A DNA stretch of 64,000 nt from Pollutimonas subterranea. Its GTDB lineage: Bacteria; Pseudomonadota; Gammaproteobacteria; Burkholderiales; Burkholderiaceae_B. Numbering within the stretch: position 1 is the stretch's first letter; each line of letters opens with the position of its first letter. This document shows, piece by piece, positions 1 through 64,000 of this stretch. The stretch covers positions 1-64,000 of the forward strand of contig NZ_PDNW01000005.1 in the NCBI RefSeq assembly GCF_002849655.1, in the 5' to 3' direction. Below the pieces are notes generated by a model. It ran no database searches and had not been told where the DNA came from. It saw only the letters and a list, made by a program, of their open reading frames with translations. The position numbers and the translations under genes are program-made.

Positions 1-80
1 GCCAACAGGCCTTTGGTTTCACTGCGCTTCGCCGTCTGCACCGCGGGTAAACCCTAGGTGTTGGAGCAGCGAAGAACGAA

Positions 81-110
81 ACTATAGCACAGGTATTTTG
101 TGCCGCGCAA
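81..110 (-). promoter_or_regulatory. Possible leftward promoter of a stable-RNA type operon
   Basis: Read on the minus strand there is a -35 box TTGCGC (105-110), an 18-base spacer and a -10 box TATAGT (81-86). The sequence after it, TTCGTTCTTCGCTGC, resembles the leader start seen before betaproteobacterial rRNA operons, but no mature RNA lies inside the window. The transcript would leave through the left edge. This is inference from promoter shape only. Confidence 0.35.
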
Positions 111-364
111 ACGAAAAACGGGGAAATAATACGGAAAAGCGGCCTTTCGTGACCAAAGAATCGATAAGCCCTTGAAACAAAACAGTAAGATATTTTTAAC
201 GGGAATGAAATAATTTGGGGTCGCTGGCCCAATTCACGCGAAAGGGATGGAAAATGGGCTGATTTATGTTCTCCCATCGGCGTCCGGGCTCGCCCAAGAA
301 AGAGTTAACGCGTCACAGCGAAGCTTTGCTGTCCATCCAGGCTGGGGCGCCATCTGCGTTGCAT

Positions 365-465
365 CCCTATATAAGTACCCTCCCTATATAGGCGGCTCTA
401 TCTATATAGAGAGCTAGCGGCCGCTATCTATATAGACAGGTAAGCGACCCGCTATCTATATACAG
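365..465. repeat. Cluster of five TATATA-centred palindromic repeats
   Basis: Five TATATA cores lie at 368-373, 385-390, 403-408, 429-434 and 457-462. Three are perfect 10-bp palindromes (CCTATATAGG 383-392; TCTATATAGA 401-410 and 427-436). The last three share a CTATCTATATA left half. A separate perfect palindrome TAGCGGCCGCTA (415-426) sits between units 3 and 4. Core spacings are 17, 18, 26 and 28 bases. The arrangement looks like iterated sites for a dimeric DNA-binding protein; which one is unknown. ModE-type and PadR-type regulators also use TATA-rich palindromes, but no such gene is adjacent. Confidence 0.75.
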
Positions 466-564
466 AACACATCCGGCGATTAAGACAAGAAGCACACCTC
501 TCAAGACGGGGCGTCTATAGAATGCGTTGGATAGGATGCCAGGAATCCATTCACGGCCACGGCG

Positions 565-1041
565 CTACACGGCCAACTCGGTCGTCTCTTTAATGCGCTG
601 CAAGGTAAAGCTCGACCTCATGTCGACAACAGCAGGATGTTGCATGAGTTTGTCCATGGCAAAGCGGGAAAATTGCGTGAGGTCCTCGACCTGGACGCGC
701 AACAAGTAATCCATGTCACCCGACATGGCATAGCACTCTACGACCTCAGGCCAATCCTGCACATCATGCGCGAAGTCGGAGATCGGCGCATGGCTTGCCC
801 TGTGTATCTTGTTCAGCCTGATGGTCACATATGCCAGCAGCTTGAGCCCGACCTTATCGGGGTCAACGAGCGCGACGTAGCGCTGTATGTAGCCCTCGTC
901 CTCCAGCCTTCGTACCCGGCGCAAGCACGGGCTGGGCGAGAGCGCCACCTTATCGGCAAGATCCTGGTTGCTAAGGCGGCCATTACGTTGCAGTTCCGCC
1001 AGAATTTGCTTATCTATCCGGTCCAAATCATTTTGCGCCAT
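565..1041 (-). CDS. Lrp/AsnC-family transcriptional regulator
   Basis: A 158-residue protein of the usual Lrp/AsnC length. The N-terminal winged helix-turn-helix covers about residues 6-60, beginning DLDRIDKQILAELQRNGR, with the recognition region around LSPSPCLRRVRRLE. The C-terminal RAM (ligand-binding, oligomerisation) domain covers about 68-150 and includes the typical VECYAMSGDMDYLL stretch. These proteins form dimers to octamers and sense amino acids. It is divergent from hppD with 145 bases between the start codons, so it probably controls tyrosine/phenylalanine breakdown and itself. That target is inferred from position only; the ligand cannot be read from the sequence. Confidence 0.92.
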   Translation of the reverse strand: MAQNDLDRIDKQILAELQRNGRLSNQDLADKVALSPSPCLRRVRRLEDEGYIQRYVALVDPDKVGLKLLAYVTIRLNKIHRASHAPISDFAHDVQDWPEVVECYAMSGDMDYLLRVQVEDLTQFSRFAMDKLMQHPAVVDMRSSFTLQRIKETTELAV

Positions 1042-1186
1042 AAACTGCCTATATTCGTTTCAATAGCCATATTAAATTGCTTTAACCACTTTCTATCAAG
1101 GGGATTTCGCAAGCACCTGCCAGGGCATAGTGCTTAAAATCTTGCTATTACCCTACCACCGCCGCCGCATATTGCAGGAGCCTTAT

Positions 1187-2299
1187 ATGACCGCTCAATT
1201 CCAGCCATGGGACAACCCCATGGGCACTGCAGGTTTCGAATTCATTGAATACACTGCCCCCGACCCCGTTGCCCTTGGAAAGGTTTTCGAGGCGCTAGGC
1301 TTCAAAGCCATCGCCAAACACCGCAACAAGGACGTTACGCTCTACCGCCAGGGCGGGATCAATTTCCTTATCAATGCTGAACCAGATTCCTTTGCACAGC
1401 GCTTCGCACGGCTGCATGGGCCATCCATCTGCGCCATCGCATTTCGTGTCGACGATGCCGGAAAAGCCTACAAACGCGCCCTTGAATTGGGTGCGTGGGG
1501 TTTTGATTCGGGTAGCGGCCCCATGGAACTCAATATTCCTGCCATCAAGGGCATAGGCGATTCGCTCATCTATTTGGTGGATCGCTGGCAAGGCAAGCAA
1601 GGGCACGGCGGAATCGGCGACATCAGCATCTACGACGTCGACTTTGAACCCATCGATCCGGCCACCGCCCAGGCGGACCTCAACTACACGGGCGCCGGCC
1701 TGACTATTGTCGACCACCTGACCCACAACGTGCACAAAGGCCGCATGGACGAATGGGCCGAGTTCTATGAGCGGCTGTTCAACTTCCGCGAGGTTCGATA
1801 CTTCGATATTGAAGGCAAGGTGACAGGCGTGAAGTCCAAGGCCATGACTTCGCCTTGCGGCAATATCCGCATTCCCATCAATGAAGAAGGCACAGAGGAA
1901 AAAGGCCAGATTCAAGAGTACCTGGATCTCTATCGCGGTGAAGGCATACAGCACATCGCCCTGGCCAGCGACAATATCTATGGCACGGTGGAACACTTGC
2001 GAAGTGCCGGGCTTCAGTTCCTGGACACCCCCGACACGTATTACGAACTGCTCGACCGCCGCCTGCCCAACCATGGCGAAGACGTTTCCCGTTTGCAAGC
2101 GAACAAAATACTGCTGGATGGCGCCGCAGAAGGCGAACTGTTATTGCAAATATTTACCGAGAACCAGATCGGCCCCATCTTTTTCGAGATCATCCAGCGC
2201 AAGGGCAATGAAGGTTTTGGAGAAGGCAACTTTAAGGCGCTGTTCGAGTCCATCGAACTCGATCAAATGCGGCGAGGCGTGCTGAAAAACGTCGAATAG
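1187..2299 (+). CDS. hppD: 4-hydroxyphenylpyruvate dioxygenase
   Basis: A 370-residue cytosolic Fe(II) dioxygenase that turns 4-hydroxyphenylpyruvate into homogentisate in tyrosine catabolism. The two vicinal-oxygen-chelate halves are visible. The expected iron ligands are His177 (VDHLTHNV), His256 (GIQHIAL) and Glu325 (LLLQIFTE), and the C-terminal helix region is intact. An earlier in-frame ATG at 1130 exists, but the start at 1187 has GCAGGAG just upstream and gives the normal family length, so it is preferred. The later homogentisate enzymes are not in the window. The divergent Lrp-type gene is the likely regulator. Confidence 0.96.
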   Translation: MTAQFQPWDNPMGTAGFEFIEYTAPDPVALGKVFEALGFKAIAKHRNKDVTLYRQGGINFLINAEPDSFAQRFARLHGPSICAIAFRVDDAGKAYKRALELGAWGFDSGSGPMELNIPAIKGIGDSLIYLVDRWQGKQGHGGIGDISIYDVDFEPIDPATAQADLNYTGAGLTIVDHLTHNVHKGRMDEWAEFYERLFNFREVRYFDIEGKVTGVKSKAMTSPCGNIRIPINEEGTEEKGQIQEYLDLYRGEGIQHIALASDNIYGTVEHLRSAGLQFLDTPDTYYELLDRRLPNHGEDVSRLQANKILLDGAAEGELLLQIFTENQIGPIFFEIIQRKGNEGFGEGNFKALFESIELDQMRRGVLKNVE

Positions 2300-2309
2300 C
2301 ATTGCGGTA

Positions 2310-2336
2310 CAGGCAACGGGGTAACCCTGTTGCCTG
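2310..2336 (+). terminator. Hairpin after hppD, possible terminator
   Basis: A 12-bp stem (2310-2321 with 2325-2336, one G-T wobble) closes a three-base loop 11 bases after the hppD stop. It has no T tract, so efficient intrinsic termination is uncertain. Confidence 0.45.
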
Positions 2337-2378
2337 AAAACCGATAAAATCGCTGCACTCAATATGCAGGGAAGCGTG

Positions 2379-3344
2379 ATGCTCTCGTATCCAAAGACCA
2401 TGCTGTCGCGCAGCTGGCACATGTTTATTGCTGTCAGCAAGGTCATGCTCCCGGTCATGATCATCGTCCAGATCGCTCAAGAATTTGGCCTGGTGGACCT
2501 CGTGGGCCGCGTCATCGCACCGGCCATGTCCCTGCTGAACCTTCCCCCCGAAGCCGGCATCATCTGGGCCACCACGCTACTGATCGGAATATACGGCGGC
2601 ATCGCCTCGCTAAGCAGCCTGGCCGGCACCATCGACATGACAGCCGGACAGCTCAGCGCCCTGTGCGCCATGATGCTTTTTGCGCATGGTCTGCCGGTAG
2701 AACAGGCTATCGTACGGCGCGCGGGAGCGGGCTTCTGGGTAACAGGCGCATTGCGCGTTGGGACGGCCTTGGTGTACGGTGCTGCCGTCTCGTGGGCTTG
2801 CTATTTCACTGGCGCGCTCGCCGACCCCGTATCTTTCGAGTGGCTTAGGGGATCGGACACGGCGGTTGCCGCGGCATCCGGCGGTTATCTGGACTGGATA
2901 CGAGCCACTGCGTTTTCGCTGGCCCTGACTTTTGTAATCATTGCAGTCCTCGTGGTCATACTCGACGTGCTGGAGCGTCTAGGCATTACCCGGCGTATTA
3001 CGGCCGCCATGATGCCCTTGCTTCGCGTTTCAGGCTTGAACGCCCAGGTTGCACCGGTGACCACCGTCGGGGTATTGCTTGGACTTACCTATGGCGGCGC
3101 GCTGATCATCGAAGAGGCGGAGAAGCAGAACTTCTCGCCGCGGACACGATTGTTGGCCTTGTCGTGGCTATCACTATCCCATTCCCTGATTGAAGACACC
3201 CTGCTGCTGATGGCGTTGGGTGCCGATATATGGGTAATACTGGTCGGCCGTGTTTTAGTGACCCTGGCCATTGTTGCGGTACTGGCCAGGCTGACAGGCG
3301 GAGGTAGCCGAAGCGCTGTCCACGTCAGCGTTCAGCAGCCCTGA
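2379..3344 (+). CDS. Nucleoside-recognition (Gate) domain membrane protein
   Basis: About 321 residues with some eight hydrophobic segments and the Gate/nucleoside-recognition signature in two places, for example GIIWATTLLIGIYGGIAS and a second copy around TTVGVLLGLTYGGALIIEE. Proteins of this family (YjiH/SpmA-like) sit in the inner membrane and are thought to move or gate nucleoside-like or other small solutes; the substrate is not known. An upstream in-frame ATG at 2364 is possible, but AGGGAAG four bases before 2379 makes the later start better. It stands alone between hppD and a convergent cytochrome gene. Confidence 0.8.
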   Translation: MLSYPKTMLSRSWHMFIAVSKVMLPVMIIVQIAQEFGLVDLVGRVIAPAMSLLNLPPEAGIIWATTLLIGIYGGIASLSSLAGTIDMTAGQLSALCAMMLFAHGLPVEQAIVRRAGAGFWVTGALRVGTALVYGAAVSWACYFTGALADPVSFEWLRGSDTAVAAASGGYLDWIRATAFSLALTFVIIAVLVVILDVLERLGITRRITAAMMPLLRVSGLNAQVAPVTTVGVLLGLTYGGALIIEEAEKQNFSPRTRLLALSWLSLSHSLIEDTLLLMALGADIWVILVGRVLVTLAIVAVLARLTGGGSRSAVHVSVQQP

Positions 3345-3386
3345 ATTCAACACACTGATACATAGCCGTGGCGCTAACAGCGCATG

Positions 3387-3734
3387 CTATTTGATCTCGG
3401 GCAGATTTTTGTCCGCCAGCGACAGTATCCATGCGGCGATCAACTGGGCATTCGCAGGACTTACCTGTGGCTGGGCAGGCATGGGTACGGCACCCCAGCG
3501 ACCACGCCCCCCGTGCCGTATGGTGTTGGCCAGGTATTCCAAGGCGCCGTCCTGATTGGCGAATCGCTGCGCAACCAGCGTGAAAGACGGGCCTACCCTT
3601 TTCTTGTCGACCTGATGGCATGCCAGGCAGTTATTGGATTTGGCCAGGTCAATACCAGTGGTCTGGGCGGTCACATTGGCGCTCAGTCCAAAGCTGGCCC
3701 AGCACAATAAAGTGATGAAAAAACGTGAATACAT
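3387..3734 (-). CDS. Small periplasmic class I cytochrome c
   Basis: A 115-residue protein with an N-terminal signal peptide (about 1-23, cut near TAQ). The single haem-binding motif CLACH is at residues 36-40, and a plausible sixth ligand Met85 lies in GAVPMPAQ. Size and the late MPAQ loop fit the c551/c8 electron-carrier group. It is convergent with the Gate-domain gene and divergent from lgt, with no oxidase partner nearby, so its redox partner cannot be named. Confidence 0.9.
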
Positions 3735-3836
3735 AAACTACCTGACTGCGTTAAAAGAAATGCCGGATTCAAAGCAGGCCAGCTTGAGCCTGTATCGCGG
3801 TATTATCGGCCATATTTCAACAAGACAATCAAAGCC

Positions 3837-4634
3837 ATGCTTCACTATCCGCAAATCGACCCCGTCGCCCTGCAAATCGGCCCGGTGGCCATACACTGGT
3901 ATGGCCTCATGTATCTCATCGGCTTTGCGTTGGTGTGGGTGCTTGGGCGGTGGCGTATCAACAGGGGCGACACCGACCTGAGCTTGCGCGACCTTGAAGA
4001 CATCATTTTCTATTGCGTGCTTGGCGTGGTGGTGGGCGGCCGCCTGGGTTATGTGTTGTTCTACAAGCCCGCCGAATATCTCGCCCGTCCGCTGGAAATC
4101 TTCTATTTATGGCAAGGCGGCATGTCGTTTCATGGCGGGCTGGTGGGTGTAATCGTCGTGCTGCTGATTTTCGCGCGCAAACGCAATAAATCCCTTCTGG
4201 AAATCGGCGATTTCGTTGCGCCGTTGATCCCGCTGGGCCTGGCAGCCGGACGCCTGGGCAATTTCATCAATGGCGAGCTATGGGGCCGACCCACCACATT
4301 ACCATGGGGCATGGTGTTCCCACATACCGAAGACGGCATTGCACGCCATCCCTCGCAGTTATACGAAATGGGCCTAGAAGGATTCGCGCTGTTTGCCCTG
4401 GTCTGGCTCTTCGCGCGCAAGAAGCGGCCCGTCGGTCAGGTCAGCGCCGTATTCCTCATGGGTTACGGCACGTTCAGATTCCTGGCGGAATTTACGCGAG
4501 AGCCCGACTATTACCTGGGCCTGTTGGCGGGCGGCTTGTCCATGGGCCAGTTGTTGTCGCTGCCCATGGTCCTGGCCGGTGCGATTATTTTTGCGTGGTC
4601 TGTAAAAAAATCGAACCGCGAATCGACACCGTGA
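3837..4634 (+). CDS. lgt: Prolipoprotein diacylglyceryl transferase
   Basis: A 265-residue inner-membrane enzyme that transfers diacylglycerol from phosphatidylglycerol to the lipobox cysteine of prolipoproteins. The family motifs are clear: the HGGLVGV stretch, the signature [16 protein letters not shown], and a conserved late region AEFTREPD. Seven to eight hydrophobic segments match the family. The client lipoproteins Pal and ChaN are encoded in this window. Its last 50 bases overlap the end of the convergent SIMPL gene. Confidence 0.97.
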
Positions 4635-5322
4635 CCGTTTCCGTGCCGCCTTCCAATGGGACACTGGATTTGTCTGCGGCCATTCCGACCATGCGCTGAG
4701 CAGGCTGGTACTGGGCTCCGGCGCCACTCAAGTCGATATTGCGTATGGAATAGCCGGCAAAGCCCAGCGCATCGGTCAAGGCCTGGGCCCGCTGGCCGAA
4801 AGCCTTGACGGCTTGCGTCAGCAAGGCCTCTTCGTGTTTCGCCCGGACTTGCGGCGAAACCGAAAAATCAAGGTTTGAAATGGGCATGCGATCGCTTAAT
4901 TTTGCTGCGAGCTCGGATGCCGCGGCGAAATCCGTGGATTTCAGGAAAATTTCACCGCGCCCGCGCCAATTTGATATCTTGCCCTTCTCATTGTTCATGG
5001 GCCATACATGGTAGTTGCCGCTACTGACTTTCACCTTGGCATCGCCCTTGGCATCGTCCATCACGCTTTGCAGCGTCTTGCTGAGGGATTTGGCAACGGC
5101 CGACTGCGTGGCATCGCTGACTTCGGACGCAAGCGTGATTCTCACGGTGTCCTGAGCAATCTGTTCGGACGCTTCAGCACGCAAGCTTGCCTGTGGCCAC
5201 TTCCCGCCTTTCGGCTCGTCATCGCCTTCTTGCTGCGCCAATACCGGTAACGTCATGGTACTTGCACCCACACTCAAAGCGAGTGCGAACAGCCGTTTTC
5301 GATTCTGCCCTGATAAGTACAT
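4585..5322 (-). CDS. SIMPL-domain (DUF541) periplasmic protein
   Basis: A 245-residue protein with a signal peptide (about 1-30, ending LPVLAQ) and a SIMPL/DUF541 domain over the rest. Family features include regular amphipathic strands and the late [19 protein letters not shown] stretch. The family is loosely tied to stress and envelope functions, without a defined reaction. The open frame continues upstream to 5481, but that extension runs through the 6S RNA gene and would hide the signal peptide, so the start at 5322 with GGGATGA before it was chosen. The 3' end overlaps lgt by 50 bases in antisense. Confidence 0.85.
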
Positions 5323-5335
5323 AGTTTCATCCCAT

Positions 5336-5365
5336 AAAGAAAAAGCTCGTCCGAAGACGAGCTTT
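5336..5365 (-). terminator. Intrinsic terminator of 6S RNA
   Basis: On the minus strand a perfect 10-bp stem (5356-5365 with 5342-5351) closes a TTCG tetraloop and runs into TTTTCTTTA. It directly follows the 3' arm of the 6S RNA. Confidence 0.85.
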
Positions 5366-5369
5366 GATA

Positions 5370-5556
5370 AATTGCCCCGCCTGTGCCGTCTAGGCCGGCA
5401 TCCTGGAACCGAGGGTTCAAGGTGGTCGCCTTCAGTCAAGCTTCGGGTTCGCCATAAATGGAGAGCACTCCTACTTGTCAATCCAGCAACCGGTATGCCA
5501 AAAGCATTGGTTCAAGGAATGTATGGCCAAGGTCACGAACACGGCAGGGACTAACT
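5370..5556 (-). ncRNA. ssrS: 6S RNA
   Basis: About 185 nucleotides on the minus strand. The 5' arm CCCTGCCGTG (5541-5550) pairs with the 3' arm CACAGGCGGGG (5375-5385) with one bulged A, giving the closing stem. The interior carries the long rod-like pairings and the typical late element GGCGACCACCTTGAACCC. 6S RNA binds sigma70 RNA polymerase as an open-promoter mimic in stationary phase. Position supports the call: it lies 45 bases downstream of zapA, the common proteobacterial order, and ends in a strong terminator. Exact 5' and 3' ends are estimated. Confidence 0.9.
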
Positions 5557-5559
5557 GGT

Positions 5560-5580
5560 GGATATTGAATGCCAATATCC
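5560..5580. repeat. Inverted repeat at the 6S RNA promoter
   Basis: GGATATTG (5560-5567) and CAATATCC (5573-5580) form a perfect 8-bp inverted repeat around five bases, between zapA and the 6S 5' end. On the minus strand it contains CAATAT at the place expected for the 6S -10 box. It may be part of the promoter, an operator, or a weak zapA terminator. Confidence 0.5.
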
Positions 5581-5599
5581 GAAAACTATTATGTTGATT

Positions 5600-5914
5600 C
5601 TACCTCTGAGCTTGAGTTGCTGGCCCGACTACTTGGTCGAGCATGTTGTTCATGTCATCAATTTTACGCTTGAAATCACCCAATGCAAGGTTACTTAGCG
5701 GTCCGTCGGGTGCGCGCATGGCTAAAAGCTCGACGGCGATCTGAATTGCCGCCATAACTGCAATGCGCTCGTTGCTGGCCACCTTGCCCGAACCTTTTAC
5801 ACCAAGCATGCGTTGATCGACGTGGCGTACCGCTGCCAGCAGAGCTTCTTTTTCGGCGGGCATGCATGCTAAGGAGTAATCCCGGCCCAGAATGGATACG
5901 TCTATGCGTTCCAT
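5600..5914 (-). CDS. zapA: Cell division protein ZapA
   Basis: A 104-residue protein that cross-links FtsZ protofilaments at the division ring. It starts with the family's MERIDVSILGRDYSLACMP, followed by the globular head and a C-terminal coiled-coil region after residue 50 (NERIAVMAAIQIAVELLAM). It is the second gene of a pair, six bases after the coiled-coil gene, with 6S RNA next downstream. Confidence 0.94.
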   Translation of the reverse strand: MERIDVSILGRDYSLACMPAEKEALLAAVRHVDQRMLGVKGSGKVASNERIAVMAAIQIAVELLAMRAPDGPLSNLALGDFKRKIDDMNNMLDQVVGPATQAQR

Positions 5915-5920
5915 AATACT

Positions 5921-6325
5921 CTACTCCTGCGGCGCGCCGGGCAGGCGCACTAAGATTGAATCGATATGTTCGCGAGCCTTGTCAGCCACGACGCGCAAAC
6001 GCGAGGTATCGGACTGACTGGCCGCAAGCTTCAGCTTCAGTGCTTCGCACTCGGTCCTGTACTGCGTGACTTCGACTTGCAGCGTCGCATGGGCAGCATC
6101 GGTCGCGGAACGAAGTGTGTTCATCTCGGCTTCGTGCACACTGACGCGCTGAGCCATGGACGCATATTCGGCTTCGCGCCGCAACAGTTGGTCGCGCAAG
6201 GCGGAGCGCTCGTCCTCGAGATTTTTAAGGCGAGCCTGCAAGGCAGCGCGTTCGCTTTGAAGCTGGCGGGCGAACTGTACCATTTGCCCGATACGGGCAG
6301 CGAGAGAATCTAGATCTTGCAACAT
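5921..6325 (-). CDS. Coiled-coil protein upstream of zapA (ZapB-like)
   Basis: About 134 residues, almost wholly heptad coiled coil (roughly 5-120, rich in Leu, Gln, Glu and Arg: QLQSERAALQARLKNLEDER). Small coiled-coil proteins in this position belong to the TIGR02449/ZapB-like group and are presumed to work with ZapA at the division site. The open frame extends to 6406, but the added residues are not coiled coil and look non-coding, so MLQDLDSLAARIGQ at 6325 was taken as the start. No strong ribosome-binding site is visible there. Confidence 0.78.
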   Translation of the reverse strand: MLQDLDSLAARIGQMVQFARQLQSERAALQARLKNLEDERSALRDQLLRREAEYASMAQRVSVHEAEMNTLRSATDAAHATLQVEVTQYRTECEALKLKLAASQSDTSRLRVVADKAREHIDSILVRLPGAPQE

Positions 6326-6659
6326 GGGCGTTATCGTAAACCATCCCACACCGATGTGGATAGGGAAAAATGAAAACCAATCATAACCTTTCACCGCTCT
6401 TTCCAAAACCTTTCAGTTTTCTTTCATGCAGGGCTTGAAAATGCATGATAAGCCGCATGACGGCAAAAAAAAGGCATTTTCAGGGGTAAACCCTAAACCA
6501 ACTCGCCCCTGTCTTGCTTCTCAGCCCTCCCCGCGTCTATTACCATGCCTCACCTTTCGATATTCAGCCAGTCTGATTGTCTTCGCGAAACGCAGGGACT
6601 CGTGCAGATACGCTTGAGAATATCTTGTTCTACCTCGCTGTCAGGGAGTTTTCGTCAAC
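6326..6659. other. Divergent intergenic region, zapA side / tctBA side
   Basis: It must hold the leftward promoter for the zapB-like/zapA pair and the rightward promoter for tctBA. It includes the 12-mer GGGTAAACCCTA (6484-6495) that also occurs at 45-56. AGGGAG about ten bases before 6660 is the likely tctB ribosome-binding site. Short open frames here have no support. Confidence 0.5.
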
Positions 6660-7121
6660 ATGCAGCTCAGAAATAAACAGGACTTCTGGTCCGGTATTAT
6701 GTTCGTCACCATAGGCGTCGGCTTTGCGTTAGTCGCCACCAATTACTCCATGGGTACCGCTGCCCGCATGGGTCCCGGCTATTTCCCCTTCTGGTTGGGC
6801 GTCTGCCTGGCCGTGTTGGGCGCATGCGTCACACTCGGCTCCATGTCCAAAAAGGCAGAAGAAACTGAAGTCGAAAAATTCGACTGGAAGATCGTGTTCG
6901 TCGTGATCGGATCGGTTGCGCTGTGCGGCAGCGTACTAGACTTCCTTGGTGTCTATATTTCGGTCTTCCTGCTGGTGTTTCTCAGCAGCATGGCAAGCCA
7001 CATCTTCAACTGGAAGGTCGCCGCGATCAACGCGATATTTATCGTCCTGTTCGTATGGCTGGCATTTATCAAGGGTCTAGGTCTGATCTTCCCCTTGTGG
7101 CCTAGCTTTCTCGGCAACTAA
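6660..7121 (+). CDS. tctB: Tripartite tricarboxylate transporter, small subunit TctB
   Basis: A 153-residue inner-membrane protein with four hydrophobic segments (about 12-30, 42-60, 80-100, 115-148) and the family-typical ARMGPGYFPFWLG motif at about 35-47. TctB is the small membrane subunit of TTT carboxylate importers. It lies 15 bases before tctA. The third component, a TctC/Bug binding protein, is not adjacent; the only one in the window is at 27488. Confidence 0.92.
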   Translation: MQLRNKQDFWSGIMFVTIGVGFALVATNYSMGTAARMGPGYFPFWLGVCLAVLGACVTLGSMSKKAEETEVEKFDWKIVFVVIGSVALCGSVLDFLGVYISVFLLVFLSSMASHIFNWKVAAINAIFIVLFVWLAFIKGLGLIFPLWPSFLGN

Positions 7122-7136
7122 ACGGAAATCGGAAAA

Positions 7137-8642
7137 ATGGAACTCATTGAACATTTATCGTTGGGCTTTTCCGTCGCGCTCTCGTTCGAGAACCTGGCGT
7201 ACTGCCTCCTGGGCTGCCTGTTGGGCACATTGATCGGCGTGTTGCCGGGTATCGGCCCTGTGCCGACCATCGCGATGCTGCTGCCCATTACCTATGTCCT
7301 GCCACCCGTGGCTGGCCTGATCATGCTGGCCGGTATTTATTACGGCGCCGCCTACGGCGGATCAACCACAGCAATTTTGGTGGCGCTGCCGGGAGAAACA
7401 GCCGCGGTGGTGACCGTGCTGGATGGCCACCAGATGGCGCGCAATGGGCGTGCCGGAGCGGCCCTGGCCATTGCCGCACTGGGCTCCTTCTTTGCCGGCT
7501 GCGTGGCCACACTGATGATTGCGGCCTTCGCGCCGCCCCTGGCTGAAGTCGCATTCAAGTTTGGCCCTGCGGAATACTTTTCGCTGATGGTATTGGGCCT
7601 GATCGGCGCGGTCGTGCTGGCATCCGGTTCGCTGCCCAAGGCCATCTGCATGATATTGCTGGGCTTGTTGCTGGGTATGGTCGGCACCGACGTGAACTCG
7701 GGCGTTGCCCGCTACGACTTCGGCATTCCTGAACTGCAGGATGGCATCGACTTTGCCGTGGTCGCCATGGGTGTGTTCGGTTTCTCCGAGATCATGAACA
7801 ACCTGGAACTCAAGGACCAGCGGGTAGACCTGACCGGTAAAGTCGGCAGCCTGTATCCCAACAAGCAGGAATTCAAGGAATCCTGGCCCGCCGCCGTTCG
7901 CGGTACGGCCGTCGGTTGCGCACTGGGCATCCTGCCCGGCGGCGGCGCGGTGCTTTCGTCCTTTGCCTCCTACACATTGGAAAAGAAGATATCGAAGAAT
8001 CCCGAGCGTTTCGGCAAGGGCCACCCCGCTGGTCTCGCCGGCCCGGAATCCGCCAACAACGCTGGTTCGCAAGCGTCTTTCATTCCGTTGCTGACCTTGG
8101 GTATTCCGGGTAATGCGGTCACGGCCCTGATGATCGGCGCCATGACCATCCACAACATCCAGCCTGGTCCCCAGGTCATGACCAGCCACCCGGACCTGTT
8201 CTGGGGCCTGATCGTGTCGATGTGGATTGGCAACCTGATGCTGGTCATCCTGAACCTGCCGCTGGTGGGTCTGTGGGTCAAGCTGCTGAACGTGCCATAC
8301 CGCATTCTGTTCCCCGCCATTCTGGTGTTCTGCACGATCGGTGTGTATTCGCTGAACTACAACGTCTTTGACATCTGGATGACCGCGGCCTTCGGCCTGA
8401 TCGGATATATCTGGAGCAAGCTCAAATGCGAGGGCGCACCGTTGCTGCTGGGCCTGGTGCTCGGACCCATGATGGAAGAGAACTTCCGGCGGGCATTGCT
8501 GCTGGCCCGGGGCGACTACACCACCTTCGTGACCCGGCCCTTGTCGATGTCCTTGCTGATTGCCGCAGCAGTCCTCGTGGTGCTGGTGGCGCTTCCTTCG
8601 ATCCGGAAAAGACGCGAAGAAGCATTCGTGGAAGAAGGCTAA
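7137..8642 (+). CDS. tctA: Tripartite tricarboxylate transporter, large permease TctA
   Basis: A 501-residue permease of the usual TctA length with about twelve membrane segments. The internal repeats typical of the family are visible, such as GVLPGIGPVPTIAMLLP near 36-52 and GILPGGGAVLSSFASY near 262-277. These glycine/proline loops form the carboxylate path. It follows tctB in one operon and ends at a strong terminator. The substrate (citrate or another di-/tricarboxylate) cannot be told from sequence. Confidence 0.95.
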   Translation: MELIEHLSLGFSVALSFENLAYCLLGCLLGTLIGVLPGIGPVPTIAMLLPITYVLPPVAGLIMLAGIYYGAAYGGSTTAILVALPGETAAVVTVLDGHQMARNGRAGAALAIAALGSFFAGCVATLMIAAFAPPLAEVAFKFGPAEYFSLMVLGLIGAVVLASGSLPKAICMILLGLLLGMVGTDVNSGVARYDFGIPELQDGIDFAVVAMGVFGFSEIMNNLELKDQRVDLTGKVGSLYPNKQEFKESWPAAVRGTAVGCALGILPGGGAVLSSFASYTLEKKISKNPERFGKGHPAGLAGPESANNAGSQASFIPLLTLGIPGNAVTALMIGAMTIHNIQPGPQVMTSHPDLFWGLIVSMWIGNLMLVILNLPLVGLWVKLLNVPYRILFPAILVFCTIGVYSLNYNVFDIWMTAAFGLIGYIWSKLKCEGAPLLLGLVLGPMMEENFRRALLLARGDYTTFVTRPLSMSLLIAAAVLVVLVALPSIRKRREEAFVEEG

Positions 8643-8669
8643 GCCGCTAACGAAGTACGCAGTCCAATT

Positions 8670-8706
8670 GGCCGAGCCCTGTCACACAGGGCTCGGCCTT
8701 TTTAGT
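8670..8706 (+). terminator. Intrinsic terminator after tctA
   Basis: A perfect 13-bp stem (8670-8682 with 8686-8698) with a CAC loop is followed by TTTTTAGTTTTT. It is 27 bases past the tctA stop and closes the tctBA operon. Confidence 0.95.
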
Positions 8707-8795
8707 TTTTGTCCGACTCTACCGTGGGCCTCTGTCTATGAGGTAATCTTACGGATAGAACAACACAGAACTTTCATTACACGGAGAACAACGAT

Positions 8796-9704
8796 ATGTC
8801 GTCTATCAAAGCCAGGCCCTACGATTCCGTCCCTAGTTCCCAGATCGCCTATCTGGGCCTGGGCGTAATGGGCTTTCCCATGGCGGGACACCTGGCAACG
8901 TCGGGCCACCAAGTCACAGTCTATAACCGCACATTCGAAAAGGCAGAGGCGTGGGCTCAGGAGTTCGGCGGCAAAGCTGCCCGGACCCCCAAAGAAGCCG
9001 TACAGGGTGCCAGCATCGTGTTCTGCTGCGTGGGCAACGACGACGACCTGCGCAGCGTCGTGCTGGGCGAGAACGGCGCATTGGCGGGCATGGCCGCGGG
9101 AAGCATTTTTGTCGATCACACGACCGCCTCTGCCGAGGTTGCTCGCGAACTTTATGAACAGGCCAGGAAACAGAACGTCGGTTTTGTCGATGCACCGGTA
9201 TCAGGTGGCCAGGCCGGCGCCATCAATGGCGCGCTGACCGTCATGTGCGGCGGCGAGCAGGCACACTTCGATACCGTCAAGCCGTTGATCAGCGCCTGCG
9301 CGCAGGCCGTCACCTTGCTGGGCGAATCCGGTGCGGGCCAACTATGCAAAATGGTCAACCAGATCTGCATCGCGGGGCTGGTTCAGGGCCTCTCTGAAGG
9401 CATCGCGTTCGGCCAGGCAGCCAAGCTGGACATGAAGCAGGTTCTGGCCGTCATCAGCAAAGGTGCGGCACAAAGCTGGCAAATGGAGAATCGCGGCTCG
9501 ACCATGGTCGATGACAAGTTCGACTTCGGCTTCGCCGTCGACTGGATGCGCAAAGACCTGGGCCTGGTGCTGGATGAGGCCAAGCGCAATGGGGCGCGAG
9601 TTCCGGTAACGGCCTTGGTCGATCAATTCTATGCAGACGTACAGCACATGGGCGGAAACCGCTGGGATACCTCCAGCCTGATCAAGCGCCTGCAAAACAA
9701 GTAG
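8796..9704 (+). CDS. 3-hydroxyisobutyrate dehydrogenase family oxidoreductase
   Basis: A 302-residue NAD(P)-dependent beta-hydroxyacid dehydrogenase. The Rossmann motif GLGVMG is at 21-26, the substrate-binding DAPVSGG at 132-138, and the catalytic Lys185 in CKMVNQ. Members oxidise 3-hydroxyisobutyrate, tartronate semialdehyde, hydroxymethylglutarate or similar acids; the sequence does not settle which. GGAG lies ten bases before the start. It stands between the tctBA terminator and a convergent kinase gene, so it is probably a single-gene unit. Confidence 0.9.
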   Translation: MSSIKARPYDSVPSSQIAYLGLGVMGFPMAGHLATSGHQVTVYNRTFEKAEAWAQEFGGKAARTPKEAVQGASIVFCCVGNDDDLRSVVLGENGALAGMAAGSIFVDHTTASAEVARELYEQARKQNVGFVDAPVSGGQAGAINGALTVMCGGEQAHFDTVKPLISACAQAVTLLGESGAGQLCKMVNQICIAGLVQGLSEGIAFGQAAKLDMKQVLAVISKGAAQSWQMENRGSTMVDDKFDFGFAVDWMRKDLGLVLDEAKRNGARVPVTALVDQFYADVQHMGGNRWDTSSLIKRLQNK

Positions 9705-9715
9705 AGGAACAGGCC

Positions 9716-11209
9716 TCAAGCCGAATGTTTCGGCATGATCAGTACCGCGCACAGTCCGACGCCGCCGTCCACGGTGGCATCGCCGTCTTTCAGCAAAATG
9801 GTACCGCGATTGCGTTGCGCATACGCCAGCGCAATCGCAAGCCCAAGTCCTGAGCCGCTACCGCGATTTCCCTTGCGCGCGGTGCCACCGCGGTCAAAAC
9901 GTATGAACACGCTTTCACGCAACGAAGGGTCCAGCCCGACGCCGTTGTCGCAGACGCTGACCCAGGCGTCGTTTTCTTCGATCCCGGCAGAAACCGTTAT
10001 GGTGCTGCCATCGCCAGCATGATTGATGGCGTTATGCACAAGGTTGGAGATCGATTCGTGAATTTCGGCATCGCTGCCCAGTACCCATACGTGGGCGGCA
10101 TCCTCCTCGTCGTTCGCCTCGCCGCAGTCAACCCAGCCGAGATCCTGGTGCTTCTCTCGCGCTAGCGGCAAATATAAAAGTACGACTTCGCGAGCGAGTG
10201 CATTGAGATCCACCTTTGCATGGGGCGAGGCGTCATTACGGCTGGCATGCGCCAGCGATAAAAGCTGCTCGGTCAGACGCGAGGTTTGGCCCAGCTGGCG
10301 GATGATCGCGGCCAGCGTTTCGCGCATGCGGGCGATATCCGGCTCGCGTTGAGCATATTGCGCCTGCGTGCGCATGATTGCCAAAGGAGTACGCAACTGG
10401 TGCGACGCGTCTGCCAGAAATCTTGCCTGTCGGTCCAGTACCTGGCGGTACAGATCGATATGGTGATTCACCGCTTTTACCAGCGGCACCACTTCGCGCG
10501 GTACGTGGCTGTCGTCCAGAGGCATGAGGTTGTCAATATCGCGTGCCTTGATTTCGCGCCGCAGCTCGTTCAATGGGCGCAATGCCCACAGGACGCTGAG
10601 CCATACCAACAATATCGCGAGGATAAGCATGCGACCATCGCGAAACAGCCCCTCTCGCCAAGCCTGTTGCTGCGTACGCAGCCGCATGTCCATGCTTTCA
10701 CCCACCAACACCACCACCTGCCGATGAAGGCCGTCGTAATGCAGGTCGCGCCAAAGCGCCACCATGCGAACCTCGTCGTTACGGTACATGGTGTTGTAGA
10801 AGACCGGCATCCCTTCGTTATCAGCGAGATTTTCGGGCGGGGGCAGGCCCTGCATTCCTAGCAGCGTGCGTCCATTGATTTGCTTGCCCGATGAACCCGC
10901 CAGGCTCAAGACCCTGGGTACCACTTCTTCCACGTGGAAATATTTTCGATTGCCTGCGCGCGATTCCAGCATTACTTGTGCATAGAAAGGAGGGTCGATG
11001 CGCAGCGTCCCGTCCGTGTTGAACTCGACACTGTTTTCCAGGATCTTTGCGGGCTCAAGCAGCGCGCTGTCATACACTTCCTGGGTGACGATGTTCAAGG
11101 CTTGATAGTCGCTGCGACTGTCGACCAGCAATAAAGTGACCACGCCCGGAATAAGAAGAACCAGTAGCCAGAAACGGATGCCGCCACGCCTGACGGGTTT
11201 CAAGACCAA
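9716..11209 (-). CDS. tctE: Sensor histidine kinase, TctE-like
   Basis: A 497-residue inner-membrane kinase. Membrane segments lie at about 13-28 and 193-211 with a periplasmic sensor of some 165 residues between. Then come HAMP-like sequence, the dimerisation box ASHQLRTP with His270, the N box NLVHNAINHA near 400, and G boxes DNGVGLD and GSGLGLAIA. Length and layout match TctE, which senses carboxylates for tctCBA control. It follows its regulator with a two-base gap. Linking it to the tctBA operon 1 kb away is inference. Confidence 0.85.
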   Translation of the reverse strand: MVLKPVRRGGIRFWLLVLLIPGVVTLLLVDSRSDYQALNIVTQEVYDSALLEPAKILENSVEFNTDGTLRIDPPFYAQVMLESRAGNRKYFHVEEVVPRVLSLAGSSGKQINGRTLLGMQGLPPPENLADNEGMPVFYNTMYRNDEVRMVALWRDLHYDGLHRQVVVLVGESMDMRLRTQQQAWREGLFRDGRMLILAILLVWLSVLWALRPLNELRREIKARDIDNLMPLDDSHVPREVVPLVKAVNHHIDLYRQVLDRQARFLADASHQLRTPLAIMRTQAQYAQREPDIARMRETLAAIIRQLGQTSRLTEQLLSLAHASRNDASPHAKVDLNALAREVVLLYLPLAREKHQDLGWVDCGEANDEEDAAHVWVLGSDAEIHESISNLVHNAINHAGDGSTITVSAGIEENDAWVSVCDNGVGLDPSLRESVFIRFDRGGTARKGNRGSGSGLGLAIALAYAQRNRGTILLKDGDATVDGGVGLCAVLIMPKHSA

Positions 11210-11212
11210 GCC

Positions 11213-11890
11213 TCAGACATCATCAAGAATACTCTCAAGCATATAGCCGAGACCGCGCACGGTCACGATGTGGACATCGCTGCCGGCAAGCTTTTTGCGA
11301 AGGCGGTGCAGGACAACCTCGATGGCGTCGGTGCTTGATTCGCTGTCGTGCTCGAATACCCGATTGAATAGCTGGCTTTTTTCGACGGGCATCCCGCTGC
11401 GGGTGATAAGCACGGCAAGCGCGGCATGTTCGCGCGGGGTCAGGTGCAGAATGGTCCCATCCAGCGAGAACGCCCGGCTTTCGCTGTCGTACAGCAGGGA
11501 CCCGCAAGCCATGCGAGGCGTCTTGCGTCCACGGCTGCGCCGAACCAGCGCGGCGAGCCTGGCTTCGAGCTCTTCCAAGGCAAAAGGTTTGGTGAGGAAA
11601 TCGTCGGCGCCCAGATTCAGGCCCCGCACGCGATCCTGCAATGCCCCTTGGGCCGTAAGAATCAGTACCGGCGTTACGTCGCCGCGATTGCGCATTTCGC
11701 GCAGCAATACGAGCCCGTGCTTGTCAGGCAGGCGCAAATCCATGACGACGGCATCGTAGCTTGCACCCTCGAGCATCTGTTCCGCCGTTTGCGCGTCGGG
11801 CGCATGCTCTGGCACAAAGCCGCTTTGAGCGAGCGCCCGTTCCAGCCAAGCCGCCATTTCGCGCTCATCTTCAACCAACAATATGCGCAT
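11213..11890 (-). CDS. tctD: OmpR-family response regulator, TctD-like
   Basis: A 225-residue regulator. The receiver domain (1-115) has phospho-acceptor Asp51 (VVMDLRLPD), Thr79 and Lys101. The winged-helix DNA-binding domain is at about 125-222 with the usual late HRLRKKL and VRGLGYML. The start MRILLVEDE at 11890 lies inside the last codons of rppH, with GAGGG just before it, so the two genes overlap by 20 bases. A longer frame to 11932 adds residues not seen in the family. It partners the kinase immediately downstream. Confidence 0.9.
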
Positions 11891-12434
11891 GACCCTCGTT
11901 TTCCGATGACGCAGCCCGGTGTCCCTGGACACGCTGGCGCAAATAACGGGTTTCCTGTCCGCGTTTGAACAGGATCAATGCCAGCTCGTTAAGTGCCTGG
12001 GTGTAAACGTCGCGTTTGAACTCGATGACGGCATCGAGAGGAACCCAATACTGGCTCCATCGCCAGGCATCGAACTCCGGATTACGGGTGGCGCGCAAAC
12101 ACACGTCGGTATCGCGGCCGACCATTCTTAACAAAAACCAGATCTGTTTTTGACCCTTATAGTGGCCGCGCGAATCCCGCCGAACAAAATTGTTCGGCAC
12201 GTTATAACGCAGCCAATCACGTGTCCGGCCTAATATGCGAACGTGCTCGGGCCGCAAACCCACCTCTTCGTGGAGTTCACGGAACATGGCTTGAACGGGA
12301 CTTTCCCCGAATTTAATGCCACCCTGCGGGAATTGCCACGCATGCTCCCGAATACGTTTACCCCAAAAAACCTCGTTTTTCTGATTTACGAGGATAATGC
12401 CGACATTAGGACGGTAGCCTTCACGGTCTAACAT
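11871..12434 (-). CDS. rppH: RNA 5' pyrophosphohydrolase (Nudix)
   Basis: A 187-residue cytosolic enzyme that removes pyrophosphate from mRNA 5' ends, starting 5'-dependent decay. The start [15 protein letters not shown] and the Nudix box [22 protein letters not shown] (about 38-60) are diagnostic, followed by the conserved WLRYNVP and [12 protein letters not shown] at 12434, preceded by GGGGTGG, is preferred over an upstream TTG. The gene is divergent from proS, as in many betaproteobacteria, and its 3' end overlaps the tctD-like regulator start, implying co-transcription. Confidence 0.93.
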
Positions 12435-12499
12435 GGGCCACCCCAAAGCGAATTCAATACAATTACCATTGATTATACGTATCTGTCGAGATCACCACC

Positions 12500-14233
12500 A
12501 TGCATGCAAGCAAGTATCACATTAATACACTCAAAGAAGCACCTGCAGAAGCCGAGGTAAAAAGCCACCAACTGATGACAAGGGCCGGCATGATACGCAA
12601 GGCGGCCGGAGGCATCTACACCTATATGCCCATGGGCCTGAAGGTGCTGCGCAAAATCGAAGCGATCGTTCGCGACGAGATGAACAAGGCGGGAGCCATT
12701 GAATTACTGATGCCCGTCGTGCAGCCGGCCGAACTATGGGTCGAGTCAGGCCGCTGGGAACAATACGGCGGCGAGCTGCTGCGGATCAAGGACAGGCATA
12801 ACCGCGACTTCGTATTGCAGCCTACTTCTGAAGAAGTGATTACCGATATTGCGCGCAACGAAATTCATAGCTGGCGCCAGCTTCCCCTGAATTTCTATCA
12901 CATACAAACGAAGTTCCGTGATGAACGGCGCCCGCGCTTCGGCCTGATGCGGGGCCGCGAATTCACGATGAAGGATGCGTACTCGTTCGACCGGGATGAG
13001 GCTTCCGCCCAGGCCAGCTACGACGCCATGTTCGAGGCCTACATGCGCATCTTCGGTCGCCTGGGACTGGAGTTTCGCGCGGTTGCGGCGGATACAGGAT
13101 CAATCGGCGGTTCTCGCAGCCATGAGTTCCAGGTCATAGCCGACACGGGCGAGGATCTCATCGTATACAACCCGGCGTCCCCCTATGCCGCGAACCTGGA
13201 ATTGGCCGAGGCGCCCTGCCTTATTGCAGAAAGGGGACCCGCCACCGAAAACCTGGCGAAAACCGCCACGCCCGATGCACCGAAGTGCGAGATCGTTGCA
13301 GAGCAATTGAGCCGCCCCTTAACCGATACCGTGAAATGCATTGTCCTGGCCACAGAGGTCGAAGGCAAGCCTGAAGAAACGCGCATCTGGCTGCTGCTGC
13401 TGCGTGGCGATCACGAGCTGAACGAGGTCAAGACGGGCAAGCTGCCCGGCTTCGAGAATGGCTACCGATTCGCCACGGAAGACGAGATCCTGGAAACGTT
13501 TGGCTGCATACCCGGCTATCTCGGACCTATCTCCCCAGTCAAACCGATTACCGTCATTGCGGACCGTACCGTCGCCAACATGAGCAATTTCATTTGCGGC
13601 GCCAATGAACAAGGCTACCACTACACCGGCGCCAATTGGGGCCGCGACCTGCCCGAGCCGCAAGTTTCAGACCTGCGCAATGTGATCGCCGGGGACCCCG
13701 ATCCACAAGGCGGAAACCTGGCCTTGCAACGCGGAATAGAAGTCGGCCACGTATTTTTCCTGGGCGACAAATACTCCAAAGCCCTGGGCGCCACTTTTTT
13801 GGAGAAAGACGGCAAACCTGCCATGCTGCAAATGGGCTGCTATGGAATAGGCATCAGCCGCATCTCGGCCGCAGCCATCGAGCAGAACCACGACGACAAG
13901 GGAATAATCTGGCCGCTGGCCATCGCGCCTTTCGAAGTAGTCATATGTCCGATGGGCCTGCAGAAAAGTGAAACAGTCCGCAACGCCTCGGAATGGCTTT
14001 ATCAGGAGTTGCAGGCTGCGGGCGTTGACGTCATACTCGATGATCGCGACACACGTCCTGGAATCATGTTTGCAGACTGGGAGCTGATCGGCGTTCCGTT
14101 GCGCATTACCATTGGAGACCGCGGGCTTAAAGACAATGTCCTCGAAATCCAGGCTCGGCGTGACGATTCTGCCGCTAAGGTGCCAGTTGAAGAGGCTTTA
14201 TCCCACATACTGGACAGGCTTAAATCGCTGTAG
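12500..14233 (+). CDS. proS: Prolyl-tRNA synthetase
   Basis: A 577-residue class II aminoacyl-tRNA synthetase of the bacterial long type. Motif 1 region ([12 protein letters not shown]), motif 2 ([19 protein letters not shown]) and motif 3 ([10 protein letters not shown]) are visible. An insertion (editing) domain lies between motifs 2 and 3 (about 220-400), and the C-terminal anticodon-binding domain includes [18 protein letters not shown]. It charges tRNA-Pro in the cytosol and clears mischarged alanine. Confidence 0.97.
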
Positions 14234-14269
14234 CAAGCCATGGGCTGAGGATGCATCCTTGCCTCCTGA

Positions 14270-14293
14270 CATTCCCGTCGACAGCCGGGAATG
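14270..14293 (+). terminator. Hairpin between proS and ybgC
   Basis: CATTCCCG (14270-14277) pairs with CGGGAATG (14286-14293), an 8-bp stem with an eight-base loop. No T tract follows. It covers the upstream candidate ATG of ybgC (14291), which argues for the downstream start and may attenuate read-through into the tol cluster. Confidence 0.4.
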
Positions 14294-14314
14294 TCACACC
14301 ACCTAACTAAAGAC

Positions 14315-14740
14315 ATGGCGACTGAAACACCCACTGCATTTTCGACATTCGATATTCGCGTATATTACGAGGACACCGACGCCGGTGGCGTTATGTATTA
14401 TGCCAATTACTTGAAATTTTTTGAACGAGCCCGAACAGAATGGCTAAGACGCCTCGGTGTAAACCAATCGGAACTGGCCTCCAAAGAACATCGGATATTC
14501 GTTGTCAAAAAGGTTGAAATACAATATCGCAAACCGGCAAGGCTCGACGACTTGCTTGTCATACACAGCCAAATCACCCGCCTTGGGCGGGCCTCGATCA
14601 TCTTTGGTCAGTCCGCCTCCCGGGATGGAGAGCTGCTGTGTGAAAGCGGGACGCACGTCGGTTGCGTCGACGCGAATACTTTCCGTCCGGCCGGGCTCAC
14701 TCACGAACTTAGAAACCTACTGGAAAAGGCTCAGAACTAA
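14315..14740 (+). CDS. ybgC: Tol-Pal associated acyl-CoA thioesterase YbgC
   Basis: A 141-residue hotdog-fold thioesterase. The signature RVYYEDTDAGGVMYYANYLKF near 15-35 carries the catalytic Asp. YbgC is the standard first gene of the tol-pal cluster and acts on acyl-CoA or acyl-ACP in the cytosol near the membrane. The ATG at 14291 is inside a hairpin and lengthens the protein beyond the family norm; 14315 is preferred, though its ribosome-binding site is weak. TolQ starts two bases after the stop. Confidence 0.92.
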   Translation: MATETPTAFSTFDIRVYYEDTDAGGVMYYANYLKFFERARTEWLRRLGVNQSELASKEHRIFVVKKVEIQYRKPARLDDLLVIHSQITRLGRASIIFGQSASRDGELLCESGTHVGCVDANTFRPAGLTHELRNLLEKAQN

Positions 14741-14742
14741 CC

Positions 14743-15417
14743 ATGCAAGCCTCTAGCGACCTGTCGCTGCTTACTCTATTGCTGGATGCCAGCATCCCCG
14801 TACAACTGGTCATGCTCGTACTGCTTGGCATTTCCGTTTTATCCTGGACTTACATTTTCAGCAAGCGCTCGGCACTCAAGCGCGCCAACGAACAAACGCG
14901 CCGTTTCGAGGACGACTTCTGGGCGGGCGGCGACCTTTCGGTGCTTCAACAGGCGGTGGCCACGCGCCGCGCCGAACATGGCGCACTCGCCCGTATCTTC
15001 GATGCGGGAATGACCGAGTTCGTCAAAGCACGCCGGAACAGTGCCGGCGGCGAAGCCATGCTCGATGGTCCCCGCCGCGCCATGCGAGCCACCTATCAGC
15101 GCGAAATGGACAGTCTGGAGTCGCACCTGAACTTCCTCGCGTCCGCCGGCTCTGTCAGCCCGTACATCGGCTTGCTGGGAACTGTCTGGGGCATCATGCA
15201 CGCCTTTATCGGACTGTCGTCGATGCAGCAGGCCACTCTGTCAGCAGTCGCGCCAGGCATTGCCGAAGCGTTGATCGCCACGGCAATCGGCCTTTTTGCC
15301 GCGATTCCCGCTGTTGTTGCCTACAATCGATACACCAATGAGATCGACCGCCTGTCGATTCGCTTCGACAGCTTCATTGACGAGTTCCTGAACATCTTGC
15401 AACGGCAGGTGCGGTAA
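14743..15417 (+). CDS. tolQ: Tol-Pal protein TolQ
   Basis: A 224-residue inner-membrane protein of the MotA/TolQ/ExbB proton-channel family. Three hydrophobic segments are at about 14-40, 130-155 and 165-190, with the conserved LGLLGTVWGIMHAF and the later IAEALIATAIGLFAAIPAVVAYN. With TolR it forms the ion-driven motor that energises TolA during division. Its stop overlaps the tolR start by one base (TAATG). Confidence 0.96.
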   Translation: MQASSDLSLLTLLLDASIPVQLVMLVLLGISVLSWTYIFSKRSALKRANEQTRRFEDDFWAGGDLSVLQQAVATRRAEHGALARIFDAGMTEFVKARRNSAGGEAMLDGPRRAMRATYQREMDSLESHLNFLASAGSVSPYIGLLGTVWGIMHAFIGLSSMQQATLSAVAPGIAEALIATAIGLFAAIPAVVAYNRYTNEIDRLSIRFDSFIDEFLNILQRQVR

Positions 15418-15860
15418 TGCCTTCCGCCCGCGGCAGCAGCCGCTCCCGCCGCCTCAAAAACGATATCAACGTCGTGCCTTACATCGACGTCATGCTGGTG
15501 CTGCTGGTTATTTTCATGGTTACGGCGCCCATGATCACGCCTGGACTGATTGAGCTTCCTTCCGTAGGAAGCGCCGCCGAAGTTCCGGCCAAGCCGGTGG
15601 AGGTCGAGATCAGCGAAGACGGCACCATCGCATTGCGCGTGCGCGATGCGGGCGCCAACTTCGAAAAGATCAACAGCCAGAACCTGGTCTCGGAAGTGAA
15701 GTCCCGGATTTCCGCCGACACCCCAGTGGTTATTGCTGCTGACGGAAGAGTTCCGTACGATACGGTCATGAAGGTCATGGACCAGTTGCGCACCAGTGGC
15801 GTGACCCGATTGGGGCTGCTCGTAGACCAAAAATCCAGCCCGGAACCGACAACGAATTAG
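15417..15860 (+). CDS. tolR: Tol-Pal protein TolR
   Basis: A 147-residue ExbD/TolR-type protein. There is one membrane segment (about 20-42, NVVPYIDVMLVLLVIFMV) containing the conserved proton-path Asp, then a periplasmic domain ending DQLRTSGVTRLGLL. It is the stator partner of TolQ. The start overlaps the tolQ stop by one base, so translation is probably coupled. Confidence 0.95.
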   Translation: MPSARGSSRSRRLKNDINVVPYIDVMLVLLVIFMVTAPMITPGLIELPSVGSAAEVPAKPVEVEISEDGTIALRVRDAGANFEKINSQNLVSEVKSRISADTPVVIAADGRVPYDTVMKVMDQLRTSGVTRLGLLVDQKSSPEPTTN

Positions 15861-15909
15861 GCGCTTTCCGCCGCCTCGCGGCAGGCGAAGGACGACCTTA
15901 CGCAACTTG

Positions 15910-17226
15910 ATGAAGCAAAGACGAAACAATTCCGGCAAGACCCCTGAACGCACTCCCGAGCAGCGCGACGAGCGGCGCGCGCTTACCTATGCGGTTGCCA
16001 TACATGCCCTGCTACTACTATTCATGTTGTACGGCTTCATTGCGACGCCTTCCACCCCCAATCCCGTCCAGGTTGAACTCTGGACAGACGGCACGACACC
16101 GACCGCGGGCGAGCCCGACGCTGAGCCCGAACCGGCCGATGAGGCGCAAGATGAGCCTCAGCCGGAGCCCGAACCCGAGCCTACTCCCCAGCCGGAACCC
16201 GAGCCGGAACCCCAGCCAGAGCCTGAGCCCGTTGTCGAGCCGCCCCCGCCGCCCCCTCCGCCTCCGGCACCAGCGGCTCCGGTCGTCGAGCCTGAGCCCG
16301 AGGTAGATCCTGATATTGCCCTCGAAGAGGCCCGCAAGAAACGCGAGCAAGAAGATAAGGCCGAGAAGGCTGCACAGCTAGCGGCTGAAAAAGAAGCCGC
16401 CGAAAAGAAAGCGGCAGCCGAGAAAGCGGCGGCTGAGAAAGCGGCGACCGAAGAAGCAGCCGCCAAACAGGCGCAGGCGGAGCAGCAAGCCAAGGAAGAG
16501 GCAGCCGAAAGAGCAAAGGCTGAAAAGGCTGCTGCCGAACAAAAAGCCAGGGAACTCGCCGCTGAAAAAGCAGCTGCGGAACAGGCCGCGAAGGAACAGG
16601 CGGCCAAGAAGGCAGCGGCTGAGAAAGCGGCAGCCGAAAAGGCGGCTGCAACAAAAGCCGCGGCGGCAAAAGCTGCTGCAGAAAAACAGGCAGAGGCCGA
16701 GAAGCAAGCCGAGGCCGAAAAGAAAGCAGCAGCCGAGAAGAAAGCGGCTGCTGAAAAGAAAGCGGCTGCCGAGAAAAAAGCAGCGGCTGAAAAGAAAGCG
16801 AAAGAAGATGCCGCCAAGAAGGCAGCCGCCGATAAGGCAGCTGCCAGCAAGCGGGACGCGCTTCGCGCTGCAATGCGCGGTGACGCGTTGGGCGCCGCGG
16901 GTATCCCGGGCGGAACGGCGGACCGTAATCAGTCAGGCGGTGCGGGCGGCGATAGCGGCTATGCATCGAAGGTACGCTCCTGCATACGGCCACGCGTGAT
17001 TTTCAACGTGCCGCCACGTCAGGGCCGCGCCAACCCCACAGTACAATACAGGGTAGACCTGAGCTCCAATGGTATCGTTGACAACGTGCAAATAAAGGGG
17101 TCCTCTGGCGATTCCCGCTTCGATGCGGCGGTCAAGAAGGGGATCGAAGCATGTTCGCCCTTCCCCAAACCGCCTAGCGGCAAATACCCGTCCTATATCG
17201 ACGGTGATTACCGAATGTACGACTAA
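15910..17226 (+). CDS. tolA: Tol-Pal protein TolA
   Basis: A 439-residue protein spanning the periplasm. Order: a short basic N-terminus, one membrane helix (about 26-45), a Pro-Glu repeat segment (about 62-130, PEPEPEP runs and a polyproline stretch), a long Ala/Lys/Glu helix (about 135-315, repeats of AAAEKKAAAEK type), and a C-terminal TolA domain (about 340-439) with Cys pair and the KYPSYIDGDYRMYD end. It couples the TolQR motor to TolB-Pal. An in-frame TTG one codon earlier is disregarded. The repeats make this region prone to slippage. Confidence 0.95.
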   Translation: MKQRRNNSGKTPERTPEQRDERRALTYAVAIHALLLLFMLYGFIATPSTPNPVQVELWTDGTTPTAGEPDAEPEPADEAQDEPQPEPEPEPTPQPEPEPEPQPEPEPVVEPPPPPPPPPAPAAPVVEPEPEVDPDIALEEARKKREQEDKAEKAAQLAAEKEAAEKKAAAEKAAAEKAATEEAAAKQAQAEQQAKEEAAERAKAEKAAAEQKARELAAEKAAAEQAAKEQAAKKAAAEKAAAEKAAATKAAAAKAAAEKQAEAEKQAEAEKKAAAEKKAAAEKKAAAEKKAAAEKKAKEDAAKKAAADKAAASKRDALRAAMRGDALGAAGIPGGTADRNQSGGAGGDSGYASKVRSCIRPRVIFNVPPRQGRANPTVQYRVDLSSNGIVDNVQIKGSSGDSRFDAAVKKGIEACSPFPKPPSGKYPSYIDGDYRMYD

Positions 17227-17241
17227 CAGGAGATCATAGAT

Positions 17242-18552
17242 ATGACAGCCGCCACTCCAGCCAGAACTGCTGCGCCCAGTACCTGGCGCGTATGGACTTT
17301 CGGAGCGCTCGTACTGGCAGCCGGCCTTATGGCTGCCAATACGTCCCACGCTCAGCTGCGCGTCGATATATCGGGCGTAGGTGCAACACAGTACCCAATC
17401 GCCACCGCCGACTTTGCGGGCGATGCCCAGGGCCAGGCCGTGGCCGAGATCATCCGCGCCGACCTCACGCGATCAGGCCAATTTCGATTGGTCAACGCCA
17501 CGGGTACCAGCTTGAACGCCGAAAGTTCAATCGCTTACGACGAATGGCGAAATCGCGGTGCCGACTATTTGGCGTATGGCTCAATTTCCCAAACGGGGGG
17601 CCAATACAGCATCAGCTATCGTCTGGTCGATTCGGTCCGCAAAACCCAGCTTGATGGCGTGGCCTTCGCGGGAAGCGAGAAAGAGCTGCGTCGCATTTCA
17701 CACCAGATCGCCGACCGAATCTACGAAAAAATCACCGGCGTTCGTGGCGTTTTTTCGACGCGCATTGCGTATGTGTTGCAAACTGGCAACAGTTATGAGT
17801 TACAAATTGCAGACGCCGACGGACAAAATCCACAGGTAATGTTGCGGTCCAAACAGTCGATAATCTCGCCTTCATGGTCGCCGGACGGCAAGCGCCTGGC
17901 CTACGTCAGCTTCGAGGCGGGCAAGCCTGTGGTGTATGTTCAAACATTGGCGACTGGCCAGCGTGTTCCCATTGCCAACTTCAAGGGTAACAACAGCGCT
18001 CCGGCCTGGTCTCCCAATGGCCAGCAATTGGCCATCGTTTTGTCGCGGGACAGCATATCGCAGATATACACCATAAATGCCGATGGATCGGGCCTCCGCC
18101 GAGTGATGCGCTCGCCTCTTATCGACACGGAACCCACCTATACGCCCGATGGCGCATCATTGATTTTCACCAGTGATCGGGGCGGTAATCCCCACATCTA
18201 CAAGGTGCCCGTAGCCGGTGGCGATGCTCAACGTATCACCTTCAACGGTAGTTACAATATCTCACCCGCGCTGTCGCCAGATGCAAACAACCTGGTGTAC
18301 GTTACACGAAGAGATGGTGCTTTCCGGATTGCAATCCAGAATATGGGGTCGGGATCTGAGCAATTATTAACCGCTGGCCCCGATGATGAGTCACCAAGTT
18401 TTGCACCGAATGGAATGCAAATCCTATATAGTTCCGTACAAGGTGGCCGTAGCGTTTTGGCCGTTATTTCGGTCGATGGCCGCGTCCGCCAAACGCTGTC
18501 AGCACTTAACGGCAAAGTACGCGAACCTACCTGGGGACCATTTACTAATTAA
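17242..18552 (+). CDS. tolB: Tol-Pal protein TolB
   Basis: A 436-residue periplasmic protein. After a signal peptide (about 1-37, ending SHA) comes the N-terminal alpha/beta domain (about 40-165), then a six-blade beta-propeller with repeated SPSWSPDGKRLAYVS-type blades. TolB binds Pal and TolA and shifts between them. AGGAG is nine bases before the start; the start follows tolA by 15 bases. Confidence 0.96.
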   Translation: MTAATPARTAAPSTWRVWTFGALVLAAGLMAANTSHAQLRVDISGVGATQYPIATADFAGDAQGQAVAEIIRADLTRSGQFRLVNATGTSLNAESSIAYDEWRNRGADYLAYGSISQTGGQYSISYRLVDSVRKTQLDGVAFAGSEKELRRISHQIADRIYEKITGVRGVFSTRIAYVLQTGNSYELQIADADGQNPQVMLRSKQSIISPSWSPDGKRLAYVSFEAGKPVVYVQTLATGQRVPIANFKGNNSAPAWSPNGQQLAIVLSRDSISQIYTINADGSGLRRVMRSPLIDTEPTYTPDGASLIFTSDRGGNPHIYKVPVAGGDAQRITFNGSYNISPALSPDANNLVYVTRRDGAFRIAIQNMGSGSEQLLTAGPDDESPSFAPNGMQILYSSVQGGRSVLAVISVDGRVRQTLSALNGKVREPTWGPFTN

Positions 18553-18583
18553 TCAGTGTGACTCTTTTTCAAAGGAACTTTAA

Positions 18584-19084
18584 ATGAGCTCGCGCATCGC
18601 AAGACGCCTCACAATCGCCGCTTTTGTTGCTACATTGGCAGCATGTAGCTCTGTACCACTGGACCAGTCCGCAAGCGGATCTGGCACTGGCGGCACAGAT
18701 TCGGCCAGCTCGGGGCAAATCATGGACCCGTTTAATCCGCAAAGCCCGCTCGCTCAACAGCGTTCGGTCTATTTCGATTTCAACAGCTACACAGTCCCTG
18801 ACCAATACCGCAGCGTGGTCGAAATGCACTCGACGTACCTAACCAGCCACGGACAACAAAAAGTCCGCATCGAAGGCAACGCCGATGCACGTGGTGGATC
18901 CGAGTACAACTTGGCGCTCGGCCAGCGCCGCTCCGAAGCAGTTGCGCGTATGATGACCCTGTTGGGCGTCAACAGCAGCCAAATCGAAGCGATCAGTTTC
19001 GGCAAGGAAAAACCCAAAGCATTGGGCAATACCGAAGCCGACTTCGCTGAGAACCGTCGTGCAGATATTGTCTATCAACAGTAA
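18584..19084 (+). CDS. pal: Peptidoglycan-associated lipoprotein Pal
   Basis: A 166-residue outer-membrane lipoprotein. The lipobox LAAC places the acylated cysteine at residue 21. The OmpA-like domain (about 55-166) has the peptidoglycan-binding pattern NADARGGSEYNLALGQRRSE. It ties the outer membrane to the wall and releases it through TolB. AAAGGA is well placed before the start. A strong terminator follows the gene, although cpoB continues on the same strand. Confidence 0.97.
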   Translation: MSSRIARRLTIAAFVATLAACSSVPLDQSASGSGTGGTDSASSGQIMDPFNPQSPLAQQRSVYFDFNSYTVPDQYRSVVEMHSTYLTSHGQQKVRIEGNADARGGSEYNLALGQRRSEAVARMMTLLGVNSSQIEAISFGKEKPKALGNTEADFAENRRADIVYQQ

Positions 19085-19105
19085 TATCTGATCACTGTGA
19101 CTGTT

Positions 19106-19138
19106 AACGCCGTGGCGGCATTCCGCCGCGGCGTTTTT
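19106..19138 (+). terminator. Intrinsic terminator after pal
   Basis: A 13-bp stem (19106-19118 with 19123-19135, one G-T wobble) around a CATT loop runs into TTTTT (19134-19138). It sits in the pal-cpoB gap, so cpoB and the downstream ABC genes probably get reduced read-through or have their own promoter. Confidence 0.88.
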
Positions 19139-19156
19139 ATTTCAACGGAACCCGAA

Positions 19157-19849
19157 ATGAGCGTTTATTCCCTGCCCCTGCGTACTGCCGTCCTGACCGC
19201 GACACTATCGTTTTCCGCCCTGTTTGCAGCGCCCGCGCTGGCTTTTTCCGACGATGAAGCCCGCCGCGCCATTCTGGAACTGCGCGGACAGATCAAGCAA
19301 TTGACCGAACAGAATCAACAGGCGCGCATCCAGCTGGCCGATCAGATGGAAGCCATCCGCCACGAAATGGCCACAATGCGCGGCCAAATGGAAACGCTGA
19401 ACTGGCAGCAGGAGCTCGAGAAGCGCTCAAGTCAAGCTCAATCAGGCGGCACTGCCTCGACCCAGGCATCCGATCCTCAAGAACAAGCCGTCTACGATGC
19501 GGCCATGGGACTATTCCGCAGCGGCAAGTACAAAGAAGCGGCAAGTTCCCTTGCATCATTCATCCAGACCTATCCGGAAAGCGCGCTCGTGCCGGAAGCC
19601 CGCTTCTATCGGGGCAGTAGCATGTACGCCAGCAAGGATTTCAAGGGATCCATCCAGGGTTTGCAAGGCATGGTTAAATCATCGCCCGACGATCCCCGTG
19701 CGCCGGACGCGCTGCTTGTCATAGCGGCCAGCCAGATCGAACTCAACGACCTGGCGGGTGCCAAGGCGACCCTGCAGCGTATCGTAAAAGACTATCCACA
19801 GGCCTCTGCCGCTGAAACGGCCAAGAGCCGGCTCAAACTGCTGCAATAA
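19157..19849 (+). CDS. cpoB: Cell division coordinator CpoB
   Basis: A 230-residue periplasmic protein that links Tol-Pal energy with peptidoglycan synthesis by PBP1B. A signal peptide (about 1-30, ending ALA) is followed by a trimerising coiled coil (about 35-85, ELRGQIKQLTEQNQQ) and TPR repeats (about 110-230, from AVYDAAMGLFRSGKYKEAA). A longer frame from 19097 runs through the terminator and is rejected. Its stop overlaps the next start (TAATG), coupling it to an ABC permease, which is unusual for this gene. Confidence 0.93.
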   Translation: MSVYSLPLRTAVLTATLSFSALFAAPALAFSDDEARRAILELRGQIKQLTEQNQQARIQLADQMEAIRHEMATMRGQMETLNWQQELEKRSSQAQSGGTASTQASDPQEQAVYDAAMGLFRSGKYKEAASSLASFIQTYPESALVPEARFYRGSSMYASKDFKGSIQGLQGMVKSSPDDPRAPDALLVIAASQIELNDLAGAKATLQRIVKDYPQASAAETAKSRLKLLQ

Positions 19850-20895
19850 TGTCCGCGAGTGCCTCGGCCGCCAATCTTGCGTATCAGCGAACGTGGCATC
19901 GCAGAAAGCTTTTGCTGGCGCTGTTGTTGGCCGCCATCCTTGCGATGACATGCATTGATCTGCTGCTGGGGCCTTCTGAAGTGGCGTGGACCTCATTGCT
20001 GAAGACCTTGCTGGATTTCGGTTCTGCTGATCCGACGCTGGACATTATTGTGTGGCAAATTCGGCTGCCGCAGGCCCTGATGGCGCTCATGGTGGGCGCT
20101 GCGCTCGGACTGGCCGGCGCCGAAATGCAGACCGTGCTCAACAACCCCTTGGCCAGTCCGTTTACCCTGGGCGTGTCTTCCGCCGCGGCGCTCGGCGCTG
20201 CGCTGACCCTGGTGTTCGACTGGCGGTTGCCGCTGATCCCGCAGCAGTACGCCCTGGTGCTCAATGCCTTCATTCTGGCACTATCCTGTGCCCTTTTGCT
20301 TGATGCCGTAGCGCGACGCGCACGCATAGGCACCGCCGGAATCGTCTTGTTCGGAATCGCCCTGGTATTCAGCTTCAACGCCCTACTTTCGCTGGTACAG
20401 CTGACGGCCAATGCCGCGGCCTTGCAAGACCTTATGTTCTGGATGATGGGCAGCCTGGAACGCAGCGATTGGCCCAAGGTACTTATGATGGCCGCCGTGC
20501 TGGTGGCGGTGCTCCCTTTCTCATTACGAAAAGTCTGGCAGCTTACGGCGTTGCGCTTTGGCGATGACCGCGCCGCCAGCCTGGGCGTCGATGCGCAAGG
20601 AGTGCGGCGGGGCTCGTTGCTGCGTGTCAGCCTTTTGGCTTCGCTGGCCGTGGCGCTGGTAGGTGTAATCGGCTTCATCGGCCTGGTGGCCCCGCACATA
20701 GCCAGACGGCTCTGGGGCGAAGATCACCGGTGGTACCTGCCGGCCAGCGCCTGTATTGGCAGCGCCATCCTCATCAGCGCCTCCGTGACGGCAAAGCTGA
20801 TCAGTACCCATACCGTCGTTCCTGTCGGGATCGTCACCACCTTGGTGGGCATTCCCTTTTTCATCGTTGCCCTGATGCGGCGGATCGTTCACTAG
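19849..20895 (+). CDS. FecCD/BtuC-type ABC transporter permease
   Basis: A 348-residue inner-membrane permease with about ten hydrophobic segments and the FecCD hallmarks: RLPQALMALMVGAALGLAGAEMQTVLNNPLASP (about 70-100) and the late GFIGLVAPHIARRLWG (about 272-287) with the ATPase-contact loop. The family imports ferric siderophores, haem or cobalamin. Its start overlaps the cpoB stop by one base, and the ATPase gene follows after two bases. No periplasmic binding protein gene is adjacent, so the substrate is open. Confidence 0.9.
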   Translation: MSASASAANLAYQRTWHRRKLLLALLLAAILAMTCIDLLLGPSEVAWTSLLKTLLDFGSADPTLDIIVWQIRLPQALMALMVGAALGLAGAEMQTVLNNPLASPFTLGVSSAAALGAALTLVFDWRLPLIPQQYALVLNAFILALSCALLLDAVARRARIGTAGIVLFGIALVFSFNALLSLVQLTANAAALQDLMFWMMGSLERSDWPKVLMMAAVLVAVLPFSLRKVWQLTALRFGDDRAASLGVDAQGVRRGSLLRVSLLASLAVALVGVIGFIGLVAPHIARRLWGEDHRWYLPASACIGSAILISASVTAKLISTHTVVPVGIVTTLVGIPFFIVALMRRIVH

Positions 20896-20897
20896 GC

Positions 20898-21695
20898 ATG
20901 GCCGCATTATCTTCGCCTGTCCAGTTGCGCATCACCGGCTTGTCCTGCACTCTGGGCCGCAACCGGGTCTTGAACGATCTGACGCTACCCGTGTTGCAGG
21001 GAGGCCAACTCGTGGCACTGCTAGGCCGAAATGGCAGCGGCAAATCCACGCTTTTGCGCAGCATTGCCGGGCTGGTCCCTGCCCATGCGCAAACGATGCT
21101 GTTGGATGATCAGAGCCTGTCGCCCCTTGCGCCGCGAATACGCGCCGAGAAAGTCCGCTATCTTCCACAAAGCTTGCCGGAATTCGTTCACCTTACGGTG
21201 ATCGAAGCTGTCCTGGTCGCACTTAAAGCCCGTGGTCCGATAAGCACCGCGATCGCCATGCAGAAAGTCACGGCCGTTCTGCAAGATCTCGATATCGAGC
21301 ACCTTGGCGCCTGCTTCCTTGATGAGCTGTCCGGTGGGCAGAAGCAAATGGTGGGGCTGGCGCAAGCATTGGTCCATGAACCCACGGTGCTTCTGCTGGA
21401 CGAGCCTCTTGCTTCGCTCGACCTGAACTACCAGCACCATGTCATGCAAATGCTGGCTGAACTTGCGGCCACCCGAGGACTACTGATTGTGATTGTGCTG
21501 CACGACCTGAATATCGCCTTGCGCTATGCAAACCTGGCGCTGCTTCTGCATAAAGGAGCCTTGCTGGCCAGCGGCGAGCCCCTTGCCGTAATAACGCCTC
21601 CCCATCTGGCTGAAGCTTTCCTGATCCAGGCGCGGGTAGAGCGCTGCAGCCTGGGACATTCCAACGTGTTCGTCGACGACCTGATCCAACTCTGA
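20898..21695 (+). CDS. ABC transporter ATPase, siderophore/cobalamin type
   Basis: A 265-residue cytosolic ATPase. Walker A GRNGSGKST is at 43-51, signature LSGGQKQMVGLAQAL near 139-153, Walker B VLLLDEPLASLD next, and the switch histidine in IVLHDLN. It resembles FepC/BtuD partners of FecCD permeases. The frame is open far upstream but the ATG at 20898, two bases after the permease stop, gives the normal length. It forms one transcription unit with the permease and the following hydrolase. Confidence 0.93.
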   Translation: MAALSSPVQLRITGLSCTLGRNRVLNDLTLPVLQGGQLVALLGRNGSGKSTLLRSIAGLVPAHAQTMLLDDQSLSPLAPRIRAEKVRYLPQSLPEFVHLTVIEAVLVALKARGPISTAIAMQKVTAVLQDLDIEHLGACFLDELSGGQKQMVGLAQALVHEPTVLLLDEPLASLDLNYQHHVMQMLAELAATRGLLIVIVLHDLNIALRYANLALLLHKGALLASGEPLAVITPPHLAEAFLIQARVERCSLGHSNVFVDDLIQL

Positions 21696-21703
21696 TTTTT
21701 CCC

Positions 21704-22525
21704 ATGACGCCTACCCAATCCCTGGCCCAATTTACCGCCCATCTCGATGGCTCCCCGATCCACTACACCGAGGCCGGAACCGGGGACATCGTGTTGCTTA
21801 TCCATGGTTCGCTATGCGACTACCGTTACTGGCGTTGGCAGATTCCCGCATTGAGTCCCTTGTTCCGTGTCGTCGCACCCAGCTTGCGCGGCTTTTGGCC
21901 GGAGCCATTCCAACAGGAAGATGCAAGCTTCAGCATCGAGCAGCATGCCAGCGACATGATCACCTTCGCCCGACACCTTGGCCAGGGGCAATCCATCCAT
22001 GTGCTTGGCCACTCGCGCGGCGCCCACGTTGCACTGGAGATGGCATGCCGCGCGCCGGAGCTCGTTCGAAGCCTCTCGCTGGCGGATCCTGGATTCCGGA
22101 TCAACGATGAAGCACCCAGCACGTCGGTGCATACCAGGGTCGCCGCGCTGCTGGAGCGCGGCGAGGTCGAGCAGGGCCTGTCCGAATTTGTCGACGCCGT
22201 CAACGGCGCCGGTACCTGGCGTCAGATGGTCAGCTGGTTCAAGACCATGGTCAAGGACAATGCCTATACCCTGCTGTCACAAATACGTGAAGTGGACCTG
22301 AGCATGGACCTGTCACGAGCCCGCCAATTGCACTGTCCTGTATTGCTGGTGGGAGGCGCCAACAGTCCGGCCCGATATGGCAGCCGGCTGGACGCTCTGG
22401 AAAAGGCATTCCAACACGTATCGCGCATCACGATTCCGCTAGCTTCGCATGGAATGAACCTGGCCAATCCAAGGGCCTTTAATCAAGGCCTGACCACCTT
22501 CCTGGGCACGGTGGCGCCGCAATAA
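21704..22525 (+). CDS. Alpha/beta hydrolase linked to ABC importer
   Basis: A 273-residue alpha/beta-hydrolase. The oxyanion motif is HGSLCDYRYW (34-43), the nucleophile Ser104 lies in GHSRG, and the late catalytic His249 in ASHGMN. There is no signal peptide, so it should be cytosolic. It starts eight bases after the ATPase stop and ends before a hairpin, so it is the last gene of the cpoB-permease-ATPase unit. A role in opening an imported ester-type siderophore or other ligand is a guess from position; a general esterase is equally possible. Confidence 0.85.
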   Translation: MTPTQSLAQFTAHLDGSPIHYTEAGTGDIVLLIHGSLCDYRYWRWQIPALSPLFRVVAPSLRGFWPEPFQQEDASFSIEQHASDMITFARHLGQGQSIHVLGHSRGAHVALEMACRAPELVRSLSLADPGFRINDEAPSTSVHTRVAALLERGEVEQGLSEFVDAVNGAGTWRQMVSWFKTMVKDNAYTLLSQIREVDLSMDLSRARQLHCPVLLVGGANSPARYGSRLDALEKAFQHVSRITIPLASHGMNLANPRAFNQGLTTFLGTVAPQ

Positions 22526-22530
22526 AGAAT

Positions 22531-22551
22531 CGACCGCGGCAAGCGCGGTCG
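22531..22551. terminator. Hairpin between convergent hydrolase and copper chaperone genes
   Basis: CGACCGCG (22531-22538) and CGCGGTCG (22544-22551) form an 8-bp stem around GCAAG. GCGTTTCC follows on the plus strand and ATTCTTTATT on the minus strand, so it may serve both convergent genes. Confidence 0.6.
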
Positions 22552-22595
22552 GCGTTTCCGGGGCCTTGGCGACGTGCCAGCCTGATGAAGGCAAT

Positions 22596-23207
22596 TTAAT
22601 GCGGCATCGGCGTCCGGGTGTTGGCAGGCTTTACCTCGCATTCCGCAGATGCTTTTTCGCCATTGTCGAACAGGAAGTCCATGACGATCTTACTGCCGAC
22701 GGGATGGGCCTTGATGGGATCTTCCAGCATCGCATGATAAGCACCTGGCTTGAACTCAAGCTGACCACCAGCCGGAATAGCCACGCTGTGCGTCGCCGAC
22801 ATCCGGCTCATGCCGTCTTTATGCGTGGTCTGATGCAGCATGACCATGCCATAGTCGGCCGAGGAAGCGCCTTTCAGGTGCAGCGGCTTGCTGCCGGAAT
22901 TGGACACCACGAAGTAGCCGCCGGACGGCGCTGGCGCCGGCATGGATCGTATCCAGCATCCGGAAACCTTCAATGTGGTCGACGTTGTGGCATTGGCCAT
23001 CTCCGACGCGACGGCGTCCGACGCAACGGCGCCCGACGTATCGCCATGCGCGGCGTGGGCATTTGGTTTTGCCCCGTGATCATGACCTGCGTGAGCGATC
23101 TGCATGGGTGGCTTGGCCGACATAACGCTTTGTTCAGCCGCTTGTGCGCCCAGACCCAAGCCGACGCCGCAAAGCCCGATAAGGCCGGTGATGATTTGTT
23201 TGTTCAT
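22596..23207 (-). CDS. Periplasmic copper chaperone, PCu(A)C family
   Basis: A 203-residue protein with a signal peptide (about 1-23, ending AQA). A His-rich segment (AHAGHDHGAKPNAHAAHGD, about 38-56) precedes the PCu(A)C domain (about 78-185). The copper ligands fit the family pattern: VMLHQTTHKDGMSRM and later HAMLE. PCu(A)C proteins deliver Cu(I) to the CuA/CuB sites of cytochrome oxidases. The extra His-rich part could add a Cu(II) site. It follows the DUF2946 gene by 44 bases in one operon. Confidence 0.92.
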   Translation of the reverse strand: MNKQIITGLIGLCGVGLGLGAQAAEQSVMSAKPPMQIAHAGHDHGAKPNAHAAHGDTSGAVASDAVASEMANATTSTTLKVSGCWIRSMPAPAPSGGYFVVSNSGSKPLHLKGASSADYGMVMLHQTTHKDGMSRMSATHSVAIPAGGQLEFKPGAYHAMLEDPIKAHPVGSKIVMDFLFDNGEKASAECEVKPANTRTPMPH

Positions 23208-23251
23208 GATGTACTACCCCTGTGGTTTATTGGATAACGGCTTACTGTTTG

Positions 23252-23662
23252 CTATGCCGCAAGAGGTGGGCCGCGGGCGCCCAGGGGCGGACCCCGCCAC
23301 GCCTGCGCAAAAGCCGGCGCCGCCCCTCGCCAGATCGCCACGTAGATATCGTTCAACGGCGCGGCAATCGATACATCTGGGGACAGCGGCAACACAGCCG
23401 GGGCGATGGCGGCGCCGAAAGCGCAATCAAGCGCCTGGGGTTCGACAGAAACAGGGGTATCGTCAAGTGCCAGGATTTTTAGCGCACTCGCCGACAGGCC
23501 TTGAACGCACAAGGTCATGCCGAACCGGCCACCTTCGGCAGAGGCAGGGGTCGGCATGTAGCCCACTGCGATCATGGCGCGCAACACGAATGCCAACAGC
23601 AGCACACCGGCAAAAATGCGCCAGTGTGTGTGCTTGGTGGGATGCCGCAAATGCCTGTACAT
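23252..23662 (-). CDS. DUF2946 family protein, copper-associated
   Basis: A 136-residue protein with an N-terminal hydrophobic helix (about 16-35) and the family mark LRAMIAVGYMPTPA, a single CxxxxxxxxC-type pair further on (LCVQG, LDCAF) and the C-terminal PPLGARGPPLA. DUF2946 genes are regularly found beside copper chaperones and TonB copper receptors, and this one leads the PCu(A)C gene. Its own activity is unknown. Confidence 0.8.
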   Translation of the reverse strand: MYRHLRHPTKHTHWRIFAGVLLLAFVLRAMIAVGYMPTPASAEGGRFGMTLCVQGLSASALKILALDDTPVSVEPQALDCAFGAAIAPAVLPLSPDVSIAAPLNDIYVAIWRGAAPAFAQAWRGPPLGARGPPLAA

Positions 23663-23775
23663 GGTCGGAAAGTGTACTACGCTGCCGGCGCATGACGGTT
23701 GATTGCGCGCAACGACAGCTCTTGTGGCACACTAGCCGAGCCAGCCACCGACAGTTCTTTCGAATATGCACATCC

Positions 23776-24213
23776 ATGACGCTTATCTCGCCTGACCACC
23801 CTGCCCGGATCTCTGTTGCCGAGTTCAACCAACTACTGCAGGAGCAACATCCGTTTGCGTCCATCCTGGACATCGAGGTCATGGATATCGGCTGTGGCAC
23901 GGCAACACTGCGCTTGCCGGAAAGGAACTCGCACCAACGACTGGGAGGCATCATCGCCGGACCCATGTTGATGGGCCTAGCCGACCTTGCCTTGTATGCC
24001 GCCGTCGTCGGCGCTACCGGTAATCCGCAAGCCGTCACGGCCAGCCTCAGCATTAACTTCCTGCGCGGTGCGCCCCCGGGCGGCATCCTGGCACACGCCC
24101 ACATCCACAAGATCGGACGCCTGGCGTCGGGCGATGTACTGTTGGTCCCGGAGGCCGGTGGAGACGCCGTGGCACAAGTCATCAGCACATGGTCTTTGCC
24201 GCGCAGCACGTGA
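23776..24213 (+). CDS. PaaI-type hotdog thioesterase
   Basis: A 145-residue cytosolic hotdog-fold protein. The conserved helix region HQRLGGIIAGPMLMGLADLALYAAV and the strand TASLSINFLRGAPPG match the PaaI/4HBT group that hydrolyses acyl- or aryl-CoA. The open frame continues upstream to 23104 but crosses the promoter side of the DUF2946 gene; MTLISPDHPA at 23776 gives the family size. It is convergent with the LysR gene. Confidence 0.85.
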   Translation: MTLISPDHPARISVAEFNQLLQEQHPFASILDIEVMDIGCGTATLRLPERNSHQRLGGIIAGPMLMGLADLALYAAVVGATGNPQAVTASLSINFLRGAPPGGILAHAHIHKIGRLASGDVLLVPEAGGDAVAQVISTWSLPRST

Positions 24214-24241
24214 TTGGGTGGTTGCCGTTCCCATCGATACT

Positions 24242-25144
24242 TCACGACGGCGCGATGCTCGTTAAGTGCTTGACCAACAAATCAGCGGCCGGCGACAAAA
24301 GCGCCTCGCCGCGATAGCAAATGGCGAACCGTCGCTGGGCCCAAGGGTCGTTCAATGGAATCACCCTCAAGCTTTGCACATTGGCATAGACTTGCGCCAC
24401 TTCCACTGGAACCACGCTGATCGCAAGATTGGCCAGCACCACACGCAAGACCGCATTCAGATTCGACACGAATACACGTTCGACAAGTTGCCGCCCCATC
24501 AGCAAGGCCTGGCGCTTGAGCATTATTTGCACGGCACTTGCCGACGACAAGCTGACATGCTCGTAGTCCAGCGATGCTTCGAAGTCCATGGATTGCAGCG
24601 ACGCCAAAGGATGATCCGGATGCACGACGACAGCAAGACGGTCCGTCCGGTACGCCTGTGTTTGCAGCCCCTGGAAATCAGCGACATCCCAGCAAATGCC
24701 TACAGATGCCACGCCTTCCTTGATGCCCCTGATGACATCGGCGCTCAGCCGCTCCTCGATGTCTATCTGTATCGTCCGGTAGTCGGGATTCTGGAGAAAC
24801 ACGGCAAGGTCTTCCGGCAGAGACTCCGCCAGCACCGACGCGGTAGCCAGGATCCGCACTTGGCCCTTGACTCCGGCCGCATAAGACTGCATGTCCCGCC
24901 TTATCCGTTCGGCGCTCGCCAGCATCGCCCTTGCATGCTCAAGCAGGGTCTCGCCGGCGGCAGTTGGAACGACCCCATGGCGCCGACGTGTCAGCAAGCG
25001 CACACCCAGCACTTCTTCCAGAGCGGCGATGCGCTTGCTGACCGCCGAACCGACGATATTTGATTGATCAGCCGCCCGTGCAATGCTGCGCATCTCGCAT
25101 ACGGTGACAAATAGGCGAAGCGTCGTGAGATCAAGATCCCGCAT
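24242..25144 (-). CDS. LysR-family transcriptional regulator
   Basis: A 300-residue LysR protein. The N-terminal winged helix-turn-helix is at about 4-63 (LTTLRLFVTVCEMRSIARAADQ, then SAVSKRIAALEEVLGVRLLTR), followed by the co-inducer domain (about 92-295). It is divergent from the lyase/CoA-transferase fusion gene with 135 bases between starts, so it most likely regulates that gene and the following Bug and reductase genes. The inducer is probably a related organic acid; this is inference. Confidence 0.94.
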   Translation of the reverse strand: MRDLDLTTLRLFVTVCEMRSIARAADQSNIVGSAVSKRIAALEEVLGVRLLTRRRHGVVPTAAGETLLEHARAMLASAERIRRDMQSYAAGVKGQVRILATASVLAESLPEDLAVFLQNPDYRTIQIDIEERLSADVIRGIKEGVASVGICWDVADFQGLQTQAYRTDRLAVVVHPDHPLASLQSMDFEASLDYEHVSLSSASAVQIMLKRQALLMGRQLVERVFVSNLNAVLRVVLANLAISVVPVEVAQVYANVQSLRVIPLNDPWAQRRFAICYRGEALLSPAADLLVKHLTSIAPS

Positions 25145-25279
25145 GTCATTTCCCGGAAAGTTACGATCCCCCGATGATATTCCGATCCGGAATCTTCAGG
25201 CTTCTAAAATTGACAAGTATATATTTTTGAGAACATCTAAGATGGCTGCACGCAATTTTTCTTCCCTGGTAGAACCAAT

Positions 25280-27442
25280 ATGGCTGCAATCCCTGACGCG
25301 CGACATTTCTCTCCCCTTTCATGGCCCCGCGAAGCCATCATCCGCGAAGTAGGCTTGCGGGACGGCTTGCAGAGCATTGCGCGCACGCTACCGACCGAAC
25401 ACAAGCTGGAATGGATACGCGGTGCGCACGCTGCGGGGCAACGCGAGCTTGAAGTCGGCTCCTTCGTTCCCGCCCGCTTGCTTCCCCAGCTGGCCGACAC
25501 GCGGCAATTGGTAGAATTCGCCAAGACACTGCCTGAGCTCTTTGTATCTGTACTCGTACCGAATATGCGGGGGGCTGAAGATGCAATGGCCGCGAATGCG
25601 GATCTAATGCTTATCCCCCTGTCGGCCAGCCATGCGCACAGCATGGCCAACCTGCGCAAGACACCTGATGAAGTCGTGGCCGAGGTCGCCAGAATACGCG
25701 CGGCCCGCGATGCATCGGGCTCACGCACCATTATTGAAGCAGGCGTTGGAACGGCATTTGGATGCACCTTGCAGGGCGCCGTTGAACCATCAGAGGTATT
25801 GCGCCTGATGCAGGCGCTACTGGATGCCGGCGCCGACCGGGTCAGCCTGGCCGACACCGTGGGCTATGCCAATCCCGCCATGGTCGACGCCCTCTTCTGT
25901 GAAGCCCTGAGAGTTGCAGGCGGACGGCTCCACGGCGCCCATTTTCACGATACGCGGGGCCTGGGCCTGGCCAATGTGGTCGCCGCGCTCCGGGTGGGCA
26001 TTACATCGTTCGACGCCTGCCTGGCAGGCATTGGGGGCTGTCCCCATGCGCCCGGCGCCAGCGGAAATATTGCCACCGAAGACCTGGCCTTCATGCTGGA
26101 GGGCATGGGCGTCGCTACGCATCTGGATATGCCGCGACTGCTTGCACTGCGCGAATACGTCGCCCAATGCCTGGAGGGTGAAACACTGCATGGCGCCCTA
26201 TGGCAGGCGGGACTGCCCAGCACCTTTACACCCGCGCCGGTTCGTCCGGCAGCGCAACGGCGACTGCCGCTGGAAGGCCTGCGGGTCGTCGAGTTCACGC
26301 ATATGGTCATGGGTCCCACCTGCGGACTTGTGCTGGCTGACCTGGGTGCGGAAGTCATCAAGATCGAGCCGGTCGACGGCGACCGAACACGCCACTTGCT
26401 TGGCGCAGGCGCCGGCTTCTTTCCAATGTTCAATCGGAACAAGAAAAGCATCGCCGTCAACCTGCACACGCCGGAAGGGGTGGAGGTGGCGCGCAAGCTA
26501 GCCTGCAGTGCAGACATCGTTGCCGAAAATTTCCGGCCCGGCATGATGAAGAAATACGGATTGGACTATGCGACGCTGAGCGCCGGCAATCCGGGACTTA
26601 TCTACGCAAGCTTAAAAGGCTTCTTGCCGGGTCCGTACGAATCACGCACAGCACTGGACGAAGTGGTACAGATGATGGGAGGCCTCGCCTACATGACCGG
26701 GCGCCCCGGAGACCCACTGCGCGCGGGCACCAGCGTCAATGACATCATGGGCGGCATGTTCGGCGCCATCGGGATTCTGGCAGCGCTGATCGAGCGCGGC
26801 GCGACCGGAAAGGGACAGGAAGTTCAGTCGGCCTTGTTCGAGAACAATATCTTTCTTGTCGGCCAGCATATGTTGCAGTATGCCATTACGGGCGTCGCCG
26901 CCGCACCGATGCCCGAGCGAATTTCCGCCTGGGCGCTCTACGACGTCTTCACCGTCAAAGACCAGGAACAGATTTTCCTTGCCGCCGTCAGCGATGCCCA
27001 ATGGAAGGTCTTCTGCAACGCGCTGGGCTTCACCGATCTGCTTTCACGGCCGGAACTGGCGACCAACAATGATCGCGTTCGTTTACGCCCTGCGCTGTTG
27101 GCCGATCTACGGGAGCGACTGGCTACGTATACCGCAGCTGAATTGTCCGAACTTTTTGAAAAACATGGATTGCCTTTCGCCCCTATTGTCAGACCGGAAG
27201 ACCTGTTCGATGATCCACACCTTCAGGCAACAGGCGGGCTGGCCGAAATACGGCTGACTGACGGCGAGCGCGCCGGACAGATAACGCGCGCCGCCTTGCT
27301 GCCATTGACCATGACCGGCGAACGCCTGGGCGTACGCAGCAACCCTCCGACCCTCGGCGAACACACCGGCGAGGTACTCGCCGCCCTGGGCTATGGCGAG
27401 GACCAAATACAGAACCTGCTTGGCAAAAAGGCGGTTGGATAG
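25280..27442 (+). CDS. HMG-CoA lyase / CaiB-type CoA-transferase fusion
   Basis: One uninterrupted 720-residue frame with two enzymes. Residues about 15-300 are an HMG-CoA-lyase-like TIM barrel: EVGLRDGLQ with metal ligand Asp28, HFHDTRG with His221/His223, and the active loop GIGGCPHAPGASGN with Cys254 and Asn263. Residues about 329-720 are a class III CoA-transferase, starting LEGLRVVEFTHMVMGPTCG, with the probable catalytic Asp460 in ALDEVVQMMGG. A Pro/Ala/Arg linker (about 313-328) joins them. The pairing suggests activation of a free 3-hydroxy-3-methyl acid to its CoA ester and cleavage. Divergent LysR and downstream Bug genes support a catabolic role. Confidence 0.92.
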   Translation: MAAIPDARHFSPLSWPREAIIREVGLRDGLQSIARTLPTEHKLEWIRGAHAAGQRELEVGSFVPARLLPQLADTRQLVEFAKTLPELFVSVLVPNMRGAEDAMAANADLMLIPLSASHAHSMANLRKTPDEVVAEVARIRAARDASGSRTIIEAGVGTAFGCTLQGAVEPSEVLRLMQALLDAGADRVSLADTVGYANPAMVDALFCEALRVAGGRLHGAHFHDTRGLGLANVVAALRVGITSFDACLAGIGGCPHAPGASGNIATEDLAFMLEGMGVATHLDMPRLLALREYVAQCLEGETLHGALWQAGLPSTFTPAPVRPAAQRRLPLEGLRVVEFTHMVMGPTCGLVLADLGAEVIKIEPVDGDRTRHLLGAGAGFFPMFNRNKKSIAVNLHTPEGVEVARKLACSADIVAENFRPGMMKKYGLDYATLSAGNPGLIYASLKGFLPGPYESRTALDEVVQMMGGLAYMTGRPGDPLRAGTSVNDIMGGMFGAIGILAALIERGATGKGQEVQSALFENNIFLVGQHMLQYAITGVAAAPMPERISAWALYDVFTVKDQEQIFLAAVSDAQWKVFCNALGFTDLLSRPELATNNDRVRLRPALLADLRERLATYTAAELSELFEKHGLPFAPIVRPEDLFDDPHLQATGGLAEIRLTDGERAGQITRAALLPLTMTGERLGVRSNPPTLGEHTGEVLAALGYGEDQIQNLLGKKAVG

Positions 27443-27487
27443 CTTCTTGCCCATTACATTCATCACTACAAAACGAAGGAGACATCG

Positions 27488-28504
27488 ATGACTAATTCAA
27501 ATACCAATTTCAAACGACGCCAGCTGCTGCGTGCCCTAGGAGCCACCGCACTGGGGACCACCGCACTGGCCATGCCTTTTTCCATCCTCGCCCAAAGCGG
27601 CGGCTCCCGAAGCGACAGGCCGATCAGCTTCATCCTTCCCGTGGGTGCGGGATCGGGCGTTGACACGATAGTACGAGCGGCGGGCCCGGCCTTGTCCAAG
27701 GCTCTTAAGCACACCGTCGTCATTGAAAACCGGCCTGGTGCCGGAGGCATTGTCGGGACCTCGGCCGTCGTCAAGGCGGACCCCGATGGCTTTACGCTAA
27801 GCGTCGTCTCGAACAATCATGTCATCTATCCCAGCGTGTACAAGACAGTGCCCTTCGACCCTATTGCGGACATCACTCCCATAACGCTCATCGGTTCCAC
27901 CCCTTTCGTCCTGGTGGTGAACCCGAAAAAGCTTCCCGTGGGCAACGTACAGGAGATGGTGGCATTACTGAAGAAGCATCCCGGCGACTACAATTTCGCG
28001 TCATCGGGCAACGGCACGGTCTTGCATCTTGCGGCCGAAATGTTCGTGGACCAAGCCGAAGCGGACGCGCGCCACATACCCTATAAAGGTGTCGGCCCAA
28101 TGATTACCGATCTTATAAGCGGACAGGTGGATTTCGGCGTGCTGTCTCTTCCATCGGTAAGGCCGCATCTGACCAGCGGCAGCTTGCGCGCGATTGGCGT
28201 GGGCGGCAAGACTCGGCTTCCTTCCTTGCCGGACGTGCCGACCATTGCCGAACAAGGCCTGGCCGATTACGACATGACGGGTTGGTTCGCGGCGGTTGGC
28301 CCCGCGGGACTATCCGATGCACAGGTCAAGGAAATCTACGACGGTTTCGTGCAGGCGTTCAAAGACCCCGGCTTACAGGAAAGCATGGAATCGCAGGGCA
28401 ATACCATAACGCTTGTGCCTCCGGACGAAACGGCTGCCTATTTCCGTTCGGAACTGAAAAAATACGCCGCTGTCGTGAAGCAGGCCGGCATCGCGCTGAA
28501 GTAA
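27488..28504 (+). CDS. Bug-family (TctC-type) solute-binding protein
   Basis: A 338-residue periplasmic binding protein. The N-terminus has a twin-arginine-like stretch FKRRQLLRALG and ends MPFSILAQ near residue 37. The mature part shows Bug hallmarks: RPISFILPVGAGSGVDTIVRA and later VVIENRPGAGGIVG. Bug proteins bind carboxylates and similar acids and serve TTT permeases. AAGGAG is well placed. It is 45 bases after the fusion gene, so the bound acid is likely the fusion enzyme's substrate; transport may rely on a TctBA encoded elsewhere, for example at 6660-8642. Confidence 0.93.
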   Translation: MTNSNTNFKRRQLLRALGATALGTTALAMPFSILAQSGGSRSDRPISFILPVGAGSGVDTIVRAAGPALSKALKHTVVIENRPGAGGIVGTSAVVKADPDGFTLSVVSNNHVIYPSVYKTVPFDPIADITPITLIGSTPFVLVVNPKKLPVGNVQEMVALLKKHPGDYNFASSGNGTVLHLAAEMFVDQAEADARHIPYKGVGPMITDLISGQVDFGVLSLPSVRPHLTSGSLRAIGVGGKTRLPSLPDVPTIAEQGLADYDMTGWFAAVGPAGLSDAQVKEIYDGFVQAFKDPGLQESMESQGNTITLVPPDETAAYFRSELKKYAAVVKQAGIALK

Positions 28505-28558
28505 GGGCGCGCGCCGCTGCGGTATTATTGGCGGACTATCAAACAAGAGAGGAAAGCC

Positions 28559-29566
28559 ATGCAATATCGACGTCTCGGCAGCAGCAATTTGCAGGTCTCG
28601 GCCCTCTGCCTGGGAACCATGATGTTTGGTGACCAGACGGATTTCGACGAGGCGCGGAACATCGTCGCCTCGGCACACGAACACGGCGTAAACTTCATTG
28701 ATACCGCCGACGTCTATAGCAAGGGCGGTTCGGAGGAAATGGTCGGCAAGCTCCTGGCGGCGGAGCGCCACGACTGGATACTGGCCACCAAGCTGGGCAA
28801 TTCCATGAGTCGGCAACCGAATCAATCACATTATTCGCGGCACTGGATGATCCGGGAAGTCGACAACAGCCTGCAACGCCTGGCCACCGACCACATCGAT
28901 ATCCTGTACATGCACCGCGATTTCCACGGCGAGAATCTGGATGAAGCCGTGCGCACCATGGGCGACCTGATCCGATCCGGGAAAATACGCGCGTTTGGCG
29001 TGTCGAATTTCAGGGGTTGGCGCATTGCCGAGATCATCCGTCTGTGCGAAAAGACCAATGTTCCACAACCCGTGGTTTGCCAGCCGTACTACAACCTGCT
29101 CAATCGCGGCCCTGAAACCGAAATACTGCCGGCTTGCGGCCATTATGGCTTGGGCGTGGTGCCGTACAGCCCCATCGCCCGCGGTGTACTCACCGGCAAA
29201 TATCAGCCGGGACAGGCTCCTACGGAAGGAAGCCGTGCGGCGCGTGGCGACCGGCGCATGCTTGAAACGGAGTTTCGCGAGGAATCACTGCTCATTGCCC
29301 AGAAGCTGCAGGAGCATTGCCAGGCACGTGGCATAAAGCTGGGCCAGTTCGCGACGGCATGGGTCCTGGCCAATCGACACATTAGCGCGGTGATTGCAGG
29401 ACCGCGCACGCTGGCTCAAATGGAAGATTACTATCCAGCGATCGATGTCACGATCAGCGACGAGGAAGAAGCACTGGTCGATAGCCTGGTAGCGCCGGGG
29501 CATGCATCCACCCCGGGCTATAGCGACCCCAGCTATCCTTTCTTCGGCAGGAAAAAACCGGCGTAG
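28559..29566 (+). CDS. Aldo/keto reductase
   Basis: A 335-residue NADPH-dependent aldo/keto reductase of the (alpha/beta)8 barrel type. The catalytic tetrad is Asp48 and Tyr53 (FIDTADVY), Lys78 (ATKLG) and His119 (LYMHRD). The C-terminal cofactor region AVIAGPRTLAQMEDY is intact. GAGAGGAAAG precedes the start. It follows the Bug gene by 54 bases and may belong to the same operon; its natural substrate is not evident. Confidence 0.92.
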   Translation: MQYRRLGSSNLQVSALCLGTMMFGDQTDFDEARNIVASAHEHGVNFIDTADVYSKGGSEEMVGKLLAAERHDWILATKLGNSMSRQPNQSHYSRHWMIREVDNSLQRLATDHIDILYMHRDFHGENLDEAVRTMGDLIRSGKIRAFGVSNFRGWRIAEIIRLCEKTNVPQPVVCQPYYNLLNRGPETEILPACGHYGLGVVPYSPIARGVLTGKYQPGQAPTEGSRAARGDRRMLETEFREESLLIAQKLQEHCQARGIKLGQFATAWVLANRHISAVIAGPRTLAQMEDYYPAIDVTISDEEEALVDSLVAPGHASTPGYSDPSYPFFGRKKPA

Positions 29567-29580
29567 CCACACCGCCCGCC

Positions 29581-29603
29581 ACCCGCGCCTCTGCGCGGGT
29601 TTA
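29581..29603 (+). terminator. Hairpin after the aldo/keto reductase gene
   Basis: ACCCGCGC (29581-29588) pairs with GCGCGGGT (29593-29600) around CTCT and is followed by TTAC. It lies between convergent genes and touches the stop codon of the BMP gene at 29601. The T tract is short. Confidence 0.55.
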
Positions 29604-30692
29604 CTTCGTCGGCAGTTGTCCGACCACACCTTCGACGTAGTAGTTCATCTTGTTCAAACCGGCGTCATCGATCACGCCGGACTCAAGCTGTACTTTGCCC
29701 TGGTTGTCCTTGACGGGGCCGGTAAACGGAGACAGGGTTCCGGCCACGATTTCGGCCTGTTTATCAGCAACCAATTTTTTCAAGTCGTCAGAAACGGCGG
29801 GACCGAAGCCTTCCAGGGCCACCATGTCATCCTTGATTCCGCCCCAGGTCGAGTCGGATTTCCAGGTGCCGTTCAAGACGTCCTGCGCCTCTTTCGTGAA
29901 ATACTTGCCCCAATGATGAGTCACCGCGGCAAGCTGCGCCTTGGGACCAAACTGCTTCATGTCGGAATGGTAGGCAATGGCGTACTTGCCCTTTTCTTCG
30001 GCCGCTTGAACGGTGGCGGTGGAGTCGGTGTGGTGCGTAACGATATCGGCACCCTGTCCCATCAGCGCCAGCGCGGCATCGCGTTCCTTGCCGGGATCGA
30101 ACCAGCTGTTCACCCAGATCACGCGCACTTCAGCATTAGGATTGACGCTGCGCATGCCGCGCGTAAATGCATTGATGCCTTGCAATACCTCTGGAATGGG
30201 AAACGCACCCACATAGCCTGCGACATTGGACTCGGTCATTTTCCCGGCAATGATGCCGGATAAATAACGAGCCTCATAGAAGCGCGCGTTCGTCGTCGCG
30301 ACATTGGGCGCCGTCTTGTATCCCGTGGAGTGTACGAACTTCACGTCGGGAAATTGCCTTGCCACCTTCAGCGTAGGATTCATGAAACCGAAGGAAGTCG
30401 AAAAGATGAGCTTGTTGCCCTGCTGTGCGAGATCGCGGATCACGCGTTCTGCGTCCGCGCTTTCCGGCACGTCTTCAACATATTGCGTCTTGACCTTGTC
30501 CCCAAGGTTCTTTTCCATTTCCTTGCGTCCGAGGTCTTGCTGCCACGTCCAGCCCGCTTCACCGATCGGGCTGACGTAGACGAAACCTACTTTCAGCGGT
30601 TCCTGATCGGCGGCGTTGGCGGCCGGAATTGAAGCGATGGCGGGCAGGACCGCCAGTGCACACATGGCTTTGCGTATGAATTTTGCAGACAT
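29601..30692 (-). CDS. BMP-family nucleoside-type ABC binding protein
   Basis: A 363-residue periplasmic binding protein with signal peptide (about 1-27, ending ANA) and the BMP/Med domain: KVGFVYVSPIGEAGWTWQQDLG at the start and the later GQGADIVTHHTDSTATVQAA. Relatives bind purine nucleosides or bases. The open frame reaches 31031, but that extension overlaps the permease gene and lacks a signal peptide; MSAKFIRK at 30692 is the start. It is the last gene of a four-gene ABC operon. Confidence 0.93.
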   Translation of the reverse strand: MSAKFIRKAMCALAVLPAIASIPAANAADQEPLKVGFVYVSPIGEAGWTWQQDLGRKEMEKNLGDKVKTQYVEDVPESADAERVIRDLAQQGNKLIFSTSFGFMNPTLKVARQFPDVKFVHSTGYKTAPNVATTNARFYEARYLSGIIAGKMTESNVAGYVGAFPIPEVLQGINAFTRGMRSVNPNAEVRVIWVNSWFDPGKERDAALALMGQGADIVTHHTDSTATVQAAEEKGKYAIAYHSDMKQFGPKAQLAAVTHHWGKYFTKEAQDVLNGTWKSDSTWGGIKDDMVALEGFGPAVSDDLKKLVADKQAEIVAGTLSPFTGPVKDNQGKVQLESGVIDDAGLNKMNYYVEGVVGQLPTK

Positions 30693-30700
30693 AAGTATCC

Positions 30701-31618
30701 TCAGGAGTTCGGGTTGAAGTTTTTGCCCAGCGACGCAGGCATATTCAGCCTGATCCAGCCAGCGTTGCGGGAGATTAGGACCAATACGAGTATCGTTGCC
30801 AGGTACGGCAACATGGACAGGAGCTGGGAAGCAATAGGCACCCCTAGCGCCTGCATGTGGTAGGAAAGAATCGTGATCCCGCCGAATAAATAGGCGCCCG
30901 CCAACACTCGAACCGGCCGCCAGGTGGCAAAGGTCGTTAACGCCAGCGCGATCCAGCCGCGGCCGGCGACCATGCCTTCGACCCACATGGGCGTGTACAC
31001 CAGCGACATGAAGGCGCCCGCCAGCCCACAACAGGCGCCGCCAAACAGTAATGCACCCAGGCGGATGTGGCGCACGTTGTAGCCCAATGAATGCGCCGAG
31101 GTGGGCGACTCGCCCACCGAGCGCAGGATCAGGCCTGCCCGTGTGCGGTTAAGCAACCAAACTATCGCAAAGCATAATACCCATGAGAGGTACACCATGG
31201 GATGGTGCCGGAATACGGCTTCGCCCAGAACGGGGATGTCCTGAAGAAAAGGAATGCCGAAACCGCTCGATTGCAGGGTCTTGCCGACGTAACCGATGCC
31301 CAGATAGGCCGACGCCCCCGCGCCGAAGAGCGACAAGGCCAGGCCGGTGGCTATCTGATTTGCGCCCAGCCACACGGTAAGCCAGGCAAAGAATCCGGCC
31401 AGGACAGCTCCTGCGGCGGCTCCGCCAATGAATCCCAGGCCCACGCTTCCCGTGTCCACGGCAATCGCGAAGCCTATGACCGCAGCCATCAGCATCATGC
31501 CTTCGGAACCCAGATTGATGACTCCGGATTTTTCATTGACCAGCAGGCCGAGTGCCGCCAGCATCAGGGGGGTACCGGCGATGATGGCCGAAGCAACGAG
31601 CGGCGCCAATGCATCCAT
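30701..31618 (-). CDS. ABC permease, NupQ-like
   Basis: A 305-residue branched-chain/RbsC-type permease with about eight membrane segments. Typical stretches are LGLLVNEKSGVINLGSEGMM near 22-41 and GYNVRHIRLGALLFGGACCGLAGA near 178-201. It pairs with the larger permease upstream; the start overlaps that gene's stop by one base. Family context (BMP protein, RbsA-type ATPase) points to nucleoside or purine uptake. Confidence 0.92.
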   Translation of the reverse strand: MDALAPLVASAIIAGTPLMLAALGLLVNEKSGVINLGSEGMMLMAAVIGFAIAVDTGSVGLGFIGGAAAGAVLAGFFAWLTVWLGANQIATGLALSLFGAGASAYLGIGYVGKTLQSSGFGIPFLQDIPVLGEAVFRHHPMVYLSWVLCFAIVWLLNRTRAGLILRSVGESPTSAHSLGYNVRHIRLGALLFGGACCGLAGAFMSLVYTPMWVEGMVAGRGWIALALTTFATWRPVRVLAGAYLFGGITILSYHMQALGVPIASQLLSMLPYLATILVLVLISRNAGWIRLNMPASLGKNFNPNS

Positions 31619-32679
31619 TATTTTCTCCAGCGCAATTTATTCTGAATCAACACATCGCAGATCAGCAGCGAGAACAGCAATATTCCCTGGAAGATTCCCG
31701 TGATGGCGCTGGGCATGCCGAGGCGGCTCTGGGAAAGCTCTCCGCCTATGTACAACAAAGCCATGATGAAGCTGGAGAAGATCACCCCAATGGGGTGCAG
31801 GCGCCCGACAAAGGCCACAATAATGGCGGCAAAGCCGTACCCCGGGGAAATCGTCGGAGTGAGCTGGCCCACCGGCCCCATGACTTCGCAGGCTCCGGCC
31901 AGCCCTGCCAGCCCGCCCGAAACCAGCATGCCGGTCCACAACGAGCGGCGTGAGGAAAACCCTGCGTAGCGTGCTGCGAGCGGGGCGAGACCGCCCACGC
32001 GTAGCTTGAACCCCGAGAAGCTGCGCGCCAGGTAGAGCCAGCCCAGCACGGCTGCAATCACGGCCAGAACGATGCCGATATGCAGGCGCGTCCCCGGCAG
32101 TACCATGGGGAGCAAAAAACCCTCGGAAAAAAGGCGGGACTGGGGGAAGCCGAACCCGTCGGGGTCCATCAGCGCACCGTGGACCAGATAGCTCAGGAGC
32201 AATTCGGCGACGTACACCAGCATCAGCGAAACAAGGATCTCGTTGGCATTGAACCGGTCGCGCAGCCAGGCCGTTATGGCGGCCCAGCCCGCCCCGCCCG
32301 CGACACCCGCCAGCAAGGCGATCGACATCAGCCAGAATCCGCCATTGCCGCCGTCGTCGAAGTACAGGATGGCAGCACCCGCGGCGATGGCGCCGGTGAC
32401 CAGCTGGCCCTCGGCACCAATATTGAAGACGTTGGCGCGGAAGCAGATGGCCAGGCCTACCGATATAAGCAGCAACGGTGCCACCTTGATGCCCACTTCG
32501 GCCCAGCCTTGAAGGTCCTTGATCGGTTCCAGGAAGAACACGGCCAGGCTGGCGAAGGGATCTTTACCGACGGCCACAAAGAGCAGGACGCCGCAAGCCA
32601 TCGTCAACAACACGGCCAGCACCGGCGAGAACCATGCCATCAGCAACGACGGCTTCGTGCGTGGTTCAAGCCTTAACAT
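31618..32679 (-). CDS. ABC permease, NupP-like
   Basis: A 353-residue permease, the larger of the pair, with about nine membrane segments and family stretches such as AICFRANVFNIGAEGQLVTGAIAAG (about 77-101) and GPVGQLTPTISPGYGFAAIIVAFVG (about 267-292). It overlaps the ATPase gene by seven bases upstream and the second permease by one base downstream, so the operon is tightly coupled. Confidence 0.92.
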   Translation of the reverse strand: MLRLEPRTKPSLLMAWFSPVLAVLLTMACGVLLFVAVGKDPFASLAVFFLEPIKDLQGWAEVGIKVAPLLLISVGLAICFRANVFNIGAEGQLVTGAIAAGAAILYFDDGGNGGFWLMSIALLAGVAGGAGWAAITAWLRDRFNANEILVSLMLVYVAELLLSYLVHGALMDPDGFGFPQSRLFSEGFLLPMVLPGTRLHIGIVLAVIAAVLGWLYLARSFSGFKLRVGGLAPLAARYAGFSSRRSLWTGMLVSGGLAGLAGACEVMGPVGQLTPTISPGYGFAAIIVAFVGRLHPIGVIFSSFIMALLYIGGELSQSRLGMPSAITGIFQGILLFSLLICDVLIQNKLRWRK

Positions 32680-34208
32680 ACGGGCTCCTCAGTGCCTGCA
32701 GGTGCGCCCGTGGAATCCCATAAGCCGCTCATCCATTGCCCGATAAGATCCTGGCTGGCTTGCGATGTTTTTATTGATGGAGACATTCGTCCTTTCGCCA
32801 GTACGACCAGCCGGTCTGAAATTTCAAAGAGCTCGTCAAGCTCTTCCGAAATGATCAACAAGGCACAGCCTGCATCGCGCAAGGCGAGAAGCTCGGATCT
32901 AATCTGAGCCGCCGCGCCGACATCCACGCCCCACGTCGGCTGTGCGACCAGTAATACCTTGGGATTGCGCGTGACTTCCCGTCCAACGATATACTTTTGC
33001 AGGTTTCCGCCTGAAAGACTGGCTGCAATGGCCTGCGCGCCCGGAGCCTTGACCTTGAAGCGCTGGATGATACCCGCAGCCAGGGACTGGATTGCACCAC
33101 GATTGACCAGGCCTTTGCTGACCGTGGCGCGGGTCTGGTGCGACAACAACATATTGTGGGCCAGCGAAAGCTCGGGCACGGCCCCGCGGCCCAACCGCTC
33201 TTCCGGTACAACCCCGATGCCATGAGCTCGGCGCCAAGCCGTGGACTTGTCGCCGATAGGTCTACCGTCGAAAACCAGTGCGGTTCGAGGGGCACGGGTG
33301 TCCTCGCCCGACAATACCGCCAGCAATTCTTGCTGGCCATTACCGGACACGCCGGCGACCCCCAGGATCTCGCCTGCCCGTACTTCGAAATCGATATCGT
33401 CCAATTCCGTGGCAAACGGATGCGCCTTGGGCAGCGACAGCCGCTGGACCGACAATCGGGCTTCCCCGGCCGGACGCTCGTTGTGCGTGATAGCGGGTGG
33501 CTCGGTGCCTATCATGAGGCGTGACAGGCTGGCATCGGTCTCGTTGCGCGGATCGCACACGCCGGTGACCTTGCCGCCACGCATCACTGTGCAGGTATGG
33601 CAAAGCGCACGTATTTCGTCCAGCTTGTGGCTGATATAAAGAATGCTGCAGCCCTCATTCGCCAACTTGCGGAGGGTTTCGAAAAGCTTGTCCACCGCCT
33701 GCGGGGTCAGAACCGATGTCGGCTCATCGAGGATGAGCAATTGCGGCCGGCCCAGCAGCGCGCGCACGATCTCAACCCGCTGGCATTCCCCGACCGACAA
33801 TGTATGCACATGGCGCTGCGGTTCAAGGTCGAGCCCATACTGCCTTGCGGTATCGGCAATGCGGTTTTCAATATCGTCCAGGCGAATGGTGGAAGGCAAG
33901 CCCAGCGCTATGTTCTCGGCGACCGTCAGGGTGTCGAAAAGCGAAAAGTGCTGGAACACCATGCCTATGCCGAGTTCCCGCGCTGCCGAAGGACTGGAGA
34001 TGCGCATCTCCTGGCCATTCCAGAACATTTGCCCGCTGTCCGGCTTAGTCACGCCGTAGATGATCTTCATGAGCGTGGACTTGCCCGCCCCGTTCTCTCC
34101 CAGCACGGCGTGGATCTCTCCGGGCAGGACAGTCAGGTCGACGTTGTCGTTGGCGACGACCGCGGGATACTGCTTGGTGATCTGTTTCAGCGCAAGGCGG
34201 GTAGTCAT
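32673..34208 (-). CDS. ABC ATPase with two nucleotide-binding domains, NupO-like
   Basis: A 511-residue RbsA-type protein. Domain 1 has Walker A GENGAGKST near 36-44, signature LSVGECQRVEIVRAL and Walker B LLILDEPTSVL. Domain 2 (about 255-500) is degenerate at Walker A (GVSGNGQQEL) but has LSGGNLQKYIVGRE. This one-good-site arrangement is normal for the family. It energises the two permeases and the BMP protein. Confidence 0.94.
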   Translation of the reverse strand: MTTRLALKQITKQYPAVVANDNVDLTVLPGEIHAVLGENGAGKSTLMKIIYGVTKPDSGQMFWNGQEMRISSPSAARELGIGMVFQHFSLFDTLTVAENIALGLPSTIRLDDIENRIADTARQYGLDLEPQRHVHTLSVGECQRVEIVRALLGRPQLLILDEPTSVLTPQAVDKLFETLRKLANEGCSILYISHKLDEIRALCHTCTVMRGGKVTGVCDPRNETDASLSRLMIGTEPPAITHNERPAGEARLSVQRLSLPKAHPFATELDDIDFEVRAGEILGVAGVSGNGQQELLAVLSGEDTRAPRTALVFDGRPIGDKSTAWRRAHGIGVVPEERLGRGAVPELSLAHNMLLSHQTRATVSKGLVNRGAIQSLAAGIIQRFKVKAPGAQAIAASLSGGNLQKYIVGREVTRNPKVLLVAQPTWGVDVGAAAQIRSELLALRDAGCALLIISEELDELFEISDRLVVLAKGRMSPSIKTSQASQDLIGQWMSGLWDSTGAPAGTEEPVC

Positions 34209-34213
34209 AGGTG

Positions 34214-34405
34214 CTAACGTTGCTGCAACGCCTTTTCGATTTTCTTGTCAGTCTTGTACTGGCTTAGGGCATATACTGCCCAGATCGTTGCCGGCAGCCA
34301 GCCGACCAGCGTGATTTGCAATATCAGGCACACGATACCCGCAATGGGTCGCCCAATGGTGAAGAAGGTAAGCCAAGGCAATAACAGGGCAATAATCAGT
34401 CGCAT
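34214..34405 (-). CDS. YqaE/Pmp3-family small membrane protein
   Basis: A 63-residue protein with two hydrophobic segments (about 2-24 and 26-48) and a basic tail ending KKIEKALQQR. The pattern PWLTFFTIGRPIAGIVCLILQITLVGWLPATIWAVYAL fits the Pmp3/YqaE group, tied to membrane potential and salt stress. It lies five bases upstream of the NupO-like ATPase on the same strand, so it may be the first gene of that operon. Divergent from the MgtC-like gene. Confidence 0.82.
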   Translation of the reverse strand: MRLIIALLLPWLTFFTIGRPIAGIVCLILQITLVGWLPATIWAVYALSQYKTDKKIEKALQQR

Positions 34406-34478
34406 TATTCAACACCATTTTTGTTGAAGTTTACAGAGCCTGCTATTCTAACCGCTGCTTAAATTGAGATTATCGACT

Positions 34479-34970
34479 ATGGCTGATATTGCATCCAGCA
34501 TCTGGAACACAATCGTTCATGAGTTTTCCGATATTCCCGACGTAGAACAAGCAACACGAATTCTGCTGCGCTTGTCGATGGCAATTATCCTGGGCGCCGC
34601 CATCGGATATGAGCGTGAATTGCGCGGTAAAGACGCCGGGCTTCGCACCCATATGCTGGTGTCGCTGGGCGCGGCGATTTTTATCCTGGCGCCGCTGCAA
34701 ATCGGCATGCCCATCGAAGATGCCAGCCGTGTGCTCCAGGGCATCATTGCCGGCATTGGCTTCCTGGGGGCAGGCGCCATCATCAAGCTGAGCAACGATC
34801 AAGAGATCAAGGGGCTTACCACGGCGGCCAGTGTCTGGGTCGCCGCCGGCATAGGCATTGCCGCCGGAATGGGCCTGGAAGCCACCGCCGTAGTGAGTAC
34901 CGCGGCGGTGCTGTTCATCCTGGTCATAGTCAGGCGGATGGAAGACAATATAGATCCGAATTCGAAGTAA
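34479..34970 (+). CDS. MgtC/SapB-family membrane protein
   Basis: A 163-residue inner-membrane protein with four to five hydrophobic segments and the MgtC N-terminal signature: LGAAIGYERELRGKDAGLRTHMLVSLGAAIF (about 34-65) and GIIAGIGFLGAGAIIK (about 87-102). The long C-terminal ACT-like domain of MgtC is missing, as in the short SapB/YhiD group. Its role may involve magnesium or acid stress, but transport by the family is not established. An upstream TTG at 34464 is less likely than this ATG. Confidence 0.88.
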   Translation: MADIASSIWNTIVHEFSDIPDVEQATRILLRLSMAIILGAAIGYERELRGKDAGLRTHMLVSLGAAIFILAPLQIGMPIEDASRVLQGIIAGIGFLGAGAIIKLSNDQEIKGLTTAASVWVAAGIGIAAGMGLEATAVVSTAAVLFILVIVRRMEDNIDPNSK

Positions 34971-34985
34971 CCAAGCCAATATCGA

Positions 34986-37052
34986 TCACGGACGCGGTTG
35001 GTTGGACGGCCAGCTGTCCCGCGGATTCTCGGGCTTTTGTTTTTCCTGGGCCTGATCGGGGCGCGACTTCTTTTTATCGGATTCGCCAACCACTGGCTCG
35101 CAATCGTTGGATTCGTTGGTTCCGGTATTCAGCAAGGGCAGCAAGGCGGCAAAAGGCGTCGCCACCACGCCCAGCGCTATGGCCGCCCCGGCGCGCGCGG
35201 CCAACGGGCCCACTTGCACGCCTACGTCCGGATCCTTGAGCGTACCTTTTGCGTACAACGGCGAGCGTAGCGTAAAGATGCGTAGCGATTTGTTTTCCGG
35301 TCGCACATCAAGATCGATCACTTCGGAGCGCAAATTGATGCCGCCCGTGACGTCCACAGTCGTATCCTCGGTTTCCAGCTTGAAGACCCGGATTTGCATC
35401 TGCCCATTGCGGACACCGAAATTGGCGGCGACACAGTTCAGGACCACCTGTTCGTCGCCGAACAGCTTGGCAATGACCATATTGGCCACGTTCAGGCCCG
35501 CTGCCTCCAGCAGGAAACGACTGATGGTGCCACGACTTACCAAGGCCTTGATTTCGCCATCGGCATGCCCCAGCAGCTCGGCGATGGAATTGCCTTGGCC
35601 CTTGAGCGTTGCATCGCCGTGCAGCTCGCCGAAACTGGCGTCCATGCTTTCTGCGCCCGGAAAAAGCTCTTTCAGCTTCAGATGACGCGCAGCCGTATCC
35701 ATGTCGGCCTGCAGTTTCTCGCCACGGCCATCCAGGGTAATCGTGTTGCTAAGTGTTCCCCCTGCAAATCCAAAATTCAAAGAGGTGAGCGACAGCACCC
35801 GATCTTGCAGTTTGACATGCGCCTCGATGTTGTCCAGCGGCAAATCTTTATCACGCAGTATCTTGCGGCCCTTGAACTTGACGTCCGCGTCCATGGTTCC
35901 CCACGCTTTGGTACTGATGGGATCAACGGGCAAAACCTGGCCGGGCGGCGGCTTCACCACATCTTTTTTCCCTTTGTCTTTGACATCGCTGGTGTCCGCA
36001 CCGATCAGCGGTCCGAGATCCTGGAGTCGCAACTGTTGTGATTCGACTTGTCCGGTGAGTAATGAGCGGGGCTTGCGTATCTGGTATTCCAATGTGCCGT
36101 TCAGGTCGCTCTCACCCACAACGCCCTTGAAGTTCTCGTACCGCCATTTGTCATCGTCGCCTTCCAGCATGCCTATGAGCCGGCCTTCCGTGCTGTATGG
36201 CGGGGTATTGGGCAGGGTGACACCGATAAGCGGGTACAAATCGGCCATGCTGTTGCCGGCGAGACTGAGCCGGACGTCGAGCGCCGCCAGTTGTTGCGGC
36301 TTGGTGACTGAACCTTCGATACCGATGGTGGTTTCCCCGACACTAACCTTGCCTTGCAACGGGAATGGATTGCCGCCCGCCCGCAACGACAGGATGTCGC
36401 CCGCCTGACCTTCACCCTTGATGTCGGCATCGTTATAGGTACCGCTGGCTTTGAATCCTATACCGTAGCCCTCCTTGCTTGCCTCCTGCAGAGTATCGAG
36501 TTCGGCGTTCATGTCGAGCTTGCTGGCAACATCGATGACATGCACCCTGGCCCGCGATAGCTGTACCTGCTGCAAGTCGAATTGCCATTTCGAAGGGGGC
36601 TGGTCTTTGGCGTCTTCCTTGGTGAACGTCCAGTTGTTGGCGCCTTCCGCATCACGGTTCAGCACTACATTGGCCTCATCGACCTTCAGGCGCGGGAGTT
36701 CAATAGTGTGATCGAGCAAAGCCAGAGGATTGATCACGACCGTCAGGTTCTTGACCTCGGCCATATTGCCCTCTAGTGTGCTTCCCTCGGGGTTTCCCAC
36801 GGTAAGCTGCTGGGCGGTAATTTCCGGCCAAGGCACCCAGCCGCGCCATCCGGTTTGTTCCTTGGGACGCAACCAGTTCACGGACAAGTCGCCCTCGATC
36901 GCTACCGGCCGGTTGGCGAGCTGGCTCGCTTGCTTGTTGATCCACGGCTTGGCATGGTTCCAGTTGAATGTGGCCGCTATCAGCACGGCCAGAGCCACTA
37001 TTACCAAAAGGCCGGAACATCCCCACAAGATAATTTTTATATAGCGCGGCAT
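34986..37052 (-). CDS. AsmA-family protein
   Basis: A 688-residue protein with one N-terminal membrane helix (about 6-28) and a long periplasmic AsmA domain. Family features are the early PWINKQASQLANRPVAIEGDL and a C-terminal AsmA_2 region with LLEAAGLNVANMVIAKLFGD and GGINLRSEVIDLDVRPENKSLRI. AsmA-like proteins bridge the envelope and are linked to phospholipid transport or outer-membrane assembly. MPRYIKIILW at 37052 is chosen over an ATG 42 bases earlier. The tail (about 665-688) is charged and disordered. Confidence 0.9.
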   Translation of the reverse strand: MPRYIKIILWGCSGLLVIVALAVLIAATFNWNHAKPWINKQASQLANRPVAIEGDLSVNWLRPKEQTGWRGWVPWPEITAQQLTVGNPEGSTLEGNMAEVKNLTVVINPLALLDHTIELPRLKVDEANVVLNRDAEGANNWTFTKEDAKDQPPSKWQFDLQQVQLSRARVHVIDVASKLDMNAELDTLQEASKEGYGIGFKASGTYNDADIKGEGQAGDILSLRAGGNPFPLQGKVSVGETTIGIEGSVTKPQQLAALDVRLSLAGNSMADLYPLIGVTLPNTPPYSTEGRLIGMLEGDDDKWRYENFKGVVGESDLNGTLEYQIRKPRSLLTGQVESQQLRLQDLGPLIGADTSDVKDKGKKDVVKPPPGQVLPVDPISTKAWGTMDADVKFKGRKILRDKDLPLDNIEAHVKLQDRVLSLTSLNFGFAGGTLSNTITLDGRGEKLQADMDTAARHLKLKELFPGAESMDASFGELHGDATLKGQGNSIAELLGHADGEIKALVSRGTISRFLLEAAGLNVANMVIAKLFGDEQVVLNCVAANFGVRNGQMQIRVFKLETEDTTVDVTGGINLRSEVIDLDVRPENKSLRIFTLRSPLYAKGTLKDPDVGVQVGPLAARAGAAIALGVVATPFAALLPLLNTGTNESNDCEPVVGESDKKKSRPDQAQEKQKPENPRDSWPSNQPRP

Positions 37053-37207
37053 GTTCGCTCCCCGATTCGCCGCCCCTATCATAGGGGCAGCCATTGCTTC
37101 ATTGTAGGGGGATCATTATCCGGCCCCTGATACGAAACAATACCGTGGACGACGAAATGCGGCAACCATATTGGCGCCGCAAAATATCTAGGTGCAAACA
37201 AACTACT

Positions 37208-37244
37208 GCAGGCCCCGGCCGGATATTTCCCGCCAGTGGCCTGC
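37208..37244 (-). terminator. Possible hairpin downstream of ahpF
   Basis: GCAGGCC (37208-37214) and GGCCTGC (37238-37244) are complementary around a long loop, ten bases after the ahpF stop on the minus strand. Only scattered Ts follow (AGTAGTTTGTTTG), so this is a weak call. Confidence 0.3.
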
Positions 37245-37252
37245 TGAAGGCC

Positions 37253-38851
37253 TTATGCCGCAGCCGTCTCGAGCGCCGTGGCGGGCACGGCTTCTTCATC
37301 GGTTACCGAACTGCGTATCAGATGGTCGAAGGCACTGAGCGCGGCCTTGGCACCATCGCCAGCGGCGATCACAATCTGCTTGTAGGGCACTGTCGTGACA
37401 TCACCGGCCGCGAATACGCCAGGCAAGGAAGTTTGCCCTTTGGCATCGATCTCGATCTCGCCATGACGCGACAAAGCCAGGGTGCCTTCCAGCCACTCGG
37501 TATTGGGCACCAGGCCAATCTGGATGAACACGCCTTCCAGCTCGATACGGCGAAGCTCATCGGACCCGCGATCCTTATATGTCAAGGCACTGACTTTCTT
37601 GCCGTCGCCATGTATTTCAGTAGTCAGCGCAGACGTAATGATTGTGACGTTCGCCAGACTGCGCAATTTGCGTTGCAGGACAGCATCGGCACGCAAGGTT
37701 TCTCCGTATTCGATCAGCGTCACATGCTTGACCAATCCCGCGAGATCGATGGCCGCCTCGACTCCGGAGTTACCTCCGCCGATTACCGCGACGCGCTTAC
37801 CCTTGAACAGCGGACCGTCGCAATGCGGGCAATAGGCCACGCCATTGTTGCGGTATTCGCGCTCGCCCGGCACATTGATTTCACGCCAGCGGGCACCCGT
37901 CGACAGGATTACGGTCTTGCTTTTCAGTACACCGCCGTTGGCCAACTTCACTTCGATGAGCTTGCCAGGCACAAGGCTGGTAGCTTCTTGCAGATTCATG
38001 ATGTCGACATCGTAAGCCTTGACGTGCTCTTCCAGAGCCACGGCAAACTTCGGTCCTTCCGTTTCTTTCACCGAGATGAAGTTCTCTATAGCCATCGTGT
38101 CCAGGACCTGGCCACCGAAGCGCTGTGCCACGACACCGGTACGTATGCCTTTGCGTGCGGCGTAGACGGCGGCTGCCGCGCCAGCCGGGCCACCGCCAAC
38201 GATCAGGACATCGTAGGCATCCTTGGCACTGAGCTCTTCGGCCTTGCGGCTGGAGGCTCCGGTATCCAGACGGGAAAGGATCTCTTCCACACTGGAACGG
38301 CCCTGGCCGAACACTTCACCGTTCAGGTACATGGTCGGCACCGACATGATTTGGCGGGCGTCCACTTCGTCTTGGTACAAGGCGCCGTCGATGGCCACAT
38401 GCTGGATGCGTGGATTGATGATCGACATCACATTCAGCGCCTGGACAACATCAGGACAGTTCTGGCATGACAAGGAGAAATAAGTCTCGAACTTGTAATC
38501 GCCATCAAGGTTGCGTATTTGTTCGATCACCGCTTCATCGAGCTTGATCGGATGGCCGCCGACCTGGAGCAATGCCAGGACCAGCGACGTGAATTCGTGC
38601 CCCATCGGTATACCGGCAAAGCGCACACTGATGTCAGTGCCGCTGCGGTTGATACTGAACGAGGGCTTGCGTTCATTGCTGTCGTTACGCTCGGTCATCG
38701 TGATGCGATCAGACATCAGCTCGATTTCCTGTAGCAGTTCACGCAGTTCGACCGATTTGGCGCTGTCGTCAAGGCAGGCCACGATCTCGATGGGTTGCGA
38801 GATCATTTCCATATAGGATTTCAACTGATTCTTGATATTTGCATCTAACAT
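37253..38851 (-). CDS. ahpF: Alkyl hydroperoxide reductase subunit F
   Basis: A 532-residue flavoprotein that passes electrons from NADH to AhpC. The N-terminal tandem thioredoxin-like domain (about 1-195) carries the CQNC redox pair Cys129/Cys132. The thioredoxin-reductase part has the FAD site [19 protein letters not shown] (about 217-235), redox pair CPHC at 341-344, NADH site [12 protein letters not shown], and the late GVFAAGDVT. It lies 109 bases downstream of ahpC on the same strand, with a hairpin in the gap. Confidence 0.97.
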
Positions 38852-38887
38852 AACGTATCGACCTTCTTGATAAGAGGAATTCTGGAT

Positions 38888-38918
38888 GTCGCGCCACGGC
38901 TCGTAGCCTTGACGCGAC
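38888..38918 (-). promoter_or_regulatory. Hairpin in the ahpC-ahpF gap
   Basis: GTCGCG (38888-38893) and CGCGAC (38913-38918) can pair, with an inner GGCT/AGCC pairing. There is no T tract. It may protect the ahpC transcript or lower read-through into ahpF. Confidence 0.35.
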
Positions 38919-38960
38919 GGGGTAGGTAAACTTACCTGCTTATCGCAAGCGAGCTACGCC

Positions 38961-39524
38961 TTAGATCTTGCCTACGAGGTCCAGCGAAGGAGTCAGCGTT
39001 GCGGCGCCTTCTTCCCATTTGGCAGGGCAAACTTCACCGGGGTGGGCGGCAATGTACTGGGCGGCCTTGACCTTGCGCAGCAATTCGGAAGCAACACGGC
39101 CGATGCCGTTGTCATGCACTTCCATGACTTTGATTTCGCCTTCAGGGTTCACGACGAATGTGCCACGCAATGCCATGCCTTCTTCTTCGATCAGGACTTC
39201 GAAGTTGCGCGACAATACTTGAGTAGGGTCGGCGATCATGGGATATTGCACTTTGCCAATTGCGGCCGACGTGTCGTGCCAGGCTTTGTGCGAGAAGTGC
39301 GTGTCGGTCGATACGCTATAGATTTCGACGCCAAGCTTCTGGAATTCAGCATACTGGTCGGCCAGGTCTTCCAGTTCGGTCGGGCACACGAACGTGAAGT
39401 CGGCGGGGTAGAAAACGAATACCGACCACTTGCCTGCAACGGACTCATCGCTTACGTCGACGAACTTGCCGTTATGGTATGCAGTGGCTTTGAATGGCTT
39501 GATTTGCGTATTGATCAGGGACAT
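38961..39524 (-). CDS. ahpC: Alkyl hydroperoxide reductase subunit C (peroxiredoxin)
   Basis: A 187-residue typical two-cysteine peroxiredoxin that reduces hydrogen peroxide and organic peroxides in the cytosol. The peroxidatic Cys47 lies in [13 protein letters not shown] and the resolving Cys166 in [14 protein letters not shown] precedes the start. It is the first gene of ahpCF, and the promoter region carries an OxyR-like site. Confidence 0.98.
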
Positions 39525-39567
39525 TGTGTTTTTCCTTTAAGTGGTTGAAAAACTGAACACAACGCCA

Positions 39568-39605
39568 GTATAGGCCAGAACTATCATTTTCCATAATTGA
39601 TAGTT
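39568..39605 (-). promoter_or_regulatory. ahpC promoter with OxyR-like elements
   Basis: On the minus strand TTATGG (39591-39596), a 17-base spacer and TATACT (39568-39573) form a candidate promoter. ATAG-N7-CTAT at 39570-39584 fits half of an OxyR site, and AACTATCA (39579-39586) with TGATAGTT (39598-39605) is a perfect 8-bp inverted repeat across the -35. Spacing does not match the full four-element OxyR consensus, so the assignment is tentative. Confidence 0.45.
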
Positions 39606-39697
39606 TTTATATTGATCATTGCTTTTGCCTATAGTCTCATCCAATTATCGCTTTCCGCGTTTCGTCCCGACACGGCGGGACGAAACGGGACAAGGCT

Positions 39698-40468
39698 TTA
39701 GAATGTTTTCGATAAGGCCAGCAGCGCGGTCGCGCGTCCCGTGTACTTTCCTTTCGTATTCGTATAAATATCCCGGTCTGCGTTGGTATCTATATAGCTG
39801 AGGGTCGTCGAAAAACCGTTGCCCCAATCCTTCGCAAGGCCCAATGACCAATCTGTATAGGATCCATCGTCCAGGTTGCGCACCTTTTGATAGCCCACAT
39901 GGGCCGTAAGCGCCAGCCCCCAGACCCCTGTATCGAACTTTCCGGACAGATCGTAATACTGACTATTCTTGCTGTCGGGCACGCCGAACAGGTTCGTCAA
40001 TGAATGCGAGTACTTGACCGTGATGGGACCGTAGCCCACGCCGACGTACAGTTCCGTCGTGTTGGGACTTGCGTAACCATCGGGGTAGCTGCCAGGATAA
40101 TGATAGTGCAGCGCACCCACGTCGTAGCTCAGATCTTGCCACAGGGTTCCACGATAGCCGCCATAAACATCCATTTCAACCGCCGCCGATACATCAGGGT
40201 GTGAATCATCCAGCCAGCTAATGCTGGAATTCCAATTGCCCAAGTACAAGCCGCTGGTATGGCCCAGGTCAAATCCGCCCTGTATCGCCGGCTTGTTATT
40301 GGTCTGCATGATGCCGCGATAGCGGTATTGGCTCACCAACGATACGTTTGCGCTCAAGGTGAAGTCGGAATCCGACGTGGCGGTCGAGTCTTGACCATAA
40401 GCGGGCATCAAGGCGCCGGCAACGACCAGCATTGCCAGCGCTGCGGTAGGGCTCAAGATTGTTCTCAT
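39698..40468 (-). CDS. TorF-type putative outer-membrane porin
   Basis: A 256-residue protein with signal peptide (about 1-25, ending AYG) and a mature beta-rich barrel. It begins DFTLSANVSLVSQYRYRGIMQTN, typical of the TorF/Gcw_chp group, has alternating strands throughout, and ends with Phe (LALSKTF), the outer-membrane sorting signal. Substrate unknown. MRTILSPT at 40468 gives a clean signal peptide; the frame reaches 40513. A sigma54-like element lies about 180 bases upstream. Confidence 0.87.
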   Translation of the reverse strand: MRTILSPTAALAMLVVAGALMPAYGQDSTATSDSDFTLSANVSLVSQYRYRGIMQTNNKPAIQGGFDLGHTSGLYLGNWNSSISWLDDSHPDVSAAVEMDVYGGYRGTLWQDLSYDVGALHYHYPGSYPDGYASPNTTELYVGVGYGPITVKYSHSLTNLFGVPDSKNSQYYDLSGKFDTGVWGLALTAHVGYQKVRNLDDGSYTDWSLGLAKDWGNGFSTTLSYIDTNADRDIYTNTKGKYTGRATALLALSKTF

Positions 40469-40646
40469 GACAGCCTCCGCAGAACTACCAACGCCGGCAG
40501 CACCGCCGTGCATAACAAATGGGGATGGGAATGCCTACTCATGGATCTACTCCTGGGACTGAATTACTCGCAGAATAGTGACGAGACACGGTTGACGCCG
40601 CGAGCGAATCGCATCAAACGAAAACGACTCGTCAGTCTTTACATAC

Positions 40647-40661
40647 GCAACCCGTATGCCA
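40647..40661 (-). promoter_or_regulatory. Candidate sigma54 promoter upstream of the porin
   Basis: On the minus strand TGGC and TTGC stand with GG and GC ten bases apart, the -24/-12 spacing of sigma54 promoters. The start would be about 165 bases before the porin ATG. The match is short and no enhancer site was identified. Confidence 0.25.
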
Positions 40662-40758
40662 GTTTCTCAGCGAAACCCAGTGAGTAGAATTGCGCGCAGG
40701 CGTGTTTGCGCTACGTTCGGGTGCACCCGCCGCGCCCCGCAATGATGCATTGCGCACA

Positions 40759-41898
40759 TCATCCGTCGCGACGGTGCATTTCAAAGAACTGCCAGATCAG
40801 GACAGAAGCCCTTGGACCTTCCTTGGCATTGAATTTTTGACTGGCATCACCACCGCTCCAGGCATGCCCCACGCCTTTGATCAGGCATAGACGCACTACC
40901 GGCTTGCGGTTTCGAAGATAGTCCCATCGCTGATATTCCCGATGTGTGCCCCGTGCCAGCACGGTTTCCTTGCCGGCTGGCTTGGCACCCGAGCGCGCCT
41001 CTAACAGGCCGGACACAGGACTTTCCGGAGTCAGCCCATGGAGCGGCGGCTGCCAATTCACGTGCACGAACTGCTGGGCGAGTTGCCCGGCATTGCGAGG
41101 CGCGACCACATTGTCGCCTAGCCCGTGCAGGATCAGGGCGGGCATGCCGGGAAAGCGAGCCGCGCCGTCAAGCAGCGACTCAATCAACGCGGTGGGTTCA
41201 TGCGAGGCTCCGCGCCGCATCGTACGCATTCCTTCAGAGGGGCTGTGCGCCTCGCCCAATGCCGCGCCCGAGTGCATGGCGACTGCGGCAAAAAGCGCGG
41301 GATGCCGCAATGCGGTCAAGCCGGCCATACCGGCGCCCGCCGACATGCCTGCGACGTACACCTTGGCGCCATCCAGCTTATGGCGCGCGACAATGCTGCT
41401 GGTCAATTCTGCAATAGCATCTGCTTCGGCACAACCATGCGCGTCGTCCGGCTGGAACCAGCGCCAGCACCGCAGCGCCTGGACACGCCTGGTTTGCTGA
41501 GGATAAATCACAACAAAGCCTTTGCTGTCCGCCAGGCGATTCATGCGCGATCCCAGCGCCATTTCGTAAGCCGTCTGCTGGCATCCGTGCAGCATGACAA
41601 GCAGGGGCATTCCGGCGACCGACCGGCCCGGGGGCCTGTACAAGCCATATGCAAGCCGGCCCAGCAGCTCAGTTCTGGAAGGTGCAGTCTTGTATACGAG
41701 GCTTTGCCATGTGCCCTTACCGCCAGGGAGCGCAGCCGGGGCTGACTTGGCTGCGACACGGCGTACAGCAGTCTTCTTGACTGCTTTCTTGCGGGCCGGT
41801 TTTACGGGCGGCCCACTCACCATCTTGACCGCTTGCCGTTGCAGGCGGGACATACGCTTGATTGTGGAGAAAAACAGGCTGCTCAACTTTTTGGCCAT
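40759..41898 (-). CDS. PHB-depolymerase family esterase
   Basis: A 379-residue alpha/beta hydrolase of the LpqC/polyhydroxybutyrate-depolymerase family. The oxyanion stretch is LHGCQQTAYEMA (103-114), the nucleophile Ser186 lies in GMSAGAGM, and a late His is in GVGHAWSGG. The N-terminus (about 1-55) is Lys/Arg-rich (PARKKAVKKTAVRRVAAK), with no clear signal peptide, so export is doubtful; such a basic arm could bind granules or nucleic acid. GGAGG three bases before 41898 fixes the start, against an open frame to 42033. Confidence 0.88.
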   Translation of the reverse strand: MAKKLSSLFFSTIKRMSRLQRQAVKMVSGPPVKPARKKAVKKTAVRRVAAKSAPAALPGGKGTWQSLVYKTAPSRTELLGRLAYGLYRPPGRSVAGMPLLVMLHGCQQTAYEMALGSRMNRLADSKGFVVIYPQQTRRVQALRCWRWFQPDDAHGCAEADAIAELTSSIVARHKLDGAKVYVAGMSAGAGMAGLTALRHPALFAAVAMHSGAALGEAHSPSEGMRTMRRGASHEPTALIESLLDGAARFPGMPALILHGLGDNVVAPRNAGQLAQQFVHVNWQPPLHGLTPESPVSGLLEARSGAKPAGKETVLARGTHREYQRWDYLRNRKPVVRLCLIKGVGHAWSGGDASQKFNAKEGPRASVLIWQFFEMHRRDG

Positions 41899-42168
41899 AC
41901 GCCTCCGATTCGGTCGCGCCGCATTGAATGGCTTTGTTCGGTCTTCGGCTTTGAAAAGCAAGTTGTGTACCCGAATTCCAACGGAACCTGGCAAACTGAA
42001 CCCACGCGCGAGGATGATGGAAAATGAGTTCACTGTTCGCCTTCCCTGGAACTGGCAATGGCGGCAGCCCTGATCCTGTGCGCCGCGCTAATGGCTCGTG
42101 GCGTCGGCAGCGTCTGAATCTCGACGGGTACAATTGCACTCCGTTACGTTTATGGCTGTCGCTGTGCA

Positions 42169-43893
42169 ATGAGACAACTTATCAGCATTATGGCCGTGCT
42201 GCTTGGACTGATCCTGGCCGGACCAGTTGCGGCTGGGGATCTTATCGTATCACGCGCCATGCTCGAAGATCCAACGGGCATGCTGACAATAAGCGATGTG
42301 GCGACACGCGAATTCACGCCTGTAGCACCGTTGATATCGAAAGGTTTTTCCAAATCGGCGTACTGGATGCGCTTTCAAATTCAGCGCCCGCCGCATGCAA
42401 GCGCAGTGGCGATTAACGTAGGGCCTGCTGTCCTCGACGATATCAGGCTTTATGAGTCGGCTGACGACAATCCGCTGGAATGGCTGACGCGCGTTACAGG
42501 TGATCACCATCCCTATGGAGCTCGGGATCGCATCGGCGTTTCCCTGGGCTTTGAGGTAAATGTAGATCTACCGGTGGAAACGTTTTACCTGCGCATAAAG
42601 ACAACCAGCGCCTCAGTGTTGAACGTAGAAGCCCTGGAGCCCCGCGAAGCCAAGCGACGGGACTTGGCATCCAGACTATGGCGTGACGCTTTCCTGGCGT
42701 TCATGCTATGGGCGCTGATGTGGTCGGTCGATCACTTTTTCCTGGGCCGCGAACCGCCAGTCGGGCTATTCGCTGTGTATCAAGCGGTCTACATATTATT
42801 CGGCCTGAGCGCCACGGGAAATCTTGCGCCGTTCATTCCGGCCGGACCCATTCCGTTCGGCCATTGGCTGACCAGTCTTCTCACCTGCATCGTCCCGTTT
42901 GCCTTCCTGCTGTTGAGTCGCGCGCTGTTCAGGCTTTATGCTCCGCCCGCCATTCTTATGCGCGGACTGGACATACTCTTGCTTGCTTTTTGCCTGCCAT
43001 TGTTGGCATTGCTTCTCGCCGATGCGCATATGGCGCAGCGACTGAGCACTATTTTGTCCCTGGTCGCCGCTTGGTACTACGTAGCGGTGGCCCTGTCCAC
43101 CCGGCAGGAGCAAACGCCAGACCGGCACTTGCTCCTCCTGGTCTACGCCGCCCTGGCGCTTCTCACTACGGAATCCATTTTCGCCAGCCTGGGCTGGGCG
43201 ACGCTTACATCAACCAGCATTGACAGCGAATGGATGTTGATTGTCCACGGTTTCGCGGTCAGTTCTTTAATCGGCACACTGCTTTACATCCGGGTGCGAC
43301 GACTTGGAAAAGACTCGCAAGAGGCCGCCGTAGCGCTCGCGCTATCCGAACATGCGCTCCAGGAAGAGCGCAGCCGCAAAGAGACCGCGATGCTTCATGC
43401 GCGTACCGACTACCTGACCGGCATATTCAACCGTCGCCACTTTGTCGAACTTGTCGACCACGCACTGGCTCGTGCGGTACACCACCAAGAGCCGCTGTCT
43501 CTTATGATGATCGATATCGACCATTTCAAGGCCGTCAACGACAACTGGGGACACCATGGAGGCGATCTTGTCCTTCAGAAAGTCGCGCAGCTTATTCGCG
43601 ACACCTTGCGTGACGCGGATATCCTGGGCCGAATGGGCGGAGAAGAATTCGCCGCTGCATTGGTCGGCATCAATGCCGAACAAGCGCTTGATGTGGCGCA
43701 AAGGGTCCGGACGGCGATAGAAGACGCCCTGACAACAATGCCGGCGGGCCAATCTGTGCGCGTTACCCTTTCGCTCGGAATCACCGAACTGAGGAATGGG
43801 GAATTCAACCTGGATAACCTGATCCAAAGGGCCGACCAAGCCCTATATAGGGCGAAGCAGGCCGGCCGCAATCGGGTCATGGTCGGAGATTGA
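42169..43893 (+). CDS. Membrane diguanylate cyclase (7TMR-DISM + GGDEF)
   Basis: A 574-residue enzyme making cyclic di-GMP. Signal peptide about 1-23, then a periplasmic 7TMR-DISM extracellular domain (about 30-160), seven membrane segments (about 180-385), a short coiled linker (about 390-415) and the GGDEF domain (about 415-574). The active motif is GGEEF at 490-494, and an inhibitory I-site RDAD at 481-484 lies five residues upstream, so it should be active and product-inhibited. The signal it senses is unknown. Convergent with the CurA-like gene. Confidence 0.94.
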   Translation: MRQLISIMAVLLGLILAGPVAAGDLIVSRAMLEDPTGMLTISDVATREFTPVAPLISKGFSKSAYWMRFQIQRPPHASAVAINVGPAVLDDIRLYESADDNPLEWLTRVTGDHHPYGARDRIGVSLGFEVNVDLPVETFYLRIKTTSASVLNVEALEPREAKRRDLASRLWRDAFLAFMLWALMWSVDHFFLGREPPVGLFAVYQAVYILFGLSATGNLAPFIPAGPIPFGHWLTSLLTCIVPFAFLLLSRALFRLYAPPAILMRGLDILLLAFCLPLLALLLADAHMAQRLSTILSLVAAWYYVAVALSTRQEQTPDRHLLLLVYAALALLTTESIFASLGWATLTSTSIDSEWMLIVHGFAVSSLIGTLLYIRVRRLGKDSQEAAVALALSEHALQEERSRKETAMLHARTDYLTGIFNRRHFVELVDHALARAVHHQEPLSLMMIDIDHFKAVNDNWGHHGGDLVLQKVAQLIRDTLRDADILGRMGGEEFAAALVGINAEQALDVAQRVRTAIEDALTTMPAGQSVRVTLSLGITELRNGEFNLDNLIQRADQALYRAKQAGRNRVMVGD

Positions 43894-43906
43894 AACTACC
43901 GCAGCC

Positions 43907-44944
43907 TCAGTTGTCCGGACCTACGCGTATTACCAGTTTGCCGAAATTCTCGCCTTGAAGCAGTCCGATAAACGCCTGCGGCGCATTTTCAAGGCCATCG
44001 ACCATATCTTCCCGGTACTTGATCTGTCCGGCATCAAGCCAGGTATTCATGTCACGGGCGAACTCATCGTAGCGCGAGGCGTAGTAGTCAAAAATGATGA
44101 ATCCCTGGATCTTCAGCCGCTTGGTCAGCACGGCGCGCATCAGCGAGGCCAGCCGGTCCGGGCCCGGCGTCGGCGACGTTGCGTTGTAGGCCGAGATCAA
44201 CCCGCACACCGGAATTCGCGCCGATGTATTGAGCAAGGGGAGAACGGCGTCGAACACCTTCCCACCCACGTTCTCGAAATAAATGTCGATGCCATCGGGA
44301 CAAGCCTGCGCAAGCTGCTCGGCAAAATCGTCGGCCTTGTGGTCGAGGCAAGCATCAAAGCCCAACACGTCGACGGCATAGCGGCATTTGTCCGGGCCGC
44401 CGGCGACGCCAACGACGCGGCAGGATTTCATCTTGCCGATTTGCCCCACTGTTGCTCCGACCGGGCCTGTGCAGGCCGCGACGACCAGCGTTTCGCCAGC
44501 CTTGGGCTGACCAAGGTCGAGCAAGCCCACGTAAGCCGTGAACCCCGGCATACCTAGAATACCCAACGCATAGGATGGATGCGAAATCCCGGCATCGAGA
44601 CGAACAAGGCCATCGCCGTTGGATACCGCGTAATCCTGCCAACCGCCTGTAGCCACCACCCAGTCGCCTTGCGCGTAGTCAGCATGGCGTGACGCGACAA
44701 CCCGGCTGACTGTTCCGGCGCCCATGACGGCATCGATTTCCACGGGTGGCGCGTAGGAAGGCGCGTCGCTCATGCGGCCACGCATATAGGGATCCAGCGA
44801 CAGATAAACGGCGCGCAGCAATACCTCACCATCCTGGGGCTGGGGAACCGGTACCTGCTCCAGGCGAAAAGCCTGGGGCGTCGGCACGCCATGCGGGCGG
44901 GATGCCAGGACGATACGGCGATTGACAGTGCTTGATTGCGTCAT
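43907..44944 (-). CDS. curA: CurA-like NADP-dependent oxidoreductase
   Basis: A 345-residue medium-chain dehydrogenase/reductase of the zinc-free leukotriene-B4/YncB type. Motifs: the early LSLDPYMRGRMSD, the nucleotide-binding AACTGPVGATVGQIGKMKSCRVVGVAGG and IDIYFENVGG. Such enzymes reduce the double bond of enones, curcumin among them. AAAGGA precedes the start. It is next to a CynX-like gene on the same strand, 30 bases apart, and could share a transcript with it. The symbol is by family resemblance. Confidence 0.88.
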   Translation of the reverse strand: MTQSSTVNRRIVLASRPHGVPTPQAFRLEQVPVPQPQDGEVLLRAVYLSLDPYMRGRMSDAPSYAPPVEIDAVMGAGTVSRVVASRHADYAQGDWVVATGGWQDYAVSNGDGLVRLDAGISHPSYALGILGMPGFTAYVGLLDLGQPKAGETLVVAACTGPVGATVGQIGKMKSCRVVGVAGGPDKCRYAVDVLGFDACLDHKADDFAEQLAQACPDGIDIYFENVGGKVFDAVLPLLNTSARIPVCGLISAYNATSPTPGPDRLASLMRAVLTKRLKIQGFIIFDYYASRYDEFARDMNTWLDAGQIKYREDMVDGLENAPQAFIGLLQGENFGKLVIRVGPDN

Positions 44945-44974
44945 ATTCGTGGTCCTTTAAAAACGAGAAAAATA

Positions 44975-46219
44975 TTAATGCGACTGTGGACTGCGGGCAG
45001 GCCCCGGCCTTACCTGAATGGCGCGTCCCGCGCCCCAGCCACTGACCGCGGCGCCTAAACCCAGCAAGGCAAACAGCCAGCCCGTTACCGCATAACCGCC
45101 CGTGGCGCTGTGCAGCACGCCCACAAGCAAGGGCCCGAAAGCAGCCAGCACATACCCGAAACCTTGCGCCATTCCGGACAATTGCGCAGCCACCAGCGAG
45201 TCGGGCGACCGCAATACGATGACAGTCATGGCCATGGCGAACAGGCCGCCCTGCCCTATTCCCTGCAATATCGCCCATACCCATATGGTCGACAAGGGTG
45301 CGAACACCAACCCGAGCAGTGCCGCCGCGGCAAGGAGAGCAAGTCCTGCATTGATCATGCGTTGATCCCTGCATCGCACCGCCACGGCGGGAATAAGCAG
45401 ACAAGTGGCCACCTGCATCATGATCGACACCGACACCACTATACCGGCTGTCACGCCGTCGAGCCCACGGTCCCGCAATATGGGTGCCATCCACCCCATG
45501 ACACAATACGCCAACGCCGATTGCAAGCCCATGAAAAAAGTAACCTGCCACGCAAGTAGATCACGCCTCAGCCCCCCTGGCCTGCCACCCGCTCGGCCCG
45601 GCCCGTACGGGCTGCTCATAGCCCGCGGTGCCCAGATAAGGGCTACCACTGCGGCGGGCACCGCCCACACAACAAGGCCGATTGACCAGGAATCATCGAA
45701 CCAATGCACCATGGGCAGCGTGAAGGCGGCGGCAGAAGCCGCACCGCCACAAAGCGCCATGGTGTAAAGCCCGGTCATGAGCGCCGCCTGCCTCGGGAAG
45801 TCACGCTTGACCACACTAGGCAGCAAGACATTGCCTGTGGCAATGGCCGCGCCCGCCATTGCCGTTCCGATGAACAGGCCATACGTACCACCCCACCCGC
45901 GCAGTGCTGTCCCCAGCGCCAACAAAACCAGCACAATAAGCAGGGTACGCTCCGGACCGATGCGTTGTGAGATACGCGGTGCCAGCGGAGCAAACACGCC
46001 CAGGCACAACACCGGCAAGGTGGTCAGGTACCCCGCTCCCGAAGAAGACAGGCCGGTTTGCCGCAGGACTTCGGGCAACGAGACTGAAAGACTGGCAAAC
46101 AAAGGGCGCAGGTTGAACGCAATCAGCATCAGGCTAAGGCCCAGCAGGAATTGTCCGGCGCGGTTACGAGGCATGCGTGTATGCAAACCGCGTTCGGCGC
46201 TTTTTTCGGCAGTGGTCAT
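44975..46219 (-). CDS. CynX/NimT-type MFS transporter
   Basis: A 414-residue twelve-segment MFS protein. The family start LGLSLMLIAFNLRPLFASLSVSLPEV is near 24-50 and the mid-loop repeats are present. CynX-like members move cyanate, nitroimidazoles or other small compounds; the substrate is not known here. No cyanase gene is near. The frame reaches 46492, but MTTAEKSAERG at 46219 with AAGAAG before it gives the family length. Divergent from purT. Confidence 0.9.
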   Translation of the reverse strand: MTTAEKSAERGLHTRMPRNRAGQFLLGLSLMLIAFNLRPLFASLSVSLPEVLRQTGLSSSGAGYLTTLPVLCLGVFAPLAPRISQRIGPERTLLIVLVLLALGTALRGWGGTYGLFIGTAMAGAAIATGNVLLPSVVKRDFPRQAALMTGLYTMALCGGAASAAAFTLPMVHWFDDSWSIGLVVWAVPAAVVALIWAPRAMSSPYGPGRAGGRPGGLRRDLLAWQVTFFMGLQSALAYCVMGWMAPILRDRGLDGVTAGIVVSVSIMMQVATCLLIPAVAVRCRDQRMINAGLALLAAAALLGLVFAPLSTIWVWAILQGIGQGGLFAMAMTVIVLRSPDSLVAAQLSGMAQGFGYVLAAFGPLLVGVLHSATGGYAVTGWLFALLGLGAAVSGWGAGRAIQVRPGPARSPQSH

Positions 46220-46376
46220 GACTTCTTGATCATTATTTTGGGCCGGCCGACGATAGCCGTGCCTCTCATCATAGCGTGCACAGCCAACACTGAAACCGAT
46301 GGCCGCCGTGCAGGAAGCCATCGCGCTTGTCGACCACGTACAATTCCAGTTTTCACTCCCCCTTCGAGAATCTACT

Positions 46377-47582
46377 ATGCGCGCTATTGGAACTCCTTTA
46401 TCCGCTTCGGCAACCAGGGTCATGTTGCTTGGATCCGGCGAGCTCGGCAAAGAAGTCATTATTGCGCTGCAACGGCTGGGGGTGGAAACCATTGCCGTAG
46501 ATCGTTACCCCAACGCGCCGGGGCAGCAGGTAGCGCATCATGCACGAACGATCACCATGAGCGACCCAGAACAGCTCAAGGCGCTGATTGAAGCCGAAAA
46601 ACCCGATCTCGTGGTACCTGAGATCGAGGCCATCGCCACGCCGATGCTTGAAGATCTCGAGGCTGGCGGCACGCTACGGGTGATACCCACCGCACGCGCA
46701 GCGCGACTGACGATGGACCGTGAAGGGATCCGCCGATTGGCGGCGGAAACACTGGGTGTCCCGACAAGTCCTTACTGCTTCTGCGATTCGCTGGAAGAGT
46801 TGCAGGCGGCGATCGACAAGGGCATAGGCTATCCCTGCGTGGTCAAACCCGTCATGAGCAGCTCCGGCAAAGGTCAAAGCAAAATCGACGGCCCCCAAGA
46901 CGTTCAACAAGCCTGGGACTATGCCATGGCCGGCGGCCGGGTCAGCCACGGGCGCATCATCGTGGAAGGATTCATCGACTTCGATTACGAGATCACACTG
47001 CTTACCGTTCGCGCCCTGGGCGCCGACGGCAATGTCGAAACACATTTCTGCGAACCTATCGGTCACGCACAGGTCGCTGGCGACTATGTGGAAAGCTGGC
47101 AGCCGCACGCCATGCATCCGACTGCGTTAAAAAAGGCGCAAGACGTAGCGCGCGCCGTGACGGACGACCTTGGCGGGCAAGGCGTATTCGGTGTGGAGCT
47201 CTTCGTTCGCGGCGACCAGGTGTGGTTCAGTGAAGTCAGCCCCCGGCCGCACGACACCGGGATGGTCACCATGATCACCCAATGGCAGACCGAATTCGAA
47301 CTGCACGCCCGCGCGATTCTTGGCCTGCCGGTGAGCACCGCATTGAAGAGTCCCGGTGCCAGTGCCGTGATCTATGGCGAGATCGATGCCGAAGGCATTG
47401 CGTTCCATGGCGTGGACGATGCGCTGCGCGTACCGCAGACTGAACTGCGTTTATTCGGTAAACCGGAAAGCTTTGAAAAGCGCCGCATGGGCGTGGCGCT
47501 TGCCTACGATGAAAATGTGAACGTGGCCCGCGAACGGGCCAAAGAGGCAGCACAACGGGTAAAGCCTCGCCGAGGAGACTGA
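46377..47582 (+). CDS. purT: Formate-dependent phosphoribosylglycinamide formyltransferase
   Basis: A 401-residue ATP-grasp enzyme using formate and ATP to formylate GAR, step three of purine synthesis. The N-terminal [21 protein letters not shown] (about 15-35), the ATP-grasp [14 protein letters not shown] (about 154-167) and the metal site [17 protein letters not shown] (about 281-297) are clear. It is the alternative to folate-dependent Pur[16 protein letters not shown] at 46377 was chosen over an upstream frame. Convergent with queC. Confidence 0.96.
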
Positions 47583-47596
47583 CCCCGCCAGGGCGG

Positions 47597-48304
47597 CTAT
47601 TCAGCCCTGGAAGCAGTTGCCATGAATTGCAGGTAGCCCCGGGCCCGCAACTCGCATGCAGGGCATTTTCCGCAGCCATAACCCCAGTCATGCCTGATGG
47701 AACGGTCGCCCAGGTAGCAGCTATGAGTATGTTCCTGCGTCAAGGCGATGAGTTTTTGTCCACCTGTTGCGTCGGCAAATTGCCATGTTGCGGCTTTGTC
47801 CAGCCACATGAGCGGGGTTTCAATGCGAAAGTGCTGATCCATACCCAAGTTCAAGGCGAGCTGTAGCGCCTGCATGGTGTTGTCACGGCAGTCGGGATAG
47901 CCTGAGTAATCTGTCTCGCACATCCCTCCGACGAGGATGTCTATGCTTCGGCGGTAGGCCAGCGCCGCGGCATAGGTCAGAAAAAGCAGATTCCTGCCCG
48001 GCACAAAGGTATTGGGCAAACCGTTATCGGCAAACGCAATCTCTTTTTCCGCGGTCAAGGCGCAATCAGACAATTGCCCCAGCAGGCTGAGGTCCAGCAC
48101 ATGGTCGTCGCCCAGGCGCCCGGACCACTCGGGAAACTGGTTTCTCAATTCGCGAAGAACGTCTTGGCGACATTCCATTTCGACAATATGGCGCTGTCCA
48201 TAGTTGAAGCCTATGGTCTCGACATGCGTGTAGCGGGCAAGAGCCCAGGCCAGGCAAGCCGTCGAATCCTGGCCGCCGGAGAAAAGTACGAGTGCGCGTG
48301 ACAT
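47597..48304 (-). CDS. queC: 7-cyano-7-deazaguanine synthase
   Basis: A 235-residue ATP-dependent enzyme converting CDG to preQ0 in queuosine synthesis. The PP-loop SGGQDS is at 9-14, and the C-terminal zinc site is [13 protein letters not shown] (about 213-225), with the conserved NTFVPGRN region mid-protein. In many bacteria queC follows the tol-pal-cpoB cluster; here it is about 28 kb away from cpoB, alone. A short stem (47588-47594 with 47604-47610) overlaps its 3' end. Confidence 0.96.
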
Positions 48305-48370
48305 GCTGGAGAATTCCAATCAGGGATAGTTCTTCCACTGAATTGTAGTTCACGGGCCCGGCCATTTTAT

Positions 48371-49273
48371 CTAGCCCTTGAACTTCTCCCGCAAGCCGGC
48401 GCACGGGTCGGGACGAGCCTCAGGCGGCATCACAATATTCCGGTCGAACATATCGATGGGAGCCTCGCCTTCGGTAAAACCCACGGCCAGCGTCTCGAAT
48501 TCGTTCAGCCACCTGGGCACTCCCTTGTCACGGCGAACGTGTCCATTACCGGCCAGCAACACTACCGGCACGGGCCTCGCTGTGCCGCCAGACCAGGCAG
48601 CGCGACGCATCAGCAAAGCCATCATGGCGTCCCGCGCAATTTGCGCCGTAGCCATGCCTGTATGCAGCTCGGTGGGGAGCATGCCGCAATGGCCGTCGAC
48701 GACTTCCCTGACTTGCTCCCGCAGCAAGGCAGGATCGGGGCCATGCTCCAGACCCAGCTCCTTCAGTTCCTCCGGCGCAAATACGGCCGTCAGGCCCGAT
48801 TTCATCACGCGGCTTGCATCCGACCGTGAAAGATTGGCGGCAAGTAACGGCAGGCGATGGCGCAGGGCCAGCTCGATCACCGGCTGGTAGTAAAGCCAGT
48901 TCCACTGTGTCTGGGCCGGCGATGCCGCCGCGATGACACACTGGGCATCGGTGCATGTTTTCAGGGCTTCGTTCAACGGCGCCTGGAATTCACGATCAAA
49001 TTGTTCCATGGCAATTACCGGTCGCCATCCCGCGTCAATGGCGTCGGCCAGTGCTTCCCTGCGCAAGTCGTGTCCCTTGGCGTTGTCGTGAACTTCGCCC
49101 AGGAGACTCTGCGAATATCGTGGCAACGCTTGCGCAAGCTCCGCGACGTCAGTGTATGCGTATGGCTGGGATGCGCATGCAGTAAGCGCGACCGCCAGCG
49201 CGCCTGCGAGGACGTGGCGCCAGACCCCTTGCCGGCAAGCGTTGAACGGGTACGGCACTGGCTTTTTCAGCAT
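48371..49273 (-). CDS. ChaN-family haem-associated lipoprotein
   Basis: A 300-residue protein. The lipobox LTAC places the lipid cysteine at residue 33, after a basic and hydrophobic N-terminus. The ChaN/DUF399 domain follows: LLGEVHDNAKGHDLRREAL (about 57-75), MEQFDREFQAPL, and late LLAGNGHVRRDKGVP. ChaN proteins bind haem in the periplasm or outer membrane and are often iron regulated. A start at 49303 is possible. It is followed at a distance by queC on the same strand. Confidence 0.88.
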   Translation of the reverse strand: MLKKPVPYPFNACRQGVWRHVLAGALAVALTACASQPYAYTDVAELAQALPRYSQSLLGEVHDNAKGHDLRREALADAIDAGWRPVIAMEQFDREFQAPLNEALKTCTDAQCVIAAASPAQTQWNWLYYQPVIELALRHRLPLLAANLSRSDASRVMKSGLTAVFAPEELKELGLEHGPDPALLREQVREVVDGHCGMLPTELHTGMATAQIARDAMMALLMRRAAWSGGTARPVPVVLLAGNGHVRRDKGVPRWLNEFETLAVGFTEGEAPIDMFDRNIVMPPEARPDPCAGLREKFKG

Positions 49274-49338
49274 CAGAAATAACCTGGACGAGTCAACATT
49301 CATCGCATTATCACTTAGACCACGCGTTCCGCACACCG

Positions 49339-50808
49339 CTAAGATGGTTTCCTGTGTCCACCGGTGAGTGGCGGCGCAATATCCTCCAGCGAACGACATT
49401 CCGCCGCCACGGCGAATCGCAATGCGATAAAACCGGCGACGATCACCAGGAATGCGGCAAAGCCATATCCGGCAGCGACCGCAGCCGCCTCCCCGCTATC
49501 GATCAAAGCACCGAAAAGCACGGGCCCCACCACTCCTCCTACACCGGTACCGACAGCATAAAACAAGGAGATGGCCAGAGCACGCATCTCCAGTGGAAAC
49601 ACTTCACTGACCGTGAGATAAGCCGAGCTGGCCGCCGCCGATGCCAAAAAGAAAACGGCCGACCAGCAAATGGCCTGGCTGCGGGCATCGAGCCAACCCT
49701 CGAGAAAGGCCCAGCCCGTCAGTGCAAGTCCCACGCCTGCCAGGATATAAGTCAGCGCGATCATCTTACGCCGCCCGACCTTGTCAAAAAACGGTCCGAG
49801 CACCAATGGCCCCAGGACATTACCCAACGCAAACGGGAAAATATAAAGCCCCACACGGGTGTCGGGCACGCCGTAGAAGCGTGTGAGCACCAGGGCATAC
49901 GTGAAGAATATCGCGTTATAGAAAAAAGCCTGGGAGACCATCAAGGCCAGGGCCACTGCGCTGCGGCGCCGGTACGTGTGCACGAGCACGTGCATGATTT
50001 CACGAAGCCGTGGCGCAACACCCGCTCCAAGCTGAATATGGGCACTGGACGGCACCGCGAGAAGCGGCCCGTGCTCCATGGCAACGCGAGATTCGATATC
50101 GGCAACGATACGTTCGGCTTCATCGGCCCGGCCATGCACCATCAACCACCGCGGGCTCTCCGGTACGTCACGGCGGACCAATGCGATCGCGAAGGCCAGC
50201 ATGGATCCCAGAATGAAACCAAGCCTCCAGCCCCACTCGACCCTCACGATGGATTCGTCCAGCAGCACCAGACTCAAGCCTGCACCTAACGCCGCGCCGA
50301 GCCAGAAGCTGCCGTTGATGGCAAGACTGACCCGCCCCCTTACGCGCGCCGGCACCAGTTCGTCGATGGCCGAATTGATGGCGGCATATTCTCCTCCTAT
50401 GCCCAGTCCGGTCGCGAACCGGCACAGGATGAAAAACCACGTCTCGGTGGAAAAGCCCGTTGCCAGCGTCGCGATCATGTAAACGGCCAGGGTGATCAGA
50501 AACAGTCTCTTGCGACCCAGCAGGTCGGCCAACCGTCCAAAAACCAGTGCACCGATTACCGCCCCGCCAATGTACAGCGACCCTGCCCATCCTACTTCTG
50601 CAGCGGTCAACCCCAATGTCTCGGGCCGCTCCAGAATGCTGCCGAACGAACCGACAAGGGTCACTTCAAGGCCATCGAGCATCCAGGCGACGCCCAGCGC
50701 AATGACGATTCGCCAGTGCCAGGCCGACCAAGGTAGCCGGTCCAGGCGCGCCGGGATATCTGTGTAGGTGCCGGGTGAAGCTGGAGCGGGAATGGTGGTA
50801 GCAACCAT
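49339..50808 (-). CDS. MFS transporter, sugar/aromatic-acid type
   Basis: A 489-residue twelve-segment MFS protein. The loop 2-3 signature GRLADLLGRKRLFL and its half-repeat DKVGRRKMIALTY are present, as is WMLDGLEVTLVGSF in helix 1, typical of metabolite:H+ symporters and niacin or aromatic-acid permeases. The large central loop follows ESPRWLMVHGRADEAERI. AAGGAG eight bases before 50808 fixes the start; the frame opens at 50970. It sits 61 bases after katE on the same strand. Confidence 0.9.
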   Translation of the reverse strand: MVATTIPAPASPGTYTDIPARLDRLPWSAWHWRIVIALGVAWMLDGLEVTLVGSFGSILERPETLGLTAAEVGWAGSLYIGGAVIGALVFGRLADLLGRKRLFLITLAVYMIATLATGFSTETWFFILCRFATGLGIGGEYAAINSAIDELVPARVRGRVSLAINGSFWLGAALGAGLSLVLLDESIVRVEWGWRLGFILGSMLAFAIALVRRDVPESPRWLMVHGRADEAERIVADIESRVAMEHGPLLAVPSSAHIQLGAGVAPRLREIMHVLVHTYRRRSAVALALMVSQAFFYNAIFFTYALVLTRFYGVPDTRVGLYIFPFALGNVLGPLVLGPFFDKVGRRKMIALTYILAGVGLALTGWAFLEGWLDARSQAICWSAVFFLASAAASSAYLTVSEVFPLEMRALAISLFYAVGTGVGGVVGPVLFGALIDSGEAAAVAAGYGFAAFLVIVAGFIALRFAVAAECRSLEDIAPPLTGGHRKPS

Positions 50809-50869
50809 GCAGGATCTCCTTGGCGCCGCGTCACTGCCAAAGACACCTATCCGGCCGGGACGCGCAGCC

Positions 50870-53269
50870 CTACACGTTGGGGGGCTGTGTTTCTCTTTCG
50901 AAATGCCGATGCTTGGCAAGCGCCTGGATAAACTGCTGCGTTGCCTCCGTTGCATCGCCGGCAGCGACAATCAGCCCCGGGTCCTGGCCGGCCTCAACAT
51001 CGATACCTGATCGGCTCAGCAACTGAGCCGCGCCGCCCAGGGCGAGTATGGTTTTGCAATGCCGGTACTGGTCCTGCAGAAACTCCCGCGCGCGGCCATC
51101 AGCCGACAACATAGTGATCGCTTCGGCTCCGTCGGGCAACACCACACCATCGAACAGCACGGCAGGCTGGTTCTCCAGCGAGGCATCGGCGTCAATTTGG
51201 TCGCCGTCCGACGTGGCCAGGGGACCAATGCGCGGCCCAACGAAACGGACGACGGCGCCCTGCGCTTGCAATGTGTTGGCGATCGCCCAGGCTGTGGCGC
51301 CATCGGTGCCCGGCGCAATCATAATGGCAACCTTGCGTGTACGTATACCGCCATCCCCGGGTCGGGCCATCAATGACAATCGCGGCGATTGATTGACCTC
51401 GGGCGCCGGCGGATTTTCCAAGGCTTTAGGCATAGCATCCGGCATCGGCATGCCCAGGCCTTCGGCGACCTTGCCGGCGAGCTCCTCCGACGCATTACGC
51501 AGCATCGATACAACCCGCTCGCGAACAGCAGCGACGGTGACCTTGCTCAGCTCGAAACGGAAGGCGTCCGCAATATGCTGCTGTTCGAATTCGGTCTGGC
51601 TTTCATAAAACAGTCGGGCCTGGTTGTAGTGCTCCGCAAACTTTTCCGGCTTGCCGCGTACCTCGTCCTGTTGTACGGGCTCGGGAAAAGACACGAATCC
51701 CGCCGTCCCGGCCTGGAAAGGACAGCCGCCGCCCAGCGAATTGGGCTCATAGGAAACCCGTCCCCGGTGTATGGCTTGCCGATGCATGCCGTCCCGTTGA
51801 TTATTGTGCACTTGCGCAAGCGGGGCGTTAATGGGCAATTCGTGGAAGTTCGGGCCGCCGAGCCGGGTAATCTGCGTGTCGATGTACGAGTGTATGCGCC
51901 CTGCGAGCAATGGGTCATTGCTGAAATCGACGCCCGGCACCACATGCGCCGCACAGAATGCCACCTGTTCTGTTTCGGCAAAAAAATTGTCCGGGTTGCG
52001 GTTGAGCACCATGCGCCCGACCGGCTGCACCGGCACCAGTTCCTCGGGAACAATCTTTGTTGAATCCAACACATCGAAACTGTACTTTTCCGCCTCTTCC
52101 TCGGTGAAAATTTGTACACCAAGCTCCCACTCCGGGTACTCGCCCGCATCGATAGCTTCCCAAAGGTCGCGACGGTTGAAGTCAGGGTCGGCGCCGGAAA
52201 TTTTCACCGCCTCGTCCCACGTCAGTGAATGCGTCCCCAGTTTAGGGTCCCAGTGGAACTTCACAAAGACGGATTCGCCCGCCTCGTTGACGAAGCGAAA
52301 CGTGTGCACCCCGAAGCCTTGCATCATGCGAAAGCTGCGCGGGATGGCGCGATCGGACATTTGCCACATCAGCATGTGCGTCGATTCAGGCATCAGCGAC
52401 ACAAAATCCCAATACGTGTCGTGCGCCGACGCCGCTTGCGGCATTGCATGATGAGGTTCCGGCTTAACCGCGTGCACCAGATCAGGAAACTTCATCGCAT
52501 CCTGTATGAAAAACACGGGCATGTTATTACCAACCAGATCCCAATTACCTTCGTCCGTATAGAACTTGACGGCGAAGCCGCGTACGTCGCGGGCCGTGTC
52601 CTTGGAGCCGCGTTCACCCGCTACGGTGGAAAAACGTACGAACACCGGCGTGATTTTTCCCTTTTCGGCAAAGATCGACGCCCGCGTGTACTGCGTAAGT
52701 GGCTCGTAGCACTCGAAATACCCATGGGCACCTGATCCACGCGCATGCACCACGCGCTCCGGGATGCGTTCGTGATCGAAATGTGTCAATTTCTCGCGCA
52801 GAATGAAGTCCTTCAACAACGCGGGGCCACGCAATCCCGCCTTCAAGGAGTTCTGGTTGTCGGATATGGTCACGCCCTGGTTGGTCGTCAACATCCGCTC
52901 CGCCGAGTCGGCGCGAACGCGATTCAGCGAGCCGCCGGCAGCGTTGACGCCAGGTTGCGCCGCATCGCCATATTTGGCCGTCTGGTTCTTTTCCGAAGGA
53001 GTGCTGGCGAGCGCCTCGCGAGTGGCGGAGGGCGACGTGGCGCCACGCAGGGGCGACAAGGCATTTTCATGTCCGTGTTCATTAGGCTTGGTCGGATTGA
53101 AAGGCATGTCCTTCGCCATGCCGGCGGTATCGCTCGCCTTGCGGGCTGCGGGATCAGGGTTGCCCGGGTCGGGCGGCAAAGCCGGACCACTGTCGGTATT
53201 TTTATAAGCACTATCCGCGGACTTCTGCTTCGGATGGTTCTTGCCTGTGGGCGGCGGCGTGGTTGGCAT
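50870..53269 (-). CDS. katE: Large-subunit catalase (HPII type)
   Basis: A 799-residue clade 2 haem catalase that dismutates hydrogen peroxide. The catalytic His175 lies in [14 protein letters not shown], Asn in [17 protein letters not shown], and the haem-ligand Tyr in [17 protein letters not shown]-1/PfpI-like C-terminal domain covers about 655-799, as in E. coli HPII. The N-terminal 115 residues are Pro/Ser/Lys-rich, low complexity, and longer than usual. It probably serves stationary-phase defence; no regulator site was identified. Confidence 0.96.
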
Positions 53270-53511
53270 GCTGATCTCCTTTATCTTATACGGTCACCTC
53301 TGGGCTGGCTGGCACAATGCCGAGCGACAGCGAATGAGGTGCACGGAGGCGATGCATAGCAAGTCCCGGACCCAGGCAAGAAAAGTGACAGGGACAAATA
53401 GCGGATGGACACATTACTTACTTTCCTCAACACTTGACGGGTTCCTAAAGCGATCTCAAGCACAAAAAAATGTCGCTACGGACATATCGAGAGAAAGTCG
53501 GGGGGTGAGAC

Positions 53512-56500
53512 ATGAAAAAATACAGTTTCTTAGGCGAGTACCACCGGCCCGCTGGATCGGGGCACCTTCCATGCAGGAATATCGCTGCGTATGCCGGAGT
53601 GCTGGTACTGGCCATGTGCTGGGCGGTCCCGGCAAATGCCCAGAATATCAATGATTTGCTCAGGATATTCGTCCCTCCGCCTCGAACACAAGAAGCTCCC
53701 GTGATCAGAACGTATCCAAGCGCTCCGCCACCGGCGCCCGCGCCGGCCCCGGCGCAGCAGCCGATTACGCCGAAAAATCTTCAAATCAGCCGGGCCCAGG
53801 TCTTACAGATGCAGCAAATGTTGAATGACATGGGCTACGACGTCGGCGCGGTGGACGGTGCCGCTGGCCGAAAAACCGTGGATGCGCTCAACGCCTTCCG
53901 TAGGGACTTTGGCCTTCGCGAGTCTGGCGGGCTGGACGTACAAAGCCTGAATACGCTCAGCGCCGTGCACCAACGCTCGGGCAACGACGCCGCCCCCTAC
54001 CTCGCCGCCGGCAATTCGGCCGGAGCCGACGTCAGCCCGCCACCGGTCGCGACGGCGCAGCCAAGTTTCGATTGTGCTCGAGCTTCGACCTCAACTGAAC
54101 TGGCTATCTGCAACAATGCCGCATTAAGCGGCTTGGACTCCTTGCTTTCCACCCTGTATAACGGTCTGCTTGCCGGGGCCAAGCCAGCGCTTGCTCAACA
54201 AATCAATGCCGATCAGAAAGGATGGATCAGGCAACGCAATCAATGCGCCGGAGACTCCGACTGCATTCAGATGGCGTACTCCAACCGGCTTGCCGCGCTT
54301 CAAGTGGCCGGTAGCACGTCGGCGCAGATCTCGCCCTTCGTCCCTTCGGCTTTGGGATCTGTCGTAGCTGCGCCTGCGTCAGGAAACGCTCCGTTTGCCG
54401 CTGCAGGCCCCGAGGCAGGGCAAACCGTTGCTGTTCGAGGCGAACGTGATGATTTGCGCAGGCTGCTCCATCCCCCTCAGGATATCAATCCGGTAAAGCT
54501 GCGCTTCTTCCAGGGTATCCCCATTATGGAGTACCCAACGAGCCACCAATTCTTTTCCTTGCTTATGCTGAGGGAAGTCCCCGGCTATTTTCAAAGTGCC
54601 GAGTGTCCGCTGGTTCGATCGTTGATGGCCAAGTCGGTGGTCGACAAGTATCTGGTTAAATCGAGCTACAACTCATGCTGGCTTGGACGGGACGAGTTCC
54701 AACAGAGTGATACGCGTCAAGCCTTTCATGACCGCTACCTGAAGGCGTTGGTGGACTTTGCTCCGGCACCGCCTTTCCGTGTTGCAATTGTCGGCAAGGT
54801 GAACCTCCAGTCGCACAGCGTGGAAAAAGGCGGCTTCCCTTTTGTGCCTTCCCTGAAAGATATTATGTCTGTCGGAAAGCTGATGGGTGATCTTGGCGGT
54901 GGACGATCCCGCTGGGCGCCCAGTATATCCGATCGGACTATCTGGCCGGACTCGATCGTTTCCATGGATACCGACGCTGCACGTGGCTTCATCAGCATGG
55001 TGGCCGCGTGGCCTGTCCACGACAAGTACAGCAGGGAAACCAGTACCGGCCCACGAAGTGTAAGCCTTGTCGGAATTGTCGAGATATCGGGCATTGACGC
55101 CGATGCCAAGCGTATGGACGTCAACGTGCTATCGCTGGCGCTTTATGACCCGCAACTCCAGCAGAAAATCTATGATTTTCCGGTCAATGCACTCATTGAG
55201 CCCTTCGTGCGAGGGGCCATCCCCGAAAAGTTGGATGTTCAGGCCCCGGTAGAATTTGACCGCATCTATGCGTTATTGCGTACCATCGAGCATGGCGACA
55301 AGCCGGTCAGCGAAGAAACCTGGACGCAGTTGGCGGATTCCGTGTGGCAACGGGACCGCGCCAACTATGCCAACTCGAAGACTCTTGATACGTCGATGGG
55401 CAATGGCGATTCGAGGCGTCCATTCTTTCCCAACCCCCAGGGATACAGAGCCGGCAACATGGAGCCAATAAGCGCCGCCAACCGGGCCAAGCTCGAGCAG
55501 TGGGCCACGGCATTCAAGAATGGCCTCCCCGACGAAGTCGCAATCACGCAGCATGCAGGCTCGGGGACACTCACGAAAAGCCGCCAACACGCCTACAATG
55601 CGATGACTGGATTGGGTGCCAGGATCCCAGCTTCCTATCACAATGTGCTCCAAAGCGAAGGGCTGCAGACAGACCAGGTAACGCTCTGGAAACCAGCAAA
55701 CCAGGACTTCCTGCTCGCCATACCGAACCAGCAATCGCTTTATACCGTCGAGCTCGAACCGTCGAAGGTTCGGCCTCACCTTTCACATACCCTCCGTCAG
55801 CAAACGAAGTTTCGTACAGCCGCCATAAAAACCGTAACGGGAAGCGAAGGCCGCCAAGCCATTCTTATTCGTCTCGAGCCCCTGAGTTTGACGCTTGAGA
55901 GCGGACTCGGCACGGTCACGACTCACGCCTTCAACCATGTTCCCAAACTCGATGACAAAAGCTTCATCACCGCGGGACAAGTAACGGTATCGGACAATCC
56001 AGTGGCACTTTCACCCGAGTCGGTCGTGCTGTCACCGGCGCTTATCGATTTGATGGTTGCCAGGGCGGTGGGCGAAAACCTGTCGGAAGCCGCCATGGCA
56101 CATATCATTGCCCGGCGCTGGCGCTTCGAAAACACCGAAGCGTCGCCCATGGGCGGCAGGTTTTTTGTTCGTGGGAAACGGCAACCGAGTCTCGACGAAA
56201 TACATCCGATCATCCCGCAATTCGTCACGTGGGCCACCCAGGCATTACCGACTGTTCCACAACAAGTAATGATCAAGGTCCCGATGATGAATGGATTGCA
56301 GCCCGCAGGACCAAAGAAAATGGACTGGTCGCGTTTCGGATGTTTTATCGGCACGAATGAAGACAGGTGGCTGATGTCTAGCACGGCAACCCGAATCAAT
56401 GTCGACACGAGTCGCCGCGAACAGGCGCTCAAGGACGGACAATCGGGATGGACCCCGTCGGAGGAAAGACAGCTCATCGCGATGCGGGCGATTGTCGAGG

Positions 56501-57711
56501 TCGCCGATTTTACGCAAGCCATCGGCAGATCATGCAAAGGAAAAGATGAAAACCTTGGCGTTACAAATCCGGCGACTTTTTATATGCGGATGAGTAACTC
56601 TATTCCGTCCACCACCATAGACCGCGCATCGTCGATTCAGCAGCCCATGGCAAATGCCGTCTTCAAGATCAAAGGCATCAACCATACCGACGCCAGGCCC
56701 AGTCATACCGATTTGCTGCCCAAGGAACTACTCGACATCTACAAAGAAGCCGGTTCAAAGTCGCCAAGCAGCCAGGAAGGGGTAGTCATCGAGGGCGAAT
56801 TGCTAGAAATAGCTTATTTCGATAACGCCGGCCGGGAAGTGGATCGCCTGCAACCCGATCCCGCATTGTCGTTGAATGAAATTATCAAGCGCTTTCACGC
56901 CTCCCTTGAAGCCGCAACGCCGGCAGCGACCGATGGCCCCTATGGGCCTGACATGGTAGGCCTGCAACTGGGAATGTCGTTCGACGAAGCCGAAAAAATC
57001 ATACGCCAGCATATGGACGTTGGGCGTGTGTTCGAGGGCCAGCGCAATCACGCCGCGGTTACCGATGCAGGCATGTTGCGTCCGCTCAAGTCGGGAAAGT
57101 TGTTTGTGTCGGCCGACGGACGCGAGCTGATTGCCATTATCGACGAGCCGCCCGCGATTGACCGCAAGGTCCTGGCCGCGTGGCGGCGCGTTTATGTTCC
57201 GGCGGCCACTGTCGGCGAAGCCGACGCTGCATCGGCACTACGCGAAAAATATGGGAAGCCGGGACCGTACCAGGACGTACAGGCCGGCAACAGAAACATA
57301 TGGCGCACCCCCGCAGGACATCATTGCGAGCCCATTTATCGCTATGGTCAGGCTAATGCCTTGTCCGTGACGTGGATGGATGAGGGAACCATGACCGATT
57401 TAAAGTCGGGTGACGGCAAACCCATGCTCGATGCGGCGTACCCCGCCCCTTACTTTGATCCGACAAATCCATCGTTTAGCGCCCTCACCGAATGTGGCCC
57501 TATCCTGACAGCCCAACTGAACTTCGATGCATCACGTGCGCACAACCGTGGCATGAAAGCTTCCTCCATGGACTGGATTGAAATGACCTTGACCGATATA
57601 GGGCCATATTTGAAGGCATACTCTCGAAATCGAGACAGCTTGCAGCGGGCGCCTCAAGAAGACGGTACAAGCGGCGCGTCGCGGGTCAATGCGTCGGGCA
57701 TTAAGTTCTGA
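53512..57711 (+). CDS. 1399-residue secreted protein with PG-binding and LprI-like domains
   Basis: A very long exported protein; I do not recognise most of it. Signal peptide 1-43 (ending ANA), Pro/Ala linker (about 54-88), a PG_binding_1-like domain (about 93-152, MQQMLNDMGYDVGAVDGAAG), and an LprI/DUF1311-like domain (about 187-264) with Cys188, Cys200, Cys245 and Cys251. Residues 265-1399 have no membrane segment and no motif I can name; around 1142 a segment GPDMVGLQLGMSFDEAEKIIRQH resembles a small repeated domain seen in other envelope proteins. GGGGGGTGAG precedes the start. Single gene, flanked by katE (divergent) and a TonB receptor (convergent). Confidence 0.9.
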   Translation: MKKYSFLGEYHRPAGSGHLPCRNIAAYAGVLVLAMCWAVPANAQNINDLLRIFVPPPRTQEAPVIRTYPSAPPPAPAPAPAQQPITPKNLQISRAQVLQMQQMLNDMGYDVGAVDGAAGRKTVDALNAFRRDFGLRESGGLDVQSLNTLSAVHQRSGNDAAPYLAAGNSAGADVSPPPVATAQPSFDCARASTSTELAICNNAALSGLDSLLSTLYNGLLAGAKPALAQQINADQKGWIRQRNQCAGDSDCIQMAYSNRLAALQVAGSTSAQISPFVPSALGSVVAAPASGNAPFAAAGPEAGQTVAVRGERDDLRRLLHPPQDINPVKLRFFQGIPIMEYPTSHQFFSLLMLREVPGYFQSAECPLVRSLMAKSVVDKYLVKSSYNSCWLGRDEFQQSDTRQAFHDRYLKALVDFAPAPPFRVAIVGKVNLQSHSVEKGGFPFVPSLKDIMSVGKLMGDLGGGRSRWAPSISDRTIWPDSIVSMDTDAARGFISMVAAWPVHDKYSRETSTGPRSVSLVGIVEISGIDADAKRMDVNVLSLALYDPQLQQKIYDFPVNALIEPFVRGAIPEKLDVQAPVEFDRIYALLRTIEHGDKPVSEETWTQLADSVWQRDRANYANSKTLDTSMGNGDSRRPFFPNPQGYRAGNMEPISAANRAKLEQWATAFKNGLPDEVAITQHAGSGTLTKSRQHAYNAMTGLGARIPASYHNVLQSEGLQTDQVTLWKPANQDFLLAIPNQQSLYTVELEPSKVRPHLSHTLRQQTKFRTAAIKTVTGSEGRQAILIRLEPLSLTLESGLGTVTTHAFNHVPKLDDKSFITAGQVTVSDNPVALSPESVVLSPALIDLMVARAVGENLSEAAMAHIIARRWRFENTEASPMGGRFFVRGKRQPSLDEIHPIIPQFVTWATQALPTVPQQVMIKVPMMNGLQPAGPKKMDWSRFGCFIGTNEDRWLMSSTATRINVDTSRREQALKDGQSGWTPSEERQLIAMRAIVEVADFTQAIGRSCKGKDENLGVTNPATFYMRMSNSIPSTTIDRASSIQQPMANAVFKIKGINHTDARPSHTDLLPKELLDIYKEAGSKSPSSQEGVVIEGELLEIAYFDNAGREVDRLQPDPALSLNEIIKRFHASLEAATPAATDGPYGPDMVGLQLGMSFDEAEKIIRQHMDVGRVFEGQRNHAAVTDAGMLRPLKSGKLFVSADGRELIAIIDEPPAIDRKVLAAWRRVYVPAATVGEADAASALREKYGKPGPYQDVQAGNRNIWRTPAGHHCEPIYRYGQANALSVTWMDEGTMTDLKSGDGKPMLDAAYPAPYFDPTNPSFSALTECGPILTAQLNFDASRAHNRGMKASSMDWIEMTLTDIGPYLKAYSRNRDSLQRAPQEDGTSGASRVNASGIKF

Positions 57712-57723
57712 CGCGCTCGCCGG

Positions 57724-57746
57724 GCCATCGGCACCATGCCGATGGC
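57724..57746. terminator. Hairpin between convergent genes
   Basis: GCCATCGGCA (57724-57733) and TGCCGATGGC (57737-57746) form a perfect 10-bp stem with a CCA loop, 13 bases after the 1399-residue gene. No T tract on either strand, so termination would need a factor. Confidence 0.5.
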
Positions 57747-57762
57747 AAAAGCCTGCCTGATA

Positions 57763-59928
57763 CTAGAAATCGACCGCCGCCGACAGCATGACGGTGCGTC
57801 CGGCTGCGTTGGTCGCAAAGGAACCGTTGGCAAGCCAATACCTCTTATCCGTCAGGTTATCGATATTGGCACGCAATACCACAGCTTTCCCTGCCACCGT
57901 TGTCCGGTAGCGAGCGCCCACATCAAACGTGGTGACTGCTGGCAGCGTCCGCGTATTGGCCGCGGTGGTATAGCTTGACGAAGTGTGAGCGACACGTCCA
58001 TTGAGGCTCAGGCCGTTTACCCAAGGCGTATCCCAGTCCAGGCCAAGATTGAAAGTCCGGCTCGGCACACCCGGTGCCCTGTTGCCCTCGTTGACGCCAC
58101 CTTGCGTCTTGGTCAACGTGGCCTGCGTGAACGCCGCAGAAGCCATCACGCGCAGGCCAGGCTGCACCTCGCCATAGGCGGCCAGCTCCAGACCTCGATT
58201 GCGCTGCTCGCCGAAATAACCATAGACGTTCGCATCGTCGGCCTGGGCCGCTGGCCGTGCCAGTTGAAAAACGGCCGCCGTGGTGGTTATGCGGCCCCAG
58301 TCGACTTTGACCCCGGCCTCATACTGCTTGGATTTGTATGGGTTGAGCACTTCGCCTGCGTTCGCGTAAGTAGCGCCGACAATTGCGCCGCGCGTCAGGC
58401 CTTCTGTAAAGTTGCTGTACACCGAAACGTTGTCTGTCGGCTTAACGACAATGCCGGCGACCGGAGATATGGCATCGGCCTTATAGTTGCCGGTTTTTGC
58501 GCCAGTCGCCGTGTTGTAGCTATCGACATCAACGGTTTGCTTGCGCGCACCCACGGTGAGCAACACACGGTCTTGTGCAAACGATAGCGTATCGGCAATC
58601 GCGATACTGTCCAGTGTGGTCTCGGAGGCACGCTGCATGCTATTGCGCATAAGCGCATTCGCAGGGAGCGGCGACGGATGGTAAATGTTCGAGGCGACCG
58701 CCGTCGTGCCCGGCGAGTAACCGTTACCTCCTTCCTGGCTCATGCGCGTCACCCCGAGGGCAACCGTATGGCCAACGCTTCCCGTATCGAAACGAGCCTG
58801 CAGGCCAACATCGCCGCTGAGGGTTTTGGTGTAGGAGTCATAGTAGGAGTTCATGACGCCAAAATTACCATCGGCGTCCACACCCTGACGTGCAAGCGTG
58901 ACCGGGTTGACGGAGATCGGGAAGACCTGCTTCACGACGCTATCCCGGTAGCCCAAAGCAACATGGCCCGTCAGGTTGTCGGTAAAGTCGTACTCCACCC
59001 GTGAAGCAATCGTCTTGTCGCGCTGAGTCAGCGTGGTGCCCGGGTAGAAAGTAATGCGCCCATCAGGCGCCGCCGGGATATCGGTGGCGTCCGGCAATGC
59101 GATCTGAGCACGGAAGTCATCCACATCTTCATCTTGGTAGATGGCGTCCAAGGTCCAACGCAGACGATCCCCCTGGTAGTCCAGCGCAAGCGCGCCCAAG
59201 CCCAGGTCCTGCTTGCCGTCATCGATGGATGCTTCGCCGCCCCTCACCACGCCATTAAAGCGTATGCCCCAGGCGTTGTTCTCGCCAAACCGTCGCCCGA
59301 CATCGAGGTGTGCGCCCAGGTTGGACTGGCTGGTGTAGGTAGTGGTCAGGCGTGTCAGCGGCTCGTCCTGGGCGCGCTTGGTCACGACGTTGATGCTGCC
59401 GCCTATGCTTCCGTTGGGCGGAATGCCGCGCATGAGCGTACCGGGTCCCTTGAGCAACTCGACACGCTCGACCAATTCCATCGGCACGCGGTTGGAGGAC
59501 AACAGGCCATAGAGGCTGTTCAAACCCACGTCGCCGGAAGTGACGCTGAAGCCGCGAATTTGGAAATCCTCTCCAAATCCCCCTGTGGACGTGGTCGTAC
59601 GCACCGACGCGTCATTGGTAATGACATCGGCCAGTGTACGGGCCTGGATATCTTCTATCAATTCAGACGTGTAGTTGACCGTGCTGAAGGGAGTGTCCAT
59701 TGCATCGCTCGTGCCCAACAAGCCCAGGCCGCCTCCTTTCGCCACCTGCCCACCCGCATAGGGCGGCTGCATCTGTACAGCACTCTGGCTGCCTTGGACA
59801 GTCACTGTAGGCAGTACCGTGGCGGGTGTTGTCGTTTGCGCTATCGCCCCACCACCCGACGCGATCAAAAGGCCGGCAGCGGTCAAGGGACGCAATGAGG
59901 ACGGGCGAAATAAGGGGCGATGGGACAT
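57763..59928 (-). CDS. TonB-dependent siderophore receptor
   Basis: A 721-residue outer-membrane receptor. Signal peptide about 1-30, a TonB-box-like LPTVTVQG near 39-46, plug domain (about 75-190) with DFQIRGFSV and VELLKGPGTLMRG, then a 22-strand barrel ending AVDF. The plug details match ferric-siderophore receptors (FhuE/FcuA group) more than cobalamin receptors. It is divergent from the PepSY gene, and the gap carries Fur-like sequence. The siderophore is not known, and no synthesis genes are in the window. Confidence 0.94.
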   Translation of the reverse strand: MSHRPLFRPSSLRPLTAAGLLIASGGGAIAQTTTPATVLPTVTVQGSQSAVQMQPPYAGGQVAKGGGLGLLGTSDAMDTPFSTVNYTSELIEDIQARTLADVITNDASVRTTTSTGGFGEDFQIRGFSVTSGDVGLNSLYGLLSSNRVPMELVERVELLKGPGTLMRGIPPNGSIGGSINVVTKRAQDEPLTRLTTTYTSQSNLGAHLDVGRRFGENNAWGIRFNGVVRGGEASIDDGKQDLGLGALALDYQGDRLRWTLDAIYQDEDVDDFRAQIALPDATDIPAAPDGRITFYPGTTLTQRDKTIASRVEYDFTDNLTGHVALGYRDSVVKQVFPISVNPVTLARQGVDADGNFGVMNSYYDSYTKTLSGDVGLQARFDTGSVGHTVALGVTRMSQEGGNGYSPGTTAVASNIYHPSPLPANALMRNSMQRASETTLDSIAIADTLSFAQDRVLLTVGARKQTVDVDSYNTATGAKTGNYKADAISPVAGIVVKPTDNVSVYSNFTEGLTRGAIVGATYANAGEVLNPYKSKQYEAGVKVDWGRITTTAAVFQLARPAAQADDANVYGYFGEQRNRGLELAAYGEVQPGLRVMASAAFTQATLTKTQGGVNEGNRAPGVPSRTFNLGLDWDTPWVNGLSLNGRVAHTSSSYTTAANTRTLPAVTTFDVGARYRTTVAGKAVVLRANIDNLTDKRYWLANGSFATNAAGRTVMLSAAVDF

Positions 59929-59993
59929 GAGAGCTCTTATGGATAGAAATCAGGAAGGGAAACGAAATTCGTGCGATTGCTTTGTCGATCTAT

Positions 59994-60043
59994 GTATAAT
60001 TTTGCAAACACGGTGATAGTAATCGTTCTCAATACCATTATCA
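59994..60043. promoter_or_regulatory. Fur-like region and receptor promoter
   Basis: On the minus strand TTACTA (60017-60022), a 17-base spacer and TTATAC (59994-59999) make a plausible receptor promoter. Overlapping it, 60014-60043 begins TGATAGT and ends ATTATCA, an inverted repeat of GATAAT-type hexamers with about 10 to 11 of 19 matches to the Fur box. Iron repression of the receptor, and possibly of the PepSY gene, is inferred. Confidence 0.55.
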
Positions 60044-60186
60044 ATAAATTAAAATCAGAAATTCTCTGTTGACCCCCGTACCTGGAAAACCCTAATGACC
60101 GGTCATTTGTCTTTCAATTTCACTATCTTTCCCGGCCATGCCACGCGGGGCGCAGCCGTGCCGTCGACCGCTGTCGGGTTCTGATA

Positions 60187-61518
60187 ATGTTGTCTCCAGT
60201 AGCGCTGCGCAAGTGGTCTTTTGTACACAAATGGGCCAGCCTGGTCAGCACAGTTTTTTTACTGATGCTGTGCCTTACCGGCCTGCCTCTCATTTTCGAG
60301 CATGAGATCGAACATTGGCTGAACGAAGGTGTGCAGCACACGACGGCCGCAAGCGGCCTTCCCATGGCGAATCTGGATGATGTCGTAGCGGCGGCAAAAG
60401 CACAGGCTCCCGATAAAGCCGTCATGTTCCTGGGCGACTTTACCGACGATGGATTCTGGTATGTGAACCTTGCCGATACGGTCGCCGGCGAAGGCGCCCA
60501 CACGACAGTGACGGTGGACTATTACACCGGCCAGGTACTGGATCCATCGGCCCAGCGTAGCGGCTTCATGGCGTTCATGCTGGAGTTGCACACCGACTTG
60601 TTTCTAGGCCTGCCCGGCAAGCTGTTCCTTGGCCTGATGGCTTTTCTATTGCTGACGGCAATCGTATCGGGAGTGGTGTTATATGCGCCTTTCATGCGGC
60701 GACTGCGTTTCGGCGAGGTCCGCCGTGATCGCAATCCCCGCCTGAAATGGCTGGACCTGCACAACCTGCTGGGCATCGTGACCATAGTATGGGTCGGCAC
60801 GGTCGGCGGCACGGGAATGATCACTACTTGGGCGGAGCTGATCGTCAATGCATGGCGAGCCGACCAGATGGCCGAGATGGTCGCACCGTATGCCGGCCAA
60901 CCGCCCGTCGCACGGGCCGGGTCGCTCCAACAGGCAGTCAGCGCAGCCCAGCAACTTGAACCCAACATGCAGCTGGGCTTTGTGGCGTATCCCGGATCAA
61001 GCATGTCCAGCCCGCATCATTATGCCGTGTTCATGCGCGGAACCGAGCCGCTGACGTCACGCCTGTTGAAACCTGTATTGGTGGACGCGCGAACGCTGCA
61101 AGTCACGGACAATCGCCCCCTGCCCTGGTACATGATCACCTTGCTTATTTCGGAGCCGCTGCACTTTGGCGATTACGGAGGCCTGCCAATGAAGATACTC
61201 TGGGCGGCGCTGGATATCATCACCATTATCGTGCTGGGCAGCGGCCTGTACCTTTGGCTGGCTCGTGGCCGTAGCGCTGCGGCCCAGGGTGCTCAGGTCA
61301 ACGGAAGCCAGCGCATAAGCCGCCTGCCGGTAGGTAATGACCGCAAAAGCGTACACAACAACATACGGCAAATGTGGCAAGCCCCATTCCTCATTGCCCT
61401 GATCACACTGGTCGGCCTGATAGCCGCACTGGTGGGCGACGGCTGGCCCGACACGCTGTCATGGGCGGCGCTTACTGTGCCCGTAGGATTGATAGCGTGG
61501 AAATGGGGACGCCGCTGA
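60187..61518 (+). CDS. PepSY-associated inner-membrane protein
   Basis: A 443-residue protein of the PepSY_TM family with a first membrane segment near 18-38 (VSTVFLLMLCLTGLPLIF), a periplasmic PepSY domain, and further segments near 143-165, 195-215, 335-365 and 395-440. Such proteins lie beside siderophore receptors and are thought to reduce or release iron in the periplasm. Conserved histidines (LHTDLFLGLPGK, DLHNLLGI) could hold haem. Divergent from the receptor. Confidence 0.9.
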   Translation: MLSPVALRKWSFVHKWASLVSTVFLLMLCLTGLPLIFEHEIEHWLNEGVQHTTAASGLPMANLDDVVAAAKAQAPDKAVMFLGDFTDDGFWYVNLADTVAGEGAHTTVTVDYYTGQVLDPSAQRSGFMAFMLELHTDLFLGLPGKLFLGLMAFLLLTAIVSGVVLYAPFMRRLRFGEVRRDRNPRLKWLDLHNLLGIVTIVWVGTVGGTGMITTWAELIVNAWRADQMAEMVAPYAGQPPVARAGSLQQAVSAAQQLEPNMQLGFVAYPGSSMSSPHHYAVFMRGTEPLTSRLLKPVLVDARTLQVTDNRPLPWYMITLLISEPLHFGDYGGLPMKILWAALDIITIIVLGSGLYLWLARGRSAAAQGAQVNGSQRISRLPVGNDRKSVHNNIRQMWQAPFLIALITLVGLIAALVGDGWPDTLSWAALTVPVGLIAWKWGRR

Positions 61519-61647
61519 TCCGTTACCATCTATGAGGGAGAGTGGGCTGCAGCCGGTGCTGCTCACCATGATTTCAGACGCTCAAACTCCCTAAGCTGCT
61601 CGCCGGGGGCCAAGAGGCTTTCTGGCGCGAGATCCTAAGCTCAGCTG

Positions 61648-61688
61648 TTGAATATATTCCTGAAAGATATACAATTTTAATGTATATC
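61648..61688 (+). promoter_or_regulatory. vapBC promoter and operator
   Basis: TTGAAT (61648-61653), a 16-base spacer and TACAAT (61670-61675) form the promoter. GATATACA (61666-61673) and TGTATATC (61681-61688) are a perfect 8-bp inverted repeat around seven bases, covering the -10 box. This is the shape of a VapBC autoregulatory operator. The ATG at 61680 lies in it and is therefore unlikely to be the vapB start. Confidence 0.72.
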
Positions 61689-61706
61689 AATCAACGGAGC
61701 ATAAGC

Positions 61707-61940
61707 ATGCAGGTCGCAAAATGGGGAAATAGCCTGGCTGTGCGCCTTCCCGCCAGCTTGGTAGAAGCGCTGGAGCTGCGTGAGGGTGACGATATCGAGA
61801 TCATCGTAGACGATGCACGCACATTCGCTGTTCGAAAGAAACCGGGATCCGATGCCTTGCTGAAGCGTCTGCGCACCTTCAGAGGCAAACTACCGGCAGA
61901 TTTTCGCTTCAATCGGGATGAAGCTAATGCGCGAGACTAG
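61707..61940 (+). CDS. vapB: VapB-type (AbrB/MazE fold) antitoxin
   Basis: A 77-residue antitoxin. The N-terminal swapped-hairpin DNA-binding domain (1-45) reads QVAKWGNSLAVRLPASLVEALEL, typical of AbrB/MazE. The C-terminal part (about 50-77), ending RGKLPADFRFNRDEANARD, should wrap the toxin. CGGAG precedes the ATG. An earlier in-frame ATG at 61680 is inside the operator. The gene overlaps the toxin gene, so translation is coupled. Confidence 0.92.
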   Translation: MQVAKWGNSLAVRLPASLVEALELREGDDIEIIVDDARTFAVRKKPGSDALLKRLRTFRGKLPADFRFNRDEANARD

Positions 61941-62337
61941 GTTTAAGCACTTCCTCGACAGCAATGTGGTGTTGTACTTGCTCTCAGGCGACTCGACCAA
62001 AGCGGACAGGGCTGAAAACTTATTGGTAGCCGGGCCGGTCATCAGCGTGCAAGTGCTCAATGAGGTGACGCATGTTTGTCGTCGCAAACTCTGTATGAAC
62101 TGGGATGAAATCACACAGTTCCTCGAGCTTGTACGGAAATTTTGCAAGGTTGTTCCTCTCACAGAAACTATCCATGACCGGGCCCGATTGATCGCAGAGC
62201 GGCACAAACTGTCTTTCTACGATGCGTGCATCGTCGCAGCAGCGGCCGCAACAGGTTGCCAGACGCTCTATAGCGAAGATATGAACCACGGGCAGCGTCT
62301 GGAAGACGGATTGAATTTAAAGAATCCATTCTTGTAA
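61927..62337 (+). CDS. vapC: VapC-type PIN-domain ribonuclease toxin
   Basis: A 136-residue PIN-domain protein. The acidic metal-binding residues are Asp11 (FLDSN), Glu46 (LNEVTH), Asp99 (FYDAC) and Asp118 (SEDM). VapC toxins cut tRNA or rRNA and halt growth when the antitoxin is lost. An ATG at 61918 is an alternative start that adds three residues. The overlap with vapB is 14 bases. All catalytic residues are present, so the toxin should be active. Confidence 0.93.
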   Translation: MRETRFKHFLDSNVVLYLLSGDSTKADRAENLLVAGPVISVQVLNEVTHVCRRKLCMNWDEITQFLELVRKFCKVVPLTETIHDRARLIAERHKLSFYDACIVAAAAATGCQTLYSEDMNHGQRLEDGLNLKNPFL

Positions 62338-62578
62338 GCCTGACATTCATCTTTCGAAAGTCTTCCAGAGCTCTCCGGCTTTGATATTTTCTTGATGTTT
62401 ATTTGATGATTTTTTGTTCATATCTTTCTTACGCTAAGCTCAATTGAATCAAACTTATCGGGCATGACGACCTCAGATCCCTTCTTGACGTTTCGTGCCT
62501 CAAGAGTGAGCATGAAAAAGCGAGGAAATATGTGGGCGACTGCTTTGTTCACAAAAACCTCTATCCGACGAGACCGCC

Positions 62579-63286
62579 ATGTCCTTGAAGCACGCCATAA
62601 GAATGCTGATCGTGGAGGATCACGCAGGCTTGGCCACCAACCTGCTCGAATTTTTCGATGATCAGCGCTACATCCTTGATTTCGCTTCCGACGGTTTGAC
62701 GGCACTTCATCTCATTACGACCAACGAATACGACGTCATCATCCTGGATGTCATGCTTCCTGGGCTTTCCGGGTTCGAGATATGCCGCCGTATCCGCAAC
62801 GATGTTCGCTGCTCGACGCCAGTCATTATCATGACGTCAAAGGACCAGCTACAAGACAAGGAAGAGGGCTTCAGCGTCGGCGCAGACGATTATCTTGTCA
62901 AGCCGTTTAATCTGCGCGAGCTGCAATTAAGGGTCGATGCGCTATACCGGCGCAAGGCAGGATTCTCCAGAACTCCGGAGATTCGAGTACCGGGCATCTG
63001 CTTTGATCCCGGCACACTTATGGTGAGTACGGAAAGTGGAGAACGACTTGAGCTGTCCGGCACGGCGGCGCGGATTTTCGAAGGATTGATCAAGGCGTAC
63101 CCTAACGTCCTTTCATACGCTGAAATCCAGGATACGGTTTGGGGTGAACGGGAGGTTGATATGAATACCTTACGTACCCATGTGTACTCACTTCGCAAGC
63201 TGCTGCAGGATACGTTCCAGTACCCGATGATCAAAACCATGCATGGGCGTGGCTACAGGCTCCTGGCGCCAAACAAAGACGCGTAA
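62579..63286 (+). CDS. OmpR-family response regulator
   Basis: A 235-residue regulator. The receiver domain has Asp57 (VIILDVML) and Lys108 (YLVKPF). The winged-helix DNA-binding domain is at about 135-230, with the family's late NTLRTHVYSLRKLLQ and HGRGYRLL. Its stop overlaps the kinase start by one base (TAATG), so it is co-transcribed with its partner. It lies after vapBC with a 240-base AT-rich gap. Target genes are outside the window. Confidence 0.93.
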   Translation: MSLKHAIRMLIVEDHAGLATNLLEFFDDQRYILDFASDGLTALHLITTNEYDVIILDVMLPGLSGFEICRRIRNDVRCSTPVIIMTSKDQLQDKEEGFSVGADDYLVKPFNLRELQLRVDALYRRKAGFSRTPEIRVPGICFDPGTLMVSTESGERLELSGTAARIFEGLIKAYPNVLSYAEIQDTVWGEREVDMNTLRTHVYSLRKLLQDTFQYPMIKTMHGRGYRLLAPNKDA

Positions 63287-64000
63287 TGAAACTCAAATCG
63301 ATCTCCCGCAGGGTTTATCGCGCCATACTGACGGTTAGCGTGGTCAGCATGATCGCGATGGTGATGACCGTGCTTCTCGTCAACGAAGATCTTGAGCACA
63401 CCATGCTTGACGTGGAGTTTGCGCAAGAGCGTGACTTCATCTTGATGAACAACACGGGTGAAGACGTACTTGTCTGGGAGACACCAAATCTCGTCGTTGT
63501 TTTCGTACCCTCGGGTAAGCCTCGCCCCGCGGTCTTGCCGCCGGTATTCCAGGGATTGCCTGACAATTATTCAGCGGAAATCACACAGGGATCCGAGACA
63601 TATCTGGTCGCAGTGAATACCGTCGAGACGGGGCTGCTTTACGTCGCAAAGAACATCACGCACTTTGAGAATCGGGAAGCACTGTTTGAGATAGCCCTGA
63701 TCATTATGACGCTGGTGATTGTCGCATTCAGTCTACTGCTTGCCGTATTGAGTAGCCGCCGCATTGTCCGGCCATTGAAGCTTTTATCAGAGCGTATAAG
63801 CCGGATTCCAGTTGGGCCGAACATGCCTCGGATGGAAACCGACTATTTCGATGCCGAACTGCACTCCATCGCTGTGACATTCAATCGCTTCCTGGATGAA
63901 CTTGAATCCTACGTGCGACGAGAACAATCCCTCGTGAACCTGGCCAGCCATGAATTGCGCACTCCGATCGCGGTCATGTCGGGTGCGCTCGATATTCTGG
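63286..64000 (+). CDS. Sensor histidine kinase, cut by the window end
   Basis: The first 238 residues of a kinase; the rest is beyond the window. Membrane segments lie at about 12-32 and 135-155, with a periplasmic sensor of some 100 residues between (EDLEHTMLDVEFAQERDFIL onward). A HAMP-like RRIVRPLKLLSERI follows, then the dimerisation box NLASHELRTPIAV with His222. The sensor start resembles the group whose periplasmic part is a CHASE-like or PAS-like fold, but I cannot name the ligand. Confidence 0.9.
   Translation, partial: MKLKSISRRVYRAILTVSVVSMIAMVMTVLLVNEDLEHTMLDVEFAQERDFILMNNTGEDVLVWETPNLVVVFVPSGKPRPAVLPPVFQGLPDNYSAEITQGSETYLVAVNTVETGLLYVAKNITHFENREALFEIALIIMTLVIVAFSLLLAVLSSRRIVRPLKLLSERISRIPVGPNMPRMETDYFDAELHSIAVTFNRFLDELESYVRREQSLVNLASHELRTPIAVMSGALDIL

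Follow-up and report, generated by a model that had tools for sequence, protein, structure and literature searches.

Recurrent fusion of an HMGL-like lyase to a class III CoA-transferase in Pollutimonas subterranea and related bacteria

Results

In P. subterranea, an HMGL-like lyase and a class III (CaiB/BaiF) CoA-transferase are encoded by one gene (25280..27442, + strand) that reads from ATG to stop over 720 aa. The gene lies in what is here called the window, the whole stretch of 64,000 nucleotides that was analysed (NZ_PDNW01000005.1, positions 1 to 64,000). As an earlier note on this DNA had claimed, an activating CoA-transferase is truly fused to a carbon-carbon lyase, with one open frame and both domains whole. 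The same two-domain order was found in related bacteria. The best explanation of the protein, predicted from its sequence and given about even chances, is CoA transfer to a citramalate-type C5 hydroxy-dicarboxylate followed by cleavage to acetyl-CoA and a 2-oxo acid.

Two complete domains in one reading frame

The lyase domain (residues 20-294; 25337..26161, +) matched the Pfam family HMGL-like (PF00682) with 136.7 bits against a cut-off of 29, covering positions 3-260 of the 260-position profile, and the transferase domain (residues 331-696; 26270..27367, +) matched CoA_transf_3 (PF02515) with 374.5 bits, far over its cut-off, along profile positions 1-366 of 366. Between them lie the end of the lyase and the interdomain linker (approximately residues 295-330; 26162..26269, +), a segment that spans a 107-nt deletion relative to another genome of the genus, G003. 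Arg27, Asp28, Glu58, His221, His223, Cys254, and Asn263, which correspond to Arg41, Asp42, Glu72, His233, His235, Cys266, and Asn275 of the human enzyme, were invariant in all 39 rows of a lyase alignment comprising the window and 38 of 57 prepared split lyases. In the transferase half, Asp460 aligned with the catalytic Asp of class III CoA-transferases. Hence the complete HMGL barrel (Asp28, His221/223, and Cys254) and the complete CaiB-type transferase with Asp460 that the earlier note had read in a single 720-residue frame were both borne out by full-length profiles and by residues in their expected places.

The whole chain was modelled by AlphaFold2 from 82 aligned rows with a mean pLDDT of 89.1 and a pTM of 0.69, pLDDT falling below 50 at residues 1-13 and in the linker at residues 322-325. 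The lyase half by itself reached a pLDDT of 91.3 and a pTM of 0.90. Around Asp460, blocks 451-490 averaged a pLDDT of just 57-69, and the transferase active site is therefore without a confident model. Promoter and terminator scans returned signals no better than those of shuffled sequence.

Origin of the single frame by a deletion between two adjacent genes

The fusion arose through deletion of the stop, spacer, and start that separated two adjacent genes. Four further genomes of the genus were searched, and the orthologues were located in G003 (HMGL 76-78% and CaiB 85-86% identical), in which the pair are separate genes in different frames with 14 nt between them, within a block that is syntenic with the window on either side. 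Between two anchors at the junction the window is net 107 nt shorter and, since 107 leaves a remainder of 2 on division by three, the two frames of G003 are brought together in the window. The stop, the spacer, and the ATG of the G003 arrangement are all absent, and the window linker contains zero Met between the AGLP motif and the start of the transferase; the transferase is therefore without a start at the old ATG.

As a case against its own reading, the earlier note had raised separate genes in all close relatives together with a frameshift in the window. The first part holds for the nearest relative, G003, whereas the frameshift was rejected, because the 107-nt deletion restores the frame exactly, the synteny of the flanks is unbroken, and other fused copies exist. 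The same exact restoration and unbroken flanks argue against a sequencing or assembly artefact, which the availability of one genome alone for the species would otherwise allow, and loci L003, L007, L011, and L047, whose titles are not marked MAG, are likewise fused; we consider an artefact extremely improbable.

Recurrence of the fusion among relatives

To place the fusion among relatives, the best 80 of 590 confirmed relatives were sampled. Both halves were present in 67 of these 80 loci, 7 of them fused, 59 adjacent but split, and one (L060) split with genes between, while no lyase match was found in the other 13 within the DNA searched. The fused loci belong to Polaromonas sp. C04, a Curvibacter MAG, Achromobacter Bel and MYb9, a Polaromonas MAG, a betaproteobacterial MAG, and Methylobacterium nonmethylotrophicum, so that the search for the same domain order put forward in the earlier note yielded seven further fusions in this sample, two Achromobacter included. 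Three of the 59 split loci (L034, L038, and L073) carried a partial lyase and in a fourth (L013) the transferase frame was broken; these four were below the length limits and left out of the tree.

A maximum-likelihood tree, built quickly from 66 rows, took in 63 of these loci, the window, the pair of G003, and one more pair from the same genome as the window. On this tree the 8 fused rows required 7 changes, at least 5 of which were forced by well-supported branches, where a change may be a gain or a loss of the fusion alike. The fused label was unclustered, with 135 of 500 shuffles giving equally low counts. The readable linkers varied in both length and sequence (in L003, L007, and L023 at least one of the two bounding motifs was not found) and, because they differ, separate fusions are favoured. 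To judge from these sequences, lyase and transferase seem to have been joined repeatedly among relatives. The two Achromobacter loci, Bel and MYb9, are sister rows whose linkers are alike, and the linker of L005 retains a Met.

Individual linkers have features of their own. In the Polaromonas sp. C04 fusion (L003:6010-8226) the linker is Pro/Gly-rich and resembles a translated intergenic repeat element, and in the linker of a further fusion (L042:5977-8178) the peptide SEASTP is repeated in a short tandem array.

These observations bear on whether fusion has consequences for the enzyme. It may be neutral, the two domains remaining independent and being tethered by chance deletion, with neither channelling nor any new property, an account that would fit any substrate and that could equally well be right or wrong. 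The scatter of fused copies over the tree, the varied linkers, that of L003 with its presumed repeat origin among them, and the split state of 60 of the 67 two-half loci in the best 80 of 590 are all consistent with neutrality. Recurrence with both domains whole indicates that fusion is at least tolerated, which is itself compatible with a neutral origin.

Among the 59 adjacent split pairs in the best 80 of 590, 40 had both genes in the same frame with stop codons between them. Stop-codon read-through was considered and dropped, as the ranking by which the best 80 of 590 were chosen favours same-frame pairs, joined by tblastn. The two halves also differed in how close their matches were: in L012-L022 the lyase was close (73-79%) and the transferase more distant (59-62%), and in L023-L046 the lyase was distant (49-55%) and the transferase stood at 57-70%. 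Given this difference between the two groups, the two halves may differ in history through partner exchange. No described HMGL-CaiB fusion was found in the literature searched, which covered few subscription journals and was available in part.

Gene neighbourhood in the window and in related loci

A divergent LysR-type regulator lies approximately 135 bp upstream of the fused gene (24242..25144, −; Pfam), and a Bug/TctC periplasmic solute-binding protein is encoded downstream (27488..28504, +; Pfam), as it also is in G003. LysR genes occur near the pair in many relatives. Both neighbours named in the earlier note were thus confirmed, and the free-acid scavenging role that it drew from them is the natural reading. 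Across the 80 loci and the window, Bug-type proteins formed the most frequent of the counted clusters (50 of 81), followed by LysR (33), HPPD (17), and IclR (10), with aconitase-family (7), fumarylacetoacetase (4), class I fumarase (3), and TRAP DctP (3) clusters being rarer; such counts are rough, recording conserved-frame clusters anywhere in the locus DNA with some members per cluster scanned by Pfam/NCBIfam. Curated cut-offs were exceeded by two scanned HPPD members and by one scanned fumarylacetoacetase. The class I fumarase genes were close to the pair in 3 loci.

One locus, L060 (L060:274-8371), has, by cluster assignment, the order LysR(−) HMGL-HPPD-fumarylacetoacetase-CaiB-Bug, placing tyrosine-catabolism genes between both halves.

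In the available part of a study of Mimosa root exudate, HMGL and CaiB genes in orthologous operons were up 8- to 9-fold in Paraburkholderia phymatum and about 2-fold in Cupriavidus taiwanensis (PMC5789663). A match on P. phymatum NC_010625 was 64% identical to the window over 96% as a single piece, either fused or same-frame, and our guess is that it represents the exudate-induced operon.

Affinities of the lyase half

The genome encodes six HMGL-family matches, one of which (L117) is its canonical lyase, with scores of 357 bits for P. aeruginosa 2ftp, 345 for human HMG-CoA lyase, and 204 for 6nds. Sequence comparison thus indicates that the fused lyase is not of the leucine-pathway type, for which the genome has a separate lyase. 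The structure 6nds is titled as an HMG-CoA lyase of Acinetobacter baumannii and was crystallised together with CoA and the C5 hydroxy-dicarboxylate 3-methylmalate; the presence of 3-methylmalate may be adventitious. A profile of the fused-type lyases scored 310 bits to 6nds, 291 to Bacillus 1ydo, and 274 to both the human and P. aeruginosa 2ftp enzymes. When the lyase half of the window was scored by itself, Bacillus HMG-CoA lyase came first, with 195.0 vs 193.6 bits for 6nds. 6nds was also the top structural match of the lyase model in Foldseek (E 2.7e-29, vs 1.2e-28 for 1ydo and 2.0e-28 for human 2cw6), with all three E-values within tenfold of one another.

The fused lyase shares with HMG-CoA lyases (human HMGCL, Bacillus 1ydo, and Pseudomonas PA2011/2ftp) the TIM barrel, the metal ligands, and the catalytic Arg and Cys, and differs from them in having Gly at the Tyr167 position, in a family profile that is narrowly nearest to 6nds, and in the attached transferase. 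Catalytic residue roles in HMG-CoA lyase have been described, with Tyr167 among the critical residues in the part of the source available (PMC6941031). By eye, the column of human Tyr167 holds Gly155 in the fused protein and one of Gly, Ala, and Ser in each of the 39 rows; as the canonical lyase of the same genome, L117, has Ser there, this position makes a weak test.

Three more HMGL/CaiB neighbour pairs (L114, L115, and L116, on contigs C44 and C4 of the genome) have Bug and LysR or IclR genes close by, mostly assigned by eye, with IclR and TctA genes scanned at L114, and L115 also includes aspartate-dehydrogenase-like and alanine-racemase/D-serine-dehydratase-like genes. These pairs probably represent a repeated module whose substrates differ. 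The genome also has 7 matches to HpcH/HpaI, the family of CitE-type lyases.

Affinities of the transferase half

Human SUGCT, titled succinate--hydroxymethylglutarate CoA-transferase in the PDB, was the best fold match of the whole model, at approximately 30% identity by structure alignment. The fused protein has in common with SUGCT and with other class III CoA-transferases (FRC and YfdE) the fold and the catalytic-type Asp. Unlike them, it carries an N-terminal lyase domain and lies below the NCBIfam equivalog cut-offs, missing that for SUGCT (NF052585; 249.3 vs 750) and the equivalog or subfamily thresholds for succinyl-CoA:mesaconate and formyl/oxalate CoA-transferases (193.6 vs 700; 220.7 vs 504.2; 234.7 vs 442). 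Among the best 25 of 29 NCBIfam families, none had its transferase cut-off reached.

Predicted reaction and candidate substrates

What we infer, for the reaction, its substrate and CoA donor, for the roles of the Bug, LysR, and hydratase proteins, and for any channelling, is as follows. The C-terminal class III CoA-transferase would take CoA from succinyl-CoA or acetyl-CoA and place it on a free 2-hydroxy-2-methyl dicarboxylate, probably of the C5 citramalate type, and the N-terminal metal-dependent HMGL barrel would then split the CoA ester by a retro-Claisen reaction into acetyl-CoA and a 2-oxo acid (pyruvate, if the acid is citramalate). The Bug protein presumably aids uptake of the acid, and a hydratase encoded elsewhere in the genome probably turns an unsaturated acid, e.g., citraconate, into the hydroxy acid. 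This pairing of transfer with cleavage to acetyl-CoA is what family chemistry leads us to expect. The choice of a C5 acid follows from the 6nds ligand, the aconitase-family hydratase, and the class I fumarases, and against it stands the narrow lead of 6nds over Bacillus HMG-CoA lyase in these sequence comparisons. Class I fumarases convert mesaconate to (S)-citramalate, according to the accessible text of PMC5592240.

Precedents exist for the two steps. In Chloroflexus, (R)-citramalyl-CoA lyase belongs to the HMGL family, and the transferase and lyase genes are adjacent. Like the proposed fused enzyme, the Chloroflexus pair activates a free hydroxy-dicarboxylate and splits it to acetyl-CoA and a 2-oxo acid; in contrast, here a single polypeptide is encoded, between LysR and Bug genes, by a member of the Burkholderiales, and the two are likened by reaction, not by sequence. 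The clostridial citramalate lyase complex also joins transferase and lyase activities in cleaving the free acid, with subunits unrelated to the fused protein and with an acyl carrier protein. Ccl, the lyase of the itaconate pathway, is a member of the CitE family, not of HMGL. Succinyl-CoA:(R)-citramalate CoA-transferase (EC 2.8.3.20) and (R)-citramalyl-CoA lyase (EC 4.1.3.46) form an established reaction pair in the available part of PMC8307300. As far as the available text goes, the Ict-Ich-Ccl itaconate pathway is alike in using a transferase, a hydratase, and a lyase on C5 acids to give acetyl-CoA and pyruvate (PMC12290011, PMC9875883), and the characterised C. necator transferase was inactive on (R)-citramalate (PMC12290011).

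The earlier note had named free 3-hydroxy-3-methylglutarate (HMG), citramalate, or a close relative as the substrate, and the evidence favours the citramalate type, HMG being less supported given the nearness to 6nds, the missing Tyr167, and hydratases that fit C5 acids. Free HMG has points in its favour. The lyase half is just over the NCBIfam HMG-CoA lyase cut-off (NF004283; 258.2 vs a subfamily cut-off of 246), the lead of 6nds over Bacillus HMG-CoA lyase is slight, the transferase fold is matched best by SUGCT, and the betaproteobacterium Snodgrassella alvi consumes free HMG, its first two steps being unannotated in the part of the report available (PMC11343714). Steps of that kind would fit the lyase/transferase pair. 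However, the family profile is nearer to 6nds than to the human or Pseudomonas HMG-CoA lyases, the Tyr167 position holds a small residue in every aligned row, the SUGCT equivalog cut-off is missed by a wide distance (249 vs 750), and the nearby hydratases have no obvious fit to HMG. Furthermore, a lyase-half match (E ≤ 1e-30) occurred in 5 of 83 genomes of a family taken for Neisseriaceae, picked out by the density of a DNA-uptake motif, and in 0 of 14 genomes of a genus coded g166, which we presume might be Snodgrassella. On balance, free HMG appears unlikely as the substrate. The Snodgrassella alvi link itself was set aside on the lack of matches in those 14 genomes at that limit, the identity of the genus being inferred.

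HPPD and fumarylacetoacetase near the pair elsewhere are not obviously explained by a citramalate route. They would suit some other dicarboxylate, 2-hydroxy or 2-alkyl, from the breakdown of aromatics, e.g., D-malate or an alkylmalate derived from maleate or alkylmaleate following ring cleavage of the homogentisate or gentisate type. The HPPD cluster in 17 loci and fumarylacetoacetase in 4, L060 with its interposed genes included, favour such an acid, and one of the maleate type could suit the aconitase-family hydratase. Nevertheless, HPPD loci with a named family or genus are all Comamonadaceae, so this synteny may reflect shared ancestry, and no member of either cluster is near the window locus; we regard an aromatic-route acid as quite improbable, and the citramalate type remains preferred.

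An aconitase-family gene as candidate hydratase

An aconitase-family gene lies in the same genome, on a different contig from the fused gene (C33:177016-178959, equivalent to L156:8954-10966). It has a small-then-large order, with a LeuD-like small part first and a LeuC-like part second. Relatives of isopropylmalate isomerase interconvert citraconate and D-citramalate. Three aconitase-family members were scanned, and none reached a curated cut-off among the best 25 families listed.

This hydratase is associated with the lyase/transferase pair both statistically and by position. An aconitase-family gene that shares 58-84% identity with the L079 copy was at most approximately 1.5 kb from the pair or from CaiB alone in 7 of 80 loci, which belong to four genera (Sphaerotilus, Methylobacterium, Ramlibacter, and Limnohabitans, the last with four loci). 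Among 399 Burkholderiales genomes, the hydratase was present in 7 (E ≤ 1e-150), that of P. subterranea included. A CaiB match (E ≤ 1e-130) occurred in 5 of these 7 vs 62 of the 392 others (one-sided Fisher p 0.0019), and a lyase match at the same limit in 3 of 7 vs 5 of 392 (p 0.00018), or 3 of 7 vs 7 of 392 (p 0.00038) when two spanning-hit genomes were added, all of these statistics ignoring shared ancestry. The order lyase-transferase-hydratase is found in tandem in G179, and the hydratase is divergent from the pair in G238. Two hydratase carriers, G014 and G259, lacked matches to HMGL and CaiB alike at E ≤ 1e-75. Conversely, a close CaiB occurred in 67 genomes, 62 of which had no hydratase at the limit used, so the hydratase is no obligatory partner.

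Of five genomes from the genus, only the window genome (G000) and G003 combine the closest pair with the hydratase. The hydratase is 65 and 67% identical in these two, the next best being 38%, and in both its locus contains LysR, divergent Bug, and TRAP genes (partly scanned in G000, by synteny in G003). In G001, no hydratase was found and the transferase (62%) and lyase (51%) are on separate contigs; the best matches of G002 and G004 were weaker still.

Taken further, the fused enzyme and the aconitase-family hydratase might constitute an undescribed bacterial route for an unsaturated branched dicarboxylate (citraconate or an alkylmaleate), in which hydration to an (R)-2-methylmalate-type acid would be followed by transfer and cleavage in one chain, and repeated fusion would reflect selection for handover of the CoA ester. 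We advance this speculatively and consider it less likely than not.

Discussion

The case described here is a real and recurrent fusion of a gene pair of known kind, and the surprise is moderate. Its noteworthy parts are the repeated fusion and the candidate hydratase. P. putida with the P. aeruginosa PA0878-PA0883 itaconate cluster made no use of (R)-citramalate or citraconate, according to the part of the report available (PMC9875883), and a working enzyme for these acids would therefore be useful. The fused gene offers a one-gene tool for assaying a reaction pair found in many Burkholderiales, and the aconitase-family gene is a named candidate hydratase for testing alongside it. Because the same pair has been fused repeatedly, it lends itself to testing whether flux changes when a CoA-transferase is tethered to its lyase.
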